This document shows, in pieces, positions 1-64,000 of a stretch of DNA of 64,000 nucleotides. A program made the position numbers and the translations under genes. Below the pieces are notes generated by a model. The model did not search any database. It worked only from the letters and a program-made list of their open reading frames with translations, and was not told the DNA's origin. The stretch is from Haloarcula pelagica. GTDB lineage: Archaea; Halobacteriota; Halobacteria; Halobacteriales; Haloarculaceae. The stretch's first letter is position 1, and the number at the start of each line of letters is the position of its first letter. The DNA lies in the NCBI RefSeq assembly GCF_030127105.1, contig NZ_CP126161.1, positions 1,922,001 to 1,986,000 of the forward strand, in the 5' to 3' direction.

Positions 1-527
1 CGGACGACTTCGGGGTCTACGAAGTCCCGGAGTCGCTGGCGGTCCTCGTAGACGAACCGCTCCATGCCGACCTCGTAGGTGTGTTCGGCCTCGTCGAGAT
101 ACGCGTCAAGCGCCTCGTCGGCACCGGCCTCGTAGGAGCGAAACACCTGCCGGTTGTGGGCCATGTCCGGGCGCATGTCGACGCTGTCGGCGATCTCGCC
201 GTCGGCGCCGCCCTTCCAGGCCACCCGGTAGTGCGGGTCCAGGCGGACGAGGTCGTAGTAGTCGCTTGGCTCCCGGTCGAAGTGGCCGAAGAAGCGCTCG
301 AACACGTCGGGCATCAGGTACCACGACGGCCCGGTGTCGAAGGTGAACCCGTCGTCCTCGATGCGGTTCGCGTGGCCGCCGGGTCGGTCGTGCTGTTCGA
401 GCAGCGTTACGTCCGCGCCGGCGTCGGCCAGGTAACAGGCCGCCGCCAGGCCGCCAAAGCCCGCACCGACGACCGTCGCCGACCGGCCAGCGAGCGGGTC
501 TGCTGCCGCTGTCGCGTTGGGTCCCAT
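1..527 (-). CDS. Phytoene desaturase-like FAD oxidoreductase (3' end outside window)
   Basis: The first 175 residues are visible. After a short N-terminal tail comes a dinucleotide-binding motif VVGAGFGGLAAA (about residues 18-29), then LLEQHDRPGGHAN, typical of the CrtI/CrtD phytoene and carotenoid desaturase family, and FTFDTGPSWYLMPDVFERFF, which matches the family's conserved segment behind the FAD site. Such enzymes desaturate C40 carotenoid precursors at the membrane and use FAD. Start chosen at the ATG read from 527; nothing similar lies upstream. The gene runs off the left edge, so the C-terminal FAD/carotenoid signature cannot be checked, and CrtI versus CrtD cannot be told apart. 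Confidence 0.85.
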   Translation of the reverse strand, partial: MGPNATAAADPLAGRSATVVGAGFGGLAAACYLADAGADVTLLEQHDRPGGHANRIEDDGFTFDTGPSWYLMPDVFERFFGHFDREPSDYYDLVRLDPHYRVAWKGGADGEIADSVDMRPDMAHNRQVFRSYEAGADEALDAYLDEAEHTYEVGMERFVYEDRQRLRDFVDPEVV

Positions 528-681
528 CACCGTCGGCTAGGGACACGACCGGAGTATGTCACGACCCGTCGTTCTGTGGGTCGGGACATCCCCAGTTCTC
601 GCTGTTGCTCGCGTACACCCGCCAGTCGACACCGACGACGCGCCTGCCGCGACCGCGCCGCCTAAACCGCTCGGGGGGCGA

Positions 682-1926
682 ATGCCGACAGTGACCGCAC
701 GCACCGAGCGGTTGTTCTCGGGCTACGGCGGGCGGATGCTCGCGACGCTGAGCGTCGCCTGGGCCACCCTGCAGTTGGGGCGGTTCCTCCTGCCGCCGCT
801 GTTGCCGTCCATCATCGCCGACCTGTGCACGACGACGGTCGTCGCCGGTGTCGCGCTGGGCACGCTCCAGGCCGTCTACGCCGTGACCCAGTTTCCCAGC
901 GGCCGGCTCTCGGATCGGTTCACCCGACCGTCGCTCGTGGTCCCCGGACTGGTCGTGCTCACCGCCGGCTTCCTGGTCGTGTCGGGGACGACGACGGTGT
1001 GGCTGCTCGGCGCCGCCGCGGTGTTGCTCGGCCTCGGGAAGGGGCTGTTCGCCGTCCCCTCCCGTGCCCAACTGTCGGATCTGTTCGTCCAGCGCCGCGG
1101 CCAGGCGCTGGGGCTGTACGCCGCGGGCACCGATATCGGGGGGATACTGGCCTCGGTCGGCGGCGTCATCGTCACCGGCGGCGGCGCGACCATGGCGCTG
1201 ATCGGCCTCGAACCGGTACTCGGGATCGACTGGCGGACGCCGTTCGTCCCCGTCGCGGGGGTCCTCGCGCTGGTCTCGCTGGCCTACGTCGCCTGGAACC
1301 GCGATCCCTACCGGCTCGGTCGCACCGACGTGGAACTCGTCGCGACGGTCCGGCGGCTGGCGACGACCCGCCGCCAGCGGGAGGCGCTGGTCGCGTTCGC
1401 ACTGTTCTTCTTCGTCGTCGGCGCGTGGGTGAACTTTCTCCCGGCGTATCTCACCGACGGGAAAGGCTTTGCCGAACCCGTCGCCGCCGGCCTGTACGCC
1501 GTGGTGTTCGTCGTCGGCGTGGTGGTCAAGCCCACGGCGGGCACGCTGTCGGATCGGGTCCCTCGCCGGGCGGTCGGTGCCGGTGGTCTCCTCCTGGGTG
1601 TCGCCGCGCTGGCGGCCGTCGTCGCGGCCGAGTCGATAGTCGCCGTCGGCCTCGCAATCGCCGTCTACGCCGTCGGCTACAAGGCCGTGTTCCCGGTGGC
1701 CGACGCGACGCTGCTGGACGCCGCGCCCGACGACAACCTCGGCGCCGACCTGGGGGCCGCGCGGGCGCTGTTCCTGGGTGTCGGCGCGCTCGGCCCGGTG
1801 TACATGGGCTGGCTCGCCGCCGTCGCGAGCTACCGGCTGGCGTTCGTCGGGCTCGGGGGGTGTCTGATCGTGGCTGCGGGGCTCCTGCTTCGGGGGGTCG
1901 TCGGCTCGACCGATCACCTCTTGTAA
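682..1926 (+). CDS. MFS transporter
   Basis: A 414-residue hydrophobic protein with about 12 predicted membrane segments and the MFS loop 2-3 signature (GRLSDRFTRPS, near residue 75), repeated in the second half as GTLSDRVPRRA. This is the architecture of major facilitator superfamily secondary transporters. The substrate cannot be read from sequence. The open frame continues upstream to 556, but that extension is not membrane-like and overlaps the promoter zone of the divergent desaturase, so the ATG at 682 (MPTVTARTERL) is preferred. A GNAT gene follows 33 bases downstream on the same strand. Confidence 0.85.
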   Translation: MPTVTARTERLFSGYGGRMLATLSVAWATLQLGRFLLPPLLPSIIADLCTTTVVAGVALGTLQAVYAVTQFPSGRLSDRFTRPSLVVPGLVVLTAGFLVVSGTTTVWLLGAAAVLLGLGKGLFAVPSRAQLSDLFVQRRGQALGLYAAGTDIGGILASVGGVIVTGGGATMALIGLEPVLGIDWRTPFVPVAGVLALVSLAYVAWNRDPYRLGRTDVELVATVRRLATTRRQREALVAFALFFFVVGAWVNFLPAYLTDGKGFAEPVAAGLYAVVFVVGVVVKPTAGTLSDRVPRRAVGAGGLLLGVAALAAVVAAESIVAVGLAIAVYAVGYKAVFPVADATLLDAAPDDNLGADLGAARALFLGVGALGPVYMGWLAAVASYRLAFVGLGGCLIVAAGLLLRGVVGSTDHLL

Positions 1927-1959
1927 CACAGCCGACTCCCCTCGATCAGAGGGACAGTC

Positions 1960-2472
1960 ATGGAGATCCGACCGTTCACCGAGAGTGATGCCGACGCCGT
2001 CTTCGAGATACACCGCCGTGCCTTCGACGGGCGCCTCGACGAGGCACGCATCGTACAGCGGCTCCACGACGCCGACACGGCTGTGGTCTCGCTCGTAGCA
2101 GTCGCAGACGGCCACGTCGTGGGCCACGTCCTGTTCTCTCCGGTGGCGGTCGACGATCACGGAGCGAGCGTCGAACTGGTCGGGCTCGCACCAGTCGGCG
2201 TGCTCCCGGAACACCAGAACGAGGGCGTCGGCTCGTCGCTGATCCGACGGGGGATCGCGACCTGTCGCGAGGCCGGTGTCGACGCCGTGGTCGTACTGGG
2301 CGACCCCGAGTACTATTCGCGCTTTGGCTTCGAACCGGCGAGCGAGTACGGGCTCGAAAACGAGTACGGTGTGGACGAGGAGTTCATGGTCGATCCGTTG
2401 CACGACGGCGCGTTAGACGCCGTGTCCGGAACCGTCAGGTACCGACCGGAATTTCGACAGGGAGAGACGTAG
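1960..2472 (+). CDS. GNAT family N-acetyltransferase (YhbS-like)
   Basis: A 170-residue single-domain protein. The acetyl-CoA pyrophosphate-binding region is LAPVGVLPEHQNEGVGSSL (about residues 77-95), with the Q-x-x-G-x-G motif as QNEGVGS. The later segment VVVLGDPEYYSRFGFEPAS is characteristic of the YhbS branch (COG3153) of GNAT enzymes. Members acetylate amino groups of small molecules or proteins; the substrate here is unknown. The ATG at 1960 gives the usual family N-terminus (MEIRPFTESDADAVFEIHRR). Confidence 0.85.
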   Translation: MEIRPFTESDADAVFEIHRRAFDGRLDEARIVQRLHDADTAVVSLVAVADGHVVGHVLFSPVAVDDHGASVELVGLAPVGVLPEHQNEGVGSSLIRRGIATCREAGVDAVVVLGDPEYYSRFGFEPASEYGLENEYGVDEEFMVDPLHDGALDAVSGTVRYRPEFRQGET

Positions 2473-2509
2473 GCTCTCTCAGTGCTCGACGGGCCGCCTG
2501 ATCGGTCGT

Positions 2510-2684
2510 GGCGTCTGCGATGCTGGAAGCCGATGCCGCTCGCACGGCGGCGAACTCAGTTCGTCTTCGCCTCTCGGACGCCAAACCGATGCCGGCCGTA
2601 CGGAGACGGCCTTAGTCCGTTTTGGCGTCTGCGATGCTGGAAGCCGACGCCGCTCGCACGGCGGCGAGCTCAGTTCGTCTTCGC
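2510..2684. repeat. Two direct copies of a 61-bp sequence at the 3' end of the next gene
   Basis: Copy A is 2510-2570 and copy B is 2624-2684; by eye they differ at 2 of 61 positions. Copy B covers the last codons and stop of the minus-strand gene ending at 2670, so copy A is a downstream echo of that gene's tail. Each copy contains a short inverted repeat around the CGCACGGCGGCG stretch. The copies sit between two convergent genes. Confidence 0.8.
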
Positions 2685-3380
2685 ATCGGTCTCCTCCCCC
2701 GGTTCGACCGCGTCCACGCCTTCGGCGGCCTCGACGGCCTCGGTCACCTTCTCGGTGTCGACGTGCCACCGCTCGACCGACTGGTCGTAGTCGGCCAGCC
2801 GGTTCGAGACCCGCAGCTTCAGGTCGTCGTCGTTGACGTTGACCTCGAAGACGTACTCGGGGTTGTCCTCGCCGTTGATCCGCCGGAGGTTCGCGCTGAC
2901 GAGTTCGTTGTCGAAGTAGTAGGGCGCGATCTGTGTCATCACGTTCCGGTAGACGGCGTCCTCGACCTTCCGCAGGGCCTTCCGGCCGGCCGAGTCGGCC
3001 GCGCGGGCGACGTAGTCGACGGACTCGCCCCACTTGTCGATGGCCTCGTCCGGTTCGTCCAGATTTTCGTAGGACTCGCTCAGTTTCTCGCCGGCGGTCT
3101 GGAGGTCCTCGTCGGGGTCCTTGCCGGCCTGTTCGCCCCGCCCTTCGTCGACGCTTGCCTGCTCCGCCGTCTTCTCGTTTACGTCCTCGTCGAGCCGCTC
3201 GTGGCTCTTGGGCCGCCAGTCGTCGAACTCGTCGAGGGCGTCCTCGTCGACCGGTTCGGCGACATCCTCGTCGCCGGCGAGGTCTTTCAGCGCCCGGGTG
3301 ATCCGCTCGCCGTGTTCGACGACGGCGACCCAGCCGCCTCGCATCTTGAAGCCTGAAACGCTCTCTTCCATGTCAGCCAT
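2670..3380 (-). CDS. Conserved haloarchaeal acidic protein, unknown function (DUF5828-like)
   Basis: A 236-residue soluble, very acidic protein with no membrane segment. It begins MADMEESVSGFKMRGGWVAV, has a charged low-complexity middle (about residues 40-95) and a more structured C-terminal half with YFDNELVSANLRRINGEDNP and PEYVFEVNVNDDDLKLRV. I believe it resembles haloarchaeal proteins of the DUF5828 type, from memory only. ATGs at 3380 and 3371 are both possible. Its 3' end is duplicated just downstream. Confidence 0.7.
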   Translation of the reverse strand: MADMEESVSGFKMRGGWVAVVEHGERITRALKDLAGDEDVAEPVDEDALDEFDDWRPKSHERLDEDVNEKTAEQASVDEGRGEQAGKDPDEDLQTAGEKLSESYENLDEPDEAIDKWGESVDYVARAADSAGRKALRKVEDAVYRNVMTQIAPYYFDNELVSANLRRINGEDNPEYVFEVNVNDDDLKLRVSNRLADYDQSVERWHVDTEKVTEAVEAAEGVDAVEPGEETDAKTN

Positions 3381-3523
3381 TGTAAAATCGGATACCGATG
3401 GGTCGGACAGTCTCCGCTGTGGTCTCCATCGTGTTCTGTTTCAGTATTCGCTCTGACTGGTTAAGCGTTTCCGCCGACCCGTCGACCGGCGGCTTATGCC
3501 CGTCGGGAGCGTAACGGCCGACG

Positions 3524-4246
3524 ATGCCATCCGCACTGTTTGTCGTCAGCGAACACGGCTACTGGGGCGAGGAGTGTATCGAGCCGCTGACCACGCTCAC
3601 CGAGGCCGGCGTGGAGATCACCGTCGCGACGCCGACCGGCGAGCCGCCGGTCCTGGACGAACGCTCCGTCGACCCCGAGGAGGTGGGCGAGGAGACGGCC
3701 GCACACGTCCGCTCGGTCCACGAGGAAGACGAGCGGCTCAACGACCCGACACCGATCGCTCGGGTCGAGGCGGCCGACTACGACGCCGTGGTCTTCCCCG
3801 GCGGCCACGGGACCGAGTGGGACGTGACACAGGACAGCGACGCCCGCCGGCTGCTCCGGGACGCCGTCGAGGGCGACGAAGGGAAGGCACTGGTCGTCTG
3901 TCACGCCGTCGGTATCCTCGCCTTTACGCGGGACAGCGAGAGCGGCCAAGCGCCGCGAGCAGACAGCGACGGCGGTATGCTCGTCGCCGGCCGCTCTGTC
4001 ACCGGCTTCCCGAACGCCTGGGAGGAGGGCATCGTCGACGAGGACGACCTGATGCCCGACGGCCGGAAACTCCCCTACTGGGTCGAAGACGAGGTCAAAG
4101 CCGCCGGCGCCGACTGGGACGCCGAACTCGACGCCGACACGAGCGTCACCGTCGACGGCGACCTGATCACCGCACGCGGGCCGCCCTCGTCGGCGCGGGC
4201 CGCCCGGACGCTGCTCGACGAACTCGGCGTGGAAACCTCGTCCTAA
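3524..4246 (+). CDS. DJ-1/PfpI family (type 1 glutamine amidotransferase-like) protein
   Basis: A 240-residue protein of the DJ-1/PfpI superfamily. Visible landmarks are the opening strand ALFVVSEHGYWGEECIEPL, the VVFPGGHGTEWD motif (about residues 86-97) and the nucleophile-elbow region ALVVCHAVGIL, whose Cys (about residue 126) takes the place of the family's reactive cysteine. Related proteins are deglycase/glyoxalase III enzymes, chaperones or amidases; the exact activity is not predictable. The late segment GRSVTGFPNAWEE resembles Hsp31-like members. Start at ATG 3524. Confidence 0.85.
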   Translation: MPSALFVVSEHGYWGEECIEPLTTLTEAGVEITVATPTGEPPVLDERSVDPEEVGEETAAHVRSVHEEDERLNDPTPIARVEAADYDAVVFPGGHGTEWDVTQDSDARRLLRDAVEGDEGKALVVCHAVGILAFTRDSESGQAPRADSDGGMLVAGRSVTGFPNAWEEGIVDEDDLMPDGRKLPYWVEDEVKAAGADWDAELDADTSVTVDGDLITARGPPSSARAARTLLDELGVETSS

Positions 4247-4382
4247 CGACGACTGCTGTCCCTCCGGTACCGGACACCCCGACCCGTCAGTCGGTAGTAT
4301 CGCCTTTGTGACTGGATTCCTCTTCTTACGGCGCGTAACCAGCGCATAGCTTAGTGGGAGAATCGGAAACAGTATCGACCGT

Positions 4383-5486
4383 ATGTCAAAAGACCACACA
4401 CGACGGCGGTTCCTCCGGACGGCGGGCGCGGTTGGCGTGTTCGCACTCGCTGGCTGTGGTGGCGACGGCGCCGACGGCGATGGCGGTACCGGCGGCGACG
4501 GCGCGACAGAGGGTGACGGCGCGACAGAGGGCGACGGCGGTGACGGAAACGGCGACGGCGAGACAGAGGGCGACGGCGGTGACGGAAACGGTGACGGCGA
4601 GACAGAGGGTGACGGCGGTGACGGCGACACGGAGACGCGACTCTCGTGGCACGCCGGCGGGACTGGCGGGACGTACTTCCCGCTCTCGAACGAGTTCAAG
4701 ACGGTCGTCGAGGCCAACACCGACTTCACGCTGAACGTCCAATCGACCGGAGCCAGCGTCGAGAACGTCGGCAACCTCGCCAGCGGGGACGCCGACTTCG
4801 CGCTCATCCAGAACGACATCGCGTTCTTCGCGAAGAACGGCACCGGGATCGAGGCGTTCCAGGACAACCCAGTCGAGAACCTGGTCGGTGTCGCGACGCT
4901 GTATCCCGAGACGATCACGGTCGTGACACTCGCCGACACCGAGATCACCAGCCTCTCGGACCTCTCCGGTGCGACGATCAACACCGGCGACCTCGGCTCG
5001 GGGACGCAGGTCAACGCCCTCCAGATCCTCGAAGCGGTCGGGATCTCCGATTTCACGGAGCAGAACGCCTCCTTCTCACAGGCGGCCGATCAGCTCCGGA
5101 ACGGCGACATCGACGCGGCCTTCGTCGTCGGCGGCTGGCCGGTCGGCGCGATCGAGGACCTCGCGACGACGAACGACATCGTCATCGTCCCCATCGAGGG
5201 CGACAACCGCGAGGCGGTCAAGGACGCGGCCTCGTGGTTCGCCGACGACACCATCCCCGCGGGCACCTACACCGGCGTCGACGAGGCTATCGAGACTGTC
5301 GCCGTCCAGGCGATGATCGCGACCCGGTCGGAACTGGCCGACAGCACCGTCGAGACGGTCACTGCGGCCATCTTCGACAACGTCGACCAGCTGACGATCA
5401 AGACCGACTTCATCAGCAGGGAGTCGGCCCAGGACGGGATGTCGATCGAGCTCCACCCTGGTGCAGCGGCGTACTTCGACATGTGA
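4383..5486 (+). CDS. TAXI-family TRAP transporter solute-binding lipoprotein
   Basis: A 367-residue exported protein. The N-terminus has a twin-arginine signal (TRRRFLRTAG) ending in a lipobox LAGC (Cys about residue 25), so it is probably Tat-exported and lipid-anchored. A linker of about 55 residues is almost entirely Gly, Asp, Glu and Thr in a repeating pattern. The mature domain starts near TRLSWHAGGTGGTYFPLSN, the hallmark of the TAXI class of TRAP binding proteins, followed by STGASVENVGNLASGDADF. It is the first gene of an operon with a DUF1850 gene and a fused TRAP permease. The ligand is unknown; TAXI systems often import organic acids or amino acids. Confidence 0.93.
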   Translation: MSKDHTRRRFLRTAGAVGVFALAGCGGDGADGDGGTGGDGATEGDGATEGDGGDGNGDGETEGDGGDGNGDGETEGDGGDGDTETRLSWHAGGTGGTYFPLSNEFKTVVEANTDFTLNVQSTGASVENVGNLASGDADFALIQNDIAFFAKNGTGIEAFQDNPVENLVGVATLYPETITVVTLADTEITSLSDLSGATINTGDLGSGTQVNALQILEAVGISDFTEQNASFSQAADQLRNGDIDAAFVVGGWPVGAIEDLATTNDIVIVPIEGDNREAVKDAASWFADDTIPAGTYTGVDEAIETVAVQAMIATRSELADSTVETVTAAIFDNVDQLTIKTDFISRESAQDGMSIELHPGAAAYFDM

Positions 5487-5543
5487 GCCCCGCTATCGAT
5501 TCGTTCGGGACCTGGACCCGGCTGCCGCAACGATAACCCCACC

Positions 5544-6047
5544 ATGCGCCGAGGAATCGTCGCCGCGCTCGTCGTGTTGATCGTCGCGGGGAGCGCCGCC
5601 GCGGTCCCCGGCGGCCCCGCGCTCGTCGTCGAAGACGCCGAGACCGGCCAGCGGTACCTCACGGTGCCGGTCGCGAACGGGACCACCGTCGCGCTGGAGT
5701 ACACACACAGCGTCGAGCGGACTCGGGTCTACGACGAGTACACCGTCCGCGGGGACCGGCTGGTGATGACCCGCATGGAGTTCGAGTCCTACGGCTGGGG
5801 CCTCCCCAGTCGTGCGAACGTCACCCGCGAGAACGGCACGCTCGTCTACGACCCGCCGGGGAGCTACGAGCGAGTGACCGTCGCGCCCGGTTCGATCGCC
5901 GGCCACCGACTCCACGTCGGGACGAGGACGGTCGATCTGGTCGCACTCACCGACGAGCGGTCCGTCCACGTCCACGTGATCCGGCGGTCCGCGTTCGCCG
6001 CCGCCACGGACACACTCACAACGTATGACAGCACACGACTCGTCTGA
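5544..6047 (+). CDS. DUF1850 domain protein of the TAXI/TRAP operon
   Basis: A 167-residue protein with an N-terminal signal-like hydrophobic segment (GIVAALVVLIVAGSAAAVPG) and then VVEDAETGQRYLTVPVANGT and LEYTHSVERTRVYDEYTV. The Y-T-H-S-V-E-R-T-x-V-x-(D/E) block is the recognisable core of DUF1850. This family is known mainly by its constant position between TAXI binding proteins and fused TRAP permeases, as seen here: it starts 57 bases after the binding protein and its 3' end overlaps the permease start by 23 bases, implying translational coupling. The molecular role is unknown. Confidence 0.88.
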   Translation: MRRGIVAALVVLIVAGSAAAVPGGPALVVEDAETGQRYLTVPVANGTTVALEYTHSVERTRVYDEYTVRGDRLVMTRMEFESYGWGLPSRANVTRENGTLVYDPPGSYERVTVAPGSIAGHRLHVGTRTVDLVALTDERSVHVHVIRRSAFAAATDTLTTYDSTRLV

Positions 6048-8724
6048 GGAGCTCAGCGAAGAGGATGTCGACGAAGTCCTCCAGGAGATCGAACGCAAGC
6101 GCTCGCTCCGGGGGGCGGCCGCGGTCGCCGTCGCGGTCATCGGCATCGCCTTCTCGGTCTTCCAGATGTGGCTGGCCGCGAAGGGGTTCGTCCTCTCGAT
6201 CGACGTTCCGGTCCTCGGGACGATCCAGTTCGCCTCGTTACAGTTGCTCCAGATCAACGCGATCCACGTCACCTTCGGGCTGGTGCTTGCCTTCCTGCTG
6301 TATCCGTCGAGCACCGGTGACGGACCGCTCGCGACCCGTTCTATCCGGTTCGCGGCGTGGCTGGACGACCGACTCGGTCCCGAGCACCCCGTCACGCGGG
6401 CGACCCGTGGGGTCGGCGCGGCGCTGGCGTGGCTGTTCGTCGACCCCGACTTCGACCGGGTGACGCCGTTCGATGTCGTCCTGATGTTCGTCTCCGTGCT
6501 CGCGGCGGCGTACTTCATCACGGACTTCGACGAGATCCAGCGGATGCGCGCACTGGGCCTGGAGAGCGGCCGGCCGATTCAGGAGGTGTTTACGTTCCTC
6601 GACCCGATCGCGGGCCTGCTGGGACCGCTCGCGGAGCTCTCGTACGCGATGGTGCTGGGGGCGATCGGCGTCTTGCTCGTCCTGGAGGCGACCCGGCGTG
6701 CGATCAGTCTCTACCTCATGGTCATCGTCGCCGCGTTCGTCGTCTACGCCCGCTTTGGCTTCCTGATCCCGCAGGGGGCGGCCTACGTCGGCGTCCTCTC
6801 GATCCCGCCGCTTGGCTGGGACTCGATCATCCAGAACCTCTGGTACAACACGGAAAACGGTGTCTTCGGCATCCCGGTGACCGTCTCCGTGCAGTTCATC
6901 TACATCTTCATCCTCTTTGGCGCCTTCCTGGAGATGTCCGGGGCCGGCCAGTGGTTCATCGATCTGGCCTACGCCGCGACGGGGACCCGCCGGGGTGGCC
7001 CCGCGAAGGCGAGCATCCTCGCCAGCGGTTTCATGGGGACCATCTCCGGCTCGTCGATCGCGAACACGGTGACGACGGGGGCGTTCACCATCCCGCTGAT
7101 GAAACGGTCGGGCTACCGCCCGGAGTTCGCCGGGGGGGTCGAGGCCTCCGCCTCCTCCGGCGGGCAGATCCTCCCGCCGGTGATGGGGGCCGCCGCCTTC
7201 CTCATCGTCCAGTACACGGCGACGCCGTTCCGCGAGGTCATCGTCGCGGCGACGATCCCGGCGATCGTCTTCTTCTTCGGCGTCTGGGTGATGGTCCACT
7301 TCGAGGCGGTCAAACAGAACATCGGCGGCCTGGACCCCTCTGAACTGGTCGACATCCGGAGCCACGTCCGCTCGGGCTGGTTCTATCTGGTCCCGATCGG
7401 CCTCCTCCTGTACTACCTCATCATCGAACGGCTCTCGGTGGCCCGCTCGGCGTGGTTCACGCTCATCGCGATCGGGGCGTTGATCACGCTCGTGGCCGCC
7501 TACAGCGACGAGACCCGGGCGCGACTGGGGGGGATCTTCGCCGTCCTGTTCGTCGGGACCTTCCTCGCGCAACTGCTCGCCGGCGCGGGGATCGTCGGCG
7601 CGATCACGGGCCAGGGGACCGGTGCCCAGTCGGCCCAGGCGGCCTTCGCGGCGACGGTCGGCGGCCTCGGGACGCTGTCGATCCTCGCCGGCGTCCTGAC
7701 GCTCGCGACCCGCCCGCGCACCCAGTCGCCGATCCTCTCGTTCGACGACGCGGTCGACGAGGCCGCCGTCTCGACGGCGGACATGCTGGGCCGCTCGGAA
7801 CTCGCGAGCAACGGGCTCTATCGGCTGACCGTCTTCCTCGGGAAGTCGATGGAGAGCGGCGCCCGGACGGCCGTCCCGGTCGTCATCGCCGTCGCGGCCG
7901 CGGGGATCATCCCCGGCGTCATCAGCGTCTCGGGACTCGGCCCGAACCTCGTCGCGCTCATCCGTGCGGTCGCCGGCGGGTCGCTGGTCCTCCTGTTGCT
8001 GGTGACCGCCGTCGCCTCGGTCATCCTCGGGATGGGGATGCCGACGACGGTCACCTACATCATCCTCGTCTCGCTGCTGGCGCCGGCGCTGACCAGTTTC
8101 GGCGTGCCGCTGCTCGCGGCGCACCTCTTTATCCTCTACTTCGGGGTGATCGCCGACATCACGCCGCCGGTCGCAGTGGCCGCTTACGCCGCCTCGGGGG
8201 TCGCCAAGTCCGACGCCTTCCAGACCGGGATCGACGCGTTCTCGCTGTCGCTGAACAAGGCCATCGTCCCCTTCGCGTTCATCCTCTCGCCGGGGATCGT
8301 CCTCCTGCGCCGGCGGGAAAACGCCGACGAACTCCCGATCCGCGAGCAGTACCGGGTCGTCCAGTTGTCGGACTTCGCCGATCCCGGGTTCGCGGTCTTC
8401 GACGTGTTGATCCCGGTCCTGGGCGTGTTCGTCGGCGTCGTCGCGCTGGCCGCGACCGTGATCGGATTCGTCTACGGTCCGGTCTCCCGGCTCGAACGGA
8501 CTGCCTTCGCGGTCAGTTCGCTGCTGTTGATGGCGCCGGGGCTGGCCGTCTCCGGCCTGTTCGACATCACCGGCCTGCTGGGACTGGGTGGCGGCGAAGT
8601 CACGCTCGTGATGGACCTCGGCCTCCGCGCGGTCGGCGGCGTCCTCTTTGCCCTGCTGTTGCTCAAGAACCGCCAGCGCGGCCAGATCCCGGCCGAGCAG
8701 TCCGCCGGCGCCGAACCCACCTGA
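6025..8724 (+). CDS. TRAP transporter permease, fused 4TM/12TM (DctQM-type)
   Basis: An 899-residue integral membrane protein. A roughly 50-residue acidic cytosolic N-terminus is followed by small-subunit (DctQ-like) membrane segments, then the large DctM-like domain with the conserved segment ASGFMGTISGSSIANTVTTG (about residues 336-355) and further on MGMPTTVTYIILVSLLAPAL and GVIADITPPVAVAAYAASGV. These are hallmark motifs of TAXI-type fused TRAP permeases, which use an ion gradient to import the ligand delivered by the binding protein. At about residues 495-590 there is an extra Gly/Ala-rich stretch, and the C-terminal 130 residues add further membrane segments. Confidence 0.95.
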   Translation: MTAHDSSEELSEEDVDEVLQEIERKRSLRGAAAVAVAVIGIAFSVFQMWLAAKGFVLSIDVPVLGTIQFASLQLLQINAIHVTFGLVLAFLLYPSSTGDGPLATRSIRFAAWLDDRLGPEHPVTRATRGVGAALAWLFVDPDFDRVTPFDVVLMFVSVLAAAYFITDFDEIQRMRALGLESGRPIQEVFTFLDPIAGLLGPLAELSYAMVLGAIGVLLVLEATRRAISLYLMVIVAAFVVYARFGFLIPQGAAYVGVLSIPPLGWDSIIQNLWYNTENGVFGIPVTVSVQFIYIFILFGAFLEMSGAGQWFIDLAYAATGTRRGGPAKASILASGFMGTISGSSIANTVTTGAFTIPLMKRSGYRPEFAGGVEASASSGGQILPPVMGAAAFLIVQYTATPFREVIVAATIPAIVFFFGVWVMVHFEAVKQNIGGLDPSELVDIRSHVRSGWFYLVPIGLLLYYLIIERLSVARSAWFTLIAIGALITLVAAYSDETRARLGGIFAVLFVGTFLAQLLAGAGIVGAITGQGTGAQSAQAAFAATVGGLGTLSILAGVLTLATRPRTQSPILSFDDAVDEAAVSTADMLGRSELASNGLYRLTVFLGKSMESGARTAVPVVIAVAAAGIIPGVISVSGLGPNLVALIRAVAGGSLVLLLLVTAVASVILGMGMPTTVTYIILVSLLAPALTSFGVPLLAAHLFILYFGVIADITPPVAVAAYAASGVAKSDAFQTGIDAFSLSLNKAIVPFAFILSPGIVLLRRRENADELPIREQYRVVQLSDFADPGFAVFDVLIPVLGVFVGVVALAATVIGFVYGPVSRLERTAFAVSSLLLMAPGLAVSGLFDITGLLGLGGGEVTLVMDLGLRAVGGVLFALLLLKNRQRGQIPAEQSAGAEPT

Positions 8725-8827
8725 ACGGCCCGGGTGTGACACTCCGGTCGTGGGGGCCGACGACCCTGTCGCAGACAGGACGTGTGTCGGTCACATTTAA
8801 CAATACTGCGCTGTCACGTTCCACCGG

Positions 8828-9775
8828 ATGGTCGGATCTGACCGGGACCGACGTGCCGACGGAGCTGTCGACCCCGAACGATATCTCGACAGCGTGTTAC
8901 ACTACCTCCACTCTCAGGGGTACGAGACGGCGACAAACGAGCTCAACGCTTCGGCGGTGTTGATCGCCTGCGTCGCCAGCGAGGTCTCCGATGGCCCGGA
9001 ACGCTCCCTCTGCCTCGTCGAGACCGCAGCGGATACAGTGATCGACCTCCCCCACGTGAAGTATCTGCTCGAAACTGGGAAAGAGAAAGACATCGGGCAC
9101 CTGGCACTCACGTCTCCCGGTGGGATCAGCCCCGACGCACAGACGGCGGCGGACGAATACGGTGTCCAGATCATCTCGCCCGACGACCTCTCGCCCGACG
9201 CCGCAGGATTCGGCGTCGCCGTCGAGGACATCGAATTCCCGGAGTCGTCGCCGACCGCCGAGACGGAACACGACGGCACCGAGGATCCGAACTCCGCTGC
9301 TGCAGAGAGTTCCGCCGCCGACCCGGCCAGCGCGTCTTCGAGCGAAATGGCACAGGAGCAAGCGTCGCTCGCCGAAACTCTCGTCATGCTGCTCGGAAGC
9401 GGTCTGGCCCTACTCGGGTTGGCGCCCTTTGTCTCCTGGTTCAGTCGGATCGCCGACCAGTCGCCGGCGATCGCGGCGATCGTGGGGTTCGTCGTCGTCT
9501 CCCCGCCGGCATTCGTCGCCGTCTCGGCAGTCGACGACTATCTCAACCTCCGCCTCTTTGGATCGTGGCGGGTCCGCAAAGAGAACGTGGCAGGGGCGAT
9601 GGGGGCAGTGATCCTCGGTTTCGGAATCGTGCTAAACGAGGCGGCGTCGAACGGTCTCTACCGGTCTTCGGACATCTCCGGCCTCGTGTCGATCGGTGGC
9701 GGACTCCTCCTCCTGTACTCCGCCACTATCCACGTCGTGCGGCTGTTCTTCGAGAAGCGACGAGGCAGGCGGTGA
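8828..9775 (+). CDS. Membrane protein with N-terminal nuclease-fold-like domain, function unknown
   Basis: A 315-residue protein with two parts. Residues about 15-125 form a soluble alpha/beta domain (DSVLHYLHSQGYETATNEL ... CLVETAADTVIDLPHVKYLL ... GVQIISPDDLSP) whose layout recalls restriction-endonuclease-like Mrr_cat folds, but I cannot see a convincing catalytic D-ExK set. An acidic Ser/Ala linker (about 130-180) leads to three or four membrane segments (about 188-300). Haloarchaea carry many such proteins with a cytosolic REase-like domain tethered to the membrane. It stands alone between the TRAP operon and upp. Confidence 0.65.
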   Translation: MVGSDRDRRADGAVDPERYLDSVLHYLHSQGYETATNELNASAVLIACVASEVSDGPERSLCLVETAADTVIDLPHVKYLLETGKEKDIGHLALTSPGGISPDAQTAADEYGVQIISPDDLSPDAAGFGVAVEDIEFPESSPTAETEHDGTEDPNSAAAESSAADPASASSSEMAQEQASLAETLVMLLGSGLALLGLAPFVSWFSRIADQSPAIAAIVGFVVVSPPAFVAVSAVDDYLNLRLFGSWRVRKENVAGAMGAVILGFGIVLNEAASNGLYRSSDISGLVSIGGGLLLLYSATIHVVRLFFEKRRGRR

Positions 9776-9972
9776 CCAGTGGCCGCCGTGTCCGACTCGT
9801 CCGGGCTGGTGCCGGCGATTCCCCGTCCGATCGACCGAGCAGGTCACTCGTCCGCGTCGTGTCGACCGACTCGAACGGTGGTCGATACGCTCTCCGCGCC
9901 TGGCAGTCGGCGCCCACCACAGAGCCACCGGAGTGGAAACTGTTTACCCCCAGCCTGCTGTAGGCCCGGGAC

Positions 9973-10650
9973 ATGGCGATAGAACAGCGCGGCGACGCCT
10001 CCGTCGTCACCCACGCCCTCGCGAAAGACGAACTCTCGAAGCTCCGCGATGTCGGCACCGAACAGGTCGCCTTCCGGAAGGGACTGGTCCGGCTCGGTCG
10101 GCTCTGTGGGTACGAGATCGTCGACGGGCGGATGGAGACCGAGTACGTCGAGATCGAGACGCCCCTGACCACGACGATGGGCGAGCGCGTCAAGGGGCTG
10201 GACGATGTCGTCATCGTCAACGTCCTCCGTGCCGCCACACCCTTCGTCGAGGGGCTGTTGAAGGCGTTCCCCCGCGCCCGACAGGGCGTCATCTCCGCCA
10301 GCCGCGACGAGGCGGCGGGGATGGACGAGGACGGCGAGTTCCCCATCTCGATCGACTACGTGAAACTGCCCGAGATCCGCCCCGAGGACACCGTCATCGT
10401 CGCCGATCCGATGCTCGCGACGGGGTCGACGATGTGTGCGGTCTTAGAACACATCACGACGAGCCAGACAGATCCGGAGACGCTGCTGACGCTGTCGGCC
10501 GTGGCGGCCCCGCCCGGCATCGTCCGTGTCTCCAGCGCGTTCCCGGACGTGGACGTGCTGACCGTCGCGATCGACGAGAAACTGGACGACGACGGGTTCA
10601 TCGTCCCGGGCCTGGGCGACGCCGGCGACCGCGCTTTCCGGACGGACTGA
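9973..10650 (+). CDS. upp: Uracil phosphoribosyltransferase
   Basis: A 225-residue cytosolic enzyme converting uracil and PRPP to UMP in pyrimidine salvage. The PRPP-binding loop is [20 protein letters not shown] (about residues 138-157), and the C-terminal uracil-binding segment is [12 protein letters not shown], both diagnostic of Upp. [19 protein letters not shown]-like sequence ([16 protein letters not shown]) lies at about 78-93. The ATG at 9973 is preceded by an A/T-rich GTTTACC element about 30 bases upstream, consistent with a leaderless or short-leader haloarchaeal transcript. Confidence 0.97.
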
Positions 10651-10861
10651 CCGCGCGGACCGAAACATCTTTTAGGTGCATCGGTGAACGAGTGGTACTG
10701 CGAGTTCTCGCCGCCGCCCCGCTCCCTAACCCCTTCGTTTCAACTGGAGAACGCGACACGTCGTCGGGTGACCCGTTCCAGTCGAACTACTATCCAATCC
10801 GTGTGTCGTGTCATCGTCCGTCGCGCACCAGCCGCTGCAGTCGGCGGTGTCGGCGACGCAG

Positions 10862-11464
10862 TCAGTACCCGTCGATGTCGGCGCGGCCGCTCGTGGCGCT
10901 CCTGATCTCGTCGCGCAGCCCCGCCCCCTCGGCGACCGGGACCCGAACGTCGAAGCGCACGTCGGCCTCGTAGGCGGCCTCGAACTCGACACCGGCGGAT
11001 TCGAGCAGGCCCCGGACGCTGCCCGAATCGTCGTACGCCACCGTGACCGAGAACGTCTCGTGGGGAACCTCCTCGACGACGCCGGCCGCGTCGACGCCGT
11101 CCTTGACCGCCCGGGAGTACGCCCGGGCCAGGCCGCCGACGCCGAGGTTCGTCCCGCCGTAGTAGCGGGTGACGACGGAGACGACGTTCTCGATCTCGCG
11201 TTGCTGGAGGACGTTCAACGCCGGTTTGCCGGCACTGCCGCTTGGCTCGCCGTCGTCGCTGGAATACTCCCGAAACGGGTCGGATCGCACCCGGTAGGCC
11301 GGGACGTTGTGGGTCGCGTCGTCGTAGGCGGCCTCGATCTCGCGGACGAACGCCTCGGCCGCGTCGGTGGTCGTCGCCGGAGCGACGTGGCCGATGAACT
11401 CCGAGCCCTGGACGGTAAAGCGTGCCTCGGCCCGCTCGCCGACCGTCCGGTAGCTGTCTGGCAC
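10862..11464 (-). CDS. YigZ/IMPACT family protein
   Basis: A 200-residue protein of the YigZ/IMPACT (UPF0029) family. The N-terminal domain contains ARFTVQGSEFIGHVAP, the conserved DATHNVPAYRV block, and GEPSGSAGKPALNVLQ, SVVTRYYGGTNLGVGGLAR (about residues 85-105), the family signature; a smaller EF-G-V-like domain follows. The biochemical role is unsettled (translation-related or nucleotide-binding proposals). The frame stays open upstream to 11560, but the GTG at 11464 (VPDSYRTVGERAEARF) gives the normal length and avoids overlap with the gene ending at 11497. Confidence 0.88.
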   Translation of the reverse strand: MPDSYRTVGERAEARFTVQGSEFIGHVAPATTTDAAEAFVREIEAAYDDATHNVPAYRVRSDPFREYSSDDGEPSGSAGKPALNVLQQREIENVVSVVTRYYGGTNLGVGGLARAYSRAVKDGVDAAGVVEEVPHETFSVTVAYDDSGSVRGLLESAGVEFEAAYEADVRFDVRVPVAEGAGLRDEIRSATSGRADIDGY

Positions 11465-11496
11465 GGGAGCCAGTACCGGCGGGAGGCGAATAGCGC

Positions 11497-11859
11497 TTAT
11501 CCTTCCGGCTCCCCCTCGCCCCCCGTCGGCCCGCTGGCTCCGGGGTCTCGGCTCCCCCACACCCGCTTGTCCAGCAGCCTGACGACCATCCCGTCACGCA
11601 CCCGGAGCTGACAGGACAGCCGCGGATAGCCAAAGCGGTCGGCCAGGTCGTCGTGCCAGTGTTCGGGTTCGGGGTCGTCGGCCACCCGGACGCCACAGGT
11701 CGCACAGATGCCCCGGCCGCCACAGTTGAGCGACCGCGCGTACCGGCCGTGCGGGGAGATGTCGGCGGCCAGCAACACGTCCCGGAGGACCGCCCCAGCG
11801 TCGGCGGTCAGTTCGCGGCGCTCGCCGTCCGGGCTCTCGACGGTGATCGTCGCGGTCAT
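11497..11859 (-). CDS. 2Fe-2S ferredoxin-type iron-sulfur protein
   Basis: A 120-residue protein with a plant-type [2Fe-2S] fold. The cluster ligands are visible as LNCGGRGICATCGV (Cys-x5-Cys-x2-Cys, about residues 45-54) plus a fourth Cys in PRLSCQLRVRDG (about residue 82). The last 20 residues form a Gly/Pro-rich tail. It is not the halophilic major ferredoxin (see 19561) but a smaller electron-transfer protein. Its start overlaps the stop of the DUF4260 gene by 4 bases, suggesting co-transcription. Confidence 0.85.
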   Translation of the reverse strand: MTATITVESPDGERRELTADAGAVLRDVLLAADISPHGRYARSLNCGGRGICATCGVRVADDPEPEHWHDDLADRFGYPRLSCQLRVRDGMVVRLLDKRVWGSRDPGASGPTGGEGEPEG

Positions 11860-12209
11860 AGCCGCTGGACGTGCGTGTCGCCGAACTCGCGGTCGGCGTA
11901 CTTCAGCCCGTACCCGAACAGGCGGTCGGCCCCGATGTGAGCGGTCCAGATCAGCGCGACACCGACGGCAAGTCCGGTCCCGGTCAGGATTCCGGCGGCC
12001 GCCAGTGTGACCGGGCCGAGGTAGGTGTGGACGGCGTTGTACGTAGTCGCGCCGACCCGGCGGCTGTGGAGGTAGCCGGCCATCGACACGTCCGGCAGGA
12101 GCACGAGCGCGAGAAAGACGAGCAGGGACCGCCCCTGGAGCGCGTAGGTCGCCGTCGCGGCGGCGGCGACGATCGCCCCTTCGGCCCGGACGAGTGTCCG
12201 TGGGTTCAT
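11856..12209 (-). CDS. DUF4260 family membrane protein
   Basis: A small protein of 117 residues with about four predicted membrane segments. The sequence ALVLLPDVSMAGYL, VGATTYNAVHTYLGPVTLA and LIWTAHIGADRLFGYGLKY matches the conserved pattern of DUF4260, in which H and D residues at membrane borders are conserved; the function is unknown. The open frame begins nine codons earlier, but the ATG at 12209 (MNPRTLVRAEGAIVA) matches the family N-terminus. Confidence 0.8.
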   Translation of the reverse strand: MNPRTLVRAEGAIVAAAATATYALQGRSLLVFLALVLLPDVSMAGYLHSRRVGATTYNAVHTYLGPVTLAAAGILTGTGLAVGVALIWTAHIGADRLFGYGLKYADREFGDTHVQRL

Positions 12210-12250
12210 GCCTCGACAGTCGGTGTGGCGGGACAAAGACGTGGCGGGCG

Positions 12251-12754
12251 CTACGCCAGCTCGATCGTCCGGACGAACGCCATCCGGGTGATCTCGTTGA
12301 CCAGATCGCCGGGCAGTTCCTCGTCGGTGATGACGTAGAGGACGGCCTCGTCGGTGAACTCCGGGTCCTCGGTGAGGACCTGCCGGATCGGGATGCCCCG
12401 GTCGGCGATGGCCCCCGTGACGGCGGCGACGATGCCCGACTCGTCGGCGTCCCGGACGTGGACCGTGATCGCGGTCAGGTCCAGCACCGGCGCCAGGTCC
12501 AGCAGGCTCGGCACCGCAGAGATGTTCCGGAAGATACGCCGGAGTTCGTCGTCGTCCAGGATCGCGTCGGTCGTCGCGTTGACCACCCGCCGGTCAACAC
12601 CGGCCTCGCGGGCGATCCCCGTGTTCGGGATCTCGATCCCGCCCGAGACCACCCGGCCGTCCTCGTTGACCGAGAACCCCCGTTCGAGCAGCAGGCGGAT
12701 GACGGCCTGCTGGCCCGGGGAGTCCGCGAACTTCTCCATGATCTCGTCGAACAT
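12251..12754 (-). CDS. ACT-domain regulatory protein downstream of hisB
   Basis: A 167-residue protein with an N-terminal winged-helix-like region (FADSPGQQAVIRLLLERGFS; GIEIPNTGIAREAGVDRRVV, about residues 12-65) and a C-terminal ACT domain (DLTAITVHVRDADESGIVAA ... IPIRQVLTEDPEFTDEAVLY, about 90-160). Such HTH-ACT proteins are archaeal amino-acid-responsive regulators. The start codon directly abuts the hisB stop (TAG then ATG), so it is translated with hisB and may sense an amino acid linked to that pathway; this last point is inference. Confidence 0.82.
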   Translation of the reverse strand: MFDEIMEKFADSPGQQAVIRLLLERGFSVNEDGRVVSGGIEIPNTGIAREAGVDRRVVNATTDAILDDDELRRIFRNISAVPSLLDLAPVLDLTAITVHVRDADESGIVAAVTGAIADRGIPIRQVLTEDPEFTDEAVLYVITDEELPGDLVNEITRMAFVRTIELA

Positions 12755-13342
12755 CTATAGCTCGCCTTTCGTACTCGCCACGTCGGAGCGCCGTTCGTCG
12801 ATGCGGGTCGCGTCGTCCAAGGCCCGCGCGAGCCCCTTGAACAGCGCCTCGATCTCGTGGTGGGCGTTCTCCCCTTCGACGCCACAGTGGAGGGTCAGCC
12901 CGGCGTTCATCGCCAGCGACCGGCAGAAGTGCCCGGCCATGTGGCTGGTCATCCCGCCGACCTCGGCCTGGGAGAACTCGCCGTCGAACTCGTAGTACGG
13001 CCGGCCGGAGATGTCGACGACGACGCTTGCGACGGCCTCGTCCAGTGGCACCCGCCGGTCGGCGAAGCGCCGGATACCGCGTTTCTCGCCCAGCGCGTCG
13101 GACAGGGCCTCTCCCAGCGTGATCGCCACGTCCTCGACGGTGTGGTGGTCGTCGATCTCTAGGTCGCCGTCACAGTGGACCGTCAGGTCGAACAGTCCGT
13201 GGGTGGCGAAGGCGGTCAGCATGTGATCGAAGAAGCCGACGCCGGTCTCGACCGTCGACTCGCCGTCGCCGTCGACCTCCAGGGTCACCTCGATCTCCGT
13301 CTCGGCCGTCTCGCGCGTGACGGCCGCCGTGCGGTCGGTCAT
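12755..13342 (-). CDS. hisB: Imidazoleglycerol-phosphate dehydratase
   Basis: A 195-residue enzyme for the sixth step of histidine biosynthesis, dehydrating imidazole glycerol phosphate to imidazole acetol phosphate. The metal-binding signatures are visible: [34 protein letters not shown] and the C-terminal [19 protein letters not shown]. Length matches monofunctional archaeal HisB. It is followed with no gap by the ACT-domain gene; hisA is 3 kb away in the same orientation rather than in the same operon. Confidence 0.97.
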
Positions 13343-13506
13343 ACTCCCACGGTGTCGGGCCGGCTATTTGGACCTCACGGCTAGGCGTCGCTGTACCCGC
13401 TGCTGGTGTGTTGTGGTCGTGTGAGGGCCAGAAAGTCCCGGCCGGCTGAACTCGGGGGACTGGCCGTTCGAATCAGTGTCTCCGAAGCCGCAGCCCTCCG
13501 TCACCG

Positions 13507-14700
13507 CTACTCCGTCACCCGGCCGATGACCAGCCAGGTCGCGAGCGTCACCGCGAGCAACACCGCGATCGGGACCCACAGCAGGCGCATCGCCTGGAGG
13601 ATGCCCGCGTCACCGATCAGAAAGCCCATGGCGGCCGGGACGGCGGCGATCCCGGCGGCGGAGGTGACCGCGGCGATGGCGTTGACCGGGGCGCTGTGCT
13701 CGGGGACGGCCTCGGTCCCGTAGGCCAGCATCGTCGGGTACAGCCCCGACAGCACCAGCCCGATGAGGAAGAAGCCGGCAAGCAGCGCTAGCCCCTCGGC
13801 GAAGAAGAAGGTGTAGAGGAAGGCGGGGACGAGCAGGGCGGCCTGTACGAGTCCCAGACGGGCGTAGCCAAAGCGCTCCGAGAGCCGCCCCGACGCCAGC
13901 CGGCCGGGGATGTACGCGGCGAGCATGATACTCAGCGAGGCCGTCGCGAGCGGGCCCGAGAGCCGGCCGTCGGCGAACGTCGTCAGCCACGTGAACAGCC
14001 CGCCCTCGACGCCGGCCGAGAGAAACAGCGTCACCGCCGTCGCCAGCACCTCGGGCTGGCGACCGATCCGACGGAGTTCGGCCATGTCGAGGGTGTCGTC
14101 GCCGCCGTCGACCGTCGGCGTCGGGAGATACCACACCAGCCCGACCAGCGGGACGAACGCGAGCCCGAGCGTGAAGTAGGCCAGCCGCCAGTCGCCCAGC
14201 CAGACGGCCGCCGCGACCAGCGCCGGCCCGAGGGTCGCGCCGACCGCCCACATCATGTCGTAGTAGCTAAAGAGCCGCCCCCGCTGGGCCGGGTAGAGGT
14301 GGCTCAACAGCGGCCGGTCGGTCCCCCGGCCGACGCCGGTAAAGAGCCCGCGGCCAGCGAGCGCGGACAGGAACAACAGGAACGACGGGGCGACGCCCAT
14401 GAAGAAGATCCCGACGCCGGTCCCGACGAAGCCGACCAGGAGCAGACGGCGCGTGTCGAAGTGGCTCGCGACCGCGCCGACGAGCATCACGACCAGCAGA
14501 TACCCGAGCGTCCCGGCGGGCGCGACCAGCCCCAACTGCCAGTCGGGGGCGCCAAACGTGGTCCGCAGTTCGGGGATGACCGCCCCGCGCATCTGCAGGC
14601 CGGCCCCCTCCAGCGCGACGTACGCGAAGACGGCCAGCGTCCACCACCGCCTGGTGTCTCGTTCCGTCTCGGCCCCGTGGACGTTGGCCGTCTCGTTCAT
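13507..14700 (-). CDS. MFS transporter divergent from a TrmB regulator
   Basis: A 397-residue protein with about 12 membrane segments. It starts MNETANVHGAETERDTRRWW and then ALEGAGLQMRGAVIPELRTTFG; the MFS loop motif appears as GRLSERFGYARLG in the second half. The frame extends far upstream to 15570, antisense to trmB, but the ATG at 14700 fits a transporter N-terminus. It faces a TrmB-family regulator across a 60-bp gap holding an inverted repeat, so its expression is probably controlled by that regulator. TrmB proteins usually sense sugars, so a carbohydrate-related substrate is possible but unproven. Confidence 0.85.
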   Translation of the reverse strand: MNETANVHGAETERDTRRWWTLAVFAYVALEGAGLQMRGAVIPELRTTFGAPDWQLGLVAPAGTLGYLLVVMLVGAVASHFDTRRLLLVGFVGTGVGIFFMGVAPSFLLFLSALAGRGLFTGVGRGTDRPLLSHLYPAQRGRLFSYYDMMWAVGATLGPALVAAAVWLGDWRLAYFTLGLAFVPLVGLVWYLPTPTVDGGDDTLDMAELRRIGRQPEVLATAVTLFLSAGVEGGLFTWLTTFADGRLSGPLATASLSIMLAAYIPGRLASGRLSERFGYARLGLVQAALLVPAFLYTFFFAEGLALLAGFFLIGLVLSGLYPTMLAYGTEAVPEHSAPVNAIAAVTSAAGIAAVPAAMGFLIGDAGILQAMRLLWVPIAVLLAVTLATWLVIGRVTE

Positions 14701-14733
14701 ACTCCACCCTGTGTGGCCTAGTGGAAAAATATT

Positions 14734-14751
14734 TTGTATATAGTAGTACAA
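14734..14751. promoter_or_regulatory. Inverted repeat TTGTA-N8-TACAA between MFS and TrmB genes
   Basis: A perfect 5-bp inverted repeat with an 8-base spacer in the 60-bp divergent intergenic region. It lies inside an A/T-rich patch (from about 14723) that must hold the TATA elements of one or both promoters, 10 bases ahead of the TrmB start and 33 ahead of the MFS start. It is a likely operator for the adjacent TrmB-type regulator. Confidence 0.55.
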
Positions 14752-14760
14752 TCCTCTCCC

Positions 14761-15825
14761 ATGTCTGGCGACGCGCTCCGGGACCACCTCGCGACGTTCG
14801 GGCTCTCGGAGAAGGAGATCGAGGCCTATCTGGCCGTCCTGAAGGCCGGCACGGCGACGACGGGGGAGGTATCGCGGGCCGCCGATGTCTCGCAGGGGTA
14901 CGTCTACGACATCGCCGCGGCGCTGGCCGACCGTGGGTTGGTGACGATCGACGAGACACAGAGTCCGACGGTGTTGCGCGCCCGACCGCCCGAGGACGCC
15001 ATCGGCGCGCTGTCGACGCGGGTCGAGGAACTCGGCGAGACGATCGACGACCTCTACGAACAGCCCGCCGACGGGGGGCCGCCCGTCGAGGTCGTCCACT
15101 CGCGGGCGACCGTCCGCAAGCGCGCACGGAGCGCACTCGACGTGGCCGACCACGAGGCGCTGCTGGTCGTGCCGGCACCGGAGATCGAACACCTCCGCAC
15201 GGCGCTGGCCGACGCCCAGGAGCGGGGCGTGTTCGTCTACCTGCTGGCGGTCGCGCCGCTGTCCGCCGACGCCCTCGACGAGGAGTGGGGACGGATCGCA
15301 GACGTGGCCCGGACCTGGGACGCGACGGCGCCGGTCCACGTCATCGCCGACGAGACGCGGGGGCTGATGGGTGCCCACGGCGTCCTCTCGGGCCGACACG
15401 GCGAGGAGTACGCGCTGGCGTTCACCCAGCGGGAGATCGGCAGCGGCTTCTTCGGGAACGTCGTCGCGAACTTCTGGCCGATGGGCGAGGACCGCCACGT
15501 CACGGAGCCGGACCCGTTGCCGGCGACCTACGACCACCTCCGGACCGCCGCGACCAACGCCGCGCTCCACCGGGCGGCCGGCCGGGACCTCCTTGCGGAC
15601 GTGACCGTCACCGGCCTCGACAGCAGCGAGCGGACCTACGAGCGGGTCCCGGTCGTCGAGGTCCGCCAGGGGCTCGTCGGTGACCCGACCAACGACTTCC
15701 CGATGGAGAACAGCCTCGTGTTCGAGACCCCCGACGGCCGCGTCTCCGCCGGCAACACACAGGGCGGGATCAGACCGTTCTACGAGGGATACGGGGCGAC
15801 GGCGGTGACGCTGTACTCGGGGTGA
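14761..15825 (+). CDS. TrmB family transcriptional regulator
   Basis: A 354-residue regulator. The N-terminal winged helix is ATFGLSEKEIEAYLAVLKAG followed by SRAADVSQGYVYDIAAALAD (about residues 9-62), the TrmB DNA-binding signature. A coiled linker follows, then a PLD-like effector domain (EVVHSRATVRKRARSALDVA onward) and a C-terminal TrmB sugar-binding-type domain ending GGIRPFYEGYGATAVTLYSG. The ATG at 14761 is chosen over a TTG at 14734 that lies inside the operator repeat. It probably represses or activates the divergent MFS gene and itself. Confidence 0.92.
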   Translation: MSGDALRDHLATFGLSEKEIEAYLAVLKAGTATTGEVSRAADVSQGYVYDIAAALADRGLVTIDETQSPTVLRARPPEDAIGALSTRVEELGETIDDLYEQPADGGPPVEVVHSRATVRKRARSALDVADHEALLVVPAPEIEHLRTALADAQERGVFVYLLAVAPLSADALDEEWGRIADVARTWDATAPVHVIADETRGLMGAHGVLSGRHGEEYALAFTQREIGSGFFGNVVANFWPMGEDRHVTEPDPLPATYDHLRTAATNAALHRAAGRDLLADVTVTGLDSSERTYERVPVVEVRQGLVGDPTNDFPMENSLVFETPDGRVSAGNTQGGIRPFYEGYGATAVTLYSG

Positions 15826-15840
15826 GTCGCGAGCGTCCGA

Positions 15841-16491
15841 TCAGGCGACCTCGGGGCGGTACCACACTGGCCCCGCGGCGGAGGCGCTGACGACGTACTC
15901 CGCGAGGGGGAACTGGACGACGACGGGTCCCGAGTCGTCGCTGCCGACCAGTTGTGCGAGCGCACCGGGGTCGACGCTGTCGTACAGCGGGTCGATCTCC
16001 AGCGCGTCCCGGCCGATCGCCCCGGCCAGCGCCGTCACGATGGCGGTCCCGACATCCGGGCTCTCGGCCCAGTCGAACCGCCCGAGGAACCGCCAGTCGT
16101 TCCCGCCGGAGCGGTCGATCTCGGCCACGCCGGTCACCGTCCGGATCGCCTCGCCGAGCCTGGGGAGGTCCGTCTTCGCCGCCGTCCGGCGGAGGACGAT
16201 GTCGGCGACGCCGTCGGACCGGCTGTTCGGTACGTCGGAGGTGAGCAGCACCGTCGCGACAGTCGCCCGGACCGTCCGTGCGGCCGTCAGCACGGAGAGC
16301 GCACGCTCGGCCCGGGGCGCTTCGCTCACGACACAGTCGATGTCGGTCGCGTCGAGGCTGGACAGGGCCGCCTCGGCGGAGCCCGCGACACTGGGGAGGA
16401 TCTCCCGATCGGTGGCGAAAAAGTCCACGAACCGTTCCCGCTCGGCCGCACGCTCCGTCACCAACAGTGCTGCGACAGTGCTCCCCTGCAT
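15841..16491 (-). CDS. HalOD1 output-domain protein with degenerate receiver-like N-terminus
   Basis: A 216-residue protein. Residues about 1-115 resemble a response-regulator receiver (VAALLVTERAAERERFVDFF ... DIDCVVSE ... ATVLLTSDV), but the phospho-acceptor is not obvious: the expected position reads V-V-S-E. The C-terminus (DVGTAIVTALAGAIGRDALE, IDPLYDSVDPGALAQLV, VVVQFPLAEYVVSAS) matches the halobacterial output domain HalOD1. Such proteins are haloarchaeal signalling components of unknown output. It converges on the TrmB gene with a 15-base gap. Confidence 0.75.
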   Translation of the reverse strand: MQGSTVAALLVTERAAERERFVDFFATDREILPSVAGSAEAALSSLDATDIDCVVSEAPRAERALSVLTAARTVRATVATVLLTSDVPNSRSDGVADIVLRRTAAKTDLPRLGEAIRTVTGVAEIDRSGGNDWRFLGRFDWAESPDVGTAIVTALAGAIGRDALEIDPLYDSVDPGALAQLVGSDDSGPVVVQFPLAEYVVSASAAGPVWYRPEVA

Positions 16492-16537
16492 GTCATCGAT
16501 AGGCAGAGCGGCGAGATAACCGTTGCTCCCCGACAGA

Positions 16538-17272
16538 TCACGACCCGTCGACCGCGTCTGTCGCCTCGGCCAGCGTGAACGCCCCTTCGTAGAGGGCGCT
16601 GCCGACGACTACGGCGGCCGCACCGGCATCCCGGAGCGCGACCACGTCGTCGACGGTCGCGACGCCCCCGCTCGCGATCACCGGGATGTCGACGGCCTCC
16701 ACCAGCCGTTCGACTGGGTCGGTCCGGACACCCGCGAGTTGGCCCTCCACGTCGACATCGGTAAAGAGGATTCCGGCGGCACCGCGGTCCGCGTACCGCT
16801 GTGCGGCCTCGGCGGGGTCCAGCCCGGTCCCCTCGGTCCACCCCGAGACGACGACCTCGCCGTCTTTCGCGTCCAGGCTCACCAGCACGCTGCCGGGGTG
16901 GCTCTCGCTGATCTCGGCGACGATCTCGGGGGTCTCGACGGCGGCGGTCCCGAGGATGACACGGTCGACGCCCCGATCGAGCAGGGAGACGGCGTCGTCG
17001 ACGGTCCGGATCCCTCCGCCCAACTGGACGCCAACGTCGTCGTCGACGGCGTCCAGGACGGCGTCGATAGCCGCGGCGTTCTTGCGCTCGCCCTCGAAGG
17101 CACCGTCGAGGTCGACCAGGTGCAACGTTCCGGCGCCGGCGTCGATCCACCGCCGTGCGGCCTCGACCGGGTCGCCGTAGGTCTTCTCGGTGCCGCGCTC
17201 GCCGCCGACCAGTTGGACGACCTGCCCGTCCTGCATGTCCACGGCCGGAACGACCTCGAACTCGGGGAACAT
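16538..17272 (-). CDS. hisA: Phosphoribosylformimino-5-aminoimidazole carboxamide ribotide isomerase
   Basis: A 244-residue TIM-barrel enzyme that isomerises ProFAR to PRFAR in histidine biosynthesis. The start EFEVVPAVDMQDGQVVQLVG carries the catalytic Asp (PAVD) of HisA, and phosphate-binding loops are visible as VQLGGGIRTVDDA and VIASGGVATVDDVVALRDAG. The frame extends upstream to 17536 through repeated non-coding DNA; the ATG at 17272 (MFPEFEVVPAVDM) gives normal family length. The upstream region contains two 59-bp direct repeats. Confidence 0.95.
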   Translation of the reverse strand: MFPEFEVVPAVDMQDGQVVQLVGGERGTEKTYGDPVEAARRWIDAGAGTLHLVDLDGAFEGERKNAAAIDAVLDAVDDDVGVQLGGGIRTVDDAVSLLDRGVDRVILGTAAVETPEIVAEISESHPGSVLVSLDAKDGEVVVSGWTEGTGLDPAEAAQRYADRGAAGILFTDVDVEGQLAGVRTDPVERLVEAVDIPVIASGGVATVDDVVALRDAGAAAVVVGSALYEGAFTLAEATDAVDGS

Positions 17273-17321
17273 GGACGTGGCTGGGTCGGCATCGGTCGAA
17301 AGCGTGTCGGTAGCGATGTCT

Positions 17322-17448
17322 GAGCGCCAGCGAAGACATCGAGGCGGAACGGCGAACGTAGTGAGCCGTGGAGCGGTGGGAGTTGTGCCGAGCGCCAGCG
17401 AAAACATCGAGGCGGAACGGCGAACGTAGTGAGCCGTGGAACGGTGGA
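17322..17448. repeat. Two direct 59-bp repeats with hairpin-forming core
   Basis: Copies at 17322-17380 and 17390-17448 differ at about three positions. The core reads GGAACGGCGAACGTAGTGAG then CCGTGGA, and the ACGG...CCGT ends can pair to form a stem. The same motif type (GGAACGGTGAACGAAGCGAA then CCGTGGAGCAG) occurs twice near 51085-51174, so this is a dispersed intergenic element, here between the divergent hisA and coiled-coil genes. Confidence 0.75.
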
Positions 17449-17517
17449 GGAGGTGAGCCGTGGAACTGGGAGCGTTCGAGCCCCGGACTTTTGCCGCTGT
17501 CCGCGAAACGGTAGGGT

Positions 17518-18207
17518 ATGTCGCCCGGTGTTCCACTGCTCTCGCCGCTCGCTCGGCGTCTCGAAGCCGTCATGTTCGGCCGCTACGAGGCACAGTACCG
17601 GCTGTTCACACAGGCAGTGCTGGTCGTCGCCGTCGCACTGTCGCTGGCGTGGGGGCTGGTGACCGTCGGGCTCGTCGATGCTGGTCCCGCCTGGGAAGAG
17701 GTACTCGCGACGGCCGCGAGCGTCGCCGTCTCGGCGTTCGTCGTCGTCGGCCTCCTCCAGTTTCTCGCCCTGGCGAACGTCCTCCAGCGGACCAACGAGG
17801 ATGTCGCGACACAGGCTGCGGAACTCGAACAGGCCGCCGAGCAGTTAGAACAGACCGTCGACGAACTGGAGACGACCGTCGATTCGGTCGAGGACGCCGC
17901 CGAGACGGTCGACGAGGCCGCCGTCGAGGTCGAGCAGACGGCCGACGAGGTCGAACGGACCGCGGCCGAGACCGGTTCCGACGACGCCGCAGAGACCGTG
18001 ACCGAAGTCAAGGACAAGGCGACCGAGGCACAGACGAAGACGAGCGACGCCAAGGAGACCGCCGCGTCCGTCACCGAGGAAGTCGAGGCCGCGAAGGAGA
18101 CCGTCTCCGAGGTCGAGGAGACGGCCGCCGAGAAACGGCAGCGACTCGCAAGCAACGAGGACGACCCCGGGGACGCTCCCAGCGGGGACGACCCCGAGGA
18201 CGCCTGA
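17518..18207 (+). CDS. Two-TM membrane protein with long C-terminal coiled coil
   Basis: A 229-residue protein. Two hydrophobic helices (about residues 32-53 and 62-86; LVVAVALSLAWGLVTVGLV and SVAVSAFVVVGLLQFLALA) are followed by about 115 residues of acidic heptad-like sequence rich in E, T, V and A (QAAELEQAAEQLEQTVDELE, repeated variants), and a short Asp-rich tail. The composition predicts a long coiled coil facing the cytoplasm. No catalytic motif is visible. A phosphate permease follows 82 bases downstream on the same strand; whether they are linked is unknown. Confidence 0.75.
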   Translation: MSPGVPLLSPLARRLEAVMFGRYEAQYRLFTQAVLVVAVALSLAWGLVTVGLVDAGPAWEEVLATAASVAVSAFVVVGLLQFLALANVLQRTNEDVATQAAELEQAAEQLEQTVDELETTVDSVEDAAETVDEAAVEVEQTADEVERTAAETGSDDAAETVTEVKDKATEAQTKTSDAKETAASVTEEVEAAKETVSEVEETAAEKRQRLASNEDDPGDAPSGDDPEDA

Positions 18208-18289
18208 TCGAACGAGCGTCGACCGGTCCGGTCCTGCCGGCCGATTCCGAAGACGGTACCCTTTACCCCCGCCAGCGTCTGGCAGGTGT

Positions 18290-19489
18290 ATGGTCGAGGT
18301 TCTCTTCGCGCTGGGGCTCGTCGTCGCGGTCTTCGTCGGATTCAACATCGGGGGCTCCTCGACGGGCGTGGCCTTCGGCCCGGCGGTCGGGTCGAACACG
18401 CTGACGAAGCTCTCGGCGGCGGCCCTGATGACGGTGTTCGCGCTGGCCGGTGGACTGCTCGTCGGCCCGGCCGTCGTCCAGAGCCTGGGCAGCGACCTGG
18501 TCGGGACCCAGTTCTCGCCGCTGATCAGCATCGTCGTCCTCTTTTTCATCGGGACGGCGCTGTTTCTCTCGAACGTGGCCGGCGTGCCCGCGTCGACCTC
18601 GATGACGGCCGTCGGCGCCATCGCCGGCCTGGGGCTGGCCCAGAACACGCTCAACGCGGGACTGATGCTCGAAATCGTCTCGTGGTGGCTCGTCTCGCCG
18701 ATCATCGCCTTCTGGGTCAGCGGCGTCATCGGCCGGTACTTCTACCCGACGCTGGTCGAGTGGTTCGCCGTCTCACAGAGCGAGGGCGCGCTCGTCGAGC
18801 GGGACGACTCGGGGTTCCCCTGGGTCCGACTGGGCGAGAACACCACCCCACGCGAGTTCGTCGGGACCGTCGTCGTCATCGGGATCGGCTGTTACATGGG
18901 CTTCTCGGCCGGGGCGTCGAACGTCGCCAACGCCGTCGCGCCGCTGGTCGGCAACGGCTCGCTGGACCTGTACCCGGCGATCCTGCTGGGCGGCGGTGCG
19001 ATCGGGCTGGGCGCGTTTACCATCGCCCGACGGACGATGGACACGGTCGGGAACGACCTCACCGATCTCCCGCTGGTGGCGGCCATCGTCGTCGCGGCGG
19101 TCGCCTCGACGATCGTCACCTTCCTCTCGGCGCTGGGGATCCCCGCCAGTTTCGTCATCATCGCCACGATGAGTATCGTCGGGCTGGGCTGGGGGCGGGC
19201 GACACGGACGACGCGGCTCTCGGACACCGTCCAGGGTGAAGCACCCGACGTTTCGGTCGGGGCGCTGACCGCCGACGCAGAGGACGCCCCGACCGTCGGC
19301 GGCCAGAAGGGGACGCCCGAGCCAAAGGACACGGAACCGATCGGCGAGGAGTCGGGCGAAGACCTCCCGAAAGCGTCGGACCTGTTCGAGCCCGCGACGA
19401 CGGCTCGCGTCATCTTCCTGCAGAACATCGTCCCCTCGATCGCGACCGTCGCCGCCTACCTCGTCTTTCGGTTTCTCCCGGTGGCCTAA
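18290..19489 (+). CDS. Inorganic phosphate transporter, PiT family
   Basis: A 399-residue membrane protein. Each half carries the PiT signature: VFVGFNIGGSSTGVAFGPAV near the start (usual form G-x-N-D-x-x-N; here N-I-G-G-S) and YMGFSAGASNVANAVAPLVG near residue 205. About ten membrane segments are interrupted after residue 305 by a cytoplasmic acidic loop (about 315-370). PiT proteins are cation-coupled phosphate permeases. The first signature lacks the usual Asp, so the ion or substrate coupling may differ. Confidence 0.88.
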   Translation: MVEVLFALGLVVAVFVGFNIGGSSTGVAFGPAVGSNTLTKLSAAALMTVFALAGGLLVGPAVVQSLGSDLVGTQFSPLISIVVLFFIGTALFLSNVAGVPASTSMTAVGAIAGLGLAQNTLNAGLMLEIVSWWLVSPIIAFWVSGVIGRYFYPTLVEWFAVSQSEGALVERDDSGFPWVRLGENTTPREFVGTVVVIGIGCYMGFSAGASNVANAVAPLVGNGSLDLYPAILLGGGAIGLGAFTIARRTMDTVGNDLTDLPLVAAIVVAAVASTIVTFLSALGIPASFVIIATMSIVGLGWGRATRTTRLSDTVQGEAPDVSVGALTADAEDAPTVGGQKGTPEPKDTEPIGEESGEDLPKASDLFEPATTARVIFLQNIVPSIATVAAYLVFRFLPVA

Positions 19490-19560
19490 CCTTCACGATT
19501 GTTCGCCCCGCGGTGTTGAAGGGCAAAGTCTAACAAGTCGGCGTTCGAACCCGTCAGGTG

Positions 19561-19951
19561 ATGCCCACGGTAGAGTACCTTAACTACGAAGTAGTGGACG
19601 ACAACGGCTGGGATATCTACGACGACGACCTCTTCGAGAAGGCCGGCGACGCGGGCCTTGGCGAAGAGGACCACGGAACGATCGAAGTCAACGAAGGCGA
19701 GTACATCCTCGAAGCGGCGGAGGCACAGGGCTACGACTGGCCCTTCTCGTGCCGCGCCGGCGCCTGTGCGAACTGTGCTGCCATCGTCGTCGAGGGCGAC
19801 ATCGACATGGACATGCAGCAGATCCTCAGCGACGAGGAAGTCGAAGAGAAGAACGTCCGCCTGACCTGCATCGGCAGCCCCCGACGCCGACGAGGTCAAG
19901 ATCGTCTACAACGCGAAGCATCTCGACTACCTGCAGAACCGCGTCATCTGA
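19561..19951 (+). pseudogene. fdx: Halophilic 2Fe-2S ferredoxin, reading frame broken by one extra C
   Basis: The sequence from [20 protein letters not shown] through [20 protein letters not shown] to [11 protein letters not shown] is the classic haloarchaeal plant-type ferredoxin, the main electron carrier for 2-oxoacid oxidoreductases. Cluster ligands (Cys in [10 protein letters not shown] and LTC) are intact. At 19878-19882 there are five Cs; with four, the frame continues [19 protein letters not shown] to a TGA at 19949-19951, giving the normal 129 residues. As written, the frame shifts and runs on into the next gene. Because this protein is normally indispensable, I suspect a sequencing or assembly error, but a real mutation is not excluded. 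Confidence 0.88.
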
Positions 19952-20043
19952 CGCTCTCTGCAGTTTTCACCGTCTTCCCCCCTCCGGCAGCGGCGGCGCC
20001 GCTGACCGGAACCATTAGGGGTTCACACCAAGTGGTGACAGTC

Positions 20044-21027
20044 GTGCTCGGGTCGATACCGGACCTGTTGCGACTGGTCGCCGTCCCGGTCTTCGGGTGG
20101 GCGGCGTACCGCGACGTGAAGACGCGTCGGATCCCCAACCAGATCTGGGGGCCGCTGGCGCTGTTCGCGGCCGGCCTGCTGGTCTGGGACGCGTACACGG
20201 TACTGAACACGGCCGGCGGACGGCTGTTCTTCCTCCGTGTCGCGATCAGCCTCGGGTTCGTCCTGCCGCTGTCGTACGCCTTCTGGCGGATCGGCGGGTT
20301 CGGCGGGGCCGACGCGAAGGCGTTCATGCTGATCGCCGTCCTCTTTCCGGTCTATCCCACCTATCTGCTGTCCTCGCCGTCGGTGGCGCTGCCGCTGGAA
20401 CCGACCACGCTGGGCGTGTTCTCGCTGACGATCCTCTCGAACACCGTGCTGGCCGGCGTCGTCTACCCGATCGGGGTGGCCGCGAGCAACGTCGCCCGCG
20501 GGGAGTTCGACCTCGCGATGTTCATCGGGAAACCCGTCGCTGTCGGCGAGATAACCGACGAGTACGGCAGGCTGCTCGAATCGCCGGACGGGTTCACCCG
20601 GCGCGGGCTGGACCTGGACGCGCTCCGGATGTATCTCCAGTACCGCGGGCTGACGCTCGCGGAGGTGCTGGCCGACCCCGAGCGGTACCGCGATCCAGCG
20701 TCGCTCCCGACGGATCCGAACCCGCCCGGTGACGGCTCGCTGGCGACCGACGGCGGCGAACCGGTCACGGTGCCGGACGACACGGACGGGACGGCGGGCA
20801 CGGCCGACCCCTGGGGCGCCCAGCAGTTCCTCGACGACATCGACCACTCGGCCTACGGCGCGACGCCGACCCAGCTCCAAGAGGGACTGGACGTACTGGT
20901 CGAGGAAGAGGAGGTGTGGGTCTCGCCGGGCATCCCGTTCATCGTCCCGATGTTCGCCGGCCTGGTCGTCTCGCTGACCTACGGCGACGTGCTCTTCGCG
21001 ATCATGCAGGCTGTCGGGCTGGCGTAG
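20044..21027 (+). CDS. A24 family (prepilin/preflagellin-type) peptidase
   Basis: About 327 residues. The first half is a membrane domain with two aspartates at A24 positions: [14 protein letters not shown] (about residues 19-32) and [14 protein letters not shown] (GxGD-like). A24 aspartyl proteases process signal peptides of pilins and archaellins in the cytoplasmic membrane. A long hydrophilic segment of about 130 residues precedes a last membrane helix, a layout seen in haloarchaeal PibD-like proteins. GTG codons at 20032, 20035 and 20044 are possible starts; an ATTAGG element near 20015 favours the last. It is not truly fused to ferredoxin. Confidence 0.85.
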
Positions 21028-21037
21028 CGCGGGGTCG

Positions 21038-22735
21038 CTACGCCCGGTAGATGCGGGCCTCGTAGGGCGACAGCGAGAGCGTTCGTCCCGCCGCTGTCGG
21101 GTCCTCGTAGTTCCCGATCATCGGCTCCAGTTCCGCGGGGTCGGCGTCGCTCGGGAGTTCGTAGGTCGCCGGCTCCTCGCTCCAGTTGAGCACGACCAGC
21201 GCCCGCTCCTCGCCCAGCGTCCGCCGGTAGGCCCACACCTGCGGGTCGTCCTCGGTCAGCAGGTCGTAACTCCCGTACACGAGCAGGTCGCTGTCGCCGC
21301 GCAGTTCGATCAGTTCCCGGTAGTAGTGCCAGACCGACGCCGGGTCCGCGCGGGCGGCCGCGACGTTGATCTCGTCGTGGTTGGGGTTGACGGCGAGCCA
21401 GGGGTCGTCGTCGGTGAAGCGGGCGTTCTCGGAGTCGTCCCACTGCATCGGCGTCCGAGCGTTGTCCCGACACCGGTAGCGGATGAGCTCCTGTACGTCC
21501 TCGAAGCCGTCGATCTCGCCGTCCTCGATCGCCCCCTCGATCCGGTTGGTCGCGTCGGCGTCCTGGATCTCGTCGAGGCTCGACCACGGGTAGTTCGTCA
21601 TCCCGATCTCGTCGCCCTGAAGGAGGAAGGGGGTCCCCTGGAGCGAGAACAGCAACGTCGCCAGCAGTTTCGCCGACTCCCGCCGGTACTGGCCGTCGTC
21701 GCCCCACCGCGAGACGATGCGGGGCCAGTCGTGGGTGCCCAGGAACACCGTGTTCCAGGCGTCGTCCCCGTCGAGTTCCCGCTGCCACTTCGAGAGGATC
21801 TCGCGCAGGTCGTCCAGTTCCCAGGGGTCGACCTTCCACCACCCCTCGTCGTCGTCGAAATCCAGCAGGACGTGCTCGTAGTGATACAGCATGTTCAGGC
21901 CGTCCCCGCTGGTGCCGCAGTACCGTTTTGCGTCCTCGACGCCGGCGTCGATCCCCTCGCCGACGGTCATCACGTCGAAGTCGGCGAACGTCTCCTCGAC
22001 CATCTCGGCGACGTAGTCGTGCGCCTTCGGGCCGTTCGCGAACAGCTCCGAGCCGACCCACCCCTCCTCTTCGTCGCCATCCGGGAGGTCGGTGGGCTTG
22101 GAGATCAGGTTGAACACGTCCATCCGGAAGCCGTCGATCCCCTTCTCCAGCCACCAGTTTATCATCTCGTATACCTCCTCGCGGACGGCCTCGTTCTCCC
22201 AGTTGAGATCGGGCTGTTTCTCGTCGAACAGATGGAGGTAGTACTGCTCGCGGGCCTCGTCGTACTCCCAGGCCGACCCGCCGAAGCCGGAGGTCCAGTT
22301 GTTCGGCGGTTCGCTGCCGTCGCCGTCGTGCCACCAGTAGTAGTCGGTGTAGGGGTCCTCCCGCTGGCGGGACTTCTGGAACCACACGTGCTCGTCCGAG
22401 GTGTGGTTGACGACCAGATCCATGATGAGGCGCATGTCCCGGTCGTGCATCTCCGCGAGCAGTTCATCGAAGTCGCTCATCGTCCCGTACTCGGCCAGAA
22501 TCGAGCGGTAGTCCCGGATGTCGTAGCCGTTGTCGACGTGTGGTGAGTCGTACAGCGGATTGACCCAGACGATCTCGACGCCCAAGTCGTCCAGGTAGTC
22601 CAGGCGGTCGATGATCCCCTGGATGTCCCCGACCCCGTCGCCGTCGCTGTCGTTGAAGCTCTGCGGGTAGATCTGGTAGACGAACGATTCCTTCCACCAC
22701 GCGCGGTCGATGTCGTCTGGCTCGTCAGCACTCAC
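21038..22735 (-). CDS. GH13 alpha-glucosidase (oligo-1,6-glucosidase-like)
   Basis: A 565-residue family GH13 glycosidase. It opens WWKESFVYQIYPQSFNDSDG, typical of the oligo-1,6-glucosidase/trehalose-6-P hydrolase subfamily. Conserved regions: DLVVNHTSDEH (about 107), GFRMDVFNLIS with nucleophile Asp about 205, MTVGEG with acid/base Glu about 260, and FLGTHDWPRI with the transition-state Asp about 336 (commonly N-H-D-Q-P-R). No signal peptide, so probably cytosolic degradation of short alpha-glucans. Start taken at GTG 22735; the frame remains open upstream but is antisense to another gene. Confidence 0.92.
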   Translation of the reverse strand: MSADEPDDIDRAWWKESFVYQIYPQSFNDSDGDGVGDIQGIIDRLDYLDDLGVEIVWVNPLYDSPHVDNGYDIRDYRSILAEYGTMSDFDELLAEMHDRDMRLIMDLVVNHTSDEHVWFQKSRQREDPYTDYYWWHDGDGSEPPNNWTSGFGGSAWEYDEAREQYYLHLFDEKQPDLNWENEAVREEVYEMINWWLEKGIDGFRMDVFNLISKPTDLPDGDEEEGWVGSELFANGPKAHDYVAEMVEETFADFDVMTVGEGIDAGVEDAKRYCGTSGDGLNMLYHYEHVLLDFDDDEGWWKVDPWELDDLREILSKWQRELDGDDAWNTVFLGTHDWPRIVSRWGDDGQYRRESAKLLATLLFSLQGTPFLLQGDEIGMTNYPWSSLDEIQDADATNRIEGAIEDGEIDGFEDVQELIRYRCRDNARTPMQWDDSENARFTDDDPWLAVNPNHDEINVAAARADPASVWHYYRELIELRGDSDLLVYGSYDLLTEDDPQVWAYRRTLGEERALVVLNWSEEPATYELPSDADPAELEPMIGNYEDPTAAGRTLSLSPYEARIYRA

Positions 22736-22785
22736 GGGTGACTCTGCCCGTGCATCGGTAGCTCGGGGCTTAAATCCACCCGGGG

Positions 22786-23295
22786 TCAGTACCCCACGAC
22801 CGCGGCGACGATCCCGGCGGTCTGGCCGACTCCCGTCAGCGCGAGGCCGGCAGGGACGAGCAGGGGGCCCACGCTGGCGACGCCGGCCACGTAGACGCCT
22901 GCTCCGACGACGCTGAGTGCGGCTCCGACGGTGTAAATGGACGCCAACCGATCGACGTGCTGGCCGGTGTAAGCGAGTCCGGCCGCGGGAATCAGCATCC
23001 AGGCGACGACCGTCGCGGTCAGCGCCGGCCGGATCGGCGGTGTCGCGAGCAGTCCCGCGGTCCCGACGAGCGTCGCCACCAGGCCAGCGAGCAGGACCAG
23101 CTTCCAGGCCCGCAACACCCCACTGGTCATCTCGCGCCACGAGAGGGCGGTGAACACGACGATGACGGTGTCCATCACCAGGTGCGCGATGAGGACCGTC
23201 CGGAGTGCGAGCACGTCGACGTGTGCGGCCAGCGCGAACGTCCAGGCCAGCGGAACCAACACGACCGGTCCGTTCTCGCGGAGACGGCGGAGCAT
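22786..23295 (-). CDS. Small membrane protein, unknown function
   Basis: 169 residues with five or six hydrophobic helices (VVLVPLAWTFALAAHVDVLA, TVLIAHLVMDTVIVVFTALS, LVLLAGLVATLVGTAGLLA and others) and an Arg-rich N-terminus MLRRLRENG. Start at the ATG 23295; the upstream extension is low-complexity and antisense to the cold-shock promoter region. No recognised family. Confidence 0.65.
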   Translation of the reverse strand: MLRRLRENGPVVLVPLAWTFALAAHVDVLALRTVLIAHLVMDTVIVVFTALSWREMTSGVLRAWKLVLLAGLVATLVGTAGLLATPPIRPALTATVVAWMLIPAAGLAYTGQHVDRLASIYTVGAALSVVGAGVYVAGVASVGPLLVPAGLALTGVGQTAGIVAAVVGY

Positions 23296-23475
23296 ACCGG
23301 ACGGTCGGCCCCGACCACCATAGCGGCTGGGACGGCCGTGCTGGCTTGCTGACTCTCGGCCCGGGTGACTCGTGGTAGCACTCACCAGCGATTCGCCGTC
23401 TCGCGGTTCTGCCATCTCACCTGGGGTACACGTATCGGAACTGTTATCCGTGGTCTCGGCGTCCCTTCAGATGCA

Positions 23476-23670
23476 ATGGCGAAAGGAACGGTTGATTTCT
23501 TCAACGACACTGGCGGTTACGGTTTCATCGATACTGAGGACGAGGACGAGGACGTTTTCTTCCACATGGAAGACGTTGGCGGCCCGGACCTCGAAGAGGG
23601 ACAGGAAGTCGAATTCGACATCGAACAGGCTGACAAGGGTCCGCGCGCGACCAACGTCACCCGACTGTAA
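23476..23670 (+). CDS. cspA: Cold-shock domain protein
   Basis: A 64-residue single cold-shock domain: GTVDFFNDTGGYGFIDTED (RNP-1-like KG-x-GFI region) and DVFFHMEDVGG (RNP-2-like VFVH region), ending GPRATNVTRL. CspA-type proteins bind single-stranded RNA or DNA and act as RNA chaperones. The acidic surface (DEDEDE insertion) fits a halophile. Start at ATG 23476, the only one giving a standard CSD. Confidence 0.95.
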   Translation: MAKGTVDFFNDTGGYGFIDTEDEDEDVFFHMEDVGGPDLEEGQEVEFDIEQADKGPRATNVTRL

Positions 23671-23736
23671 GGCGACTTCTGCCTGCAGTTATTCACTCGA
23701 TCGGCCAGCGACCGCGCCGGCGCTCGGCGGCCCGAC

Positions 23737-24489
23737 TCACTCACCCGACAGCGCCGCGCTCGCCCGGTAGACCAGTTCCACCGGGAGCCCCTTCGCGTCC
23801 GTCGGTGGCTCGGGCGGGAGCGTCCGCAGTGCCCCGTCGCCCGGTGCGGCCGTGTACGCGAGCACCACCGCGTCGAGTACGTCGGCCACGGTGACCGCGT
23901 GGCCGGCCGTCTCGTCGGCGGCCCGCTGGACGGTCGGGGCGGCGTCCCGGTCGTAGTGGGCCAGCACCCGCATCCGCTCGGCGTAGCCCGCCGCCGTCCC
24001 GCGGGGCTGTTCGAGCGGATCACCGGCGAGCGCCCGGAAACACAGTTCGGGATCTGACGACCGGATCACTGCGGCGGCTTCCGGCACTTCCTGGAGGAGT
24101 TCGTCGAGCATCGCGATCCCGTCGCGGGCCTCGAAGGCGGCCTCCGACAGCGCCTCGCCGCTCTTGCGTTCGTGGACGCGACCCGCGGCCGAGTACCGCC
24201 GCTTGCGGGTCGCCTCCCGGACCGGCGGCGTGTAGACGGTCCCGGCCTGTGGCCCCAGCACTCGCCGGGCGAGGTCGTCACACCGTCTGGCGGGGTCGCC
24301 GGACTCGACCAGGCCGACCGGGAGATCGACCAGAATCCGCCGTGCCGTCTCCTCGTACCGCGCCCAGCAGTCGCCGATCCCGTCACACACGGCGACGTGG
24401 TCGAACCCCTCGGTCCCGAACGCCACCGCCAGCCACGACTCGTCACACCAGGTGATCCCGACGTAGTAGTCGGCCGCGTCGTCGGCCAT
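23737..24489 (-). CDS. DUF429 family protein
   Basis: A 250-residue soluble protein with the DUF429 RNase H-like pattern: YYVGITWCDESWLAVAFG at the start, ILVDLPVGL (about residue 52), and the paired-Arg segments RRCDDLARRVLG and RKRRYSAAGRVHERKSG, then GYAERMRVLAHY late. The family is predicted to be nuclease-related but lacks a proven activity. It is the last core gene before the tRNA-derived repeats and the integrated element. Confidence 0.85.
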   Translation of the reverse strand: MADDAADYYVGITWCDESWLAVAFGTEGFDHVAVCDGIGDCWARYEETARRILVDLPVGLVESGDPARRCDDLARRVLGPQAGTVYTPPVREATRKRRYSAAGRVHERKSGEALSEAAFEARDGIAMLDELLQEVPEAAAVIRSSDPELCFRALAGDPLEQPRGTAAGYAERMRVLAHYDRDAAPTVQRAADETAGHAVTVADVLDAVVLAYTAAPGDGALRTLPPEPPTDAKGLPVELVYRASAALSGE

Positions 24490-24642
24490 TGTCGACTATC
24501 GTCGGTGCGTGGAGAAAAAGCTGACCCGACTCTGTCGGGGAGTGACGGGCCGCTCACATGTCGTTTCGGAGGATTCCGCCTTCCTTCCGGACCGTAGCGA
24601 CTGCCCGGTGACGGAACCCCCTGGCAGAACTGTGGGCGGAAG

Positions 24643-24907
24643 AAGCCTGGGCCGGAATTTGAACCAGAGGAAGACTCGCTACGCTCGTCTTCCAGGCATT
24701 CAAATCCCGGTCCGTCTCGTACGACGATACGGGATGCGGCGCGACGAGACGCGCCGCTCGCAGGTGATCTCCAAGAAGAGCCTAAGCCGGAATTTGAACC
24801 AGAGCCAGACGGTCCTGCTCACTCCCTGCGGTCGTTGCGCGGGCTGCGACTGGCAGGGATTCAAATTCCGACTTTAGCTTTCGCTCCTCACGTTCGTTCG
24901 TCGCAGA
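24643..24907. repeat. Two palindromes made of tRNA-Thr 3'-end-like sequence, left of the element
   Basis: The acceptor/T-arm sequence of tRNA-Thr as seen on the plus strand (GCCTAGGCCGGAATTTGAA) recurs in degenerate form at 24645-24663 and 24780-24798. Each is followed by an inverted partner: 24699-24710 pairs with 24652-24663 (11 of 12), and 24860-24870 pairs exactly with 24788-24798. The first palindrome also has an inner 7-bp stem (24669-24675 with 24687-24693). No gene is apparent in 24490-24907. Confidence 0.75.
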
Positions 24908-24952
24908 AAGCCTAGGCCGGAATTTGAATCCGGGGTCTCGTCCTTACCAAGG
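24908..24952. repeat. Left attachment site (45-bp copy of tRNA-Thr 3' half)
   Basis: 45 bases identical to 45618-45662, running from just beyond the tRNA 3' end through the T arm and variable region to the anticodon stem-loop. The rest of the tRNA is absent here, as expected for the far end of an element integrated into the tRNA 3' half. Confidence 0.92.
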
Positions 24953-25214
24953 TCCTGGTCGACACCGGACCAAATCGGACGTTTCACAGCTACTATTGCT
25001 GGTTCTCGACCGTTTCCGGTCCTTCTCATCCCGAAATCACTACACGAGCCTATAAATAAGCGATGATACATTCTCGGGAGCCACAGGCGCACGTTCCGGA
25101 AAACAACCCACAGAACCAGCCGTGGCCGTTGAAATTGATGGCACCGGACCGTTCTCTTGATCATTTCTCAGGGCCGTGCGGAAAGCCGAACTACGTCAAC
25201 AGTTATGGCCTTCA
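24953..25214. other. Left-end non-coding segment of the element
   Basis: About 260 bases between the att site and the first gene. It contains an A/T-rich CCTATAAATAAGCG element near 25051, which could be a promoter, but no convincing reading frame follows. Open frames here are short and unlike neighbouring proteins. Confidence 0.5.
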
Positions 25215-25748
25215 CTATTCACTGACGATAGATGCACTGTCTGGAATCGGATTCAGCGACGAAACCGGCACTTCGTAGTTGTAATGGTCAAAATTCGACT
25301 TCTTCCGGTCCGCATCAAGTACCATCTCTTCCGTTGCCGTTCCTATGAGATTCACCGTGACATCTTCTAACGTATCTTCCAACGCCCCCTCCAAATGAGC
25401 GAGAACGTAATACTCTGAGTCAACACGCCACTCCTTAACCGGTAAGGCGTACGGCTCTTTCCGACTGGTTTTCACATCAACCGTCCGCTTGATGCCATCG
25501 ATAGAAACCTCGAAATCAACACCACCATCTGACCATCGTACAAGTTCCGTATCAATCTGCAAATCAGCATAGATAGCGAACGCCATCTCACCCAAGAGTC
25601 CGATTACGTGTCGGTCTTCAGGGTCAACACCCCACGTTCTGGCATAGTTGTCCCAGTCTTCCCGCTTCTCAAACGATTGATTTCGCTCACTGGCCTTTCG
25701 ATACACCGTTCTGACCAGTCGTGGCGGTATCTCCACAGCGGTAGTCAT
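25215..25748 (-). CDS. PD-(D/E)XK nuclease-like protein
   Basis: 177 residues. The centre carries a plausible restriction-endonuclease-fold active site: GLLGEMAFAIYADL (Glu in the first helix), GGVDFEVSI (Asp about residue 75) and VDVKTSRKEPYAL (the D-V-K form of (D/E)xK). Nothing else is recognisable. It is the first gene inside the left end, its stop is about 260 bases from the att site, and a strong palindrome lies 50 bases upstream of its start. It could be a stand-alone nuclease or part of the element's defence set. Confidence 0.65.
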   Translation of the reverse strand: MTTAVEIPPRLVRTVYRKASERNQSFEKREDWDNYARTWGVDPEDRHVIGLLGEMAFAIYADLQIDTELVRWSDGGVDFEVSIDGIKRTVDVKTSRKEPYALPVKEWRVDSEYYVLAHLEGALEDTLEDVTVNLIGTATEEMVLDADRKKSNFDHYNYEVPVSSLNPIPDSASIVSE

Positions 25749-25798
25749 TCAGGAGGATTACCCTACCACCCCGTAAATATCTACTGTGCCCCGATTTC

Positions 25799-25830
25799 TG
25801 TACGTACATATGGGCTTGTATGTACATACA
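25799..25830. promoter_or_regulatory. 12-bp inverted repeat upstream of the PD-(D/E)XK gene
   Basis: TGTACGTACATA at 25799-25810 and TATGTACATACA at 25819-25830 form an inverted repeat with one mismatch and an 8-base spacer. It is 51 bases ahead of the minus-strand start at 25748, a position suited to an operator or activator site. It resembles the 42930-42951 palindrome. Confidence 0.5.
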
Positions 25831-25944
25831 GACGGGGAGTTGAGAAGAGTCTCAACGAAACCCGGCCAACGGTTTTGGTGGCATGTTCTCACTCAGTTTC
25901 AATTCTATATCGAACTGTACAGCCCGTGATGGCCCGAGATTCAG

Positions 25945-26658
25945 TTATTCCTTCACGACCTCTGGAAGGCGATCCGCAGCAAAGTGATTCGTGAACTCCC
26001 TGAGCGACTCTCTGATGCTATGCGGAGTCCGGTCGGATTCGCCCTCTATCACATCAAGTTGCTTAGCTATCGTCTTTATTTCTGCAGATAAGTCAACATG
26101 GCATACCTCTCCCTGTGTATCCTCTTGGAGCTTTGATTGCCACAGTGTCCATCGCAGTCCATCAGTCCCAATGGCGACAAGATACTCGTGATTGATGTCT
26201 CGCAGGTATCTACAGAACGTGTTTACCTCTATGTAGTCGCGAATATCATCGGTTGCTGCGCGTTCCGATTGTTGTTCCCTGTTTGCCGCCTTCGCTTCGA
26301 GTATGCAAACTAAAGCGGAATCCACCTGTTCAAGCAGGTAGTCTGGACGTTTCGCTTCGACACTTCTGAATGTGGTCGGGCGGCGGACGAAGTATGCACC
26401 TGTCCCATCGTATTCTGGTGATGCAGGGTCGGTGTAACCAAGTCCATGTAAAATCGGCTCAATGAGATACTGCTCAGTGAACATCTCTGGCTGCTGTCCG
26501 ACAAGTGGTCCTTGCAGTGTCTGTGGTTTGTCAGCATCCAGAACCCGCCTTAGCTCGCCGCCTTCACCCAACTCCCGAAATTTGAGAGGGAACGTTTGAA
26601 GCTGTCTTCGGACGAGTTCAGCGCGTGGGTCAAACTCGTCAAGCTGGGGATCACTCAT
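25945..26658 (-). CDS. Restriction-type PD-(D/E)XK protein paired with the methylase
   Basis: 237 residues. The core GLGYTDPASPEY, RPDYLLEQVDSALVCILEAK (Asp and E-x-K of a PD-(D/E)XK site, about residues 100-125), NTFCRYLRD and YLVAIGTDGLRWTLW match the N-terminal nuclease domain found in type I HsdR and type IIG proteins. Its ATG at 26658 overlaps the stop of the large methylase by 8 bases, so the two are co-translated. It probably supplies or supplements the DNA-cleaving part of the restriction system. Confidence 0.72.
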   Translation of the reverse strand: MSDPQLDEFDPRAELVRRQLQTFPLKFRELGEGGELRRVLDADKPQTLQGPLVGQQPEMFTEQYLIEPILHGLGYTDPASPEYDGTGAYFVRRPTTFRSVEAKRPDYLLEQVDSALVCILEAKAANREQQSERAATDDIRDYIEVNTFCRYLRDINHEYLVAIGTDGLRWTLWQSKLQEDTQGEVCHVDLSAEIKTIAKQLDVIEGESDRTPHSIRESLREFTNHFAADRLPEVVKE

Positions 26659-29600
26659 TGACGACTGCTTCCTCGACAATCTCGATTTCTTCGTCGGTCA
26701 GGCCGTACAAATCGTAGACGATTTGATTGATCAGGTCGTCTGTGCGCTGAATCTTCCCGTCGAGTTCCTCCGCTCGCTCGATGGCCTCTCGATACCGTTT
26801 GAGGTCGTCGGCCACGTCGTCGGGGTCAGGGAGAGTTATCGCCTCCAGCCGGTCGACCAGCGAGTTCGTCTTCGTGGTTGTCTCGCGGAATCCGGCGAAA
26901 CCACCGGCTTCCTTGACGGCGACCGGCACGAACGCCTCCACGAGGTCGGCCTTGATTTCGGAGAGGTCGGTCAGACGCATCGCAGGCATCGGCTCTGTTT
27001 CTGTGTAGCCCCACTGGTCGGTCTCGTATGCATCTTCATCGTCAGGCTTGTAGCGAGCCGTAGCGTGGATGATGACTGTGCTCTGGTCCTCGCGTTCGCA
27101 CGTTACAGTCCCGATCCGAATGTTCCCGTACTCCTCCTTTGTGGCGGCCAGTTTCGTGTCGCCAACTCCCTCTGGAGGCTGGTAGATGCCGATGTCAGTG
27201 AGTGATGGTCCCTCCGAATATGGCTGTATATAGTCGAGGAGAGCAAGATTCAGGTCATCTCGCCGCTCGCTAAGATTTAGAGCTACACATGCTAAGTCGG
27301 AAAGGCGTTCTCCGGGACTCATCTCCTTGTCTTTGATTACGTTCTCGAATGTCGGCTCTGTCTCCCGCTCAGTTGCTGGTGATGAATCAGGGACAGGGAG
27401 TGGAGAAAGATACGAGGTCTTGAATCGGCGGAAATCACCGCGCAGAACGGAACTTGTATGGTAGACAAAAAACCACATCGGGGCACTATTTAGCACAGCG
27501 AGCAGATACTCTCGGTGTCGCTCTTCATTTCGCTCAGGCACGATACCGTAAGCTGTGTCGGGAAGGAAGGTGGTCCCGCTATGGTCTACGGTAAATTCAC
27601 ATCTTTGACAAACGTCTGGAGTGATAACTTTGGGTGCCTCAAACAACTGTTTCTCCCGCGACCGGTAGAGGGCATACCACTCCCGATAACGCATATCCCC
27701 AGTCCCCCGGTCAGCAAGTCGCTCTTTGAATTCGGTGAGATACTCGAATGTTAATGGATACTCGTTCTGGAGCTTGTTTTCCGGAATTGGGCGTGTTTCT
27801 CCCCGGTGTGTTTCGTGCGGATAGACGACCGCTTCTTGGGCCTGTGTGGAGCCAAACCGTTCAATAACGTCACCTCGAAGTAGGGGTCTGACAATCTCTG
27901 ATTCCAATTCGTACTGAGCACCATCTAAGGCACACTCAATCTTCACCGTCTCCTTATTCCTCTCGATTATCTCTACAAACAAGACTTTGTTATCTCCAGA
28001 AACGATGCCCTCCGACAGGTACTGTGATTGTTCTTTTATTGGTGTGCCACCCTCCCGAAGTTTATCGAGCACGTTGCGTTCCCGTGGTCCTGTTAGTGCC
28101 CACTTTTCATCATCAAGGTCGTCCAATTTAATTTCAGCTCTTGGTGCCTGGTTGAGTCCGACTTCGCTTGCTTCGCTGGCCTCGGCGTATTCGAACGCCT
28201 GGCCTCTGCTCTGGAGAGATAGGATACAGGTGTAAGTCGTCACACCTTCAAACACCTGATGTCGACCGAAGTCAACGATTTCGCGGAGTAGCTGGTTCGA
28301 GACGAGATACTGTCGTAGCGGTTGCCCGGCACCAGATTCGAAGAACTTGTTGGGGAGGATATACGATAGTCGACCATCAGCCGTAAGTTCTGTCCCGACC
28401 TTGACAAACAGCGCATAGATGTCGAACCGACCCGTTGCGATATCGAACGTCTGTAGAGCGTAATCCGCGAACTGTGGTACTGAACGCCTGAGATTCTGAA
28501 TCTTGACGTATGGCGGATTCCCAATTACCGCATCGAATCCGGCGTCTTCTCGCGTTGTCCCGCCCTCTCTGTAGAATACCTCTGGGAACGCCAGCTTCCA
28601 GTGGAAGAAATCTTGCTCACCGGCTGTCGCTTGGGCACTTCTGAACCAATCAGTATTTTTGACGGCCATCCACTCTTCGTCATCCTCCAGTGCCTTCGCC
28701 ATGCGTTCGTAGACACCACTTGGTACATCGAGGCCAAACCGCTCGGCTGTATGGACGTTCGCCATCGCCACGAGTCGTCGACGGAGTTCGTCTTGCTCGA
28801 TTTCGGCGTACTTACGTTTCATTTCGCGCACGTCCTCGACTGTCTCATTCTCTATGTCGAGGAACTCGCTATAGATGTCCATCAGGCGCTCGATAGTGCC
28901 TTCACGGGTCGCGCCGAACTCAGCCAATGACGCCTGCTCGCCGTCTCCATTGGCGTCGGATTCCAGTTCCTCGATGTCCTCAATGTCTGAACCGACCAGT
29001 GAGTTGCCCTGCTTGAAGTGGTGGTCGAGGAAGGCGAGCGGACGGTCGGCGGCCAGGGTCTCCAACCACATCGACAGCTTCGCCAGCTCGACGGCCATCC
29101 CGTTCAGGTCGACACCGTAGATACACTCCTTGGCGATTTCTCGCCGAATGTGCTGTTCGTCGAAGGCCACGCCGAACTCGGTCTCGGCCTCTCGGACCTC
29201 GGCCATCACCTGCTCGGACAGATAGCCTGTCGCTTTCGTCAGGAAGTGACCGCTACCCATTGCGGGGTCAAGAATCCGAAGGTCGGTCACACGACGGAAG
29301 AAAGGTCCGATGTACTCCTGTGTGCCCGGCTCGAAGCCCTGGTCGATGAGGTCTTCGCGTATCTCTTCGACCAGCGGGCCGACCGTCTCCTCGACGATGT
29401 ACGTCACGACATAGTCGGGCGTGTAGTACGCACCGGTGGCTTTGCGCTCGCCTTCATCGTTGACGACGTATAGGCCGCCCTCGCGGACGGTCTCGACGGC
29501 GTCGGCTACGCTGACTTCGGTAGCAGGCTTCCAGACCTGGCCACCGTCCTCCGCGACCGCTGCATACTGCTCGGATGCAATACGGAACTGATGCTCAAGC

Positions 29601-30895
29601 AGGCCCTCGTAGACGCTCCCGAGGTGGCGTGTGTCGAGGTCGGCGTAGTCCGCTAGCACGTAGCGACCCTCATCGTTTTGCGTGGTTGATAGCCGGTAGA
29701 TGACCTCTGCGAGGTACTGGTTGCTCACCTCATGCTCGGTAAGGAAATCGTGGGATTCATGATCGAACAAGCCACCGTTGTACGGCGGAATACCGAGGTC
29801 GTCCTCGCCTTCGTCAATAAGCCGAAACAGGTCTTCGAGTCGGCCCCACATTCCCGTCGAGTAGTCACTGAACTCTTCGGCGAACCCCTCGTCGACTTCC
29901 CCGATTTTATCGTGGATTTCGAGCCGGAGAGCATCAAGGCTGAAGTTCTCCTCGTAGTCGTCCTGCGCTCGCTGGTCCTCGGGATGGATGAGCCCACGCG
30001 CCTCTGCGTAGAGTACAAACATCAGCCGGTAGAGGAACACGAGCGACTGCTCTTTCAGTTCGTCCAGAGATTCTTCATCGTCGGGGTCAATGTCAAGGTC
30101 GTCGTTGGTCTCGACGAATCCTCGTCCGAGTACCCGCAGGGCGGTGAAGACGTTGTCCTGTAGATTCTCTCCGAGTTCCTGTGACGCCGTCTCGCTTTCG
30201 GACCACACCTCGTCCAGAAACGTCGTCCCACCGGACTCGTGAAACGTGGCGGGCCGGAAGAACAAGTAGAAGTATTTGAACGCCTCCATGTCGCCGCGTT
30301 CAAGCAGCTCGGGGAGGTCTACTTCGTAGTAGGTCTGGGTCTCGTAATCGTTGGTACCGTAGAGTCGCCACTTGCGACCGTTGGTGAGTACGCCCCACTG
30401 AATGTGCGACGGTGTATTTTCGAGATAATGCTTGGTCTGATGAGAGGCGTTCCGGTATGGGCGCTGTTCGCTAAACTGCACGTTGAAATCGGCGTCCCAC
30501 TGTTTGGCTTCGACAATGCCCACACCACGTTCAAACAGGTCAGTTGTATCCTGGGTATCTAAGTAGACCTTCGCGGCCTCACGGCGAGCTGTAGGCGTCT
30601 CAAACAGGAGCTCGTCAACGAATCCACCCCCATTGGGGAGTGTAACTTCGTCCTGCGTCCCAAACCCGAGCACATCGAGAACTTCATCTATCCAGTTATC
30701 GATGAGCGCGTCCTCGCCATACCCTTCGACCAGTGGGCCTTCTAACTCGTATAACGACTGGAGCTCTTCCATCGCTTGACGAGCTGCTTCATCGCAGTCC
30801 CACTCGTCTCGCTCCTGCACCCGACCATCCAGATAGTGGCTGGAGAACAGATTCGAGTTTACATATGGTCGTTCAGAGAGAGTGGCTTGGCTCAT
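26651..30895 (-). CDS. Eco57I/PglX-like restriction-modification methylase (type IIG-like)
   Basis: 1414 residues. Order: a PD-(D/E)XK-like region near the N-terminus (GVGIVEAKQWDADFNVQ, about 125-140), a helical middle, TGAYYTPDYVVTYIVEE (about 487), S-adenosylmethionine motif I LRILDPAMGSGHFLTKATG (about 541-560), and the amino-methyltransferase motif IV IGNPPYVK (about 791-798), then a large target-recognition and C-terminal region. This makes it an N6-adenine methyltransferase of the Eco57I type, with or without its own nuclease. Start chosen at ATG 30895 (MSQATLSERPYV); ATG at 30943 is the alternative. A small nuclease gene overlaps its 3' end. Confidence 0.85.
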   Translation of the reverse strand: MSQATLSERPYVNSNLFSSHYLDGRVQERDEWDCDEAARQAMEELQSLYELEGPLVEGYGEDALIDNWIDEVLDVLGFGTQDEVTLPNGGGFVDELLFETPTARREAAKVYLDTQDTTDLFERGVGIVEAKQWDADFNVQFSEQRPYRNASHQTKHYLENTPSHIQWGVLTNGRKWRLYGTNDYETQTYYEVDLPELLERGDMEAFKYFYLFFRPATFHESGGTTFLDEVWSESETASQELGENLQDNVFTALRVLGRGFVETNDDLDIDPDDEESLDELKEQSLVFLYRLMFVLYAEARGLIHPEDQRAQDDYEENFSLDALRLEIHDKIGEVDEGFAEEFSDYSTGMWGRLEDLFRLIDEGEDDLGIPPYNGGLFDHESHDFLTEHEVSNQYLAEVIYRLSTTQNDEGRYVLADYADLDTRHLGSVYEGLLEHQFRIASEQYAAVAEDGGQVWKPATEVSVADAVETVREGGLYVVNDEGERKATGAYYTPDYVVTYIVEETVGPLVEEIREDLIDQGFEPGTQEYIGPFFRRVTDLRILDPAMGSGHFLTKATGYLSEQVMAEVREAETEFGVAFDEQHIRREIAKECIYGVDLNGMAVELAKLSMWLETLAADRPLAFLDHHFKQGNSLVGSDIEDIEELESDANGDGEQASLAEFGATREGTIERLMDIYSEFLDIENETVEDVREMKRKYAEIEQDELRRRLVAMANVHTAERFGLDVPSGVYERMAKALEDDEEWMAVKNTDWFRSAQATAGEQDFFHWKLAFPEVFYREGGTTREDAGFDAVIGNPPYVKIQNLRRSVPQFADYALQTFDIATGRFDIYALFVKVGTELTADGRLSYILPNKFFESGAGQPLRQYLVSNQLLREIVDFGRHQVFEGVTTYTCILSLQSRGQAFEYAEASEASEVGLNQAPRAEIKLDDLDDEKWALTGPRERNVLDKLREGGTPIKEQSQYLSEGIVSGDNKVLFVEIIERNKETVKIECALDGAQYELESEIVRPLLRGDVIERFGSTQAQEAVVYPHETHRGETRPIPENKLQNEYPLTFEYLTEFKERLADRGTGDMRYREWYALYRSREKQLFEAPKVITPDVCQRCEFTVDHSGTTFLPDTAYGIVPERNEERHREYLLAVLNSAPMWFFVYHTSSVLRGDFRRFKTSYLSPLPVPDSSPATERETEPTFENVIKDKEMSPGERLSDLACVALNLSERRDDLNLALLDYIQPYSEGPSLTDIGIYQPPEGVGDTKLAATKEEYGNIRIGTVTCEREDQSTVIIHATARYKPDDEDAYETDQWGYTETEPMPAMRLTDLSEIKADLVEAFVPVAVKEAGGFAGFRETTTKTNSLVDRLEAITLPDPDDVADDLKRYREAIERAEELDGKIQRTDDLINQIVYDLYGLTDEEIEIVEEAVVNE

Positions 30896-31144
30896 TCGAG
30901 ATATACCAGATTGCTTCCGCCAACTCACAAATAGATGACGCAAGAGGTGGTGATTTCGAACCGTCTCCTATTCTCTGTGTGATTTCCTGCACTGTCACTT
31001 GTTCTCTCAGTAGTTTCAAGTACTCTGACCTGTTTATTAATGGTACAAGATAGGCTATATTGTGCGGGCCACCTGAAATTGGCCCCTCAGCAGGGTGCTG
31101 TATAACGGCACAGTCGCGGCTTCGGCTGTGTCGTTAACCCACCC

Positions 31145-31411
31145 ATGGCCTACGACATTTCCTTCCGAAGCGGTTCCGAGACGGCGTTTGAGACGCTGAA
31201 CAGCGAGGCCGTTTCCCAGATTCAGAAGAAACTCGACCGTGTCGCTACTGCGGAGTTCCGGTCGCCTACGGATTGGGACTACTCACCGTGGAGCGGCCAG
31301 TCCAACGGCAAATATAACTGGGGCTCCTACCGTGTCTTTGTCGACATCGTTGAGGAGGAGAACGAGATTGTCGTCCACGAAGCTCGCCATCGCGAGAATC
31401 TCTATCGGTAG
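31145..31411 (+). CDS. RelE/ParE-like toxin, no antitoxin visible
   Basis: 88 residues. The C-terminal half YNWGSYRVFVDIVEEENEIV and VHEARHRENLYR follows the RelE/ParE pattern (YRV...D......V..V.HR...Y), and the N-terminal helix pair SEAVSQIQKKLDRVATAEF fits. RelE toxins cleave mRNA at the ribosome. No antitoxin-like gene is immediately next to it; the upstream 250 bases hold none that I can read, and the downstream gene is a nuclease. It may be solitary, chromosomally neutralised or inactive. Confidence 0.7.
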   Translation: MAYDISFRSGSETAFETLNSEAVSQIQKKLDRVATAEFRSPTDWDYSPWSGQSNGKYNWGSYRVFVDIVEEENEIVVHEARHRENLYR

Positions 31412-31533
31412 ACGCGTATTGTAAAGCAGGCATACCCGATTTCCCTATGACGGTCAGGTAGCGCGGGTTGCCTCCTTTGACAACTGCTCAGCACCGTCGC
31501 AAAGACAATATGCAGCGTCTGTGTGGAGGAAGT

Positions 31534-32619
31534 ATGCCTATCGAATTTGGACTCTGGAGAATTGACGACAATGACTTTCAGCGCCTCTCGTCTGGGAAAC
31601 TTAACGACGAATCTCGCCTCGAAAAACTACTCATCGAAGATCCGAATATGCTGGGTCGCGATCTCCTCATAGTTGGTCAACAAATCAGAACGGCAAGCGG
31701 AAATAGACTTGATTTGCTCGGCATCGACGCAGATGGCGATCTACACATTATCGAATTGAAACGAGATCGAACGCCCCGAGATGTCGTCGCTCAGGCGCTT
31801 GATTACGCCTCGTGGGTCCGTCAGTTGACATACGATGATATCACGGACATACACGATGATTTCGATGACACCCGGGAGTTTGAGGAAGCCTTTGGTGAGA
31901 AGTTCAGTTCTGCGAGACCAGAGGGTGCCTCTGGTGTTCCAGAAGATATCAATCAAACCCATAGTCTCACTATCGTCGCTTCAGAACTGGATGCTGCTAC
32001 AGAACGTATCGTAGAGTATCTTGCGGAGGAATACAGTGTACCAGTCAACGCTGTCCGTTTCAATTATTATCAAGACGACGGCCGAGAATACATTGGTCGC
32101 ACTTGGCTCATTGATCCGCAAGAGACGCCTGAACCGCCGAGTAAACGCGAAGCATGGAACGGCCGCGATTACTACGCTTCCTTCGGCCATGGAAAACACC
32201 GATCTTGGTCAGATGCACGTGAGTACGGATTTATATCCGGTGGCCAGGGTGAGTGGTACAGTCGAACCTTGGATCAACTTTCTGTGGACGATCGGATTTT
32301 TGTTCATATTCCAAAGAGAGGATACGTTGGTGTCGGCACAGTCACGAAAGAGAAAACCCCGGTTGGGGAGTTTGAGGTCGAGACCGACGACGGGACAAAA
32401 TCGATTCTTGATGTGGATATCGACGCCGAGGCGATGGACGAGAACGTAGAGGACGAAGCACTGCGTGAGTATCTTGTCGGTGTCGAGTGGATTGATGACC
32501 GGCCACTTGAGGAGGCCTACTGGGAAACCGGCATGTACGCAAATCAAAACACTGTAACGAAGCTCAGGAATCAGTTTTCATTGGAGCGCCTGTATCAGCA
32601 CTTCGATGTGGATGAATGA
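31534..32619 (+). CDS. NucS-like nuclease fused to a C-terminal PUA-like domain
   Basis: 361 residues. The N-terminal half has a NucS/RecB-type active site: GNRLDLLGIDADGDLHIIEL then KRDRT (Asp about residue 57, E-x-K about 68-70), preceded by LEKLLIEDPNMLGRDLLIVG. The C-terminal part (from about 205: WNGRDYYASFGHGKHRSWSD, YGFISGGQGEWYSRTLDQLS, DRIFVHIPKRGYVGVGTV, GMYANQNTVTKLR) is a PUA/EVE-like fold seen in proteins that recognise modified bases. A strong SD (TGGAGGAAG) sits 4-12 bases before ATG 31534. Inference: a modification-dependent or nucleic-acid-sensing nuclease. Confidence 0.72.
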   Translation: MPIEFGLWRIDDNDFQRLSSGKLNDESRLEKLLIEDPNMLGRDLLIVGQQIRTASGNRLDLLGIDADGDLHIIELKRDRTPRDVVAQALDYASWVRQLTYDDITDIHDDFDDTREFEEAFGEKFSSARPEGASGVPEDINQTHSLTIVASELDAATERIVEYLAEEYSVPVNAVRFNYYQDDGREYIGRTWLIDPQETPEPPSKREAWNGRDYYASFGHGKHRSWSDAREYGFISGGQGEWYSRTLDQLSVDDRIFVHIPKRGYVGVGTVTKEKTPVGEFEVETDDGTKSILDVDIDAEAMDENVEDEALREYLVGVEWIDDRPLEEAYWETGMYANQNTVTKLRNQFSLERLYQHFDVDE

Positions 32620-32629
32620 GAGCGGTAGT

Positions 32630-32914
32630 TTAGAACTTTACACCACGATACCAGAGTAGTGCGCCGACGGTCGCTCCAACCAGGGGATAGAGCACTAATG
32701 ACTCTACCACTGATTCTGGCGTTGGGACATATATCTCTATGAGACCCATGATCAGAATCTGTGGCTGGTCAGTGAACTGCAGGAGATGGAACAACGCTTG
32801 GAGGTGGGTCACCGTATTCCAAATTGCATCTCCGAAGAGATAGAGCGACGCGAACCCGACGGGGGTGAGTAACATCCCGATCGCCCACTTTACCGCTCCA
32901 GTTTCATATCCCAT
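32630..32914 (-). CDS. Small two-TM membrane protein
   Basis: 94 residues with two hydrophobic helices (AIGMLLTPVGFASLYLFG and SLVLYPLVGATVGALLWY). The ATG at 32914 (MGYETGAVKW) follows 8 bases after the stop of the 222-residue gene at 32923, so they are likely one operon. No known domain. Confidence 0.55.
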   Translation of the reverse strand: MGYETGAVKWAIGMLLTPVGFASLYLFGDAIWNTVTHLQALFHLLQFTDQPQILIMGLIEIYVPTPESVVESLVLYPLVGATVGALLWYRGVKF

Positions 32915-32922
32915 ATGTAGTC

Positions 32923-33591
32923 CTAAGATGGAAGCGAGTGGTTTGCCTCGATATGCGCTGCACGCTCCGATAGACTCCACCGGAGCGCACTGTTCCGCCA
33001 TCCCATCTCGTCGTAGTTTCGGTTCCGAGACACCCGTTCATTCTCTTTGATGGCGTTCACGACAGAATCATAGCGGTTCATTCGCACAACCGGATCTGAA
33101 GGGTTGGTCAGCGTCTTTTCGACATTCTGGGCGTCCACATCTAATGCCTCGGCCGCAACATCTCGAAGTGTTTCGGGGATATCGTCGCCATCTTCACCCC
33201 CATCTGCAATCTGTAATTCTTGCTCTGTCCTGTTGGCCAGGTCATCCAGAAACCGCGACATATCTTCCTCAAGTAGAGGGACGAAATCTCGCGTACTTGG
33301 GTCGTAGAAATTCGTCTCTGTACGGTGGTGGCGGATGTACTGTCCACTACCCGGCGGATCCAGTTGTGCCAACACACCGATGTCCTCGAGATTATCGAGG
33401 CTGGTGCGAATCTGATGGTCAAGTCGGTGCGCTATGTGTTCGTCCACTTGGCTCGTTCTGGCAACCCGGTCTTTCGGGATTGTTATATTTCGGTCCCAGA
33501 ACCAGTAGGCGGCGTCCACTTGATCTTCCACGCTGTCGTGACCCTCGTTTTCATCGCGAATCCAGCCTTCAATGGTATCGTACGTAGTCAT
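32923..33591 (-). CDS. Hypothetical protein, possible winged-helix regulator or effector
   Basis: 222 residues, soluble and acidic. The N-terminal 90 residues alternate helices with VDEHIAHRLDHQIRTSLDNL and GVLAQLDPPGSGQYIRHHRT, a pattern compatible with a winged helix; the rest is helical (VAAEALDVDAQNVEKTLTNP). No catalytic motif. It lies upstream of a small membrane-protein gene on the same strand and downstream of the GIY-YIG gene, forming a three-gene minus-strand group. Confidence 0.55.
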   Translation of the reverse strand: MTTYDTIEGWIRDENEGHDSVEDQVDAAYWFWDRNITIPKDRVARTSQVDEHIAHRLDHQIRTSLDNLEDIGVLAQLDPPGSGQYIRHHRTETNFYDPSTRDFVPLLEEDMSRFLDDLANRTEQELQIADGGEDGDDIPETLRDVAAEALDVDAQNVEKTLTNPSDPVVRMNRYDSVVNAIKENERVSRNRNYDEMGWRNSALRWSLSERAAHIEANHSLPS

Positions 33592-33609
33592 GAGGAAGAA
33601 TTGAATCTA

Positions 33610-33906
33610 TTACGCTCGCGGGAACCGCTCGTTCCAAGATGGGGTTTCGGATTGAGTAGTTCCGTATGCTTCCAAGTGCTCACTCTCTAAGCCACTCGGA
33701 CTCTGCAAGAATCCGGCCTTCTTGAACCGGTAGTAGTTCGGGTTTCGTTCGTTGAGGTGTTCGAGGAGCCGACGTCGTAGGTTACTCGTCTTACCGATAT
33801 AGACCAGCTCCCCGAAGGCTTTGAGCTCGTAAACTCCCCCTTTCGTTGGGACGTTGGCGTTGATATGCTTGGAATTGGCTCGACTCCAGTTCTTCTTGAT
33901 TGGCAT
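33610..33906 (-). CDS. GIY-YIG family nuclease
   Basis: 98 residues. The GIY-YIG core reads GVYELKAFGELVYIGKTSNL then RRRLLEHLNE: the first motif is G-V-Y and the second V-Y-I-G, followed by the conserved Arg. Small GIY-YIG proteins cut DNA and occur as homing or repair/defence nucleases. The later FLQSPSGLESEHLEAYG region includes a Glu that may act as the metal ligand. It is divergent from a TrmB-like gene, with two palindromes in between. Confidence 0.8.
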   Translation of the reverse strand: MPIKKNWSRANSKHINANVPTKGGVYELKAFGELVYIGKTSNLRRRLLEHLNERNPNYYRFKKAGFLQSPSGLESEHLEAYGTTQSETPSWNERFPRA

Positions 33907-33948
33907 GTAGCGTACAGTACGACGGGAATTGGTAAGTAGAATTGCATA

Positions 33949-34016
33949 AACAACATTGTTAGACGTGGTAATAAGAAGTGAATTTATGATGGTCTAACAA
34001 AACAACTAATGTTGTT
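33949..34016. promoter_or_regulatory. Paired palindromes between GIY-YIG and TrmB-like genes
   Basis: AACAA-CA-TTGTT at 33949-33960 and AACAAC-TAAT-GTTGTT at 34001-34016 are two palindromes of similar sequence; together 33949-33964 and 33992-34016 also form a larger interrupted inverted repeat (GTCTAACAA). A TTTATGAT TATA-like element lies between them (33983-33990). This is a likely autoregulatory operator for the adjacent TrmB-like protein. Confidence 0.55.
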
Positions 34017-34020
34017 GTCT

Positions 34021-34800
34021 ATGGATAGTGCAGGTCCGTCAGGAGGCGATGAACGACCCACTTCTCTCAGCGGGGATGAGCTGAGGGAATACGTGCGGGA
34101 CGTTATGGATTGGACGGCGTACCAAGCTGCAGCATATGTGGCTGTCGCTCAGCATGGTCCACTGGAACCCAGCGAAATTGTCGCCATGACCGATGTACCC
34201 CAAGGCCGGGTCTACGATATTATGGGCCAGTTAGAGGGTAACGCAGTCAACATACAGGGCCACCAACCGAAACGGTACCAAGCTCAGCATCCACGGTCTC
34301 TACTGGGAGACAAACAAGACGAGTTCAATGAGAAGGCCGATGCTGCTATCGGGCATCTGGAGCAGCAACACGAGATACAGCGTGAACGAGCTGACCCACG
34401 CCATCCCGCCTGGGTCATGCCTGGCATCTCTGGGACGAAGCGAGAACTGGTTGATGCGATTAACAGTGCCGAGGATCGCATCCTACTGATGGACCACGAC
34501 GGGAAATGGATTCAATCCAATCAAATTCGCGATCTGGGTCAATTAGTTGACGATGATGTTACTGTCGAAGTCATCGGCTGGTCAGGATGGAGCGACAAAC
34601 TCGAACAGCTCGTCGATGACGCGGGAGCCCGGGCTTGGACTCAGGAGCGTTTTGACTCTTCATTAGCCCTTGTCGACGACGAGCTGGCGATTATGCGTTT
34701 CGGGAGAGGAGATACAGGGGTTAAAATCGAAGATGACGAGTCAGTAAACATTTTGCTTAAGGCGTTTAAGACTTCAAAAGAGAACGCAACCGAGGTATAA
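34021..34800 (+). CDS. TrmB-like regulator with PLD-type effector domain
   Basis: About 259 residues. The winged helix is VMDWTAYQAAAYVAVAQHGP then EIVAMTDVPQGRVYDIMGQL, as in TrmB. A helical linker follows (about 85-120), and a C-terminal PLD-like domain (KRELVDAINSAEDRILLMDH ... RFDSSLALVDDELAIMRFG) that lacks a full HKD motif, as in TrmB effector domains. The ATG at 34009 lies inside an operator palindrome, so 34021 is preferred. The next gene starts 4 bases after its stop. Confidence 0.78.
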   Translation: MDSAGPSGGDERPTSLSGDELREYVRDVMDWTAYQAAAYVAVAQHGPLEPSEIVAMTDVPQGRVYDIMGQLEGNAVNIQGHQPKRYQAQHPRSLLGDKQDEFNEKADAAIGHLEQQHEIQRERADPRHPAWVMPGISGTKRELVDAINSAEDRILLMDHDGKWIQSNQIRDLGQLVDDDVTVEVIGWSGWSDKLEQLVDDAGARAWTQERFDSSLALVDDELAIMRFGRGDTGVKIEDDESVNILLKAFKTSKENATEV

Positions 34801-34804
34801 TCAT

Positions 34805-35260
34805 ATGCACAAACGACTCATCCCCCTTGCACTCGCCTGCGTGGGAGATGAGAATCCGATAGAAGGTCGGACTCGGCTTCAAAAGATGGTCTTCGTCATC
34901 CAGCAGGAACTATCTCAGACAGAGGATTACAGCGAAGACCGCTTCTATGAATACTTCGCATACGACTACGGACCGTTTTCGAAAGAGTTGGCTGAGGATA
35001 TTGACGAGATGATTGACGCGGATCTGCTCATCGAGAACGAGGTTGAGTACAATGATGAGGGCGACCTCAAGTATCTATATCGAGTTGACGATTCGGGACG
35101 CGAAGTTGCTGAGAAGCAGCGGGATGATGATGATGCCCAAGCCATCATCGAATTAGCGAAATCTGTGAAGCAGCGTTACAACGAGCAGATGTCCCTTCCA
35201 GAGGTCATTGATGAAGTCTACGAAGAGTATCCAGAGTACGCTGAGAACAGCGTTTACTGA
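34805..35260 (+). CDS. YwgA-like protein (LQK...YGP fold, Panacea-antitoxin-like)
   Basis: 151 residues. RTRLQKMVFVIQQELSQTED and FYEYFAYDYGPFSKELAEDI are the two hallmark blocks of YwgA-type proteins; the spacing of L-Q-K and Y-G-P also recalls DUF4065/Panacea antitoxin domains. A long acidic C-terminal helix follows. It starts 4 bases after the TrmB-like gene and is followed by a membrane-protein gene 125 bases on. An antitoxin or sensor role for the membrane protein is inference. Confidence 0.65.
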   Translation: MHKRLIPLALACVGDENPIEGRTRLQKMVFVIQQELSQTEDYSEDRFYEYFAYDYGPFSKELAEDIDEMIDADLLIENEVEYNDEGDLKYLYRVDDSGREVAEKQRDDDDAQAIIELAKSVKQRYNEQMSLPEVIDEVYEEYPEYAENSVY

Positions 35261-35385
35261 TTATCGACTGTCAGCTCTCGGCTCTGGTGGCATGATATAA
35301 TCACTCCCGTGCTAAGACGAAATCCTACTCTCTCCTGCGGTGATGAAAGAGCATATTGCCCTTGACATAGATTCGCTTATAACTC

Positions 35386-36225
35386 ATGGAGGACAGTGAG
35401 TCAGATGAAATCGAGATTAATGATACTGATGCTACTATTGATTCATTAGAGCGAATTATTGGAGAAGCAAGCGACACAGTTGATTACCAAGCCAGTACAT
35501 TAGGAAATATTGACGATAACGCTGTCAGAATTTATCGTGCGAATATTCTTTTGATCAGTGTTGTTGTCGGGGCCATCTCAATCGCAGTTCGTAACGATGG
35601 TGTAGAAATTGGATACCTGATAAACATTAATTCCGCATTCGGAGCTTTGTCTCTGGTTACGTCAATTGCTTTCGCTGGCGTTACCTACACGTCCTCAGAC
35701 ATTGACATCGGAGTGAGGAAGGAAGATATCAAAGATACTCTGAGCGAAGATTATGTCATTGATGAACTCTATCGTGAACTTGCTCTTGGTTACGCAAAAT
35801 GGATTTCTGACAACGAGAAGGTCCTAGAACGGAATGGTGACCTGATGGCTTATACAGTAATATCCGCGGTTAATGGTATTGCTTTCTTGACTATCGGGGT
35901 GATTACTACAGGTGCGATTCAAACTCAGGTCCACGATTTTTTGTGGTTGCCACTTGTCATCATTGATCTCCTTCTTTTAATAATCGCTATCAAGATTGCA
36001 TTGGTCCCTGATCGATCCTTCCAATGGTACTTCGGAATAAGTTTTGGAGTGTTTATATTGTCGACAATAATTCAAGTACTTCCGCCAATATATAAAATTA
36101 GAAATTATATACTCGATATCTGGCTTCAAATCAACGCAGGATTCCGATTTGACCTCTCAGTATTCATCATAACCTCATTAATAATGACTGGTGTGAGCTA
36201 TCATATTTTCAATCTGGATTACTGA
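35386..36225 (+). CDS. Multi-TM membrane protein, possible membrane effector
   Basis: 279 residues, strongly A/T-rich codons. An acidic cytosolic N-terminus (about 1-55) is followed by two helices (ANILLISVVVGAISIAVRND; FGALSLVTSIAFAGVTYTSS), a cytosolic stretch of about 50 residues with KWISDNEKVL, then four more hydrophobic segments to the C-terminus. The first pair with TYTSSDIDIGV resembles a group of haloarchaeal membrane proteins of unknown function, comparable in layout to SLATT-type effectors. It follows the TrmB-like and YwgA-like genes. Confidence 0.65.
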   Translation: MEDSESDEIEINDTDATIDSLERIIGEASDTVDYQASTLGNIDDNAVRIYRANILLISVVVGAISIAVRNDGVEIGYLININSAFGALSLVTSIAFAGVTYTSSDIDIGVRKEDIKDTLSEDYVIDELYRELALGYAKWISDNEKVLERNGDLMAYTVISAVNGIAFLTIGVITTGAIQTQVHDFLWLPLVIIDLLLLIIAIKIALVPDRSFQWYFGISFGVFILSTIIQVLPPIYKIRNYILDIWLQINAGFRFDLSVFIITSLIMTGVSYHIFNLDY

Positions 36226-36275
36226 AATCAGCGGTGCCAAGATATTTTACCCGGGAGCCTCAAGATAGGGATAAG

Positions 36276-36380
36276 ATGGACGAAAACAACCCAGGCTTCG
36301 AGGGCCAGAGTGTATCGAAAGGACCCCGAAAACGGTTCAAGCATACACTGTTACAGCGGCTCAAAGGCACCCGGGAATAA
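36276..36380 (+). CDS. Possible 34-residue basic small protein
   Basis: A frame in an otherwise gene-free 450-base interval encodes MDENNPGFEGQSVSKG then PRKRFKHTLLQRLKGTRE and stop. Basic and Gly/Arg-rich, with an orderly acidic-to-basic layout. There is a purine-rich stretch AAGATAGGGATAAG before the ATG. No family recognised; it may be a peptide or chance frame. Confidence 0.35.
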   Translation: MDENNPGFEGQSVSKGPRKRFKHTLLQRLKGTRE

Positions 36381-36676
36381 TTTCTACCCTCTGTTTTAGG
36401 CCTGTAGCCGTTAATCGGCGTTCTCCGACGAGAACGTAGTTTGTGTCATTCTCTTGCGTGTAGTACAAAATAGCCCCTGCTACCGCAGAACCGGGTTCCG
36501 CTACTTACAGATTCTCGAATGGATGCGGTAGTTACACCAGTCGTGGAGGACCGGTCAAACTTTCTCAGCGTAGTCATCAGGCCAGCGCAACTATTGGCAT
36601 TGTTAGGGCAAGTCCGGATGTGATAATCCGAATCCGTACTCAGTAGCCACCGATCAATCCTATTAGAAGATGGCTG

Positions 36677-39271
36677 TCATAGTACTCCAGATTCGTCACT
36701 GGTCTGAAGATGCTCAGATACCCACTCAATCCATTCTGTGGATTCATTTGCACTGTCCACTATTTCGGCTAATCGTCGGACAGTGTCTACTTCGAAATCC
36801 GTGTTATTAGTTAGTATCAATAACGCCTTTTTCGAGGTAGCAATGTCGAAATCGTATGTTCGCCCTTCACGCTGAATATACTCTCCTTCTTCCACAATTC
36901 CGAGGCTCTGAAGCTCTTTGATGTAATTTCTAATTGTTCGTTCTTCCACATCAAGACCATCTTTCTGCGAAGTTGCGAATTCATGGAACCCCGAAACTGT
37001 GTGCTGGAGCGTGTTCTCATCCCACTCGTTGAACCAGCGGTTTTTTTCAGCTGCGCGTCCTTCTTCAGCCTGTTGAACACAGAGTTCTAACAATCGTACC
37101 GCACCCTCTGTTATATCCAGCTGGTGATAAACTGGCTCTGTGAGTTCGGGTAGTGTGACGAGATTGTCGACAGGGAGTTCGGTCGGGACATTAGTCAATA
37201 GGTAGATCTGCTTCTCTTCATCGGCTATAGTCGGTCGAATACGGTGGGCAAGTTGAACAATCTCGTTTTCTCTTCTGTTTCTGAATAACTTACCGACTAA
37301 GCCCTTGTAAGATTTCGTTGGGACAGCTCGGCCCATTCCTGAGCTATCCCGATAATAATATTTCCGATAAACAGGCTCTGAAACCTCTGTATCTCGGCGT
37401 GTGGAGTGTTCTTCGCCACCCAGTCGGACAGCATTCTGGTCCATCGCCAGTAGCTTTGCATCTTCAACAAAGTCCTTTGTCCGGGTGTGGGGAGCACCGA
37501 TAATAATCACAGCATCATGTTTTGGGAAATCAAGTCCCCGCCCGGAATGGAAGCTTATCCATTCAGCATTTATTGGGACCTCGAAATATTCTTTTGCCTT
37601 TTGATGACCGACGACAATTACACGATTATGCTGCGCTGATAGCGCGTCAATACCCCGCTGAAGCCTATCTTGAAGACTTTTACCACGTTCATCGTTCGCG
37701 ATTGTTCCACGATGGTACTGTCCATCAACGATTTGCGTTATCGTCGCATTGAGTTCCACTGGCTCCTCACCTGTCACAGTGATGTCGTCAGGGTTGATCT
37801 GGAACAGTAGAGCATATGCTTCTGGCACAGGTGTTGCATCAAGAATTACAGTCTGAGAAGGGTTCGGTAGGTCGTCGACCAGTGGGAGTTGACGATATAT
37901 GAATTTGTGAATTGGGTCTAATTTGTCTGGATCATCTTTTTGAATCCATATATTCGCTCTCGGGAGTTCGATATCTCCCTCAGTTAGCAAATCATTTTTT
38001 TCCGACCATCCACACTCCCCACAGCTATGATAGCTGGTATTGACGTATCTCTGGGTCTGATAAGACTCTTTTGTGAAAATATTCTCTATCTGTCCTTTAT
38101 TGTATTTTGATCCTTCACCACACCGCGGACATTGTTCAACGCCCGGTGATGCTCCAATAGCACGGCGAACCGAGTCTTCGGGTAATCCAGCTACAGCCGC
38201 GGCCATGAATATCGAGTCAAGATAGAACGGAGTCTCGTCATCAGCATCATAGTATGTCTGTAGCTCTCCGCTCTTATCGACTGTTTTCAATAGCAAGTGC
38301 TCCCGGTAGGCATGTTGAATCCAAGCAAGGAGCTCCGCTAACTCATCAGTGTCATCGCTCAAACGATCGCCTATTTCTTTTTGTGGTGTGAAATTAGGCG
38401 GCGATAGCGTCTTCATCTCAGATGGTTCATCCTCTTGCAGTGTGTCCTGTAGTTGCTGAATGAAATCAACCAACTCAGCGACCGAATTGGAAATAGAACT
38501 GTTTCCAGTTTCAGCCAAATACTCAAGCCCGCCGATAATCTCGCGAAGATTCCTTTCAGAAAGAGTCTGCTCTTTTTCTAAAAATCCGGGGAGATCATCA
38601 ATAATGTTCAGGCCGTGACTGTTAACGCGCTCGTCAGTGGCATATTCAGTGACTGTGACCACACGCTCTACATTGTCTAATCGGTCCCACTGTCGTTGCC
38701 AAGGACATTTATCACCATGCCAGTCTTTCTCTTTGAGATTGAGTGCCCTATGCGCCTGTCCTGTCCCACGCTCTTTTCGGACGGCTTCAAAACGACGTCG
38801 GATCGAATCATCAGGAGCCTGTTCATAGATTGGACACATCTTGGGACACACACTATCACCGTGGTTGTCACACTGCTTCTCCTCAATCTCTGCATCTAAG
38901 CAGCCATCATGTTTCGGCTGATTCGGCCCTTTCAAATGGAGGCCAATATCTGGCTTCAACTCATCTAATTCGAATTCCCTGCAATTCTGATGTTTCGGGA
39001 GATAAATGACGAATGGTTCGTTCTGATTTGCTACACCACGTGTGAAACTGGTTGTCTTACCGATACCTGGGTCATCTCCTAAGATACTGAGTCCATCATT
39101 ATTTTGAACCTGAGCATACCGATTGTTTTCGATTTCACCCCGTCGTTGCTCGATATCGATACTTTTCTCTCCCCGATTAGGTGGAGTACATTTGTGTATG
39201 TCAACCGCTGCAAGATCGGTAGTCGGATCTCTGATTTCGGGTTTGATTTGATCGTCGTCTGAACCAGTCAT
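36677..39271 (-). CDS. Large helicase-like ATPase with cysteine clusters
   Basis: 864 residues. Walker A GDDPGIGKTTSFTRG lies at about 65-79. A cluster of cysteines follows (NCREF about 97, GCLDAEIEEKQC, VCPKMCP to about 150), in the place where XPD/DinG-type helicases hold an Fe-S cluster. A zinc-ribbon-like set (CPRCGEG and CGECGW) occurs about 385-430. Later segments TVILDATPVPEAYALLF and ISFHSGRGLDFPKHDAVIII resemble helicase motifs III-V, QLAHRIRPTI resembles motif VI. The C-terminus is winged-helix-like. It could be the element's replication helicase or a defence helicase. Orthology uncertain. Confidence 0.65.
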   Translation of the reverse strand: MTGSDDDQIKPEIRDPTTDLAAVDIHKCTPPNRGEKSIDIEQRRGEIENNRYAQVQNNDGLSILGDDPGIGKTTSFTRGVANQNEPFVIYLPKHQNCREFELDELKPDIGLHLKGPNQPKHDGCLDAEIEEKQCDNHGDSVCPKMCPIYEQAPDDSIRRRFEAVRKERGTGQAHRALNLKEKDWHGDKCPWQRQWDRLDNVERVVTVTEYATDERVNSHGLNIIDDLPGFLEKEQTLSERNLREIIGGLEYLAETGNSSISNSVAELVDFIQQLQDTLQEDEPSEMKTLSPPNFTPQKEIGDRLSDDTDELAELLAWIQHAYREHLLLKTVDKSGELQTYYDADDETPFYLDSIFMAAAVAGLPEDSVRRAIGASPGVEQCPRCGEGSKYNKGQIENIFTKESYQTQRYVNTSYHSCGECGWSEKNDLLTEGDIELPRANIWIQKDDPDKLDPIHKFIYRQLPLVDDLPNPSQTVILDATPVPEAYALLFQINPDDITVTGEEPVELNATITQIVDGQYHRGTIANDERGKSLQDRLQRGIDALSAQHNRVIVVGHQKAKEYFEVPINAEWISFHSGRGLDFPKHDAVIIIGAPHTRTKDFVEDAKLLAMDQNAVRLGGEEHSTRRDTEVSEPVYRKYYYRDSSGMGRAVPTKSYKGLVGKLFRNRRENEIVQLAHRIRPTIADEEKQIYLLTNVPTELPVDNLVTLPELTEPVYHQLDITEGAVRLLELCVQQAEEGRAAEKNRWFNEWDENTLQHTVSGFHEFATSQKDGLDVEERTIRNYIKELQSLGIVEEGEYIQREGRTYDFDIATSKKALLILTNNTDFEVDTVRRLAEIVDSANESTEWIEWVSEHLQTSDESGVL

Positions 39272-39388
39272 TATATAATAAATTGGACGGGAGCTGGAAA
39301 TTATACGGAACTCTCAGGGAAAAAGCCAATAACGTCGGGATACAAGATCTACACGGAGCGTGGAGCTGGTATCCCCAGCCTCCCAATC

Positions 39389-39418
39389 AAGCCGAGCAGG
39401 TGCCCTTTTGCTCGGCTT
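39389..39418 (-). terminator. Hairpin terminator after the small RHH gene
   Basis: A perfect 10-bp stem (AAGCCGAGCA / TGCTCGGCTT) with a 10-base loop, ending in a short T run on the plus strand. It lies 20 bases past the stop of the minus-strand gene ending at 39439 and ahead of the helicase promoter. Confidence 0.6.
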
Positions 39419-39438
39419 TTCCAGCTAACCGAGAGTCG

Positions 39439-39564
39439 TTACTCTCCCACCTCGTTGATTAACCAGGACACCGCAGCGTCATAGTGTGGAAGCTCCTGCT
39501 CTTCTTTGACTATCTGAAGATTGTCTCTTGTTGCCTTATCTAGGCTAACGGTCGTCATGTCCAT
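39439..39564 (-). CDS. Small ribbon-helix-helix-type DNA-binding protein
   Basis: 41 residues: MDMTTVSLDKATRDNLQIVK then EEQELPHYDAAVSWLINEVGE. The TTVSLDKATRDNL start matches the beta-strand and first helix of small haloarchaeal RHH (CopG/VapB-like) proteins. A TATTAAT TATA element at 39591-39598 lies 27-34 bases upstream, fitting a leaderless start at ATG 39564 (39558 is the alternative). A terminator hairpin follows. It may regulate the helicase gene or be a lone antitoxin. Confidence 0.7.
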   Translation of the reverse strand: MDMTTVSLDKATRDNLQIVKEEQELPHYDAAVSWLINEVGE

Positions 39565-40119
39565 CTCTATTTGCAGAAAGGTATCCCACTATTAATACCA
39601 GTTTTCCCTGTTCCTCATCGGGATGCAGAGTTGTCTGTGATCGGTCAAGGTCCGGATCTGTATGTTGAAAACTACGATTTCTCAAGGGAATATCTGCGAA
39701 AACCGGTTGATATCGTCATGGCGGACATGTCACAATTACGAGTCAGACGAGTGCAGCTTATCAGGATACCTGACGTACTGGTTACGTGTTCAGGCTCTTT
39801 GATTGCGGTCGCTGGCCTTCACCCCGGGGACTTTTGATTCAGAATTCGTCCAGTGACTTCACATTAGTCCTATCGTGTTATCGTTGACGGGTGGGATGTG
39901 GGGTCCTGACAAAGTCCGTGAGATGGTCAAAAAATTGCGGACCGATACGCCAAGCTAATTCACTTTAGCCACTCAACAGTCGCCGGTTTCGGTCAGCGAT
40001 AACTGTGCCGGCATACCTCTCACCTGAACGACCAAGCCACCAGGAATGTGTGAGGCGCAAGAAAACAAATTCCAGTCGGAGAGACAAAAAGAGAGCAGAC
40101 ATGCCACCACCAACTTGGC
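39565..40119. other. Region with no clear gene; possible PadR remnant
   Basis: About 555 bases. A plus-strand frame at 39571-39837 has no good start and no recognisable sequence. Around 39965-40030, the minus strand resembles the 3' part of the neighbouring PadR gene (readable as RGMPAQLSLTETGD then stop), suggesting a decayed duplicate. Confidence 0.4.
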
Positions 40120-40371
40120 TCACGCAGTGTCTGCTTTTTCTAATGCTTCAACAAGCAATTCACCAGCCTCGGTCAGCCGATACGTTGTGACTCCTCTACC
40201 TTCTTTTTCTTCTTCGTCAACCACGACCATCCCCGCCTCCTCTAAATCCTGTAGATGGGTATATACGCCACCAGAGGAAATCTCAACGGCATCGGCGATA
40301 GCATATCCGTGCTTTGGCTCTTCCTTGAGCTCACGCAGGATCGACTCTTTCGTCGCACCCAGTAGAGACAT
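40120..40371 (-). CDS. PadR-family winged-helix regulator
   Basis: 83 residues, a minimal PadR domain: ILRELKEEPKHGYAIADAVE, SSGGVYTHLQDLEEAGMVVV and GRGVTTYRLTEAGELLVEAL. PadR proteins are dimeric repressors. The upstream region has a TATATAAAAG TATA element (near 40405-40414) and two ACCGGT sites shared with the divergent nuclease-like gene, so it is probably autoregulated and controls that gene. Confidence 0.88.
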   Translation of the reverse strand: MSLLGATKESILRELKEEPKHGYAIADAVEISSGGVYTHLQDLEEAGMVVVDEEEKEGRGVTTYRLTEAGELLVEALEKADTA

Positions 40372-40422
40372 TCACTCAGGAAATCAGACCGATAATGCGA
40401 GTAGTATATAAAAGAAATTCTA

Positions 40423-40445
40423 ACCGGTCAGAAAATCATACCGGT
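40423..40445. promoter_or_regulatory. Two ACCGGT palindromes, candidate PadR operator
   Basis: ACCGGT at 40423-40428 and 40440-40445, 17 bases apart (nearly two helical turns), between the PadR start (40371) and the divergent gene start (40483). A TATA-like ATTATA lies just after, at 40451-40456, about 30 bases before ATG 40483. Confidence 0.5.
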
Positions 40446-40482
40446 CCGAAATTATAGGGTGATCCGATTTGACAGACCTCTT

Positions 40483-41580
40483 ATGCGGGTACACGAGATG
40501 AGCGAGACGGAATCAGTGCCTGATGCTGCTGAGTACGAACAAACTTCGATACACCCCGAAGAGACACTGGAAGACTGGTTGCACCAGAATCCGGAGCTAC
40601 TCTTGAATGAGCAAATCCTCGTAATCAGCCGTCAGGCCCGACTGGAAACTGGCGTCGCTGATCTCATCGGGCTCGACTGTTGGGGCAACGTAGTAATCTT
40701 CGAGGTGAAAATTGGCCGTTCGGGTTCAGGTAGTGCATCAGAGGAGACCATTCTGAGTCAACCTCAGAATTACGCACAGTCCCTGAGCCACTTCGGATAT
40801 GACGACCTCAACGAGCTATACCAAGAATACGTGGAACGCGTGAATAGCGGAGAGTGGGATGTCGATGGCTCGAACGTTGTTGGTGGCACTCTCCAGTCAG
40901 ACTTTGAAGCCGTGTTTGGGGAAACGCTGGATGAGGATCAGTTCGGTTCTACTGAGCGGATGGTCGTCATCGCGGAGGAAATCACCCGGCGAACAGAAAT
41001 GAACGTACGGTATCTGCTGGATGAAGGCCTTGATTTCCAGTGCGTCGAGCTTCAGGCGTTCCACTCTGCTGAGGGTCACAACCGGATTGTCGCAAGCTCG
41101 ACTATAGTCGATTATCCGCCAGGGCGAGTCCGTCCCAAAGACCGGCCAAGTCCGACGTACCCTGTCCTGACCAACGATATTCTTGAACGGGCATTTCCCC
41201 GTTTCCAATCCGTGACGAACGCGGCCTCAGTCAGTGACCTGTTTCCGGATGGCATCGACGATCGGGAACCAGAACTTGTGTCTCAGAACGAGAATCACCC
41301 GACATCAATCACATATCGCCTCGCGCCCAAGCCCGATGACGGAACTGTGGTAATCGCAATCGACGTACAGGGTGAGACGGGTATCTCAGAGCTTCAGGGG
41401 ATGCAGACTGAGTTCGAAGCACACGGACTCGAGATTACCGGTAATCAAACCTACCGTGTCGTCACCCGCAAATGGAATATAGATGATGCTGAGAGCCTTG
41501 ACGATGCACTTCTGGATGATATAGCTGATGCGTATGCGGCAATGGTTCGGATGGGACACGAGGCGTTTACCGCCGCCTGA
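40483..41580 (+). CDS. NucS-like PD-(D/E)XK protein under PadR control
   Basis: 365 residues. TSIHPEETLEDWLHQNPELL then LNEQILVISRQARLETGVADLIG precede the active-site candidates: GLDCWGNVVIFEVKIGRSG (Asp then E-V-K). YAQSLSHFGYDDLNELYQEY follows. This is the same nuclease fold as the gene at 31534 but with a different C-terminal half. Start ATG 40483 suits a leaderless transcript from the ATTATA box; 40498 is an alternative. Likely a defence or DNA-repair-type nuclease; substrate unknown. Confidence 0.68.
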   Translation: MRVHEMSETESVPDAAEYEQTSIHPEETLEDWLHQNPELLLNEQILVISRQARLETGVADLIGLDCWGNVVIFEVKIGRSGSGSASEETILSQPQNYAQSLSHFGYDDLNELYQEYVERVNSGEWDVDGSNVVGGTLQSDFEAVFGETLDEDQFGSTERMVVIAEEITRRTEMNVRYLLDEGLDFQCVELQAFHSAEGHNRIVASSTIVDYPPGRVRPKDRPSPTYPVLTNDILERAFPRFQSVTNAASVSDLFPDGIDDREPELVSQNENHPTSITYRLAPKPDDGTVVIAIDVQGETGISELQGMQTEFEAHGLEITGNQTYRVVTRKWNIDDAESLDDALLDDIADAYAAMVRMGHEAFTAA

Positions 41581-42049
41581 CTCTCTCTCAATCGGTGTGC
41601 CCATTAGAGGAGGTCAAACCGAGTCTCCACTCGAAATAACGGCCTTTAGGGGCCAACGATCAGGAGGGGGATGATGGATACCCGATTTGCCCCCTGGCTG
41701 AAATATCACTCTTATTCGAAGTGTGTGGTATCTACGTACCGGGTTGAAGAGCTGTGGCTCGCACAATCATCGTGAGGCATAATGACGCGTACTTCTCTCG
41801 GATAGCACGCCGCCGATAACGAGCACTCACGCGTCAGTGAGCACGACTGATGAGGCTTCGATGAAGAGACGACTCGGCTGATCCAGAACCAGAATCAGCC
41901 GCCAGTTGCCGTCTCGTAGAGGGGCCAGATAGCGACAGCTACCCGGCGTCGATAACCTCCCCAGGTCACGTCCTCTATGAGTCCTGTGAGTGGACCCATA
42001 TGAATATTGGAGTTATACAAGTATAATATTTCTGATATAATAATGGGAT
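41581..42049. other. Gene-free stretch
   Basis: About 470 bases with no convincing frame on either strand. The last 60 bases are very A/T-rich (ACAAGTATAATATTTCTGATA region). Nothing recognised. Confidence 0.5.
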
Positions 42050-42070
42050 ATCCGACAACGGTGGTCGGAT
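42050..42070 (-). terminator. Hairpin downstream of the LAGLIDADG gene
   Basis: ATCCGAC at 42050-42056 pairs with GTCGGAT at 42064-42070, with a 7-base loop, 19 bases past the stop of the minus-strand gene and followed by an A/T-rich tract in the direction of transcription. Confidence 0.5.
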
Positions 42071-42088
42071 ACCGCTGTACTTCGCTGG

Positions 42089-42580
42089 CTATTCTTGAGT
42101 GAGTGTTCTCCTGATCTCTTCCGGGGAGATATGACTCGCTGCTTGGATGTTGTTCATCCCCTCTCGAAGGTCAGCAAGTTCGATTACCTCGCTCTCACTG
42201 AGTGATCGGTCGGGCTGTAGAATTTCGAGCGCCTCACACCATTTTTGATACGACTGGTATTTCTGGCTCTGGACGAACGCTGTGTTCTCATGTCGTCTGA
42301 TGTGTCCGTCAATGAGCCGGCGAAGCTCGTGACAGTCCGACCGTGATGAGAGCGTCCAGGCGTATCCTTTCGGATGATCAGTGACGGTTCCGAGGCCGTA
42401 CAGTGCCTGCTGACTTTTGAGTAGCTCCCGACTGTATTCGCCCATCGATACCGACATCTTGGGACTGTACCAGACATTGTGATTGTATCGGTCGTCGCGT
42501 ACGAACGTGATGAAGAAAGAGCCCTCACCACTGATGAGTCCCAGGGTGTAGGCGAGCTCGTCTGAGGAAACATCAGTCAT
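42089..42580 (-). CDS. Free-standing LAGLIDADG homing endonuclease
   Basis: 163 residues. LAYTLGLISGEGSFFITFVR (about residues 9-28) is the single LAGLIDADG motif, with the acidic residue in G-E-G. VSMGEYSRELLKSQQALYG and GYAWTLSSRSDCHELRRLID fit the rest of the fold. One motif per chain implies a homodimer. It is not inside a visible intron or intein. Homing enzymes spread themselves by cutting alleles that lack them. Confidence 0.82.
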   Translation of the reverse strand: MTDVSSDELAYTLGLISGEGSFFITFVRDDRYNHNVWYSPKMSVSMGEYSRELLKSQQALYGLGTVTDHPKGYAWTLSSRSDCHELRRLIDGHIRRHENTAFVQSQKYQSYQKWCEALEILQPDRSLSESEVIELADLREGMNNIQAASHISPEEIRRTLTQE

Positions 42581-42929
42581 TGGTGTGGGTTACCTGATGT
42601 TCCTCGGATTGATTCGATGTGGGTACGCGACTACTCGGAGTGTTTTTGCGTGTCTCGTGATCGGTTCTTGATTTCGTAATTTTGGATGTTTTGAACATAG
42701 TAGTGATGTCTCTCGCCGTGTTTGGAACAGATGTGTCACCGAGAGAGGCACCGCTCAGTGAGATTCTCCCGGTATTGCTCTGTTAGCTATCTTGCCGACG
42801 GAGTTAACGGATTACCGCTGTATTGGGGTATGTCCCCAAATAAAAATAGGGCGCAGACAAGTATAAGTATTCTTGAATATTTTAGATTCTAATCCCATAA
42901 CACCTGTCTTTGAGACTATTTGAACGGCA
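42581..42929. other. Gene-free upstream region of the DEDD exonuclease
   Basis: About 350 bases without a convincing frame. The right end is A/T-rich and leads into the palindrome and TATA box of the exonuclease gene. Confidence 0.45.
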
Positions 42930-42977
42930 TACATATATGACAGTATATGTACCTGTCTTATTATAGATATATTTAAG
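42930..42977 (+). promoter_or_regulatory. Promoter with 8-bp palindrome ahead of the DEDD exonuclease gene
   Basis: TACATATA (42930-42937) and TATATGTA (42944-42951) form a perfect inverted repeat with a 6-base spacer. A TATA box ATATATTTAAG (42967-42977) is centred about 29 bases ahead of ATG 43001, so the mRNA is likely leaderless. ACCTGTCTT also flanks the palindrome on both sides as a direct repeat. Confidence 0.6.
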
Positions 42978-43000
42978 CATGCACGCTCTGGTCATGAGAT

Positions 43001-43648
43001 ATGTCCGCGACAGAGCTCCTGAAATATCAATTGCCAATTGAAAACATTGTAACCCGATACGCCAGTATCGACATCGAGACTGATGGAATCGACCCAAGCG
43101 AAAGCCAGACGGTAGCAATCGGGATTGGACTCTATGACGAACTCAACGAGGAGCAGTCAATTGATGTCCTCACATACGGCGGTGCACTGGGCTGTGAACG
43201 TACGTTAATCAGACGTGCCTTTGAGAGAATTAACGAGTTCGAACCTTCGGCACTGGTGACATTCAATGGGATGGATTTCGATCTTGATTATTTGCAGGGG
43301 CGCATCACTCGCCTCCCGTTCGACGGAGAACCCGAGCTATCATGTACTAACCATCATATTGATCTCTTTCGCCCTCGGAAACGCCGGGCATCTGAAGCTG
43401 GGGAGAAATGGCCGAGTCTTGAGGAGACATTGGAGGCCCATGGCATTGTTGTGGAACCAACTGAATGGCAAGGCGAGGAACTGACCAACACGATCTTCGG
43501 TGAGTCATTGGCACCAACCTATCTGCAAGCGGTCGAGAGTGGCTCACAAGATCGAGTGCAAGAGATGGACAGAGTGATTCACAAATATACTGCAACTGAT
43601 GTGGCGGCGAACATCTCGTTGTATGAAGCCGACGCTGGACGACGTTGA
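43001..43648 (+). CDS. DEDD-type 3'-5' exonuclease-like protein
   Basis: 215 residues with an RNase H-like exonuclease fold. Exo I: YASIDIETDGIDPSES (D-x-E). Exo II: ALVTFNGMDFDLDYLQGRIT (N-G-x-D-F-D). Exo III: HKYTATDVAANISLY (D near the end, with Y upstream, DEDDy-like). The family includes YprB and the proofreading domain of B-type polymerases. It stands alone behind its own palindrome-containing promoter. Confidence 0.82.
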   Translation: MSATELLKYQLPIENIVTRYASIDIETDGIDPSESQTVAIGIGLYDELNEEQSIDVLTYGGALGCERTLIRRAFERINEFEPSALVTFNGMDFDLDYLQGRITRLPFDGEPELSCTNHHIDLFRPRKRRASEAGEKWPSLEETLEAHGIVVEPTEWQGEELTNTIFGESLAPTYLQAVESGSQDRVQEMDRVIHKYTATDVAANISLYEADAGRR

Positions 43649-43714
43649 AGCGGAGATTGCCACCAGCAACATTCCGAAAGTCAATCCGTATATAGCTCGC
43701 TCTGCGGCCTCACA

Positions 43715-43876
43715 TTAGTCTTTAGCCATTATCAAGTACTTCGTTGTCCCCTTCACAGAAATTGACTCAACTACAGTATATCCCTCATTTTCCCCGATAC
43801 CAATCTTTGTTTCCAGTTTGTCCTGCTTCAGCTTGCCACCGGGTTGAGGGACCTTGATTAGTTTGTGGTCATCCAT
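43715..43876 (-). CDS. Small hypothetical protein, 53 residues
   Basis: MDDHKLIKVPQPGGKLKQDK then LETKIGIGENEGYTVVESIS and VKGTTKYLIMAKD. Two or three beta strands are predicted. The codon use and a clean start and stop suggest a real gene. No family recognised. It converges on the DEDD exonuclease gene. Confidence 0.5.
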   Translation of the reverse strand: MDDHKLIKVPQPGGKLKQDKLETKIGIGENEGYTVVESISVKGTTKYLIMAKD

Positions 43877-44039
43877 CAGTTATGCTCTATACTGGTCTGT
43901 GAAATTACAAATGCTTTGCCTGTTTAAATGTTCTATCTCTATATCCAATATATCAAGCTCTATAGACACACAACTGATTATTGGTAGTCAACAGAGCTTC
44001 TCAGTGTGGAGAGATCCAAAGAGATCCTTAGCTTATCAG

Positions 44040-44204
44040 CTAAAGACTCTCCAGATATTCTTTCCGAAGCTCCGCTTTCTCTCGCTCTGTTCGCTTACCG
44101 TAGTGTTTGTCCAGGACATCACCACTCATATCCATCCGTTCAGAAGCTATCTCTTTAGACACGTCCTGCTTCCGATGCTCAGTAAATGTTCTATCGTGGG
44201 AACA
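44040..44204 (-). pseudogene. C-terminal fragment of a second tyrosine recombinase
   Basis: The minus strand reads TEHRKQDVSKEIASERMDMS then GDVLDKHYGKRTEREKAELR and KEYLESL-stop. This is the typical C-terminus of haloarchaeal XerC/D-like integrases, including the nucleophile Tyr region (LDKHYGKRT). An in-frame stop lies directly before it and no upstream half is present, so it is a remnant. It sits between the intact integrase and the rest of the element. Confidence 0.75.
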
Positions 44205-44264
44205 CTAGTTCCTATCGTGAACGGACGCGTGAGGGTGTAGAGTCACTCGCTTTTTCGGTGAGCG

Positions 44265-45464
44265 TTACCAGATTTGTTCGGCCGCGTCGTTTCGAGTTTC
44301 GGCGTCGGAGTGGAGATATTTCATCGTCGTCGTGACGCTCTTGTGACGAAGCTGCTCTTTCGCGTGGTGCGGACCGATATGATTCGCCCAGTATGTCGCA
44401 ACCCCGTGGCGAATCGCGTACCATGTTATGTCCTTGTGGTCTGGAATGGGAAGGTCACCATCGTCGACGAGCCGGCTCAGTAGGTAGTTACATGACTTCG
44501 AACTGTACGTAGTCCCTTGCTTCGTGAGCCAGAGTTCGTCTCGACCACGATACTTGTCATACGTTGCTCGCTCCTCCAACCACCGTTCGAGGACTCTCGC
44601 TGTGCGCCCCTTGATTGAACAGTTCCAGTGAGCTTCGTTCTTTGTGGACTCGTCTTTGGGAATGTTGAGCTCGTTGTTCTCAAGATTGATCCACTCCGTA
44701 GTAGCTCGGCCCACCTCGATGGGACGAAGCCCAGTGTCCAACGTCACAGCGATAATCGACGGTTCTTTCCAAGAGTTAGCCTGTTTGAAGTGCTCGGGGC
44801 CGACCTCAGACTTGGGCACGCCGAGTCGCTGGGAGACGAATGTCTTCAGCCGATCACGCTCCTCGGAGGACATGTCGCTATGGTAGCTCTTGACTGAATT
44901 GTATTCCAGCGCCGCCTGATAGAGCGGCTTGAAAGCCGTCCGGCGAAGATAATCGCGCTCGTCGCCAGTTGCTTGACTCAGTTCCGGCTTCGGTTCCCAG
45001 TCGTAATCGGTTCCGTGGATATGGTTTTGATACTTGAATAGCCGCTGGACAGCCTTCCCGTAGTGAAGTACGCTTGAATCAGCCATCTCGTCTGAGCGGT
45101 TGAGGAGTCGAATGAGTCGATCTGCATGATCTGGTGTAAACGCCGTCGTGTAGGCGTCTTCATATTCCCAGAGCCACCGAAACGCAATTTCAAGCTTGTA
45201 GTGTGTCGACTGAAGTGTACTCTGGGCGAGGCCCTGACCTTTCTCTGGGTGTTTCCCATACGAGCCGAGCCACGAGAGGAGCTCTTTCTTGAAGTCCCGG
45301 TAGTCGTCGACCATATTGAGTCCGTACGCTTCGAGGTCTTCGCGTGACCGTTCACTGACGAGCGGGAAATCGAGTTCCACTGGTTCTGGAGCCGATGGAA
45401 GCCCATCCTGAGGGGTGCCACCACCAGCGGGGAGGTTATCCAGTGGATCGGGTTGGTTGGTCAC
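44265..45464 (-). CDS. Tyrosine recombinase/integrase of the element
   Basis: 399 residues. The SAM-like N-terminal domain (about 60-165) is followed by the catalytic domain with the first Arg in LDTGLRPIEVGRA, the second in DITWYAIRHGVATYWANH (position of the usual H-x-L-R-H, here Y-A-I-R-H), and EQLRHKSVTTTMKYLH holding the His and nucleophile Tyr. It catalyses integration and excision at the tRNA att sites. Start placed at GTG 45464, which has a GGAGGTG SD 9 bases upstream; ATG 45515 is an alternative. It abuts the intact tRNA-Thr. Confidence 0.9.
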   Translation of the reverse strand: MTNQPDPLDNLPAGGGTPQDGLPSAPEPVELDFPLVSERSREDLEAYGLNMVDDYRDFKKELLSWLGSYGKHPEKGQGLAQSTLQSTHYKLEIAFRWLWEYEDAYTTAFTPDHADRLIRLLNRSDEMADSSVLHYGKAVQRLFKYQNHIHGTDYDWEPKPELSQATGDERDYLRRTAFKPLYQAALEYNSVKSYHSDMSSEERDRLKTFVSQRLGVPKSEVGPEHFKQANSWKEPSIIAVTLDTGLRPIEVGRATTEWINLENNELNIPKDESTKNEAHWNCSIKGRTARVLERWLEERATYDKYRGRDELWLTKQGTTYSSKSCNYLLSRLVDDGDLPIPDHKDITWYAIRHGVATYWANHIGPHHAKEQLRHKSVTTTMKYLHSDAETRNDAAEQIW

Positions 45465-45617
45465 GCGCACACACCTCCGTTTGTTTGTGTGCCATGACAC
45501 ATTCTCGAATCGCAAGACTGCGCGGCTATCGGGTTGTAGCGTTTTCGGGTGTTATTGGACATCGTTTGGCTCTCATGAGAAGGCCGAAATCGACTGAGAG
45601 AGCCTGTAAGGCCGCTT

Positions 45618-45662
45618 AAGCCTAGGCCGGAATTTGAATCCGGGGTCTCGTCCTTACCAAGG
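45618..45662. repeat. Right attachment site (within intact tRNA-Thr)
   Basis: 45 bases identical to 24908-24952. It covers the 3' half of the tRNA-Thr gene from the anticodon stem-loop to one base past the tRNA end. Confidence 0.92.
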
Positions 45663-45690
45663 ACGCGCTTTACCGCTAAGCTACCCAGGC
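45619..45690 (-). tRNA. tRNA-Thr (anticodon GGT)
   Basis: 72 bases. Acceptor strands GCCTGGG and CCTAGGC pair over 7 bp with one G-T; discriminator T. D arm GCTTAGCGGTAAAGC; anticodon stem CGTCC/GGACG with loop TTGGTAA, giving anticodon GGT (Thr); T arm CCGGATTCAAATTCCGG. No intron and no encoded CCA. Confidence 0.95.
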
Positions 45691-45757
45691 ACGCATCTCC
45701 TTCTTCCCGGCAATTGTCTTTAGGCGTTTCGATTCCGCTCGGGTATGGCGGTCGTTC

Positions 45758-46414
45758 TCAGTGGTCGGCGGCCGCCTCTGTCCCGTCGGTCGCGGGCGTA
45801 TCGACCCCGATGCGGGCCGCGACCGTGGTCCGAACGTCCTCGCCCAGCAACACCGCGTGCTCGGGGAAGCCGCCGTCGGCGAGCGTCACGGCGTACTCCC
45901 GGAGGCCGGCGGTCGGGGTCTCCCCGGCCGCAGTCACGCCGGCGACGACGGCCAGTTCCAGTACGTCGGTCTCCAGGTTCGCGTCGAAGCGCTCGTCGCC
46001 GGTCGAGCGAAGCACCGTCTGATCCGACCCAAAGGAGCGGACGACTTCGACGGCGTCGTCGGCGGCTTCGGTCCGGGCGAGCAGGTAGAACCCCCGCGAG
46101 ACCAGGATGTCGGCGATCAGGATGTCCAGGTCCGCGGCGTCGCGGTCGCCGTGCTCCCAGGGGTCGTCGTGGGCGAGCGTCCGGGTCAGCGCCAGCCCTT
46201 CGTAGATGAGTTGGACGCCCGCGGCGCGGTCGGTGAGGCCGTCGCCGGGCTCTGCCGTCCGGTCCCGCGCAGCGTCTGCGCTGGCCAGCGTCAGGATTCC
46301 GGGCGCGAACGCGGCGTCGTCGAGGCGTGACACGATCCGGTCTCGGAGATGTCCGGGTTCGATGTCGTCGACCGCTGCCACCGCGGCTCGGCGGACCGCC
46401 GCCAGTTCCTCCAT
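45758..46414 (-). CDS. Conserved-looking helical protein, unknown function
   Basis: 218 residues, almost entirely alpha-helical. The central ADLDILIADILVSRGFYLLA and EAADDAVEVVRSFGSDQTVL have the helical, Asp-containing style of isoprenoid-synthase folds, but no DDxxD motif is visible. Start at ATG 46414 (MEELAAVRRAAV). Divergent from the enoyl-CoA hydratase gene 60 bases away. Confidence 0.65.
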   Translation of the reverse strand: MEELAAVRRAAVAAVDDIEPGHLRDRIVSRLDDAAFAPGILTLASADAARDRTAEPGDGLTDRAAGVQLIYEGLALTRTLAHDDPWEHGDRDAADLDILIADILVSRGFYLLARTEAADDAVEVVRSFGSDQTVLRSTGDERFDANLETDVLELAVVAGVTAAGETPTAGLREYAVTLADGGFPEHAVLLGEDVRTTVAARIGVDTPATDGTEAAADH

Positions 46415-46474
46415 TGGCAAAACCTAGCGGCGCGAAGGGCAAAGACCTTTGGAAACACCGGAGTGAGGGACGGC

Positions 46475-47152
46475 ATGGTGGGGACGACGGCCGACGGTGC
46501 TGTCCGTACGATCACGCTCGACCGGCCCGAGAAGCGCAACGCGCTCACCCGCGAGACGCTCCGTGACCTCGAAAGCACCCTGGCCGACGCGACGGCGCCG
46601 GTCGTCGTCCTCCGGGGGGCCGGCGAGGCGTTCTGTGCCGGCGCCGACCTCGACGTGATCGCCGGTCTCGACGCCGACGCGGCCGGCGAGTTCGCCGCGC
46701 TGGGCCAGCACGTCGCACGGACGATCGAAGGGTACGACGGCGCGGTCGTGGCCGCCGTCGACGGGGCGGCCAGGGGTGGCGGCGTCGAACTGGCGCTGGC
46801 CTGTGACCTCCGAGTGGCGACGCCCGCGGCGACGTTCGCGGAGACCGGCGTCCGACTGGGGCTTTTCGGCGCCTGGGGCGGGACCGTTCGACTCCCGCGG
46901 ATCGTCGGGGAGAGCGCGGCGATGGACCTGGCCCTGACCGGACGGACCGTCGACGCCACCGAAGCGCTCCGACTGGGACTGGTCTCGCGGGTGACCGACG
47001 AGCCACGGCAGGTCGCGAGCGAGCTGGCGGCGGTCGACCACGGCGCGCTCAGGACGGTGAAGGGACTGCTCCGTGACGGCGGTGACCGGGAGCAGCGAGA
47101 AGCGCGCGAACGGGCGGCGTTCGCGGAACTGATCGCGGCCCGCGAGGACTGA
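46475..47152 (+). CDS. Enoyl-CoA hydratase/isomerase family protein
   Basis: 225 residues of the crotonase fold. Oxyanion-hole segments are visible: RPEKRNALTRETLRDLE then VVLRGAGEAFCAGADLDVIA, and GAARGGGVELALACDLRVAT (about residues 95-114). The second Glu expected in hydratases is hard to place (FAETGVRLGLFGAWGGTVRL region). Likely acts on acyl-CoA in fatty acid or amino acid breakdown. Start at ATG 46475. Confidence 0.88.
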   Translation: MVGTTADGAVRTITLDRPEKRNALTRETLRDLESTLADATAPVVVLRGAGEAFCAGADLDVIAGLDADAAGEFAALGQHVARTIEGYDGAVVAAVDGAARGGGVELALACDLRVATPAATFAETGVRLGLFGAWGGTVRLPRIVGESAAMDLALTGRTVDATEALRLGLVSRVTDEPRQVASELAAVDHGALRTVKGLLRDGGDREQREARERAAFAELIAARED

Positions 47153-47154
47153 GT

Positions 47155-47988
47155 TCAGTACAGCGGGTCCGGGCCCGGCGGCATCGCCCGCTTGTGGGCG
47201 CTTTGCTCGTACATCCCGCGGACCTGTTCGACGGCCGACTCGGGGACGCCGAGGTGGTCGGCGGTCGCGGCCTTGGGGACGCCGCCGTCGACGTGCAACG
47301 CGAGGATCGAGTCCAGCGTGTCGTAGTCCATCCCCATCTCGGCGGCGTCGGTCTGGCCCGCCCACATCTCGGCGCTGGCGGTCTTCTCGGCTAGATCGTC
47401 GGGGACGCCGACGTGTTTCGCGAGCTGGCGGACCTGCTGTTTGTACAGCCCCGCGATGGGGTGACAGTCGACGGCGCCGTCGCCGTACTTCGTGTAGTAG
47501 CCCACCAGCGCCTCGCTGCGGTTACCGGTCCCCAGCACCAGGGCGTCCTCGTGGTTCGCGACGAGGTAGTTCAGGACGGCCCGACAGCGAACCCGGAGGT
47601 TCCCGACCGCGAGCTGGTCGCCCGCGGCGGCCGGGAACGCATCGAGGAACCCATCTACGAGCGGGTTGATCTCGATCACGTCGTACTCGATACCCAGCAG
47701 TTCGTCGGCGACGCGCTCGGCGTCGCTCATGTTCTCGTCGCGGTTGACCTCGCTCGGCATGACGAGTCCGTGGACCGCGTCGGCACCCAGCGCCTCCACG
47801 GCCAGGTGCGAAGTCAGCGTGCTGTCGATCCCGCCCGAGAGGCCGATGACGGCCCGGTCGACGCCGGCTGCGTCGAGTTGCTCGCGGACGAACGCGGTGC
47901 AGTGCTCGCGATGTGCTTCCAGTTCCGCCTCGGAGAACGTCAGGTCCAGGGGGTCCTCGGCACGGACGATCGCGTCGGCTTCGGCCAT
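47155..47988 (-). CDS. nadE: NAD+ synthetase, ammonia-dependent
   Basis: 277 residues. ATP-PPi loop VIGLSGGIDSTLTSHLAVEA (about 50-69), LVLGTGNRSEALVGYYTKYG and GDGAVDCHPIAGLYKQQVRQ are the standard NadE motifs. The enzyme converts deamido-NAD and ammonia to NAD with ATP. No glutaminase domain, so free ammonia is the donor. Start at ATG 47988; the frame upstream passes through tRNA-Gly antisense and is not coding. Confidence 0.96.
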   Translation of the reverse strand: MAEADAIVRAEDPLDLTFSEAELEAHREHCTAFVREQLDAAGVDRAVIGLSGGIDSTLTSHLAVEALGADAVHGLVMPSEVNRDENMSDAERVADELLGIEYDVIEINPLVDGFLDAFPAAAGDQLAVGNLRVRCRAVLNYLVANHEDALVLGTGNRSEALVGYYTKYGDGAVDCHPIAGLYKQQVRQLAKHVGVPDDLAEKTASAEMWAGQTDAAEMGMDYDTLDSILALHVDGGVPKAATADHLGVPESAVEQVRGMYEQSAHKRAMPPGPDPLY

Positions 47989-48237
47989 ACCGACGTGTAG
48001 GCCGGCGACGACTAATACCCACCTATCGACGCAGGATTTCCGACCGTCCGTCCAGTGTCGAGGGCGGTGACGGGACGCTCGTCCTGTGACGGCTCGCTGT
48101 CGGGCCAGCGGCGGTGCCAGCCGAAACGCTACGTTCAAGTGTGCCGACCGTTCACCCACGAGTGCGAGTAGTCGTCCGCGCCTCGCGCGGCGTCGCCGGT
48201 TTGTCGTGCGTCGGGCTCTCCCGACGCTCTGTCGTGC

Positions 48238-48308
48238 GCGCCGGTGGTCCAGTGGTAGGACATTGCCTTCCCAAGGCAATAGCCCGGGTTCAATTCCCGG
48301 CCGGCGCA
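48238..48308 (+). tRNA. tRNA-Gly (anticodon CCC)
   Basis: 71 bases. Acceptor GCGCCGG/CCGGCGC with discriminator A. Anticodon stem TTGCC/GGCAA and loop TTCCCAA give anticodon CCC. T arm CCGGGTTCAATTCCCGG. A 13-base match to the 3' end recurs at 48360-48372. Confidence 0.96.
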
Positions 48309-48660
48309 CTCCCTCGGGTCGTTTGCCGCCCGACGTTCACCTCGTGACACTCGGTGAACTCCCGGCCGGCGCGTTTTGGGACGAACAATCCGCGAGCAAC
48401 GAATACAATCCAGCGGGAAGTACACCACGCCGAACACTGGGCTCTCACCACCGGGTCCGATCACCGACGGACTGCGCCGTCGTGGCCCGCAAACACTGTG
48501 CGTTCGCTCGCTCCAGTAGTCGTCCGCCACCAGACCGTCGCCCCGCGATATCCGGCGCTCTGCGGTTTGTTCAGTCTGACCTGCTCTACCGCCTGGCGAC
48601 GGGGCTGTATCGGGGTCCCGACCACTACCTTGTTATACCTGGGTGGCTAACCTGTTAGGT
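48309..48660. other. Gene-free region after tRNA-Gly
   Basis: About 350 bases. Contains the short echo of the tRNA-Gly 3' end (TCCCGGCCGGCGC at 48360-48372) and an A/T-rich CTTGTTATACC element about 30 bases before the next start, a probable promoter. Confidence 0.5.
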
Positions 48661-51051
48661 ATGTCACGCGGAATCAGCGTCCTCGTCTGTGGCGGGGACG
48701 AGACCGCCGTCGCGGACACGGCGGCAGCACTGGAGGAGCGGGATGGGATGGCCGCCCAGACGGCGACGGGGTCGGTGGCCGCCGACGCGGTCGGGGCAGT
48801 CGACTGTGTCGTCTGCGTCGACAGCGCCCTCCCGGCGATCGTCACGGAACTGCGGGACCGGTCGCCGTCGCTGCCGGTCGTGGTCTTCGACAGCGGCGGT
48901 CCCGAGACGGTCCAGCGGGCGCTCGACGGCGGGGCGACTGACTACGTCCAGCGAGGGACCGACGAGCAGTACGCCGTCCTCGGGTATCGCGTCGAGCGGG
49001 CGGCCGGCGTGTACACGAGCTACGACGCCGGGACCGACTTCGATCGGTACGAGGAAGTCATCAGCGCGCTCGACGACGGCGTCTACGCCCTCGACGACCA
49101 GGGACAGTTCGTCTTCGTCAACGAGGCGATGGCGGACCTGACGGGATACCCGACCGAGGAACTGCTGGGCGAGCACACGGCGATCATCAAGGACCGCGGC
49201 ACCGTCGAACTGGCCGAACAGAAACTCGCGTCGCTGCTGTCCAGTTCCGGGCCCGACGAGGTCGAGACCACGTTCGAACTGGAGATCCGCCCCAAGAACG
49301 GCCAGCCGTTCCCCTGTGAGGACCACATGACGGTGCTGTACGGCCCGAACGGCCGGTTCCGCGGGACTGCGGGGGTCATCCGCGATATCACCGAACGCAA
49401 GCGCCGCGAGGAGATGCTCTCGGAACTCCAGGAGACCTCGCGGGCGCTGATGCAGGCACCGAGCAGGGAGGCCGTCGCCGACATCGTCTCCAGTGCGGCC
49501 GAGACGGTCCTGGGAATGGACCTCAACGTCGTCAGGCTGTACGACGGCGACGAGCAGACCCTGTGGCCGGCGGCGACTTCGGGCCGGACCGACGCCCTGC
49601 TCGGGGATCGCCCGATCTACGGGATCGACGAGGGACGGCCCGGCGAGGTGTTCGCCACCGGCGAACCCGCGCTCTACGACGACATCGAGGACGACGAGAC
49701 CGGGTTCCGCTCGGCGATGTACTTCCCGATCGGTGTCCACGGCACCCTGAGCGTGATGTCGACGGACCCCGACGCCTTCGACGACATCGACCACATGGTC
49801 GCGGACCTGCTGACGACCAACGCCGCGGCGGCGTGCAACCGGGCGAAACGCGAACAGGAGGTCCGGGAGACCCGCGAGCGCATCGCGGGGATCCTCGAAC
49901 GGATCAACGGCCTCGTCGAGGACACCATCGAGGTGCTCGTCGAGGCGACGACCCGCGAGGAAGTCGAGGCGGGGGTCTGCGAGCAGGTCGCGGCCACCGA
50001 GCCGTACGTCTTCACCTGGATCGCCCGGCCGAACGTCCGCAGCGACCGACTCGAAGCCCGTGCGTGGGCCGGCGACGCCGCCGTCGAAGTCGACGACGTG
50101 AGCGTCCCGACGAACGCGGACGAACCCGGCGCGCGTGCCCTCGCGTCCCAGGAGTCAGAAGTCCTCACGAACCTCGAGACGGTCGACGCCGAGTGGGGGC
50201 CACGGGCCCGCGCGGCCGGCGTCGAGTCGGTGATGGCGATCCCCCTCTCGTACACGGATTCGACCTACGGCGTCCTCTACGTCTGTTCGGACCAGGCCGA
50301 CGCGTTCGACGAACGCGAGCGGGTCGTCCTGGAGGCGCTGGGCCAGGCCGTCGCCAACGCCATCAACGCCATCGAGAGCGGGAAGATCCTGTCGGCCGAC
50401 CGGATCGTCGAACTGGAGTTCACCGTCGACGACCGCGAGTTGCTGTTGAGCCGGCTCTCGGCGTCGACCGGCGCGACCCTCGAATCCGAGGGGACCGTCC
50501 TCGACGACGACGGGACGCTCCGGATGTACCTGACCGCCGAGGGGGCCGACACCGACGCCGTCCTCGACGCGCTGGAGACCGACGAGTCGGTCCGTAGCGT
50601 CAAGCGCATCGTCGAACACGAGGGCGACGCGCTGTTCGACATCACGCTCGGGGAGTCACTCGTCGCCCGGTTGGCCGACCACGGCGCGGTCACCACGGGT
50701 GTCACCGCCGCCGACGGTGTCGCCCGCTACACGATCGAACTCCCCTACGAGACCGAAGCCCGCGAGGTGTTCGGGCTGGTCGAGGACAGCTACGACGGCA
50801 CCGATCTGGTCGGCTACCACGAGCACGAGCGCCCGGTCCAGACCCGCCAGGAGTTCCGTGCCTCGCTGTCCGAGCGGTTCACCGACCGTCAGGAGACGGC
50901 GCTGCGAACCGCGTACCTCGGCGGCTTCTTCGACTGGCCCCGCGAGATCGACGGCGACGAACTCGCGACCGCGATGGACATCTCCCGGCCGACCTACCAC
51001 CAGCACCTCCGGGCCGCACAGCAGAAGGTGTTCGAGGAGCTGTTCGAGTAG
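48661..51051 (+). CDS. Bat-type PAS/GAF regulator with HTH_10 domain
   Basis: 796 residues. Order: receiver-like N-terminus (ISVLVCGGDETAVADTAAAL), PAS domain (YEEVISALDDGVYALDDQGQ to RDITERKRREEMLSELQ, about 125-260), two GAF domains (about 270-400 and 415-580), a bacterio-opsin-activator-type middle domain, and a C-terminal HTH_10 (FTDRQETALRTAYLGGFFDW, ELATAMDISRPTYHQHLRAA). This is the haloarchaeal Bat architecture for light/redox-type transcription control. Target unknown. Confidence 0.92.
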   Translation: MSRGISVLVCGGDETAVADTAAALEERDGMAAQTATGSVAADAVGAVDCVVCVDSALPAIVTELRDRSPSLPVVVFDSGGPETVQRALDGGATDYVQRGTDEQYAVLGYRVERAAGVYTSYDAGTDFDRYEEVISALDDGVYALDDQGQFVFVNEAMADLTGYPTEELLGEHTAIIKDRGTVELAEQKLASLLSSSGPDEVETTFELEIRPKNGQPFPCEDHMTVLYGPNGRFRGTAGVIRDITERKRREEMLSELQETSRALMQAPSREAVADIVSSAAETVLGMDLNVVRLYDGDEQTLWPAATSGRTDALLGDRPIYGIDEGRPGEVFATGEPALYDDIEDDETGFRSAMYFPIGVHGTLSVMSTDPDAFDDIDHMVADLLTTNAAAACNRAKREQEVRETRERIAGILERINGLVEDTIEVLVEATTREEVEAGVCEQVAATEPYVFTWIARPNVRSDRLEARAWAGDAAVEVDDVSVPTNADEPGARALASQESEVLTNLETVDAEWGPRARAAGVESVMAIPLSYTDSTYGVLYVCSDQADAFDERERVVLEALGQAVANAINAIESGKILSADRIVELEFTVDDRELLLSRLSASTGATLESEGTVLDDDGTLRMYLTAEGADTDAVLDALETDESVRSVKRIVEHEGDALFDITLGESLVARLADHGAVTTGVTAADGVARYTIELPYETEAREVFGLVEDSYDGTDLVGYHEHERPVQTRQEFRASLSERFTDRQETALRTAYLGGFFDWPREIDGDELATAMDISRPTYHQHLRAAQQKVFEELFE

Positions 51052-51084
51052 CGAGAGCCCGACCACAGGGAGGGCTCTCGGCGA

Positions 51085-51174
51085 AACGGTGAGCGAAGCG
51101 AACCGTGGAGCAGCGAGGGGCTGACCGCAGCGAAGGTCCTCGACGGAACGGTGAACGAAGCGAACCGTGGAGCA
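51085..51174. repeat. Two copies of the ACGGT...ACCGT intergenic element
   Basis: AACGGTGAGCGAAGCGAACC then GTGGAGCAG at 51085-51113, and GGAACGGTGAACGAAGCGAA then CCGTGGAGCAG at 51145-51174. Each can fold through ACGGT/ACCGT ends. They belong to the same family as the repeats near 17322-17448. Confidence 0.65.
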
Positions 51175-51266
51175 GGCGGGCGGCACCGACCGACGGGAGC
51201 CCTGGAGCAGAGCGAGCGCCCGACCGCGGGATACTTGTCCCGGCCACACCAACCGACGGTCGACAG

Positions 51267-52277
51267 ATGGACGCCCCGCTGTGGACCGAGACGTACGCGC
51301 CGGCACTCGACGAGATCCCGCAGCCACAGGCTCGCGAGCACCTCCAGGGTGCCATCGAGGAGCCGATGAACCTCCTCGTTCACGGGCCGAAAGGGAGCGG
51401 CAAGACGGCCGCCGTGCGGGCCTTCGCCCGCGAGGTCCACGACAACCCCGACGCCGACTTCACCGAACTCAACGTCGCCGACGTGTTCGACATGACGAAA
51501 AAGGAGGTCGCCAACGACCCCCGGTTCGCCTCGTTCATCGACAGTAAGCGCCGCCGGGAGTCCTCGAAGGCGGACCTCATCAACCACGTCCTCAAGGAGT
51601 CGGCCAGCTACGCGCCGGTCTCGGGGACGTACAAGACGATCCTGCTGGACAACGCCGAGGGGATGCGCGAGGACTTCCAGCAGGCGCTGCGCCGCGTGAT
51701 GGAGCAGTACTACGAGGCCACGCAGTTCGTCATCGCCACGCGCCAGCCCTCGGCGCTGATCCCGCCGATCCGGTCGCGGTGTTTCCCGGTCGTCATGCGG
51801 GCGCCGACCCACGAGGAGACCGTCTCGGTGTTGGAGGGCGTGACGACGGCGGCCGGCGCGGACCACGACGCCGACGGGCTGGAGTACGTCGCCGGCTACG
51901 CCGACGGTGACCTCCGGTCGGCGATCCTGGCCGCACAGACGACCTACGAGGCCGAGGGCGCGGTGACGATGGAGGCCGCCTACGAGACGCTGAACGACCT
52001 CGAAGCCGACGACCAGGTCGAGTCGATGGTCGTCGCCGCCGAGGAGGGCCGCTTTACCGACGCGCGCTCGACGCTTGACGACCTGCTGGTCGACGAGGGG
52101 TACGGTGCCGGTGACGTGCTCGAAGACGTGCTGGCGGTCGCTCGGTCGCGCTACTCCGGCCAGCGCCTCGCGGCGGTCCACCGGCTGGCCGGCGAGACGG
52201 ACATGGCGCTGACCGAGGCGGCAAACGAGCGGATCCACCTCTCGAACCTGCTGGCGAACCTGGCCGAGACTCAGTAG
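51267..52277 (+). CDS. Replication factor C small-subunit-like AAA ATPase
   Basis: 336 residues. ETYAPALDEIPQPQAREHLQ start, Walker A HGPKGSGKTAAVRAF (about 37-51), Walker B region TILLDNAEGMREDF (D-N-A-E rather than the usual D-E-A-D), arginine-finger motif IPPIRSRCFPV (S-R-C). It matches RFC small subunits that load the sliding clamp PCNA; haloarchaea have several paralogs, and the altered Walker B suggests a divergent one. Start at ATG 51267. Confidence 0.88.
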   Translation: MDAPLWTETYAPALDEIPQPQAREHLQGAIEEPMNLLVHGPKGSGKTAAVRAFAREVHDNPDADFTELNVADVFDMTKKEVANDPRFASFIDSKRRRESSKADLINHVLKESASYAPVSGTYKTILLDNAEGMREDFQQALRRVMEQYYEATQFVIATRQPSALIPPIRSRCFPVVMRAPTHEETVSVLEGVTTAAGADHDADGLEYVAGYADGDLRSAILAAQTTYEAEGAVTMEAAYETLNDLEADDQVESMVVAAEEGRFTDARSTLDDLLVDEGYGAGDVLEDVLAVARSRYSGQRLAAVHRLAGETDMALTEAANERIHLSNLLANLAETQ

Positions 52278-54157
52278 GTGTCGACGCCGGTGACCTCGAA
52301 GCGGGCGCCGCCCTCCTCGCCGTCGGTGACCGACACCGACCAGTCGTGGGCGGCGACGATGTCCGCGACGATGTTCAGCCCGAACCCGGTGCCGTTGGCC
52401 TGCGTGGAGTAGCCCTGCTCGAACACCCGGTCGCGCTGGTCCTCGGGGATTCCCGGGCCGTCGTCGACGACGTAGAACCCGCGGTCGAGCGTGCCGACGG
52501 TGATCGTCCCGTCGGCCGCTCCGTGTTCGGGGGCGTCGTCGGTCTCCGGCCGACCGCCCGTCGAACCGTGTTCGATGGCGTTCCGAAAGAGGTTCTCGAA
52601 CAGTTGCTGGAGCCGTGAGGGGTCGGCTTCGACGACCGCGTCGCTCTCGATGTCCAGCGTCACCTCGGGGGCGTCGATGCTCCCCCAGGCCAACTCCGCG
52701 ACGGTCGCGATCTCGACGGCCTCGACCTCCGAGACGGTCTCGCCCTCACGGGCCAGCGAGAGGAGGTCGTCGATGAGTCGCTGCATCCGCCCGACCGCTC
52801 GCTGGGCGGCTTCGACGTGCTCCTCGTCGTCGGTCGTCAGCATGTCCAACCGTGCGTCGATGACCTGCAGTGGGTTCCGGAGGTCGTGGCTGACGATGCC
52901 CGCGAACTCCTCTAGGCGGTCGTTTTGCCGTTCGAGCGAGCGCTCCCGCCGCTTCCGTTCGGTCACGTCGTCGAGCAGGCCGACGAGGCGTCGTGACTCG
53001 CCGTTCGGGGTATCGACCGGATACGCGTCCGACTGGATCCACCGCACTGTCCCGTCTCGGTCGACCAGGCGGTACTCGAAGTGGTACTCGCCGTCGACGG
53101 TCCCCGCTTGGAGGTCGTCGAACATCGCTTCCATCACGGTGGTGACGTGGTCCTCGTCGTCGGGATGGACGTGTTCCAGCGCGGTCTCCAGCGGACTCCC
53201 GTGGAGGTTGTCCAGCGGACGCCCGGTCATGGCTTCGTAGCCGGGGCTGATATACAGCAACTCCCCGTCCGCGTCGAGCATCCAGATGACTTCGTTGAGG
53301 TGCGTCGCGATCCGTCGAAACCGTCGTTCGCTCTCTTCGAGGCGGTCCGTCTGGCGAACCCGCTCGGTCACGTCGCGCAGGACGACGGTGACGAACTGCT
53401 CGTCGTCGATCGCCGTCGCGGTCGCGTTGAGTTCGAGGTGTCGCCCCTCGCCGTCGGCGGCCGTGAGTTCGATCTGGTCCACAGCCAGCGCGTCGTCGCC
53501 GATCGCCCGACCGAGACACTGTTCGAGCGTCGCGGTCGTCTCGTCGTCGAGAGAGGAGAGCGCGGCAAGCGGGCTGCCGACGGCGCGCTCGCGGTCGGTG
53601 CCGACGGTCGCACAGAACGCGTCGTTGACGAACAGCAGCGTCCCCTCGGGGTCGCTGACGAAGGCCGGATCGGGGAGCGTCGTGAACAGCGACGCGAACC
53701 GCTGTTCGCTGTGGCGGTATCTGCTGTCGAGGCGCTCCGAGAGCGCCCGCCGTTCGAGGAGGTTCGCCAGCCGTCGGTGGAGCACCGGTTTCTCGATCGG
53801 GGTCGCGATGACATCGTCGACGACGTAGAGCCCGTCGATGGTGCGCCACTCCTCGGGATCGAACTGCTCGCTGACCGGCGCTTCGCTGACGAGCAACACC
53901 GGCGCGAACACCGGGGCGCTCGCCCGTTTCCACGCTCGCAGGGCCGTCTCGTGGCGGGCGAACGCGACGGTGTCGACGAGACAGAGGTCCGTCGACTCGT
54001 CCAGGCGCGGCTCCGTGGCGGTCCCGACCGTGAAACTCTCCGAGAGCCACTCCCCGAGGAGTTCGCCGTTGCGGTCGTGATCGAACAGGAGCTCGATGCG
54101 GTCGGTCGACTCGGCGAACAGCGGTCCGCCGGCCGACGTTCCCTGCCCGTCGTCCAT
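52271..54157 (-). CDS. PAS-domain sensor histidine kinase
   Basis: 628 residues. Receiver-like N-terminus (about 20-130), two PAS domains (about 150-265, 275-400; ending VVLRDVTERV and VGLLDDVTERKRRE), HisKA with the phospho-acceptor His in FAGIVSHDLRNPLQVIDARL (about residue 425), and HATPase with FENLFRNAIEHGS (N box), VVDDGPGIPEDQ (G1) and GTGFGLNIVADIV (G2). Soluble, no membrane segment. Its 3' end overlaps the convergent RFC-like gene by 7 bases. Partner regulator not in view. Confidence 0.95.
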   Translation of the reverse strand: MDDGQGTSAGGPLFAESTDRIELLFDHDRNGELLGEWLSESFTVGTATEPRLDESTDLCLVDTVAFARHETALRAWKRASAPVFAPVLLVSEAPVSEQFDPEEWRTIDGLYVVDDVIATPIEKPVLHRRLANLLERRALSERLDSRYRHSEQRFASLFTTLPDPAFVSDPEGTLLFVNDAFCATVGTDRERAVGSPLAALSSLDDETTATLEQCLGRAIGDDALAVDQIELTAADGEGRHLELNATATAIDDEQFVTVVLRDVTERVRQTDRLEESERRFRRIATHLNEVIWMLDADGELLYISPGYEAMTGRPLDNLHGSPLETALEHVHPDDEDHVTTVMEAMFDDLQAGTVDGEYHFEYRLVDRDGTVRWIQSDAYPVDTPNGESRRLVGLLDDVTERKRRERSLERQNDRLEEFAGIVSHDLRNPLQVIDARLDMLTTDDEEHVEAAQRAVGRMQRLIDDLLSLAREGETVSEVEAVEIATVAELAWGSIDAPEVTLDIESDAVVEADPSRLQQLFENLFRNAIEHGSTGGRPETDDAPEHGAADGTITVGTLDRGFYVVDDGPGIPEDQRDRVFEQGYSTQANGTGFGLNIVADIVAAHDWSVSVTDGEEGGARFEVTGVDTY

Positions 54158-54160
54158 CGG

Positions 54161-55618
54161 CTATCGGTCGCTCCGTTCGATGTCCGGCGTCCCTTCGAGC
54201 AGGCCGCTGGCGTCCGTGAGCGGATCGCCGATAACGATTCCGTCCGATGTGATCTCGAACTCCCGGAGCGTCCGTTCGAACGTGCTGACGCGCTTTTTCA
54301 ACACGCCGACCACCTTCCGAAGCTCCCCGTTGAGTTCGATGTGGCGCAGGAAGACGACGTTGTCGGCGAGGTAGCTGATACCGGCCTCCGTGGCTTCGAA
54401 CGACCCAGTCACCGATCCCACCTCGTCGACGAAGATGACGGTCACGCCCATGTTCTTGAGGTAGCGACCCAGCGCGTGGAGCTTCCCGACGAGGGCGTCC
54501 TCGTTGCCCTGCAGGGAGAGCTTGTAGCCGTTGATCCCGTCGATCATGACGACGCTGACGCCCCGCTCCTCGACCTGTTCCCGGACGTGTGCGGCGAACT
54601 GCTCGGCGGAGTAGTCAAGCGCCTCGACGGCCTCGACGGTGAGCGCGCCGTCAGTTTCGAGCGTTGAGACGGGAATCCCGATCGACTCACAGCGGTGGCG
54701 GAAGGTCCGGGGGGACTCCTCGAAGTGGTAGATCGCCGAGCGTTCGCCCTGGTCGGCCGCGGCCTGCATGAACAGCGTCCCCGTCGTGGTCTTGCCGACG
54801 CCGGTCGGGCCGCTGACGACCGTGATCGTCCCTCGCTCGATGCCCCCGCCCAGCAGCGTGTCCAGTTCGGCGTTCCCCGAGGGGATCGGTGTCGTGTCGA
54901 ACTCCGTGGCGTGATCGCCCGGGTCCAGGATCGGGTACACCGAGATGCCGGCGTCGGTGATCTCCATGGAGTGTGCGCCGCTCTGGCGATCCGAACCGCG
55001 GAACTTCGGCACCGACAGCGACCGGCCCTCGTCGTCCCGCCGGAGTTCGACGATGCCGTCCGCGAGAAACTGGAGGTCGTCGTCCGGCGTCTCGGCGGAC
55101 CGCTGTGAGGTAAACAGCACGGTCGCGTCGGCCTCTTTCAGGTACCGCATGAACGAGATGACTTCCTTGCGGAACTGGAACTCGTCACTGGAGAGGTAGC
55201 GAAACTGCGTCACCGGGTCGACGAACACGCGGTCCGGTTCCATCTCGTCGACGCTGTCACGGATCCGTCGCTGGATCGGCTCGCGGTCGACCTCGTCGGC
55301 CTCGAAGATACTGTAGGACTGATCCTCCGCGAAAAACGCCGATGAGGGACTCAGATCCAGAAACGTCACGCCAGAGAGATCGAAGCCGAGCGCCGTTGCG
55401 TTCTCGCGGATGTCGTCGGTCGCTTCCTCGAGGTTGATATACAGCACCGACTCGCCCGCGGCGGCGCCTTCGGTCAGGAAGTGCAGGCCCAGCACCGTCT
55501 TTCCGGTCCCGGGTGCGCCACGGACGAGGTAGCTCCGGCCGCCGAGCAGTCCGCCGTCGAGAACGCCGTCGAGTCCGTCGACACCGGTGGAGAGCCGGCC
55601 GGTTTCACTCGTCGTCAT
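54161..55618 (-). CDS. KaiC-like RecA-superfamily ATPase, two domains
   Basis: 485 residues with two KaiC/RadA-type ATPase domains. Walker A in the first: VRGAPGTGKTVLGLHFLTEG (about 33-52); in the second: VSGPTGVGKTTTGTLFMQAA (about 267-286). The Glu pair YINLEEATDDI and YHFEESPRTF follow each. KaiC-like proteins of archaea serve in signalling, often near histidine kinases; here the kinase gene follows directly, 3 bases downstream. Start at ATG 55618. Confidence 0.93.
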   Translation of the reverse strand: MTTSETGRLSTGVDGLDGVLDGGLLGGRSYLVRGAPGTGKTVLGLHFLTEGAAAGESVLYINLEEATDDIRENATALGFDLSGVTFLDLSPSSAFFAEDQSYSIFEADEVDREPIQRRIRDSVDEMEPDRVFVDPVTQFRYLSSDEFQFRKEVISFMRYLKEADATVLFTSQRSAETPDDDLQFLADGIVELRRDDEGRSLSVPKFRGSDRQSGAHSMEITDAGISVYPILDPGDHATEFDTTPIPSGNAELDTLLGGGIERGTITVVSGPTGVGKTTTGTLFMQAAADQGERSAIYHFEESPRTFRHRCESIGIPVSTLETDGALTVEAVEALDYSAEQFAAHVREQVEERGVSVVMIDGINGYKLSLQGNEDALVGKLHALGRYLKNMGVTVIFVDEVGSVTGSFEATEAGISYLADNVVFLRHIELNGELRKVVGVLKKRVSTFERTLREFEITSDGIVIGDPLTDASGLLEGTPDIERSDR

Positions 55619-55767
55619 ATCACCTGGGTTGGGCTGCCCCGTACAAGGCTTTCCCCCTTCCATTCTCAGTGTTGAGATGCGTCCCGACCACGGTAGCAGT
55701 GTCGGCCCCTGGCGGTCACATCACTCGGTCGATCACGGTGTTCGCGGATTCCACGGCTTCGAAATCC

Positions 55768-55786
55768 TTTTAGGCGCTTCGGAGGG
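55768..55786 (+). promoter_or_regulatory. Probable promoter and SD-like site for the rps24e operon
   Basis: A CTTTTAGG TATA-like element lies near 55767-55774, about 30 bases before ATG 55805, with GGAGGG at 55781-55786. The layout is usual for a highly expressed ribosomal protein gene with a short leader. Confidence 0.4.
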
Positions 55787-55804
55787 AAGTAGAGCCAACG
55801 AACT

Positions 55805-56110
55805 ATGGACATCGATATCATCAACGAGGACGAGAATCCGATGTTGCACAGGACGGACGTCCGGTTCGAGGTCGTCCACGACGAGGCCACGCCCTCCCGA
55901 CTCTCCGTGCGTGACTCGCTGGCCGCCATGCTGAACAAGGACGCCGACGAGGTCGTCATCCACGAACTCGACACCAAGTTCGGCATGCGCAAGACCGTCG
56001 GCTACGCGAAGGTCTACGAGAGCCCCGAACACGCCCGCGATGTCGAGCAGGACTACATGCTCGAACGCAACAAGATCGTCGCCGACGGCGAAGAGGGTGA
56101 GGAGGCATAA
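55805..56110 (+). CDS. rps24e: 30S ribosomal protein S24e
   Basis: 101 residues. [40 protein letters not shown] and [20 protein letters not shown] are the typical S24e signature regions. A small-subunit protein of archaeal and eukaryotic ribosomes. Its stop overlaps the rps27ae start (TAATG). Confidence 0.98.
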
Positions 56111-56241
56111 TGCCCCACCACGAATACTACTCCGACGGTAAACTCGACCGCGAACTGTGCCCGCGCTGCGGTGACACGGTGCTTGCCGACCACGACGACC
56201 GCACGCACTGCGGGAAGTGCGGTTACACCGAGTGGAAGTAA
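56110..56241 (+). CDS. rps27ae: 30S ribosomal protein S27ae
   Basis: 43 residues. A four-cysteine zinc ribbon: [19 protein letters not shown] then GKCGYTEWK (C-x2-C...C-x2-C). The start ATG overlaps the S24e stop by one base. Archaeal S27ae lacks the ubiquitin fusion seen in eukaryotes. The Kae1-Bud32 gene follows 8 bases later, the usual archaeal order. Confidence 0.97.
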
Positions 56242-56249
56242 CGGGCCGT

Positions 56250-57917
56250 ATGCGCGTTCTCGGTATCGAAGGCACCGCCTGGGCAGCCAGTGCTTCGGTG
56301 TTCGAGACCGACGATCCCGCGGTCGTAGCGAGCGACGATCACGTCTTCATCGAGACCGACGCCTACCAGCCCGACAGCGGCGGCATCCACCCGCGAGAGG
56401 CCGCCGAACACATGGGCGAGGCGATCCCCCAGGTCGTCGGGACGGCACTCTCTCACGCCCGCGAGCGGGCCGACGCCGCCGGGGAGACGGGACCGCCGGT
56501 CGATGCCGTGGCCTTCTCGCGTGGCCCCGGCCTCGGGCCGTGTCTCCGCATCGTCGCGACCGCCGCCCGCGCCGTCGCCCAGCGCCTGGACGTTCCCCTC
56601 GTCGGGGTCAACCACATGGTCGCCCACCTGGAGGTCGGCCGCTACCGCTCCGGGTTCGACTCGCCGGTCTGTCTGAACGCCTCCGGCGCGAACGCCCACG
56701 TCCTGGGCTACCGGAACGGTCGGTACCGCGTGCTGGGCGAGACGATGGACACCGGCGTCGGCAACGCCATCGACAAGTTCACCCGCCACGTCGGCTGGCA
56801 ACACCCCGGCGGGCCGAAAGTCGAGCGCCGCGCCCGCGAGGGCGAGTATCACCCGCTGCCCTACGTCGTCAAGGGGATGGACTTCTCCTTTTCGGGGATC
56901 ATGTCCGCCGCGAAGCAGGCCGTCGACGACGACACGCCGGTCGAAAACGTCTGTCGCGGGATGGAGGAGACGATCTTCGCGATGCTCACCGAGGTCGCCG
57001 AGCGCGCGCTGTCGCTGACCGGCGCCGACGAACTCGTCCTCGGGGGCGGCGTCGGCCAGAACGAGCGCCTCCAGGGGATGCTCCGGGAGATGTGCGAGCA
57101 ACGCGGGGCCGACTTCTACGCCCCCGAGGACCGCTTCCTGCGGGACAACGCCGGCATGATCGCGATGCTTGGCGCCCGGATGGTCGCCGCCGGCGACACG
57201 CTCGCGATCGAGGAGTCGGGGATCGACTCGAACTTCCGGCCCGACGAGGTGCCGGTCACCTGGCGGGCCGACGAGGCCGTCGGGGCCGACGCGGATCGAC
57301 GGGTCGACGGGTCGACCGACCACGAGGCGACCGAAGTCACCGGTGCGGAGGCGACCGTCAGGATCGAGGCCGACCGCGTCGTCAAGGAGCGGGTCCCGCG
57401 GAGCTACCGCCACCCGGCGCTGGACGAGCGGCTGCGGACCGAACGCACCCGCCAGGAGGTCCGCCTGACGAGTGACGCCCGCCGGAACGGCGTCCCGACG
57501 CCGCTGGTCCGGGACGTGGACCTCCGGGACTCCCGGATCGTCTTCCAGCGGGTCGGCGACGAGGACCTGCGCGGAGCGTTGACCGAATCCCACGTCCGGG
57601 ATGTCGGTCGCGCACTCGCTCGTATCCACGACGCCGGCTTCGTCCACGGCGACCCGACGACGCGGAACGTTCGGGTCCGGCCCGGGGCCGACCGTCGGCG
57701 CACCTTCCTCATCGACTTCGGCCTGGGCTACTACACCGACGAACCCGAGGACCACGCGATGGACCTCCACGTCTTCGCCCAGTCGCTGGCCGGCACCGCC
57801 GACGACCCCGACGCACTGTTCGAGGCGGCGCTGTCGGCCTACCGTGCCGAGGCGAGCGATCCCGACCCCGTGCTGGCGTCGCTCGACGACATCGAGGGCC
57901 GCGGGCGCTACCGGTAG
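56250..57917 (+). CDS. tRNA N6-threonylcarbamoyladenosine synthase Kae1 fused to Bud32 kinase
   Basis: 555 residues. The Kae1 domain (about 1-325) has the metal site VNHMVAHLEVGR (H-x3-H, about 109-113) and GGGVGQNERLQGML. After a linker (about 335-360) the Bud32 domain follows: EADRVVKERVPRSYRHPALD, catalytic FVHGDPTTRNVRVR (H-G-D...N) and LIDFGLGYYTDEPEDHAMDL. Together with Cgi121 and Pcc1 it forms KEOPS, which puts t6A on ANN-decoding tRNAs. Start at ATG 56250. Confidence 0.97.
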   Translation: MRVLGIEGTAWAASASVFETDDPAVVASDDHVFIETDAYQPDSGGIHPREAAEHMGEAIPQVVGTALSHARERADAAGETGPPVDAVAFSRGPGLGPCLRIVATAARAVAQRLDVPLVGVNHMVAHLEVGRYRSGFDSPVCLNASGANAHVLGYRNGRYRVLGETMDTGVGNAIDKFTRHVGWQHPGGPKVERRAREGEYHPLPYVVKGMDFSFSGIMSAAKQAVDDDTPVENVCRGMEETIFAMLTEVAERALSLTGADELVLGGGVGQNERLQGMLREMCEQRGADFYAPEDRFLRDNAGMIAMLGARMVAAGDTLAIEESGIDSNFRPDEVPVTWRADEAVGADADRRVDGSTDHEATEVTGAEATVRIEADRVVKERVPRSYRHPALDERLRTERTRQEVRLTSDARRNGVPTPLVRDVDLRDSRIVFQRVGDEDLRGALTESHVRDVGRALARIHDAGFVHGDPTTRNVRVRPGADRRRTFLIDFGLGYYTDEPEDHAMDLHVFAQSLAGTADDPDALFEAALSAYRAEASDPDPVLASLDDIEGRGRYR

Positions 57918-58012
57918 TCGCCGGGTCGCTACCGGTACGATGGGCTTACCCGCTCGCACCCAACACTGCCGAGGTGACAACTGACTTAACGCCCGGGACA
58001 GTATCGGGTGGT

Positions 58013-58288
58013 ATGGACGACAAGCCACAGTCCGGGACCCTCTTTGGCGTGCCGTACAACTTCGAGCGACCGAGCCTCAAACGCCTCGTGTCCTCGTACT
58101 GGAAGCCGGGCGAGGGGATGCTCGTCGAGAAGCCCTTCGGCATCGGCTACACGCTGAACCTGGCCAACTGGCGGGCCTGGGTCGTACTGCTGGTCGCCGG
58201 CGTGATGCTGTACCTCGAACGCAGTAGCAAGCGGAAGGCACTCGACGAGGACGACGAGGACGAACCGGTCGAAGTCGTCGTCGACTGA
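58013..58288 (+). CDS. DUF5808-like small membrane protein
   Basis: 91 residues. GTLFGVPYNFERPSLKRLVS then SSYWKPGEGMLVEKPFGIGY is a conserved haloarchaeal and bacterial block (DUF5808), followed by one membrane helix (AWVVLLVAGVMLYLE) and an acidic tail. Start at ATG 58013. Function unknown. Confidence 0.8.
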   Translation: MDDKPQSGTLFGVPYNFERPSLKRLVSSYWKPGEGMLVEKPFGIGYTLNLANWRAWVVLLVAGVMLYLERSSKRKALDEDDEDEPVEVVVD

Positions 58289-58365
58289 GACGCTCTGGCT
58301 CCCGATATCGTCCGGCAGTAGACGGTTTCGACGGCTCTTTTGCCGTCGCTTCCCCCCCTTGTGGT

Positions 58366-58939
58366 ATGCTCAACTTCGTGACGACCAACCCCGGGAAGGT
58401 CCGGGAGGCGGTATCGTATCTCGACGACGATGTCACACAGTTCGACTTCGACTATCCGGAGATCCAGGCCGACGACCTGGCCGCGGTGGCCGCCCACGGC
58501 GCACGGTCGGCCTACCGCGCCGCGGACGGCCCCGTCGTCGTCGACGACGCCGGCCTCTTCGTCGACGCCTTCGACGGCTTCCCCGGCCCCTATTCCTCGT
58601 ACGTCGAGGACACCGTCGGCGTCGAGCGGGTCTGGCGCATGACCGAACCCGAGCCGGACCGCTCGGCGGCGTTCAAGACCGTCGTCGCCTACTGTGACGG
58701 CGACGCGCTGTCGGCCGAGCGGGTCGACGAGGGGGAGCGACGAGCCACCCGTGGCGCTGTTCGAGGGCCGGGTCGACGGCCGCCTCGTCGCGCCCCGGGG
58801 CGAGGGTGGCTTCGGCTTCGATCCGATCTTCGAACACGACGGGACCACCTTCGCCGAGATGGACACCGAGGAGAAAAACGCCGTCTCCCACCGCGGGCGC
58901 GCCCTCGAATCGTTCGCCGCGTGGTACGCCGACCGATGA
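58366..58939 (+). pseudogene. rdgB: XTP/dITP pyrophosphatase (Ham1/RdgB), frame broken by one extra G
   Basis: The first part (LNFVTTNPGKVREAVSYL, VVVDDAGLFVDAFDGFPGPY with the catalytic Asp, [13 protein letters not shown]) and the second part ([53 protein letters not shown]) are Ham1 family blocks in two different frames. The switch is at the five-G run 58731-58735; with four Gs, one 190-residue protein results, ending at TGA 58937-58939. The enzyme removes deaminated purine nucleotides. The next gene starts inside this stop (ATGA). Error or real mutation undecided. Confidence 0.87.
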
Positions 58940-59712
58940 CCGTCGCCGGGGCGGCGCTGATCACCGGTGCCTCGGCGGGGATCGGTGCGGCGCTCGCTCG
59001 CGAGTTCGCCGACAACGGCCACGACGTAGTGCTCGTCGCCCGCCGCGAGGAGCGCCTGCGGTCGCTGGCGGCAGAGGTCGAACGCGAGTACGGCGTCGAC
59101 GCCACGCCGATCGCGATGGACTTAGACGACGCCCGGGCGGCGCTTGAGCTGTACGAGACCGTCACCGACCGGGGGCTGGAGGTCGGCGTGCTCGTCAACA
59201 ACGTCGGCGTCGGCACCTACGGCCCGTTCGCCGACAGCGACCTCGACGCCGAGCGCACGCAGTTACGGCTCAACGTCGTCCTCCCGGTGGAACTGACCCG
59301 CCTCTTTCTCGACGAGTTCGACGACGGCGGCGCGGTGCTGTCGGTCGGTTCGATGGCCGGCTTCCAGCCTGGCCCCTTCCTCCCGGGCTACTACGCCAGC
59401 AAGGCCTACGTCAACAGTTTCACGCAGGCTATCGCCGAGGAGCTACGCGGGACGCCGGTCGACGTGACGGTCGTCTGTCCCGGCCCCGTCGAGACGGAGT
59501 TCCAGGAGCGGGCCGGCATGGGCGACTCGACCGTCGGCTCGCTGACGACCAACACTCCGGAGGCGGTCGCGACGGCCGCCTACGACGGCCTCGTCGCCGG
59601 CGAGACGGTCGTCGTCCCGAGCCGGCTGCTGCGGGCGGTCGACGTGCTGGGTCGGCTCGCGCCCCGTTCGGTGACGCGGCGACTCGCCCGCCTGGTCAAC
59701 GAGGGCCGCTGA
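58936..59712 (+). CDS. SDR family oxidoreductase
   Basis: 258 residues. NAD(P) motif [19 protein letters not shown] (about 8-26), NNVGVGTYG, catalytic Ser region [10 protein letters not shown] and [11 protein letters not shown] (Y-x3-K, about 154-158). Classic short-chain dehydrogenase. The RRE near residue 37 suggests NADP(H). Its ATG overlaps the rdgB stop, so the two are translationally coupled. Substrate unknown. Confidence 0.93.
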
Positions 59713-60517
59713 CGGGCTGTTCGAGCAGTCGGTCGCCGGTCCCATCACAGACGACGGTGGCGACCTCGTAGCTCGAACAGCAGGACTCGACGGTGTCGGT
59801 GCTGAACGTCGCGGGACTGCCGTCGGGACACTCCCGGACGAACACGCGCAGGCCGGCCAGGACCTCGCCGCGGGCGGCGGGCGAGAGCTTCGCCCACTCG
59901 TCGGTCCAGTCGGCCAGCGTCCGGGCCGCGGCGACATCGACGCGCAACGCCGTGTTCGAGGGCCACTGGCCCAGTCGCTCTCCGTCGCGGTTGATCGCGA
60001 CCGCGCCGTCGAACTCCTCGAGACCGACCTCGCCGGCCGTCAGGCCGAGCAGGTCGAGGACCCGCTCGGGGTCGACGCTCTCGGGGACCTCGCGGAGTTC
60101 GCGGTGCCAGGCGTCGTCGAACGCCCCGGTCAGACAGAGGTCGTCGACCTCCGCACAGGGCTCCAGTACGTCGAGGTCCAGCAACATCGTCTCCAGTTCG
60201 ACGCCTTCCTCCTCGAAGCGACTGGTACCCGCCCGGGCGGCCGGCCCCTTCCCGAACCAGGCGAGCAGCCAGGGGGGCATATACCGTTTGGTCAGCTCCG
60301 GGGTCCCCGGGACCAGATAGCCCCGGAGCCAGATCGACAGCGCCGAGACGGCGAGGACCAGCGCGGCCGCGACGCCGGCGAGCACCGGTGTCGTCGCCAC
60401 TGCGATCCCGACACCGACCGCGCCCGCCAGCGCGACCGCGATCGCGCTGTTGACGATCGTACAGGGCAGACAGCGGTTCTCGCCGGTGTACTCGGGGTCT
60501 CGGAGTCGGGCCAGCAT
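59696..60517 (-). CDS. Haloarchaeal membrane protein with cysteine-bearing N-terminus, unknown
   Basis: 273 residues. MLARLRDPEYTGENRCLPCT (C-x2-C) leads into two membrane helices (IVNSAIAVALAGAVGVGIAV; VLAGVAAALVLAVSALSIWL), then a soluble domain (YLVPGTPELTKRYMPPWLL ... VETMLLDLD-like EEEGVELETMLL ... DTVESCCSSYEVATVVCDG) with further cysteines at the end. Two cysteine clusters could bind metal. Start at ATG 60517; GTG 60556 also possible. Overlaps the convergent SDR end by 17 bases. Confidence 0.68.
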   Translation of the reverse strand: MLARLRDPEYTGENRCLPCTIVNSAIAVALAGAVGVGIAVATTPVLAGVAAALVLAVSALSIWLRGYLVPGTPELTKRYMPPWLLAWFGKGPAARAGTSRFEEEGVELETMLLDLDVLEPCAEVDDLCLTGAFDDAWHRELREVPESVDPERVLDLLGLTAGEVGLEEFDGAVAINRDGERLGQWPSNTALRVDVAAARTLADWTDEWAKLSPAARGEVLAGLRVFVRECPDGSPATFSTDTVESCCSSYEVATVVCDGTGDRLLEQPVSGPR

Positions 60518-60568
60518 CTCTGTCCGCCGTTCGTCGCTCGACGCAAAAACTCCCACGCCTCCGCCGGG

Positions 60569-61042
60569 TCAGGCACGCGGGTCCCGGTCGGGGCCGGGGT
60601 ACTCCCCGTCCTCGACGGCGGCGTACAGCGACGCCGGGTCGAACAGCCGGGCGAAGGCGTCGGGCGGTCTGACGCTCAGGTGCATGTGTGCCTGGAGCGC
60701 GGCGCCGGTCTTCGCGCTCCGGAGCCCCTCGTCGTAGGACAGCAGGTGTGCGGCCCCGCCGCGGTACGCCGAGGCCAGCGCCGGGTGATCGCCGGCCGGG
60801 TGTTCGACCCGCTCGCGCTCGGTCTCGATCCGGTCGCGCCAGTCGGCCGCCAGCGACGGCTCGCTCAGTGCCTCGATCACCGCCTGCGCGTCGTCGAGCA
60901 GGGGGTCGCTGGCGACGAGGGTCACCCAGGAGTGCCGGCGCACGTGATCCAGCGCGGCGCGGGCCGGCCCGTCGCCACACAGCAGATCGGCCGCCAGCAC
61001 GTCGGCGTCGGCGACGACGCGGGCGGGCGATGCCTCAGGCAT
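60569..61042 (-). CDS. PIN-like domain protein
   Basis: 157 residues. RVVADADVLAADLLCGDGPA (Asp pair at the N-terminus), a helical middle with HPALASAYRGGAAHLLSYDE (Asp near the end) and GLRSAKTGAALQAHMHLSV fit a PIN-like nuclease fold in which three or four acidic residues bind metal. Preceded by a 31-residue gene overlapping its start by 8 bases. Could be a VapC-type toxin. Confidence 0.68.
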   Translation of the reverse strand: MPEASPARVVADADVLAADLLCGDGPARAALDHVRRHSWVTLVASDPLLDDAQAVIEALSEPSLAADWRDRIETERERVEHPAGDHPALASAYRGGAAHLLSYDEGLRSAKTGAALQAHMHLSVRPPDAFARLFDPASLYAAVEDGEYPGPDRDPRA

Positions 61043-61130
61043 CGTCACGGCGCTCCGTGAGCGCCTCGCGGACCCGCTCGACGGTCGTCTCGTACTCGCC
61101 GGCCCGCTCGAACAGGTCGTCCCAGGTCAT
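61035..61130 (-). CDS. 31-residue protein overlapping the PIN-like gene
   Basis: MTWDDLFERAGEYETTVERV then REALTERRDDA. An amphipathic helical peptide of charged residues. It overlaps the PIN-like gene start by 8 bases, the coupled arrangement typical of antitoxin-toxin pairs. Short, but start, stop and spacing argue that it is real. Confidence 0.6.
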   Translation of the reverse strand: MTWDDLFERAGEYETTVERVREALTERRDDA

Positions 61131-61371
61131 ACGGGGACGACGGGCCGAGGCACAAAAACCGTCCCGTCTGCCGCGTGTCTGACGGGTGTTTATCTCCCGA
61201 GAAGCCATCCGTTCACCCGGGCGCGCACCGGCGACCAATCCTATCCTATCCTCCCACAGCGCGCCCGGATACCCCATACCCCTCTCTGTACCCGTGTGCC
61301 ACAGGCTGGCCGTTCGTACAGATAGTTTCCACTCTGTGTGGCGACCCGCCAGTTCGGTACAGCCGGGAGTC

Positions 61372-62037
61372 TCAGGCAGACGCCTCGCCGCGGAACGCCG
61401 CACGGACCGCGTCGAGTCCGTCGGGGGCGGCCATCACGGCGACGTTGTCGCCGGCTTCGATCTCCGTCTGTGGCAGCGGAATCGTCATCGACTCGCGGGC
61501 ACGGCCGTGGGCGTAGACCCGCGCGTCGCCGGGCAACTCCAGTTCGACCACCCGTTTGCCGACGACCGGCGACCCCTCGGGCACCCGGACGCTGGCGATC
61601 GAGAGCTTCTCGGTCAGATCCGCGAAGACGTTGAAGTCCCCGCCCAGCAGTGCTGTCTTCGCGCCAGCGGCGCCGAGCCGTTCGGGGTAGATGATCTCGT
61701 CGACATCGGCGGCGTACTTCTCGTAGATCTCCTCGCGGTAGTCGGCGTCGATCCGTAGCACGGTCCGGCAGCCGAACTCCTTGCCGATCATACAGGCGGT
61801 GAAGTTGGTGTTCAGATCGCCGGTCAGTCCGCCGATGGCGTCGGCGCTCTCGATCCCGGCGTCCTTGAGGATACTCTCGTCGGTCCCGTCGCCATCGAAG
61901 GTTGTGAACCCGGCGTCACGGGCGCGATCCGCCTTCTCAACGTCGTTCTCGACGATACTGACCTCGTGGCCCTCGCTCTGGAGGATGCGTGCGGTCCGCG
62001 AGCCGACACGACCGTAGCCGACGATGACGAACTTCAT
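61372..62037 (-). CDS. TrkA-family K+ channel regulatory protein (RCK)
   Basis: 221 residues. Rossmann RCK_N: KFVIVGYGRVGSRTARIL (G-x-G-x2-G), HEVSIVENDVEKADRARD (acidic residue for NAD), FDGDGTDESILKDAGIESAD. A TrkA-C/RCK_C domain follows (about 140-215; GSPVVGKRVVELELPGDARV). No pore domain; acts as a cytosolic gating subunit of K+ transport or channel. No partner channel is in view. Confidence 0.93.
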   Translation of the reverse strand: MKFVIVGYGRVGSRTARILQSEGHEVSIVENDVEKADRARDAGFTTFDGDGTDESILKDAGIESADAIGGLTGDLNTNFTACMIGKEFGCRTVLRIDADYREEIYEKYAADVDEIIYPERLGAAGAKTALLGGDFNVFADLTEKLSIASVRVPEGSPVVGKRVVELELPGDARVYAHGRARESMTIPLPQTEIEAGDNVAVMAAPDGLDAVRAAFRGEASA

Positions 62038-62088
62038 GGGGGCCGATACGACAGCCTCCGGTATAAATGTGAACGGGTGACAGGGGGG

Positions 62089-63657
62089 TCAGCCCGTCTC
62101 GGTCGCCGTGTCGTTTTCGGGGGTCGGCGACGGCGGTTCCTGGTCGTCGGTACCGCCGACTGTGACGTTCGCGCTGTCGGTGATGGGCTGGCCGGTGTCG
62201 TCGACGTACGGGGTGTCGGCGCTGCCGCCCGTCGAGACGAAGTCGTACCGCTCGTTGTCGTTCGTGTCCAGGTGGGGCATCGCGATCAGCGTCCGGTTCT
62301 CCGTCAGTTCGTCCTCGTCGAAGGCCGCACCGGGCACGTCGAACAGGGTGACGGTGACGTTCGTGTAGTTACCGGGCGCGAGGTACTCGGAGACGCCGAC
62401 GACGCTGCCGACGGCGTCACCGTCGAGTAAGCTCTCGTTGTGGATCGTGACGAACCCGCCCTCGGAGAGGTTCACCGACTCGACCGTGACCGTGGTCCCG
62501 TCGCTCTCCTGGTCCGAGAACACGACCGTTTCGGTCTCGTTGTCCGTCGGCGGTGCCGTGTCCTCGCCCAGGACGATGAGCGCCGACTGGCCGCTCCCTT
62601 CGGTGAACACGCTGTGGATGTAGGTTCCGGGTTCGATCCCGGTGGTGTCGGCGGTGAACGTGACCTCCGTCGAGTCGTTCGCCGGCAGCGTGACGTTCTG
62701 TTCCGCCAGGCGGTCGCCCTGGAACCGGAACTCGACGAGCTGATCGGTCGCGAACGGGTTCGGGTTCGTGATCGTCGCGTTCACCGTGATCGTCTCACCG
62801 ACGGTCGCCGTCGCGGGGGCCGAGAGGTCGGTGACGCCGAACGACTGGACCTCGTCGACGATCATGACCTGTGCGGGCTGGCCGCGGGTCCGCGTGTAGA
62901 TGCCCAGGAAGTAGGTCCCCTCGGCGACGCTCGTGTTGAGCGAGTACCTGACGGTGGTCGACTCGCCGGGGCCGAGTGTCACCTGCTCGCGCGAGACGAC
63001 ATCGCCCTGGAACCGGAACGTCACCCGCTGGGTGTCCGTGACATCGTTGGGGTTGGTCACCACCGCGTTCACTACCTCGGAGCTCCCCTGCCGGACGACT
63101 GTGGGGACGTTGAGGTCGCTCACGGTGAACGACTCGCCACTGACCCCTGCAGCGACGGTGACGTTCGCGCTGTCGGTGATGGGCTGGCCGGCGTCGTCGA
63201 CGTACGGCCCGTCGACGGCACCGTCCGACGAGACGAAGTCGTACGTCTCGTTGCCGTCGGTATCGAGATGAGGCATCGCGATCAGCGTCTGGTTCTCCGT
63301 TAGCTCCGTCTCGTTGAAGCTCGCGCCGGGCACGTCGAACAGGGTGACGGTGACGTTCGTGTAGTTGCCGGGCGCGAGGTACTCGGAGACGCCGACGACG
63401 CTGCCGACCGCGTCACCGTCGAGCAGGCTCTCGTTGTGGATGGCGACGAACCCACCCTCGGAGACGTTCACCGACTCGACCGTGACTGTCGTCCCGTCCG
63501 TCGTTTGATCGGCGAACGATACCGCGGCGTTCCCTGCGTTTCCGACGTTCCCGACCTGTGCCGCGCCCGGTCCGACGAACGCGACGGCTGTCAGCGTCGA
63601 GAGAGTCAGTATTGCGACTACCGTGATCGTTGTCAGTTTCTCTGTAGCCGTGTCCAT
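62089..63657 (-). CDS. Secreted surface protein with two DUF7282-like domains
   Basis: 522 residues. An N-terminal signal region (LTTITVVAILTLSTLTAVAF) is followed by domain A (about 45-165), two CARDB-like segments (about 165-270 and 270-385; PTVVRQGSSEVVNAVVTNPN and PATATVGETITVNATITNPN), then domain B (about 395-505), nearly identical to A. Each A/B domain has DGTTVTVESVNVSEGGFVAI and YLAPGNYTNVTVTLFDVPG. I believe these are DUF7282 domains. N-glycosylation sites (N-x-S/T) abound. No C-terminal anchor visible; Pro/Thr tail. Confidence 0.8.
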   Translation of the reverse strand: MDTATEKLTTITVVAILTLSTLTAVAFVGPGAAQVGNVGNAGNAAVSFADQTTDGTTVTVESVNVSEGGFVAIHNESLLDGDAVGSVVGVSEYLAPGNYTNVTVTLFDVPGASFNETELTENQTLIAMPHLDTDGNETYDFVSSDGAVDGPYVDDAGQPITDSANVTVAAGVSGESFTVSDLNVPTVVRQGSSEVVNAVVTNPNDVTDTQRVTFRFQGDVVSREQVTLGPGESTTVRYSLNTSVAEGTYFLGIYTRTRGQPAQVMIVDEVQSFGVTDLSAPATATVGETITVNATITNPNPFATDQLVEFRFQGDRLAEQNVTLPANDSTEVTFTADTTGIEPGTYIHSVFTEGSGQSALIVLGEDTAPPTDNETETVVFSDQESDGTTVTVESVNLSEGGFVTIHNESLLDGDAVGSVVGVSEYLAPGNYTNVTVTLFDVPGAAFDEDELTENRTLIAMPHLDTNDNERYDFVSTGGSADTPYVDDTGQPITDSANVTVGGTDDQEPPSPTPENDTATETG

Positions 63658-63947
63658 GGCCACCCGAACGAACTCCCGAACGGCTGATAAAGCGCGATAA
63701 TTGTTCACAGACGGACAGGTGTGGTTACCGTCGGTTACGCGAGGAAACACCGACTTATGCAACCGGAAACCAGTTTGTTCGACCCACCGACGGTCCGATA
63801 CGTGGACGTTACCGATAGCCCGACCGACCGGTGCCGTACGGGACACCATGTCGTAACAGTATGTTTCCAGACACTTTCGTCTGGAGCGTCTGACGGCCAG
63901 TGGGTTTCGACACGCGTTTACCCGTCGGCGGCCGACGGTGCGACGAG

Positions 63948-64000
63948 ATGCGAGTGACGTTCCTCGGGACGAGTGGGGCCGTGCCGACGACACAGCGAAA
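63948..64000 (+). CDS. rnz: Ribonuclease Z (start only)
   Basis: The last 53 bases encode MRVTFLGTSGAVPTTQR, the N-terminal block of RNase Z (metallo-beta-lactamase fold, tRNA 3' processing). The rest lies beyond the right edge, so the HxHxDH metal site cannot be seen. It diverges from the secreted protein gene, with 290 bases of intergenic DNA. Confidence 0.85.
   Translation, partial: MRVTFLGTSGAVPTTQR

Follow-up and report, generated by a model that had tools for sequence, protein, structure and literature searches.

In the genome of the haloarchaeon Haloarcula pelagica, palindromes built from the 3' end of a tRNA-Thr gene border the far end of an integrated element, which raises the question of what these sequences are and how they came to lie there. 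The window, meaning the whole stretch of 64,000 nucleotides that was analysed, is located at G000:C1:1922001-1986000 in a genome of 4.46 Mb. An earlier note on this window had described two degenerate copies of the tRNA-Thr 3' end, each followed by an inverted partner, beside the left att site. Plain serial integration was considered a poor explanation for the inverted arms, and repair of hairpins or a functional structure (recombination directionality, a transcription stop or a small RNA) was suggested instead. The palindromes are two tandem units of an array that is located 3' of tRNAs in haloarchaea, and what appeared to be a local oddity is a haloarchaea-wide feature.

The tRNA-Thr locus and its displaced array

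The left att site is borne out by an exact repeat, as the distal and tRNA-side att copies are identical over 45 bp (Table 1). Because this repeat occurs together with a tyrosine recombinase that adjoins tRNA-Thr, the segment 24908-45618 is identified as an integrated island. The recombinase is the only one seen in the window and scores far under the XerA and XerC cut-offs. The DNA to the left of the distal att copy was once located directly 3' of tRNA-Thr(GGT), and the array now lies 20.7 kb from this tRNA with the integrase-bearing island in between. Near the other end of the island, a protein of 1430 amino acids (26651-30943, minus strand) has similarity to BREX PglX-type adenine methyltransferases, under the curated cut-offs.

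Table 1. Features of the tRNA-Thr locus in window coordinates (D, direct copy; I, inverted copy; h1 and h2, hairpins)
Feature	Position	Strand	Remarks
tRNA-Thr(GGT)	45619..45690	-	ARAGORN; RF00005; own 3' end copied in the array
tRNA-side att copy	45618..45662	-	tRNA position 29 to 3' end plus 1 base; exact 45-bp match
Island tyrosine recombinase	44265..45515	-	PF00589, E 2.7e-13; adjoins tRNA-Thr
Distal att copy (D0)	24908..24952	-	original 3' end, to which the array was attached before island arrival
h1a module (TTCTGCGACGAACGAACGTGAGGAGCGAAAGC...)	24880..24908	-	directly 3' of the tRNA 3' end
I1, inverted T-arm copy	24857..24879	-	core GGAATTTGAATCC at 24857-24869; partial acceptor complement beyond the core
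h2b hairpin	24801..24856	-	between I1 and D1; fold
D1, direct copy of tRNA-Thr 53-73	24779..24800	-	direct-copy stretch 24779-24810
h1d module (CTTCTTGGAGATCACCTGCGAGCGGCGCGTCTCGTCGCGCCGC...)	24711..24778	-	directly 3' of tRNA-Thr in relatives G035, G029 and G008
I2, inverted T-arm copy (CCGGGATTTGAAT)	24698..24710	-	short, 13 nt of T-arm
h2a hairpin (GGAAGACGAGCGTAGCGAGTCTTCC)	24666..24697	-	tandem GA/GA on the tRNA strand
D2, direct copy of tRNA-Thr 53-73	24644..24665	-	direct-copy stretch 24644-24675
Start of degenerate third unit	24599..24643	-	h1c-like; clusters with h1c segments of seven relatives' loci

On the tRNA strand, each unit consists of a hairpin (h1), an inverted copy of the T-arm (I), a second hairpin (h2) and a direct copy of tRNA positions 53-73 (D). 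The array of the window reads D0 - h1a - I1 - h2b - D1 - h1d - I2 - h2a - D2 - degenerate h1c, with the unit boundaries inside h1 being approximate. Both degenerate copies and their inverted partners were recovered (D2 with I2 and D1 with I1). The proposed origin of the palindromes from the tRNA 3' end holds for the direct copies, whereas the inverted copies cover mainly the T-arm and not the whole 3' end. The two direct-copy stretches are 88% alike, a third copy is present at the att site (24909), and the direct copies are spaced 135 and 130 bp apart.

Ranked across all 64 kb of the window, the top four direct matches to the tRNA 3' end are D1, D2, the att copy and tRNA-Thr itself, and I1 and I2 are the only inverted matches that score at least 11. 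When the 400 bp beside the att site were shuffled, an inverted match that good appeared at a frequency of 0.0025, while the real sequence has two. The secondary-structure prediction that had been proposed as a check shows that the 296-nt region folds at z = -4.6 compared to dinucleotide shuffles. The h1a module is also present behind tRNA-Lys and tRNA-Val genes of the same genome and behind tRNA-Thr of three relatives, and the h2a hairpin sequence is identical behind tRNA-Thr and tRNA-Asp of the source genome. A coding region was rejected, as the ORFs across the array are unsupported as genes and the region is palindromic throughout. No match to Rfam covariance models was obtained in 24000-26000 up to an E-value of 1.

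Distribution behind the tRNA genes of haloarchaea

A search for the same layout behind other haloarchaeal tRNAs had been suggested, with a lack of recurrence as the outcome that would speak against the idea, and the layout recurs at many of them. The two-arm pattern (inverted T-arm, 10-40 nt, direct T-arm) was found in 94 of the 146 genomes of the family, with a reversed control giving 0 in every genome. Among 30 loci fetched from this search, 28 have a tRNA beside them, of many kinds; the remaining two are a displaced tRNA-Arg array (L028) and a single remnant (L035). Locus L028, from relative G021, is a second displaced array, with tRNA-Arg(TCG)-like tails and no tRNA within the 3-kb stretch. 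Of 393 genomes of the phylum, 56 contain the three-part D-I-D pattern. All of these belong to the order of the window (about 80 genomes sampled), the pattern was found in 0 of the roughly 310 phylum genomes outside this order, and reversed-pattern controls gave 0. Positives in a scan of named genomes include Haloarcula, Haloferax, Natrinema, Natrialba, Halorubrum, Halorientalis, Halococcus and others.

Scoring per tRNA, with other tRNA genes masked, detected D and I downstream of 13 of 43 tRNAs in the source genome, 12 of 32 in G476 and 6 of 29 in G210, a genome that had no strict-pattern match. The tRNA-Thr of the window counts as empty in this tally because the island is now directly behind it. 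Upstream of tRNAs, D together with I was found in none of these three haloarchaea, and a non-halophilic archaeon of the same phylum had D and I at 0 of 32 tRNAs. In the source genome, a D copy alone lies downstream of 15 of 43 tRNAs and upstream of none. In the three haloarchaea, units thus accompany between one fifth and above one third of the tested tRNA genes. Since more than half of the tRNAs have no unit and presence is patchy, the array is dispensable for tRNA function in general.

The first D is located 71-178 bp from the tRNA (5-95% range), the median repeat is about 110 bp, and the D-I-D alternation is regular. The units, of about 70-180 bp, contain no gene. For the h1a module, all five occurrences are behind tRNAs or a displaced tail. 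Arrays are confined to the 3' side of tRNAs, except where an island has moved one away from its tRNA. In G476 (G476:C1:1401023-1401379), three tRNA-family matches were observed on one strand at an exact spacing of 143 bp, with a tRNA-Gly(CCC) in the fetched locus.

A wide spread beyond the haloarchaea was rejected, as only single look-alikes were obtained there. Two of these, behind a tRNA-Ser of a Woesearchaeota MAG (L241) and a tRNA-Asn of a Nanoarchaeia MAG (L292), have the order D-h1-I-h2-D with copies of the own tail; in the Woesearchaeota class, the layout is present in 1 of 188 genomes. The third, from an Oscillospiraceae MAG (L261), combines a tRNA-Ser with a terminator-like hairpin, an inverted T-arm and a partial direct copy, and may be a bacterial counterpart.

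Own-tRNA matching, one-strand structure and turnover of units

Haloarchaea carry modular arrays 3' of their tRNAs that match the own tRNA, are structured on the tRNA strand and gain and lose units precisely. This was analysed using 100 units fetched from many genera, 87 of which are on the same strand directly behind a tRNA and represent 29 isoacceptor kinds; the other 13 have no tRNA inside the short fetched stretch. The search pattern of the 87-unit set fixes the T-arm core of all three arms, and the independent evidence therefore comes from the bases outside it and from the free base 57. Over the 11 positions beyond the fixed 10-nt core, D is about 93% identical to its own tRNA and 49% identical to other tRNAs, and the match to the own tRNA is perfect in 63 of the 87 units. 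Identity of D stays at 0.86-0.98 at every position as far as the discriminator base and drops to background (0.49 and 0.46) directly beyond it, and the upstream edge is also sharp, with an identity of 0.30 one base before G53. The specificity of I for its own tRNA extends about three positions past the core (C61), and a run of at least five into the acceptor complement is present in 26% for the own tRNA and 14% for others. The variable base 57 is the same in tRNA, I and D in 77 of 87 units. When the D copies of the source genome were compared with all 43 tRNA tails, nearly all matched their own tail best.

With energies that handle tandem GA approximately, 77 of the 87 units have the more stable I-h2-D fold on the tRNA strand (mean -23.3 vs -18.2 kcal/mol, p 2.6e-13), and 74 of 87 have the more stable h1 fold there (p 3e-12), the p-values being descriptive as the genomes of the set are related. 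Flanking sequence, used as a control, showed no strand difference in folding (p 0.77). Hairpins with tandem GA/GA flanked by Watson-Crick stems were counted in h1 50 times in sense and 0 times in antisense orientation, and in h2 18 and 0 times, with letter-shuffle expectations of 0.25 and 0.05; a looser regular-expression count of GA-flanking pairs was set aside as too permissive. In addition, I-h2-D contains 90 GU pairs on the tRNA strand vs 51 on the complement (p 3.5e-4). This GU excess favours RNA over single-stranded DNA as the folding molecule, with the latter as a possible alternative, and under DNA parameters the tRNA strand again folds better (70 vs 17). In one h2 class of 14 units, hand-picked by class, 98.5% of pair cells pair and 20 compensatory double changes are observed vs 5.6 in shuffles (0/500), whereas slid structures fail in this covariation test. 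The suspicion of a functional structure raised in the earlier note is thus supported by recurrence, by strand-specific structure and by compensatory changes.

The turnover of units was followed across the tRNA-Thr loci of Haloarcula (30 loci), where a given h1 module adjoins tRNA-Thr in certain species but lies exactly one or two units away from it in others. Module h1d is behind the tRNA in the three relatives listed in Table 1, and behind D1 in G014, G026, G011, G023, G022 and the window. Module h1c adjoins the tRNA in four genomes, follows D1 in two and follows D2 in the window and G023, and h1e adjoins the tRNA in G018 and G014 and follows D2 in G026. Module order thus varies between species, and whole units are gained or lost within the genus exactly at the tRNA/D boundary. 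Preservation of D falls with distance from the tRNA, with scores of 22.5, 19.5 and 16.0 of 26 (p 0.013 for the first two D positions, 17 arrays). Types of h2 are common to different tRNA kinds, with up to nine in one cluster. In locus L186 (G228:C9:750269-750690), h2 is seemingly inverted between I and D, as though I and D had recombined, and in the tRNA-Thr units L101 and L102 (G035 and G029), h2 is absent and I and D are nearly fused (GGATTTGAATCTCTGGTTCAAATTCC).

Possible roles and comparison with known systems

The best explanation, to which we give somewhat less than even odds (roughly 0.45), is that the array structure acts in a read-through transcript of the tRNA gene, with I locking the T-arm part of the second tail copy and the hairpins serving to delimit, terminate or protect the trailer. 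The folding strand would be that of the pre-tRNA read-through transcript, on the premise that the trailer is transcribed, and each unit would fold into a pair of stable hairpins that tandem sheared G-A pairs make more rigid. Pairing of I with the T-arm part of D would keep the second tail copy out of competition with the 3' half of the tRNA itself. The hairpins may form the 3' boundary of the tRNA transcript through termination and/or through protection and processing of the trailer. Hairpin-induced termination has been documented in Haloferax volcanii (PMC7237163). Recombination between the 21-nt D copies, either unequal or site-precise, could multiply units and remove them, and the common T-arm sequence might allow hairpin modules to move from one tRNA locus to another. 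In the window, the tyrosine-recombinase island would have integrated into tRNA-Thr later and carried the array away. The "transcription stop or small RNA" considered earlier is close to this explanation.

The main rival to a role in the trailer RNA holds that the units are recombining non-coding cassettes, with h1-I-h2-D as a minimal integrative unit and the T-loop/3' end of tRNAs as its insertion site. Once crossover had taken place near position 53, D would restore the tRNA. I-h2-D would serve as a folded tyrosine-recombinase site, analogous to an integron attC site or a T-loop attP without being either. This is possible but rather doubtful. The whole-unit gain and loss precise at one boundary, the variable module order, the better preservation of the D nearest the tRNA and the hairpin modules common to up to nine tRNA kinds all fit it, as does the single-strand folding bias that persists with DNA parameters. 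Folding alone does not account for the exact limits of D at 53-73, as I pairs with little of the acceptor part of D, and these limits look like those of a recombination segment; the sharp edges, at the T-loop border and the tRNA end, fit recombining cassettes better than a role in RNA. However, no recombinase or gene is linked to the units, homologous recombination between the 21-nt direct repeats already gives precise loss and duplication, and the GU excess favours RNA. Viral contigs also lack the D-I-D pattern, with haloviruses matching only the tRNA-Thr att piece and plasmids matching only in short pieces. A wider proposal, that haloarchaeal tRNA genes carry an integron-like system of gene-free cassettes, is considered improbable; in it, T-arm-derived folded strands would enter, leave and change places exactly at the tRNA 3' end, and the sense structure would be kept as recombination substrate.

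Two further explanations are both unlikely. The arrays may be remnants of serial integration and deletion of larger elements, with the inverted arms resulting from accidental hairpin repair or template switching, for which the chances are low. The tRNA-Thr gene is an island hot spot, with element-like DNA directly 3' of it in several relatives, the h2 of L186 appears inverted, and "partial tRNAs" beside full tRNAs have been called remnants in Haloferax gibbonsii (PMC7921747). Against this, units behind many tRNAs and in many genera have one uniform anatomy and spacing, compensatory changes accompany the strand-specific structure, and the island att spans 45 nt from the anticodon arm, whereas D spans 53-73. 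One-off hairpin repair is also not supported since the layout is uniform and Halobacteria-wide. Very improbable is that the palindromes are accessories of the attachment site, as binding sites for the island integrase or a directionality factor, or as decoy att sites. They do flank the distal att site, and T-arm dyads can be recombinase core sites (reviewed in PMC8371274). However, arrays are present at island-free tRNAs, the tRNA-proximal end of the island has no such palindrome, and D lacks the anticodon arm that the longer island att contains. In the tRNA-Thr set, island-like DNA, wherever recognised, follows the tRNA itself and never a D copy. The recombination directionality proposed earlier receives no support, given the island-free arrays, the longer att and the viral contigs without the pattern.

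Several narrower candidates were also rejected. A viral attP was dismissed because viral contigs gave no exact match to the D-I-D pattern or to one common h2 type. Mimicry of a tRNA minihelix, with I-h2-D as acceptor and T-arm processed by RNase P/Z, is weakened as I rarely reaches the acceptor complement. In a candidate kink-loop for L7Ae, inner A-U pairs change to G-C in step, and the U of the would-be kink-loop is therefore paired. Reverse transcription of mature tRNA was rejected as D carries no CCA.

If these findings hold, part of the haloarchaeal "tRNA remnants" would be a large family of structured trailer modules matched to their own tRNA and not debris. The question then posed is whether these are RNA elements that end or process tRNA transcripts or recombining cassettes, in genera that are tractable, such as Haloarcula and Haloferax. 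It would also bear on how tRNA genes coexist with integrating elements, and hundreds of natural variants are available for comparison.

In the open-licence papers searched, without their supplementary files, no description of a tRNA-trailer array family was found, the closest analogues there being a palindrome of Methanopyrus kandleri and the partial tRNAs of H. gibbonsii. Nearest in idea are the rtT repeats (Rfam RtT) of the tyrT operon of Escherichia coli, which are reportedly arranged in tandem 3' of the tRNA in co-transcribed units of 178 bp that start with a copy of the tRNA 3' end. These repeats are confined to one operon in one bacterial group, and we know of no alternation of inverted T-arms and hairpins in them, which is where the haloarchaeal array differs. 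In M. kandleri, roughly every second tRNA gene has a palindrome, CGTTA-N9-TAACG, about 10 bp downstream; it was proposed to be a tRNA 3'-maturation signal and is said to be specific to M. kandleri (PMC5217627). This motif likewise lies 3' of archaeal tRNAs, but it is short, fixed and not derived from tRNA. The partial tRNAs of H. gibbonsii LR2-5 are direct tail copies downstream of tRNAs, several of them directly adjacent, as in the array, and the sections of that report consulted describe no inverted copies or hairpins (PMC7921747). The att copies of integrated elements differ from D in being kilobases away and variable in length. Remnants of serial att sites would share the direct tRNA 3'-end copies with the arrays, but would consist of direct copies only, with variable spacing and no one-strand structure, whereas the arrays show a regular D-I-D alternation structured on one strand. 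The PATEs, SMRs and MITEs of Haloquadratum are short non-coding palindromic repeats that act as dispersed mobile elements (PMC3119063). Unlike these, and unlike MITE or REP sequences with tRNA-independent positions, the array units are located behind tRNAs or displaced tails and match the local tRNA, as seen at 28 of 30 loci and in five of five h1a occurrences.

Integron attC sites, including those of archaeal integrons, are similar to the array in that their hairpins are imperfect and vary in the terminal part, fold in a strand-specific manner and form modular arrays that gain and lose units precisely (PMC9668308). The array units differ in being gene-free and tied to tRNA 3' ends, with neither a linked integron integrase (IntI) nor cassette genes. 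The attC R-box at the crossover has the consensus GTTRRRY. D starts with GTTCRAA and does not conform to this consensus. Each known kind tested fails a defining feature, and on this ground, not on that of function, the arrays appear to be a new kind of element.
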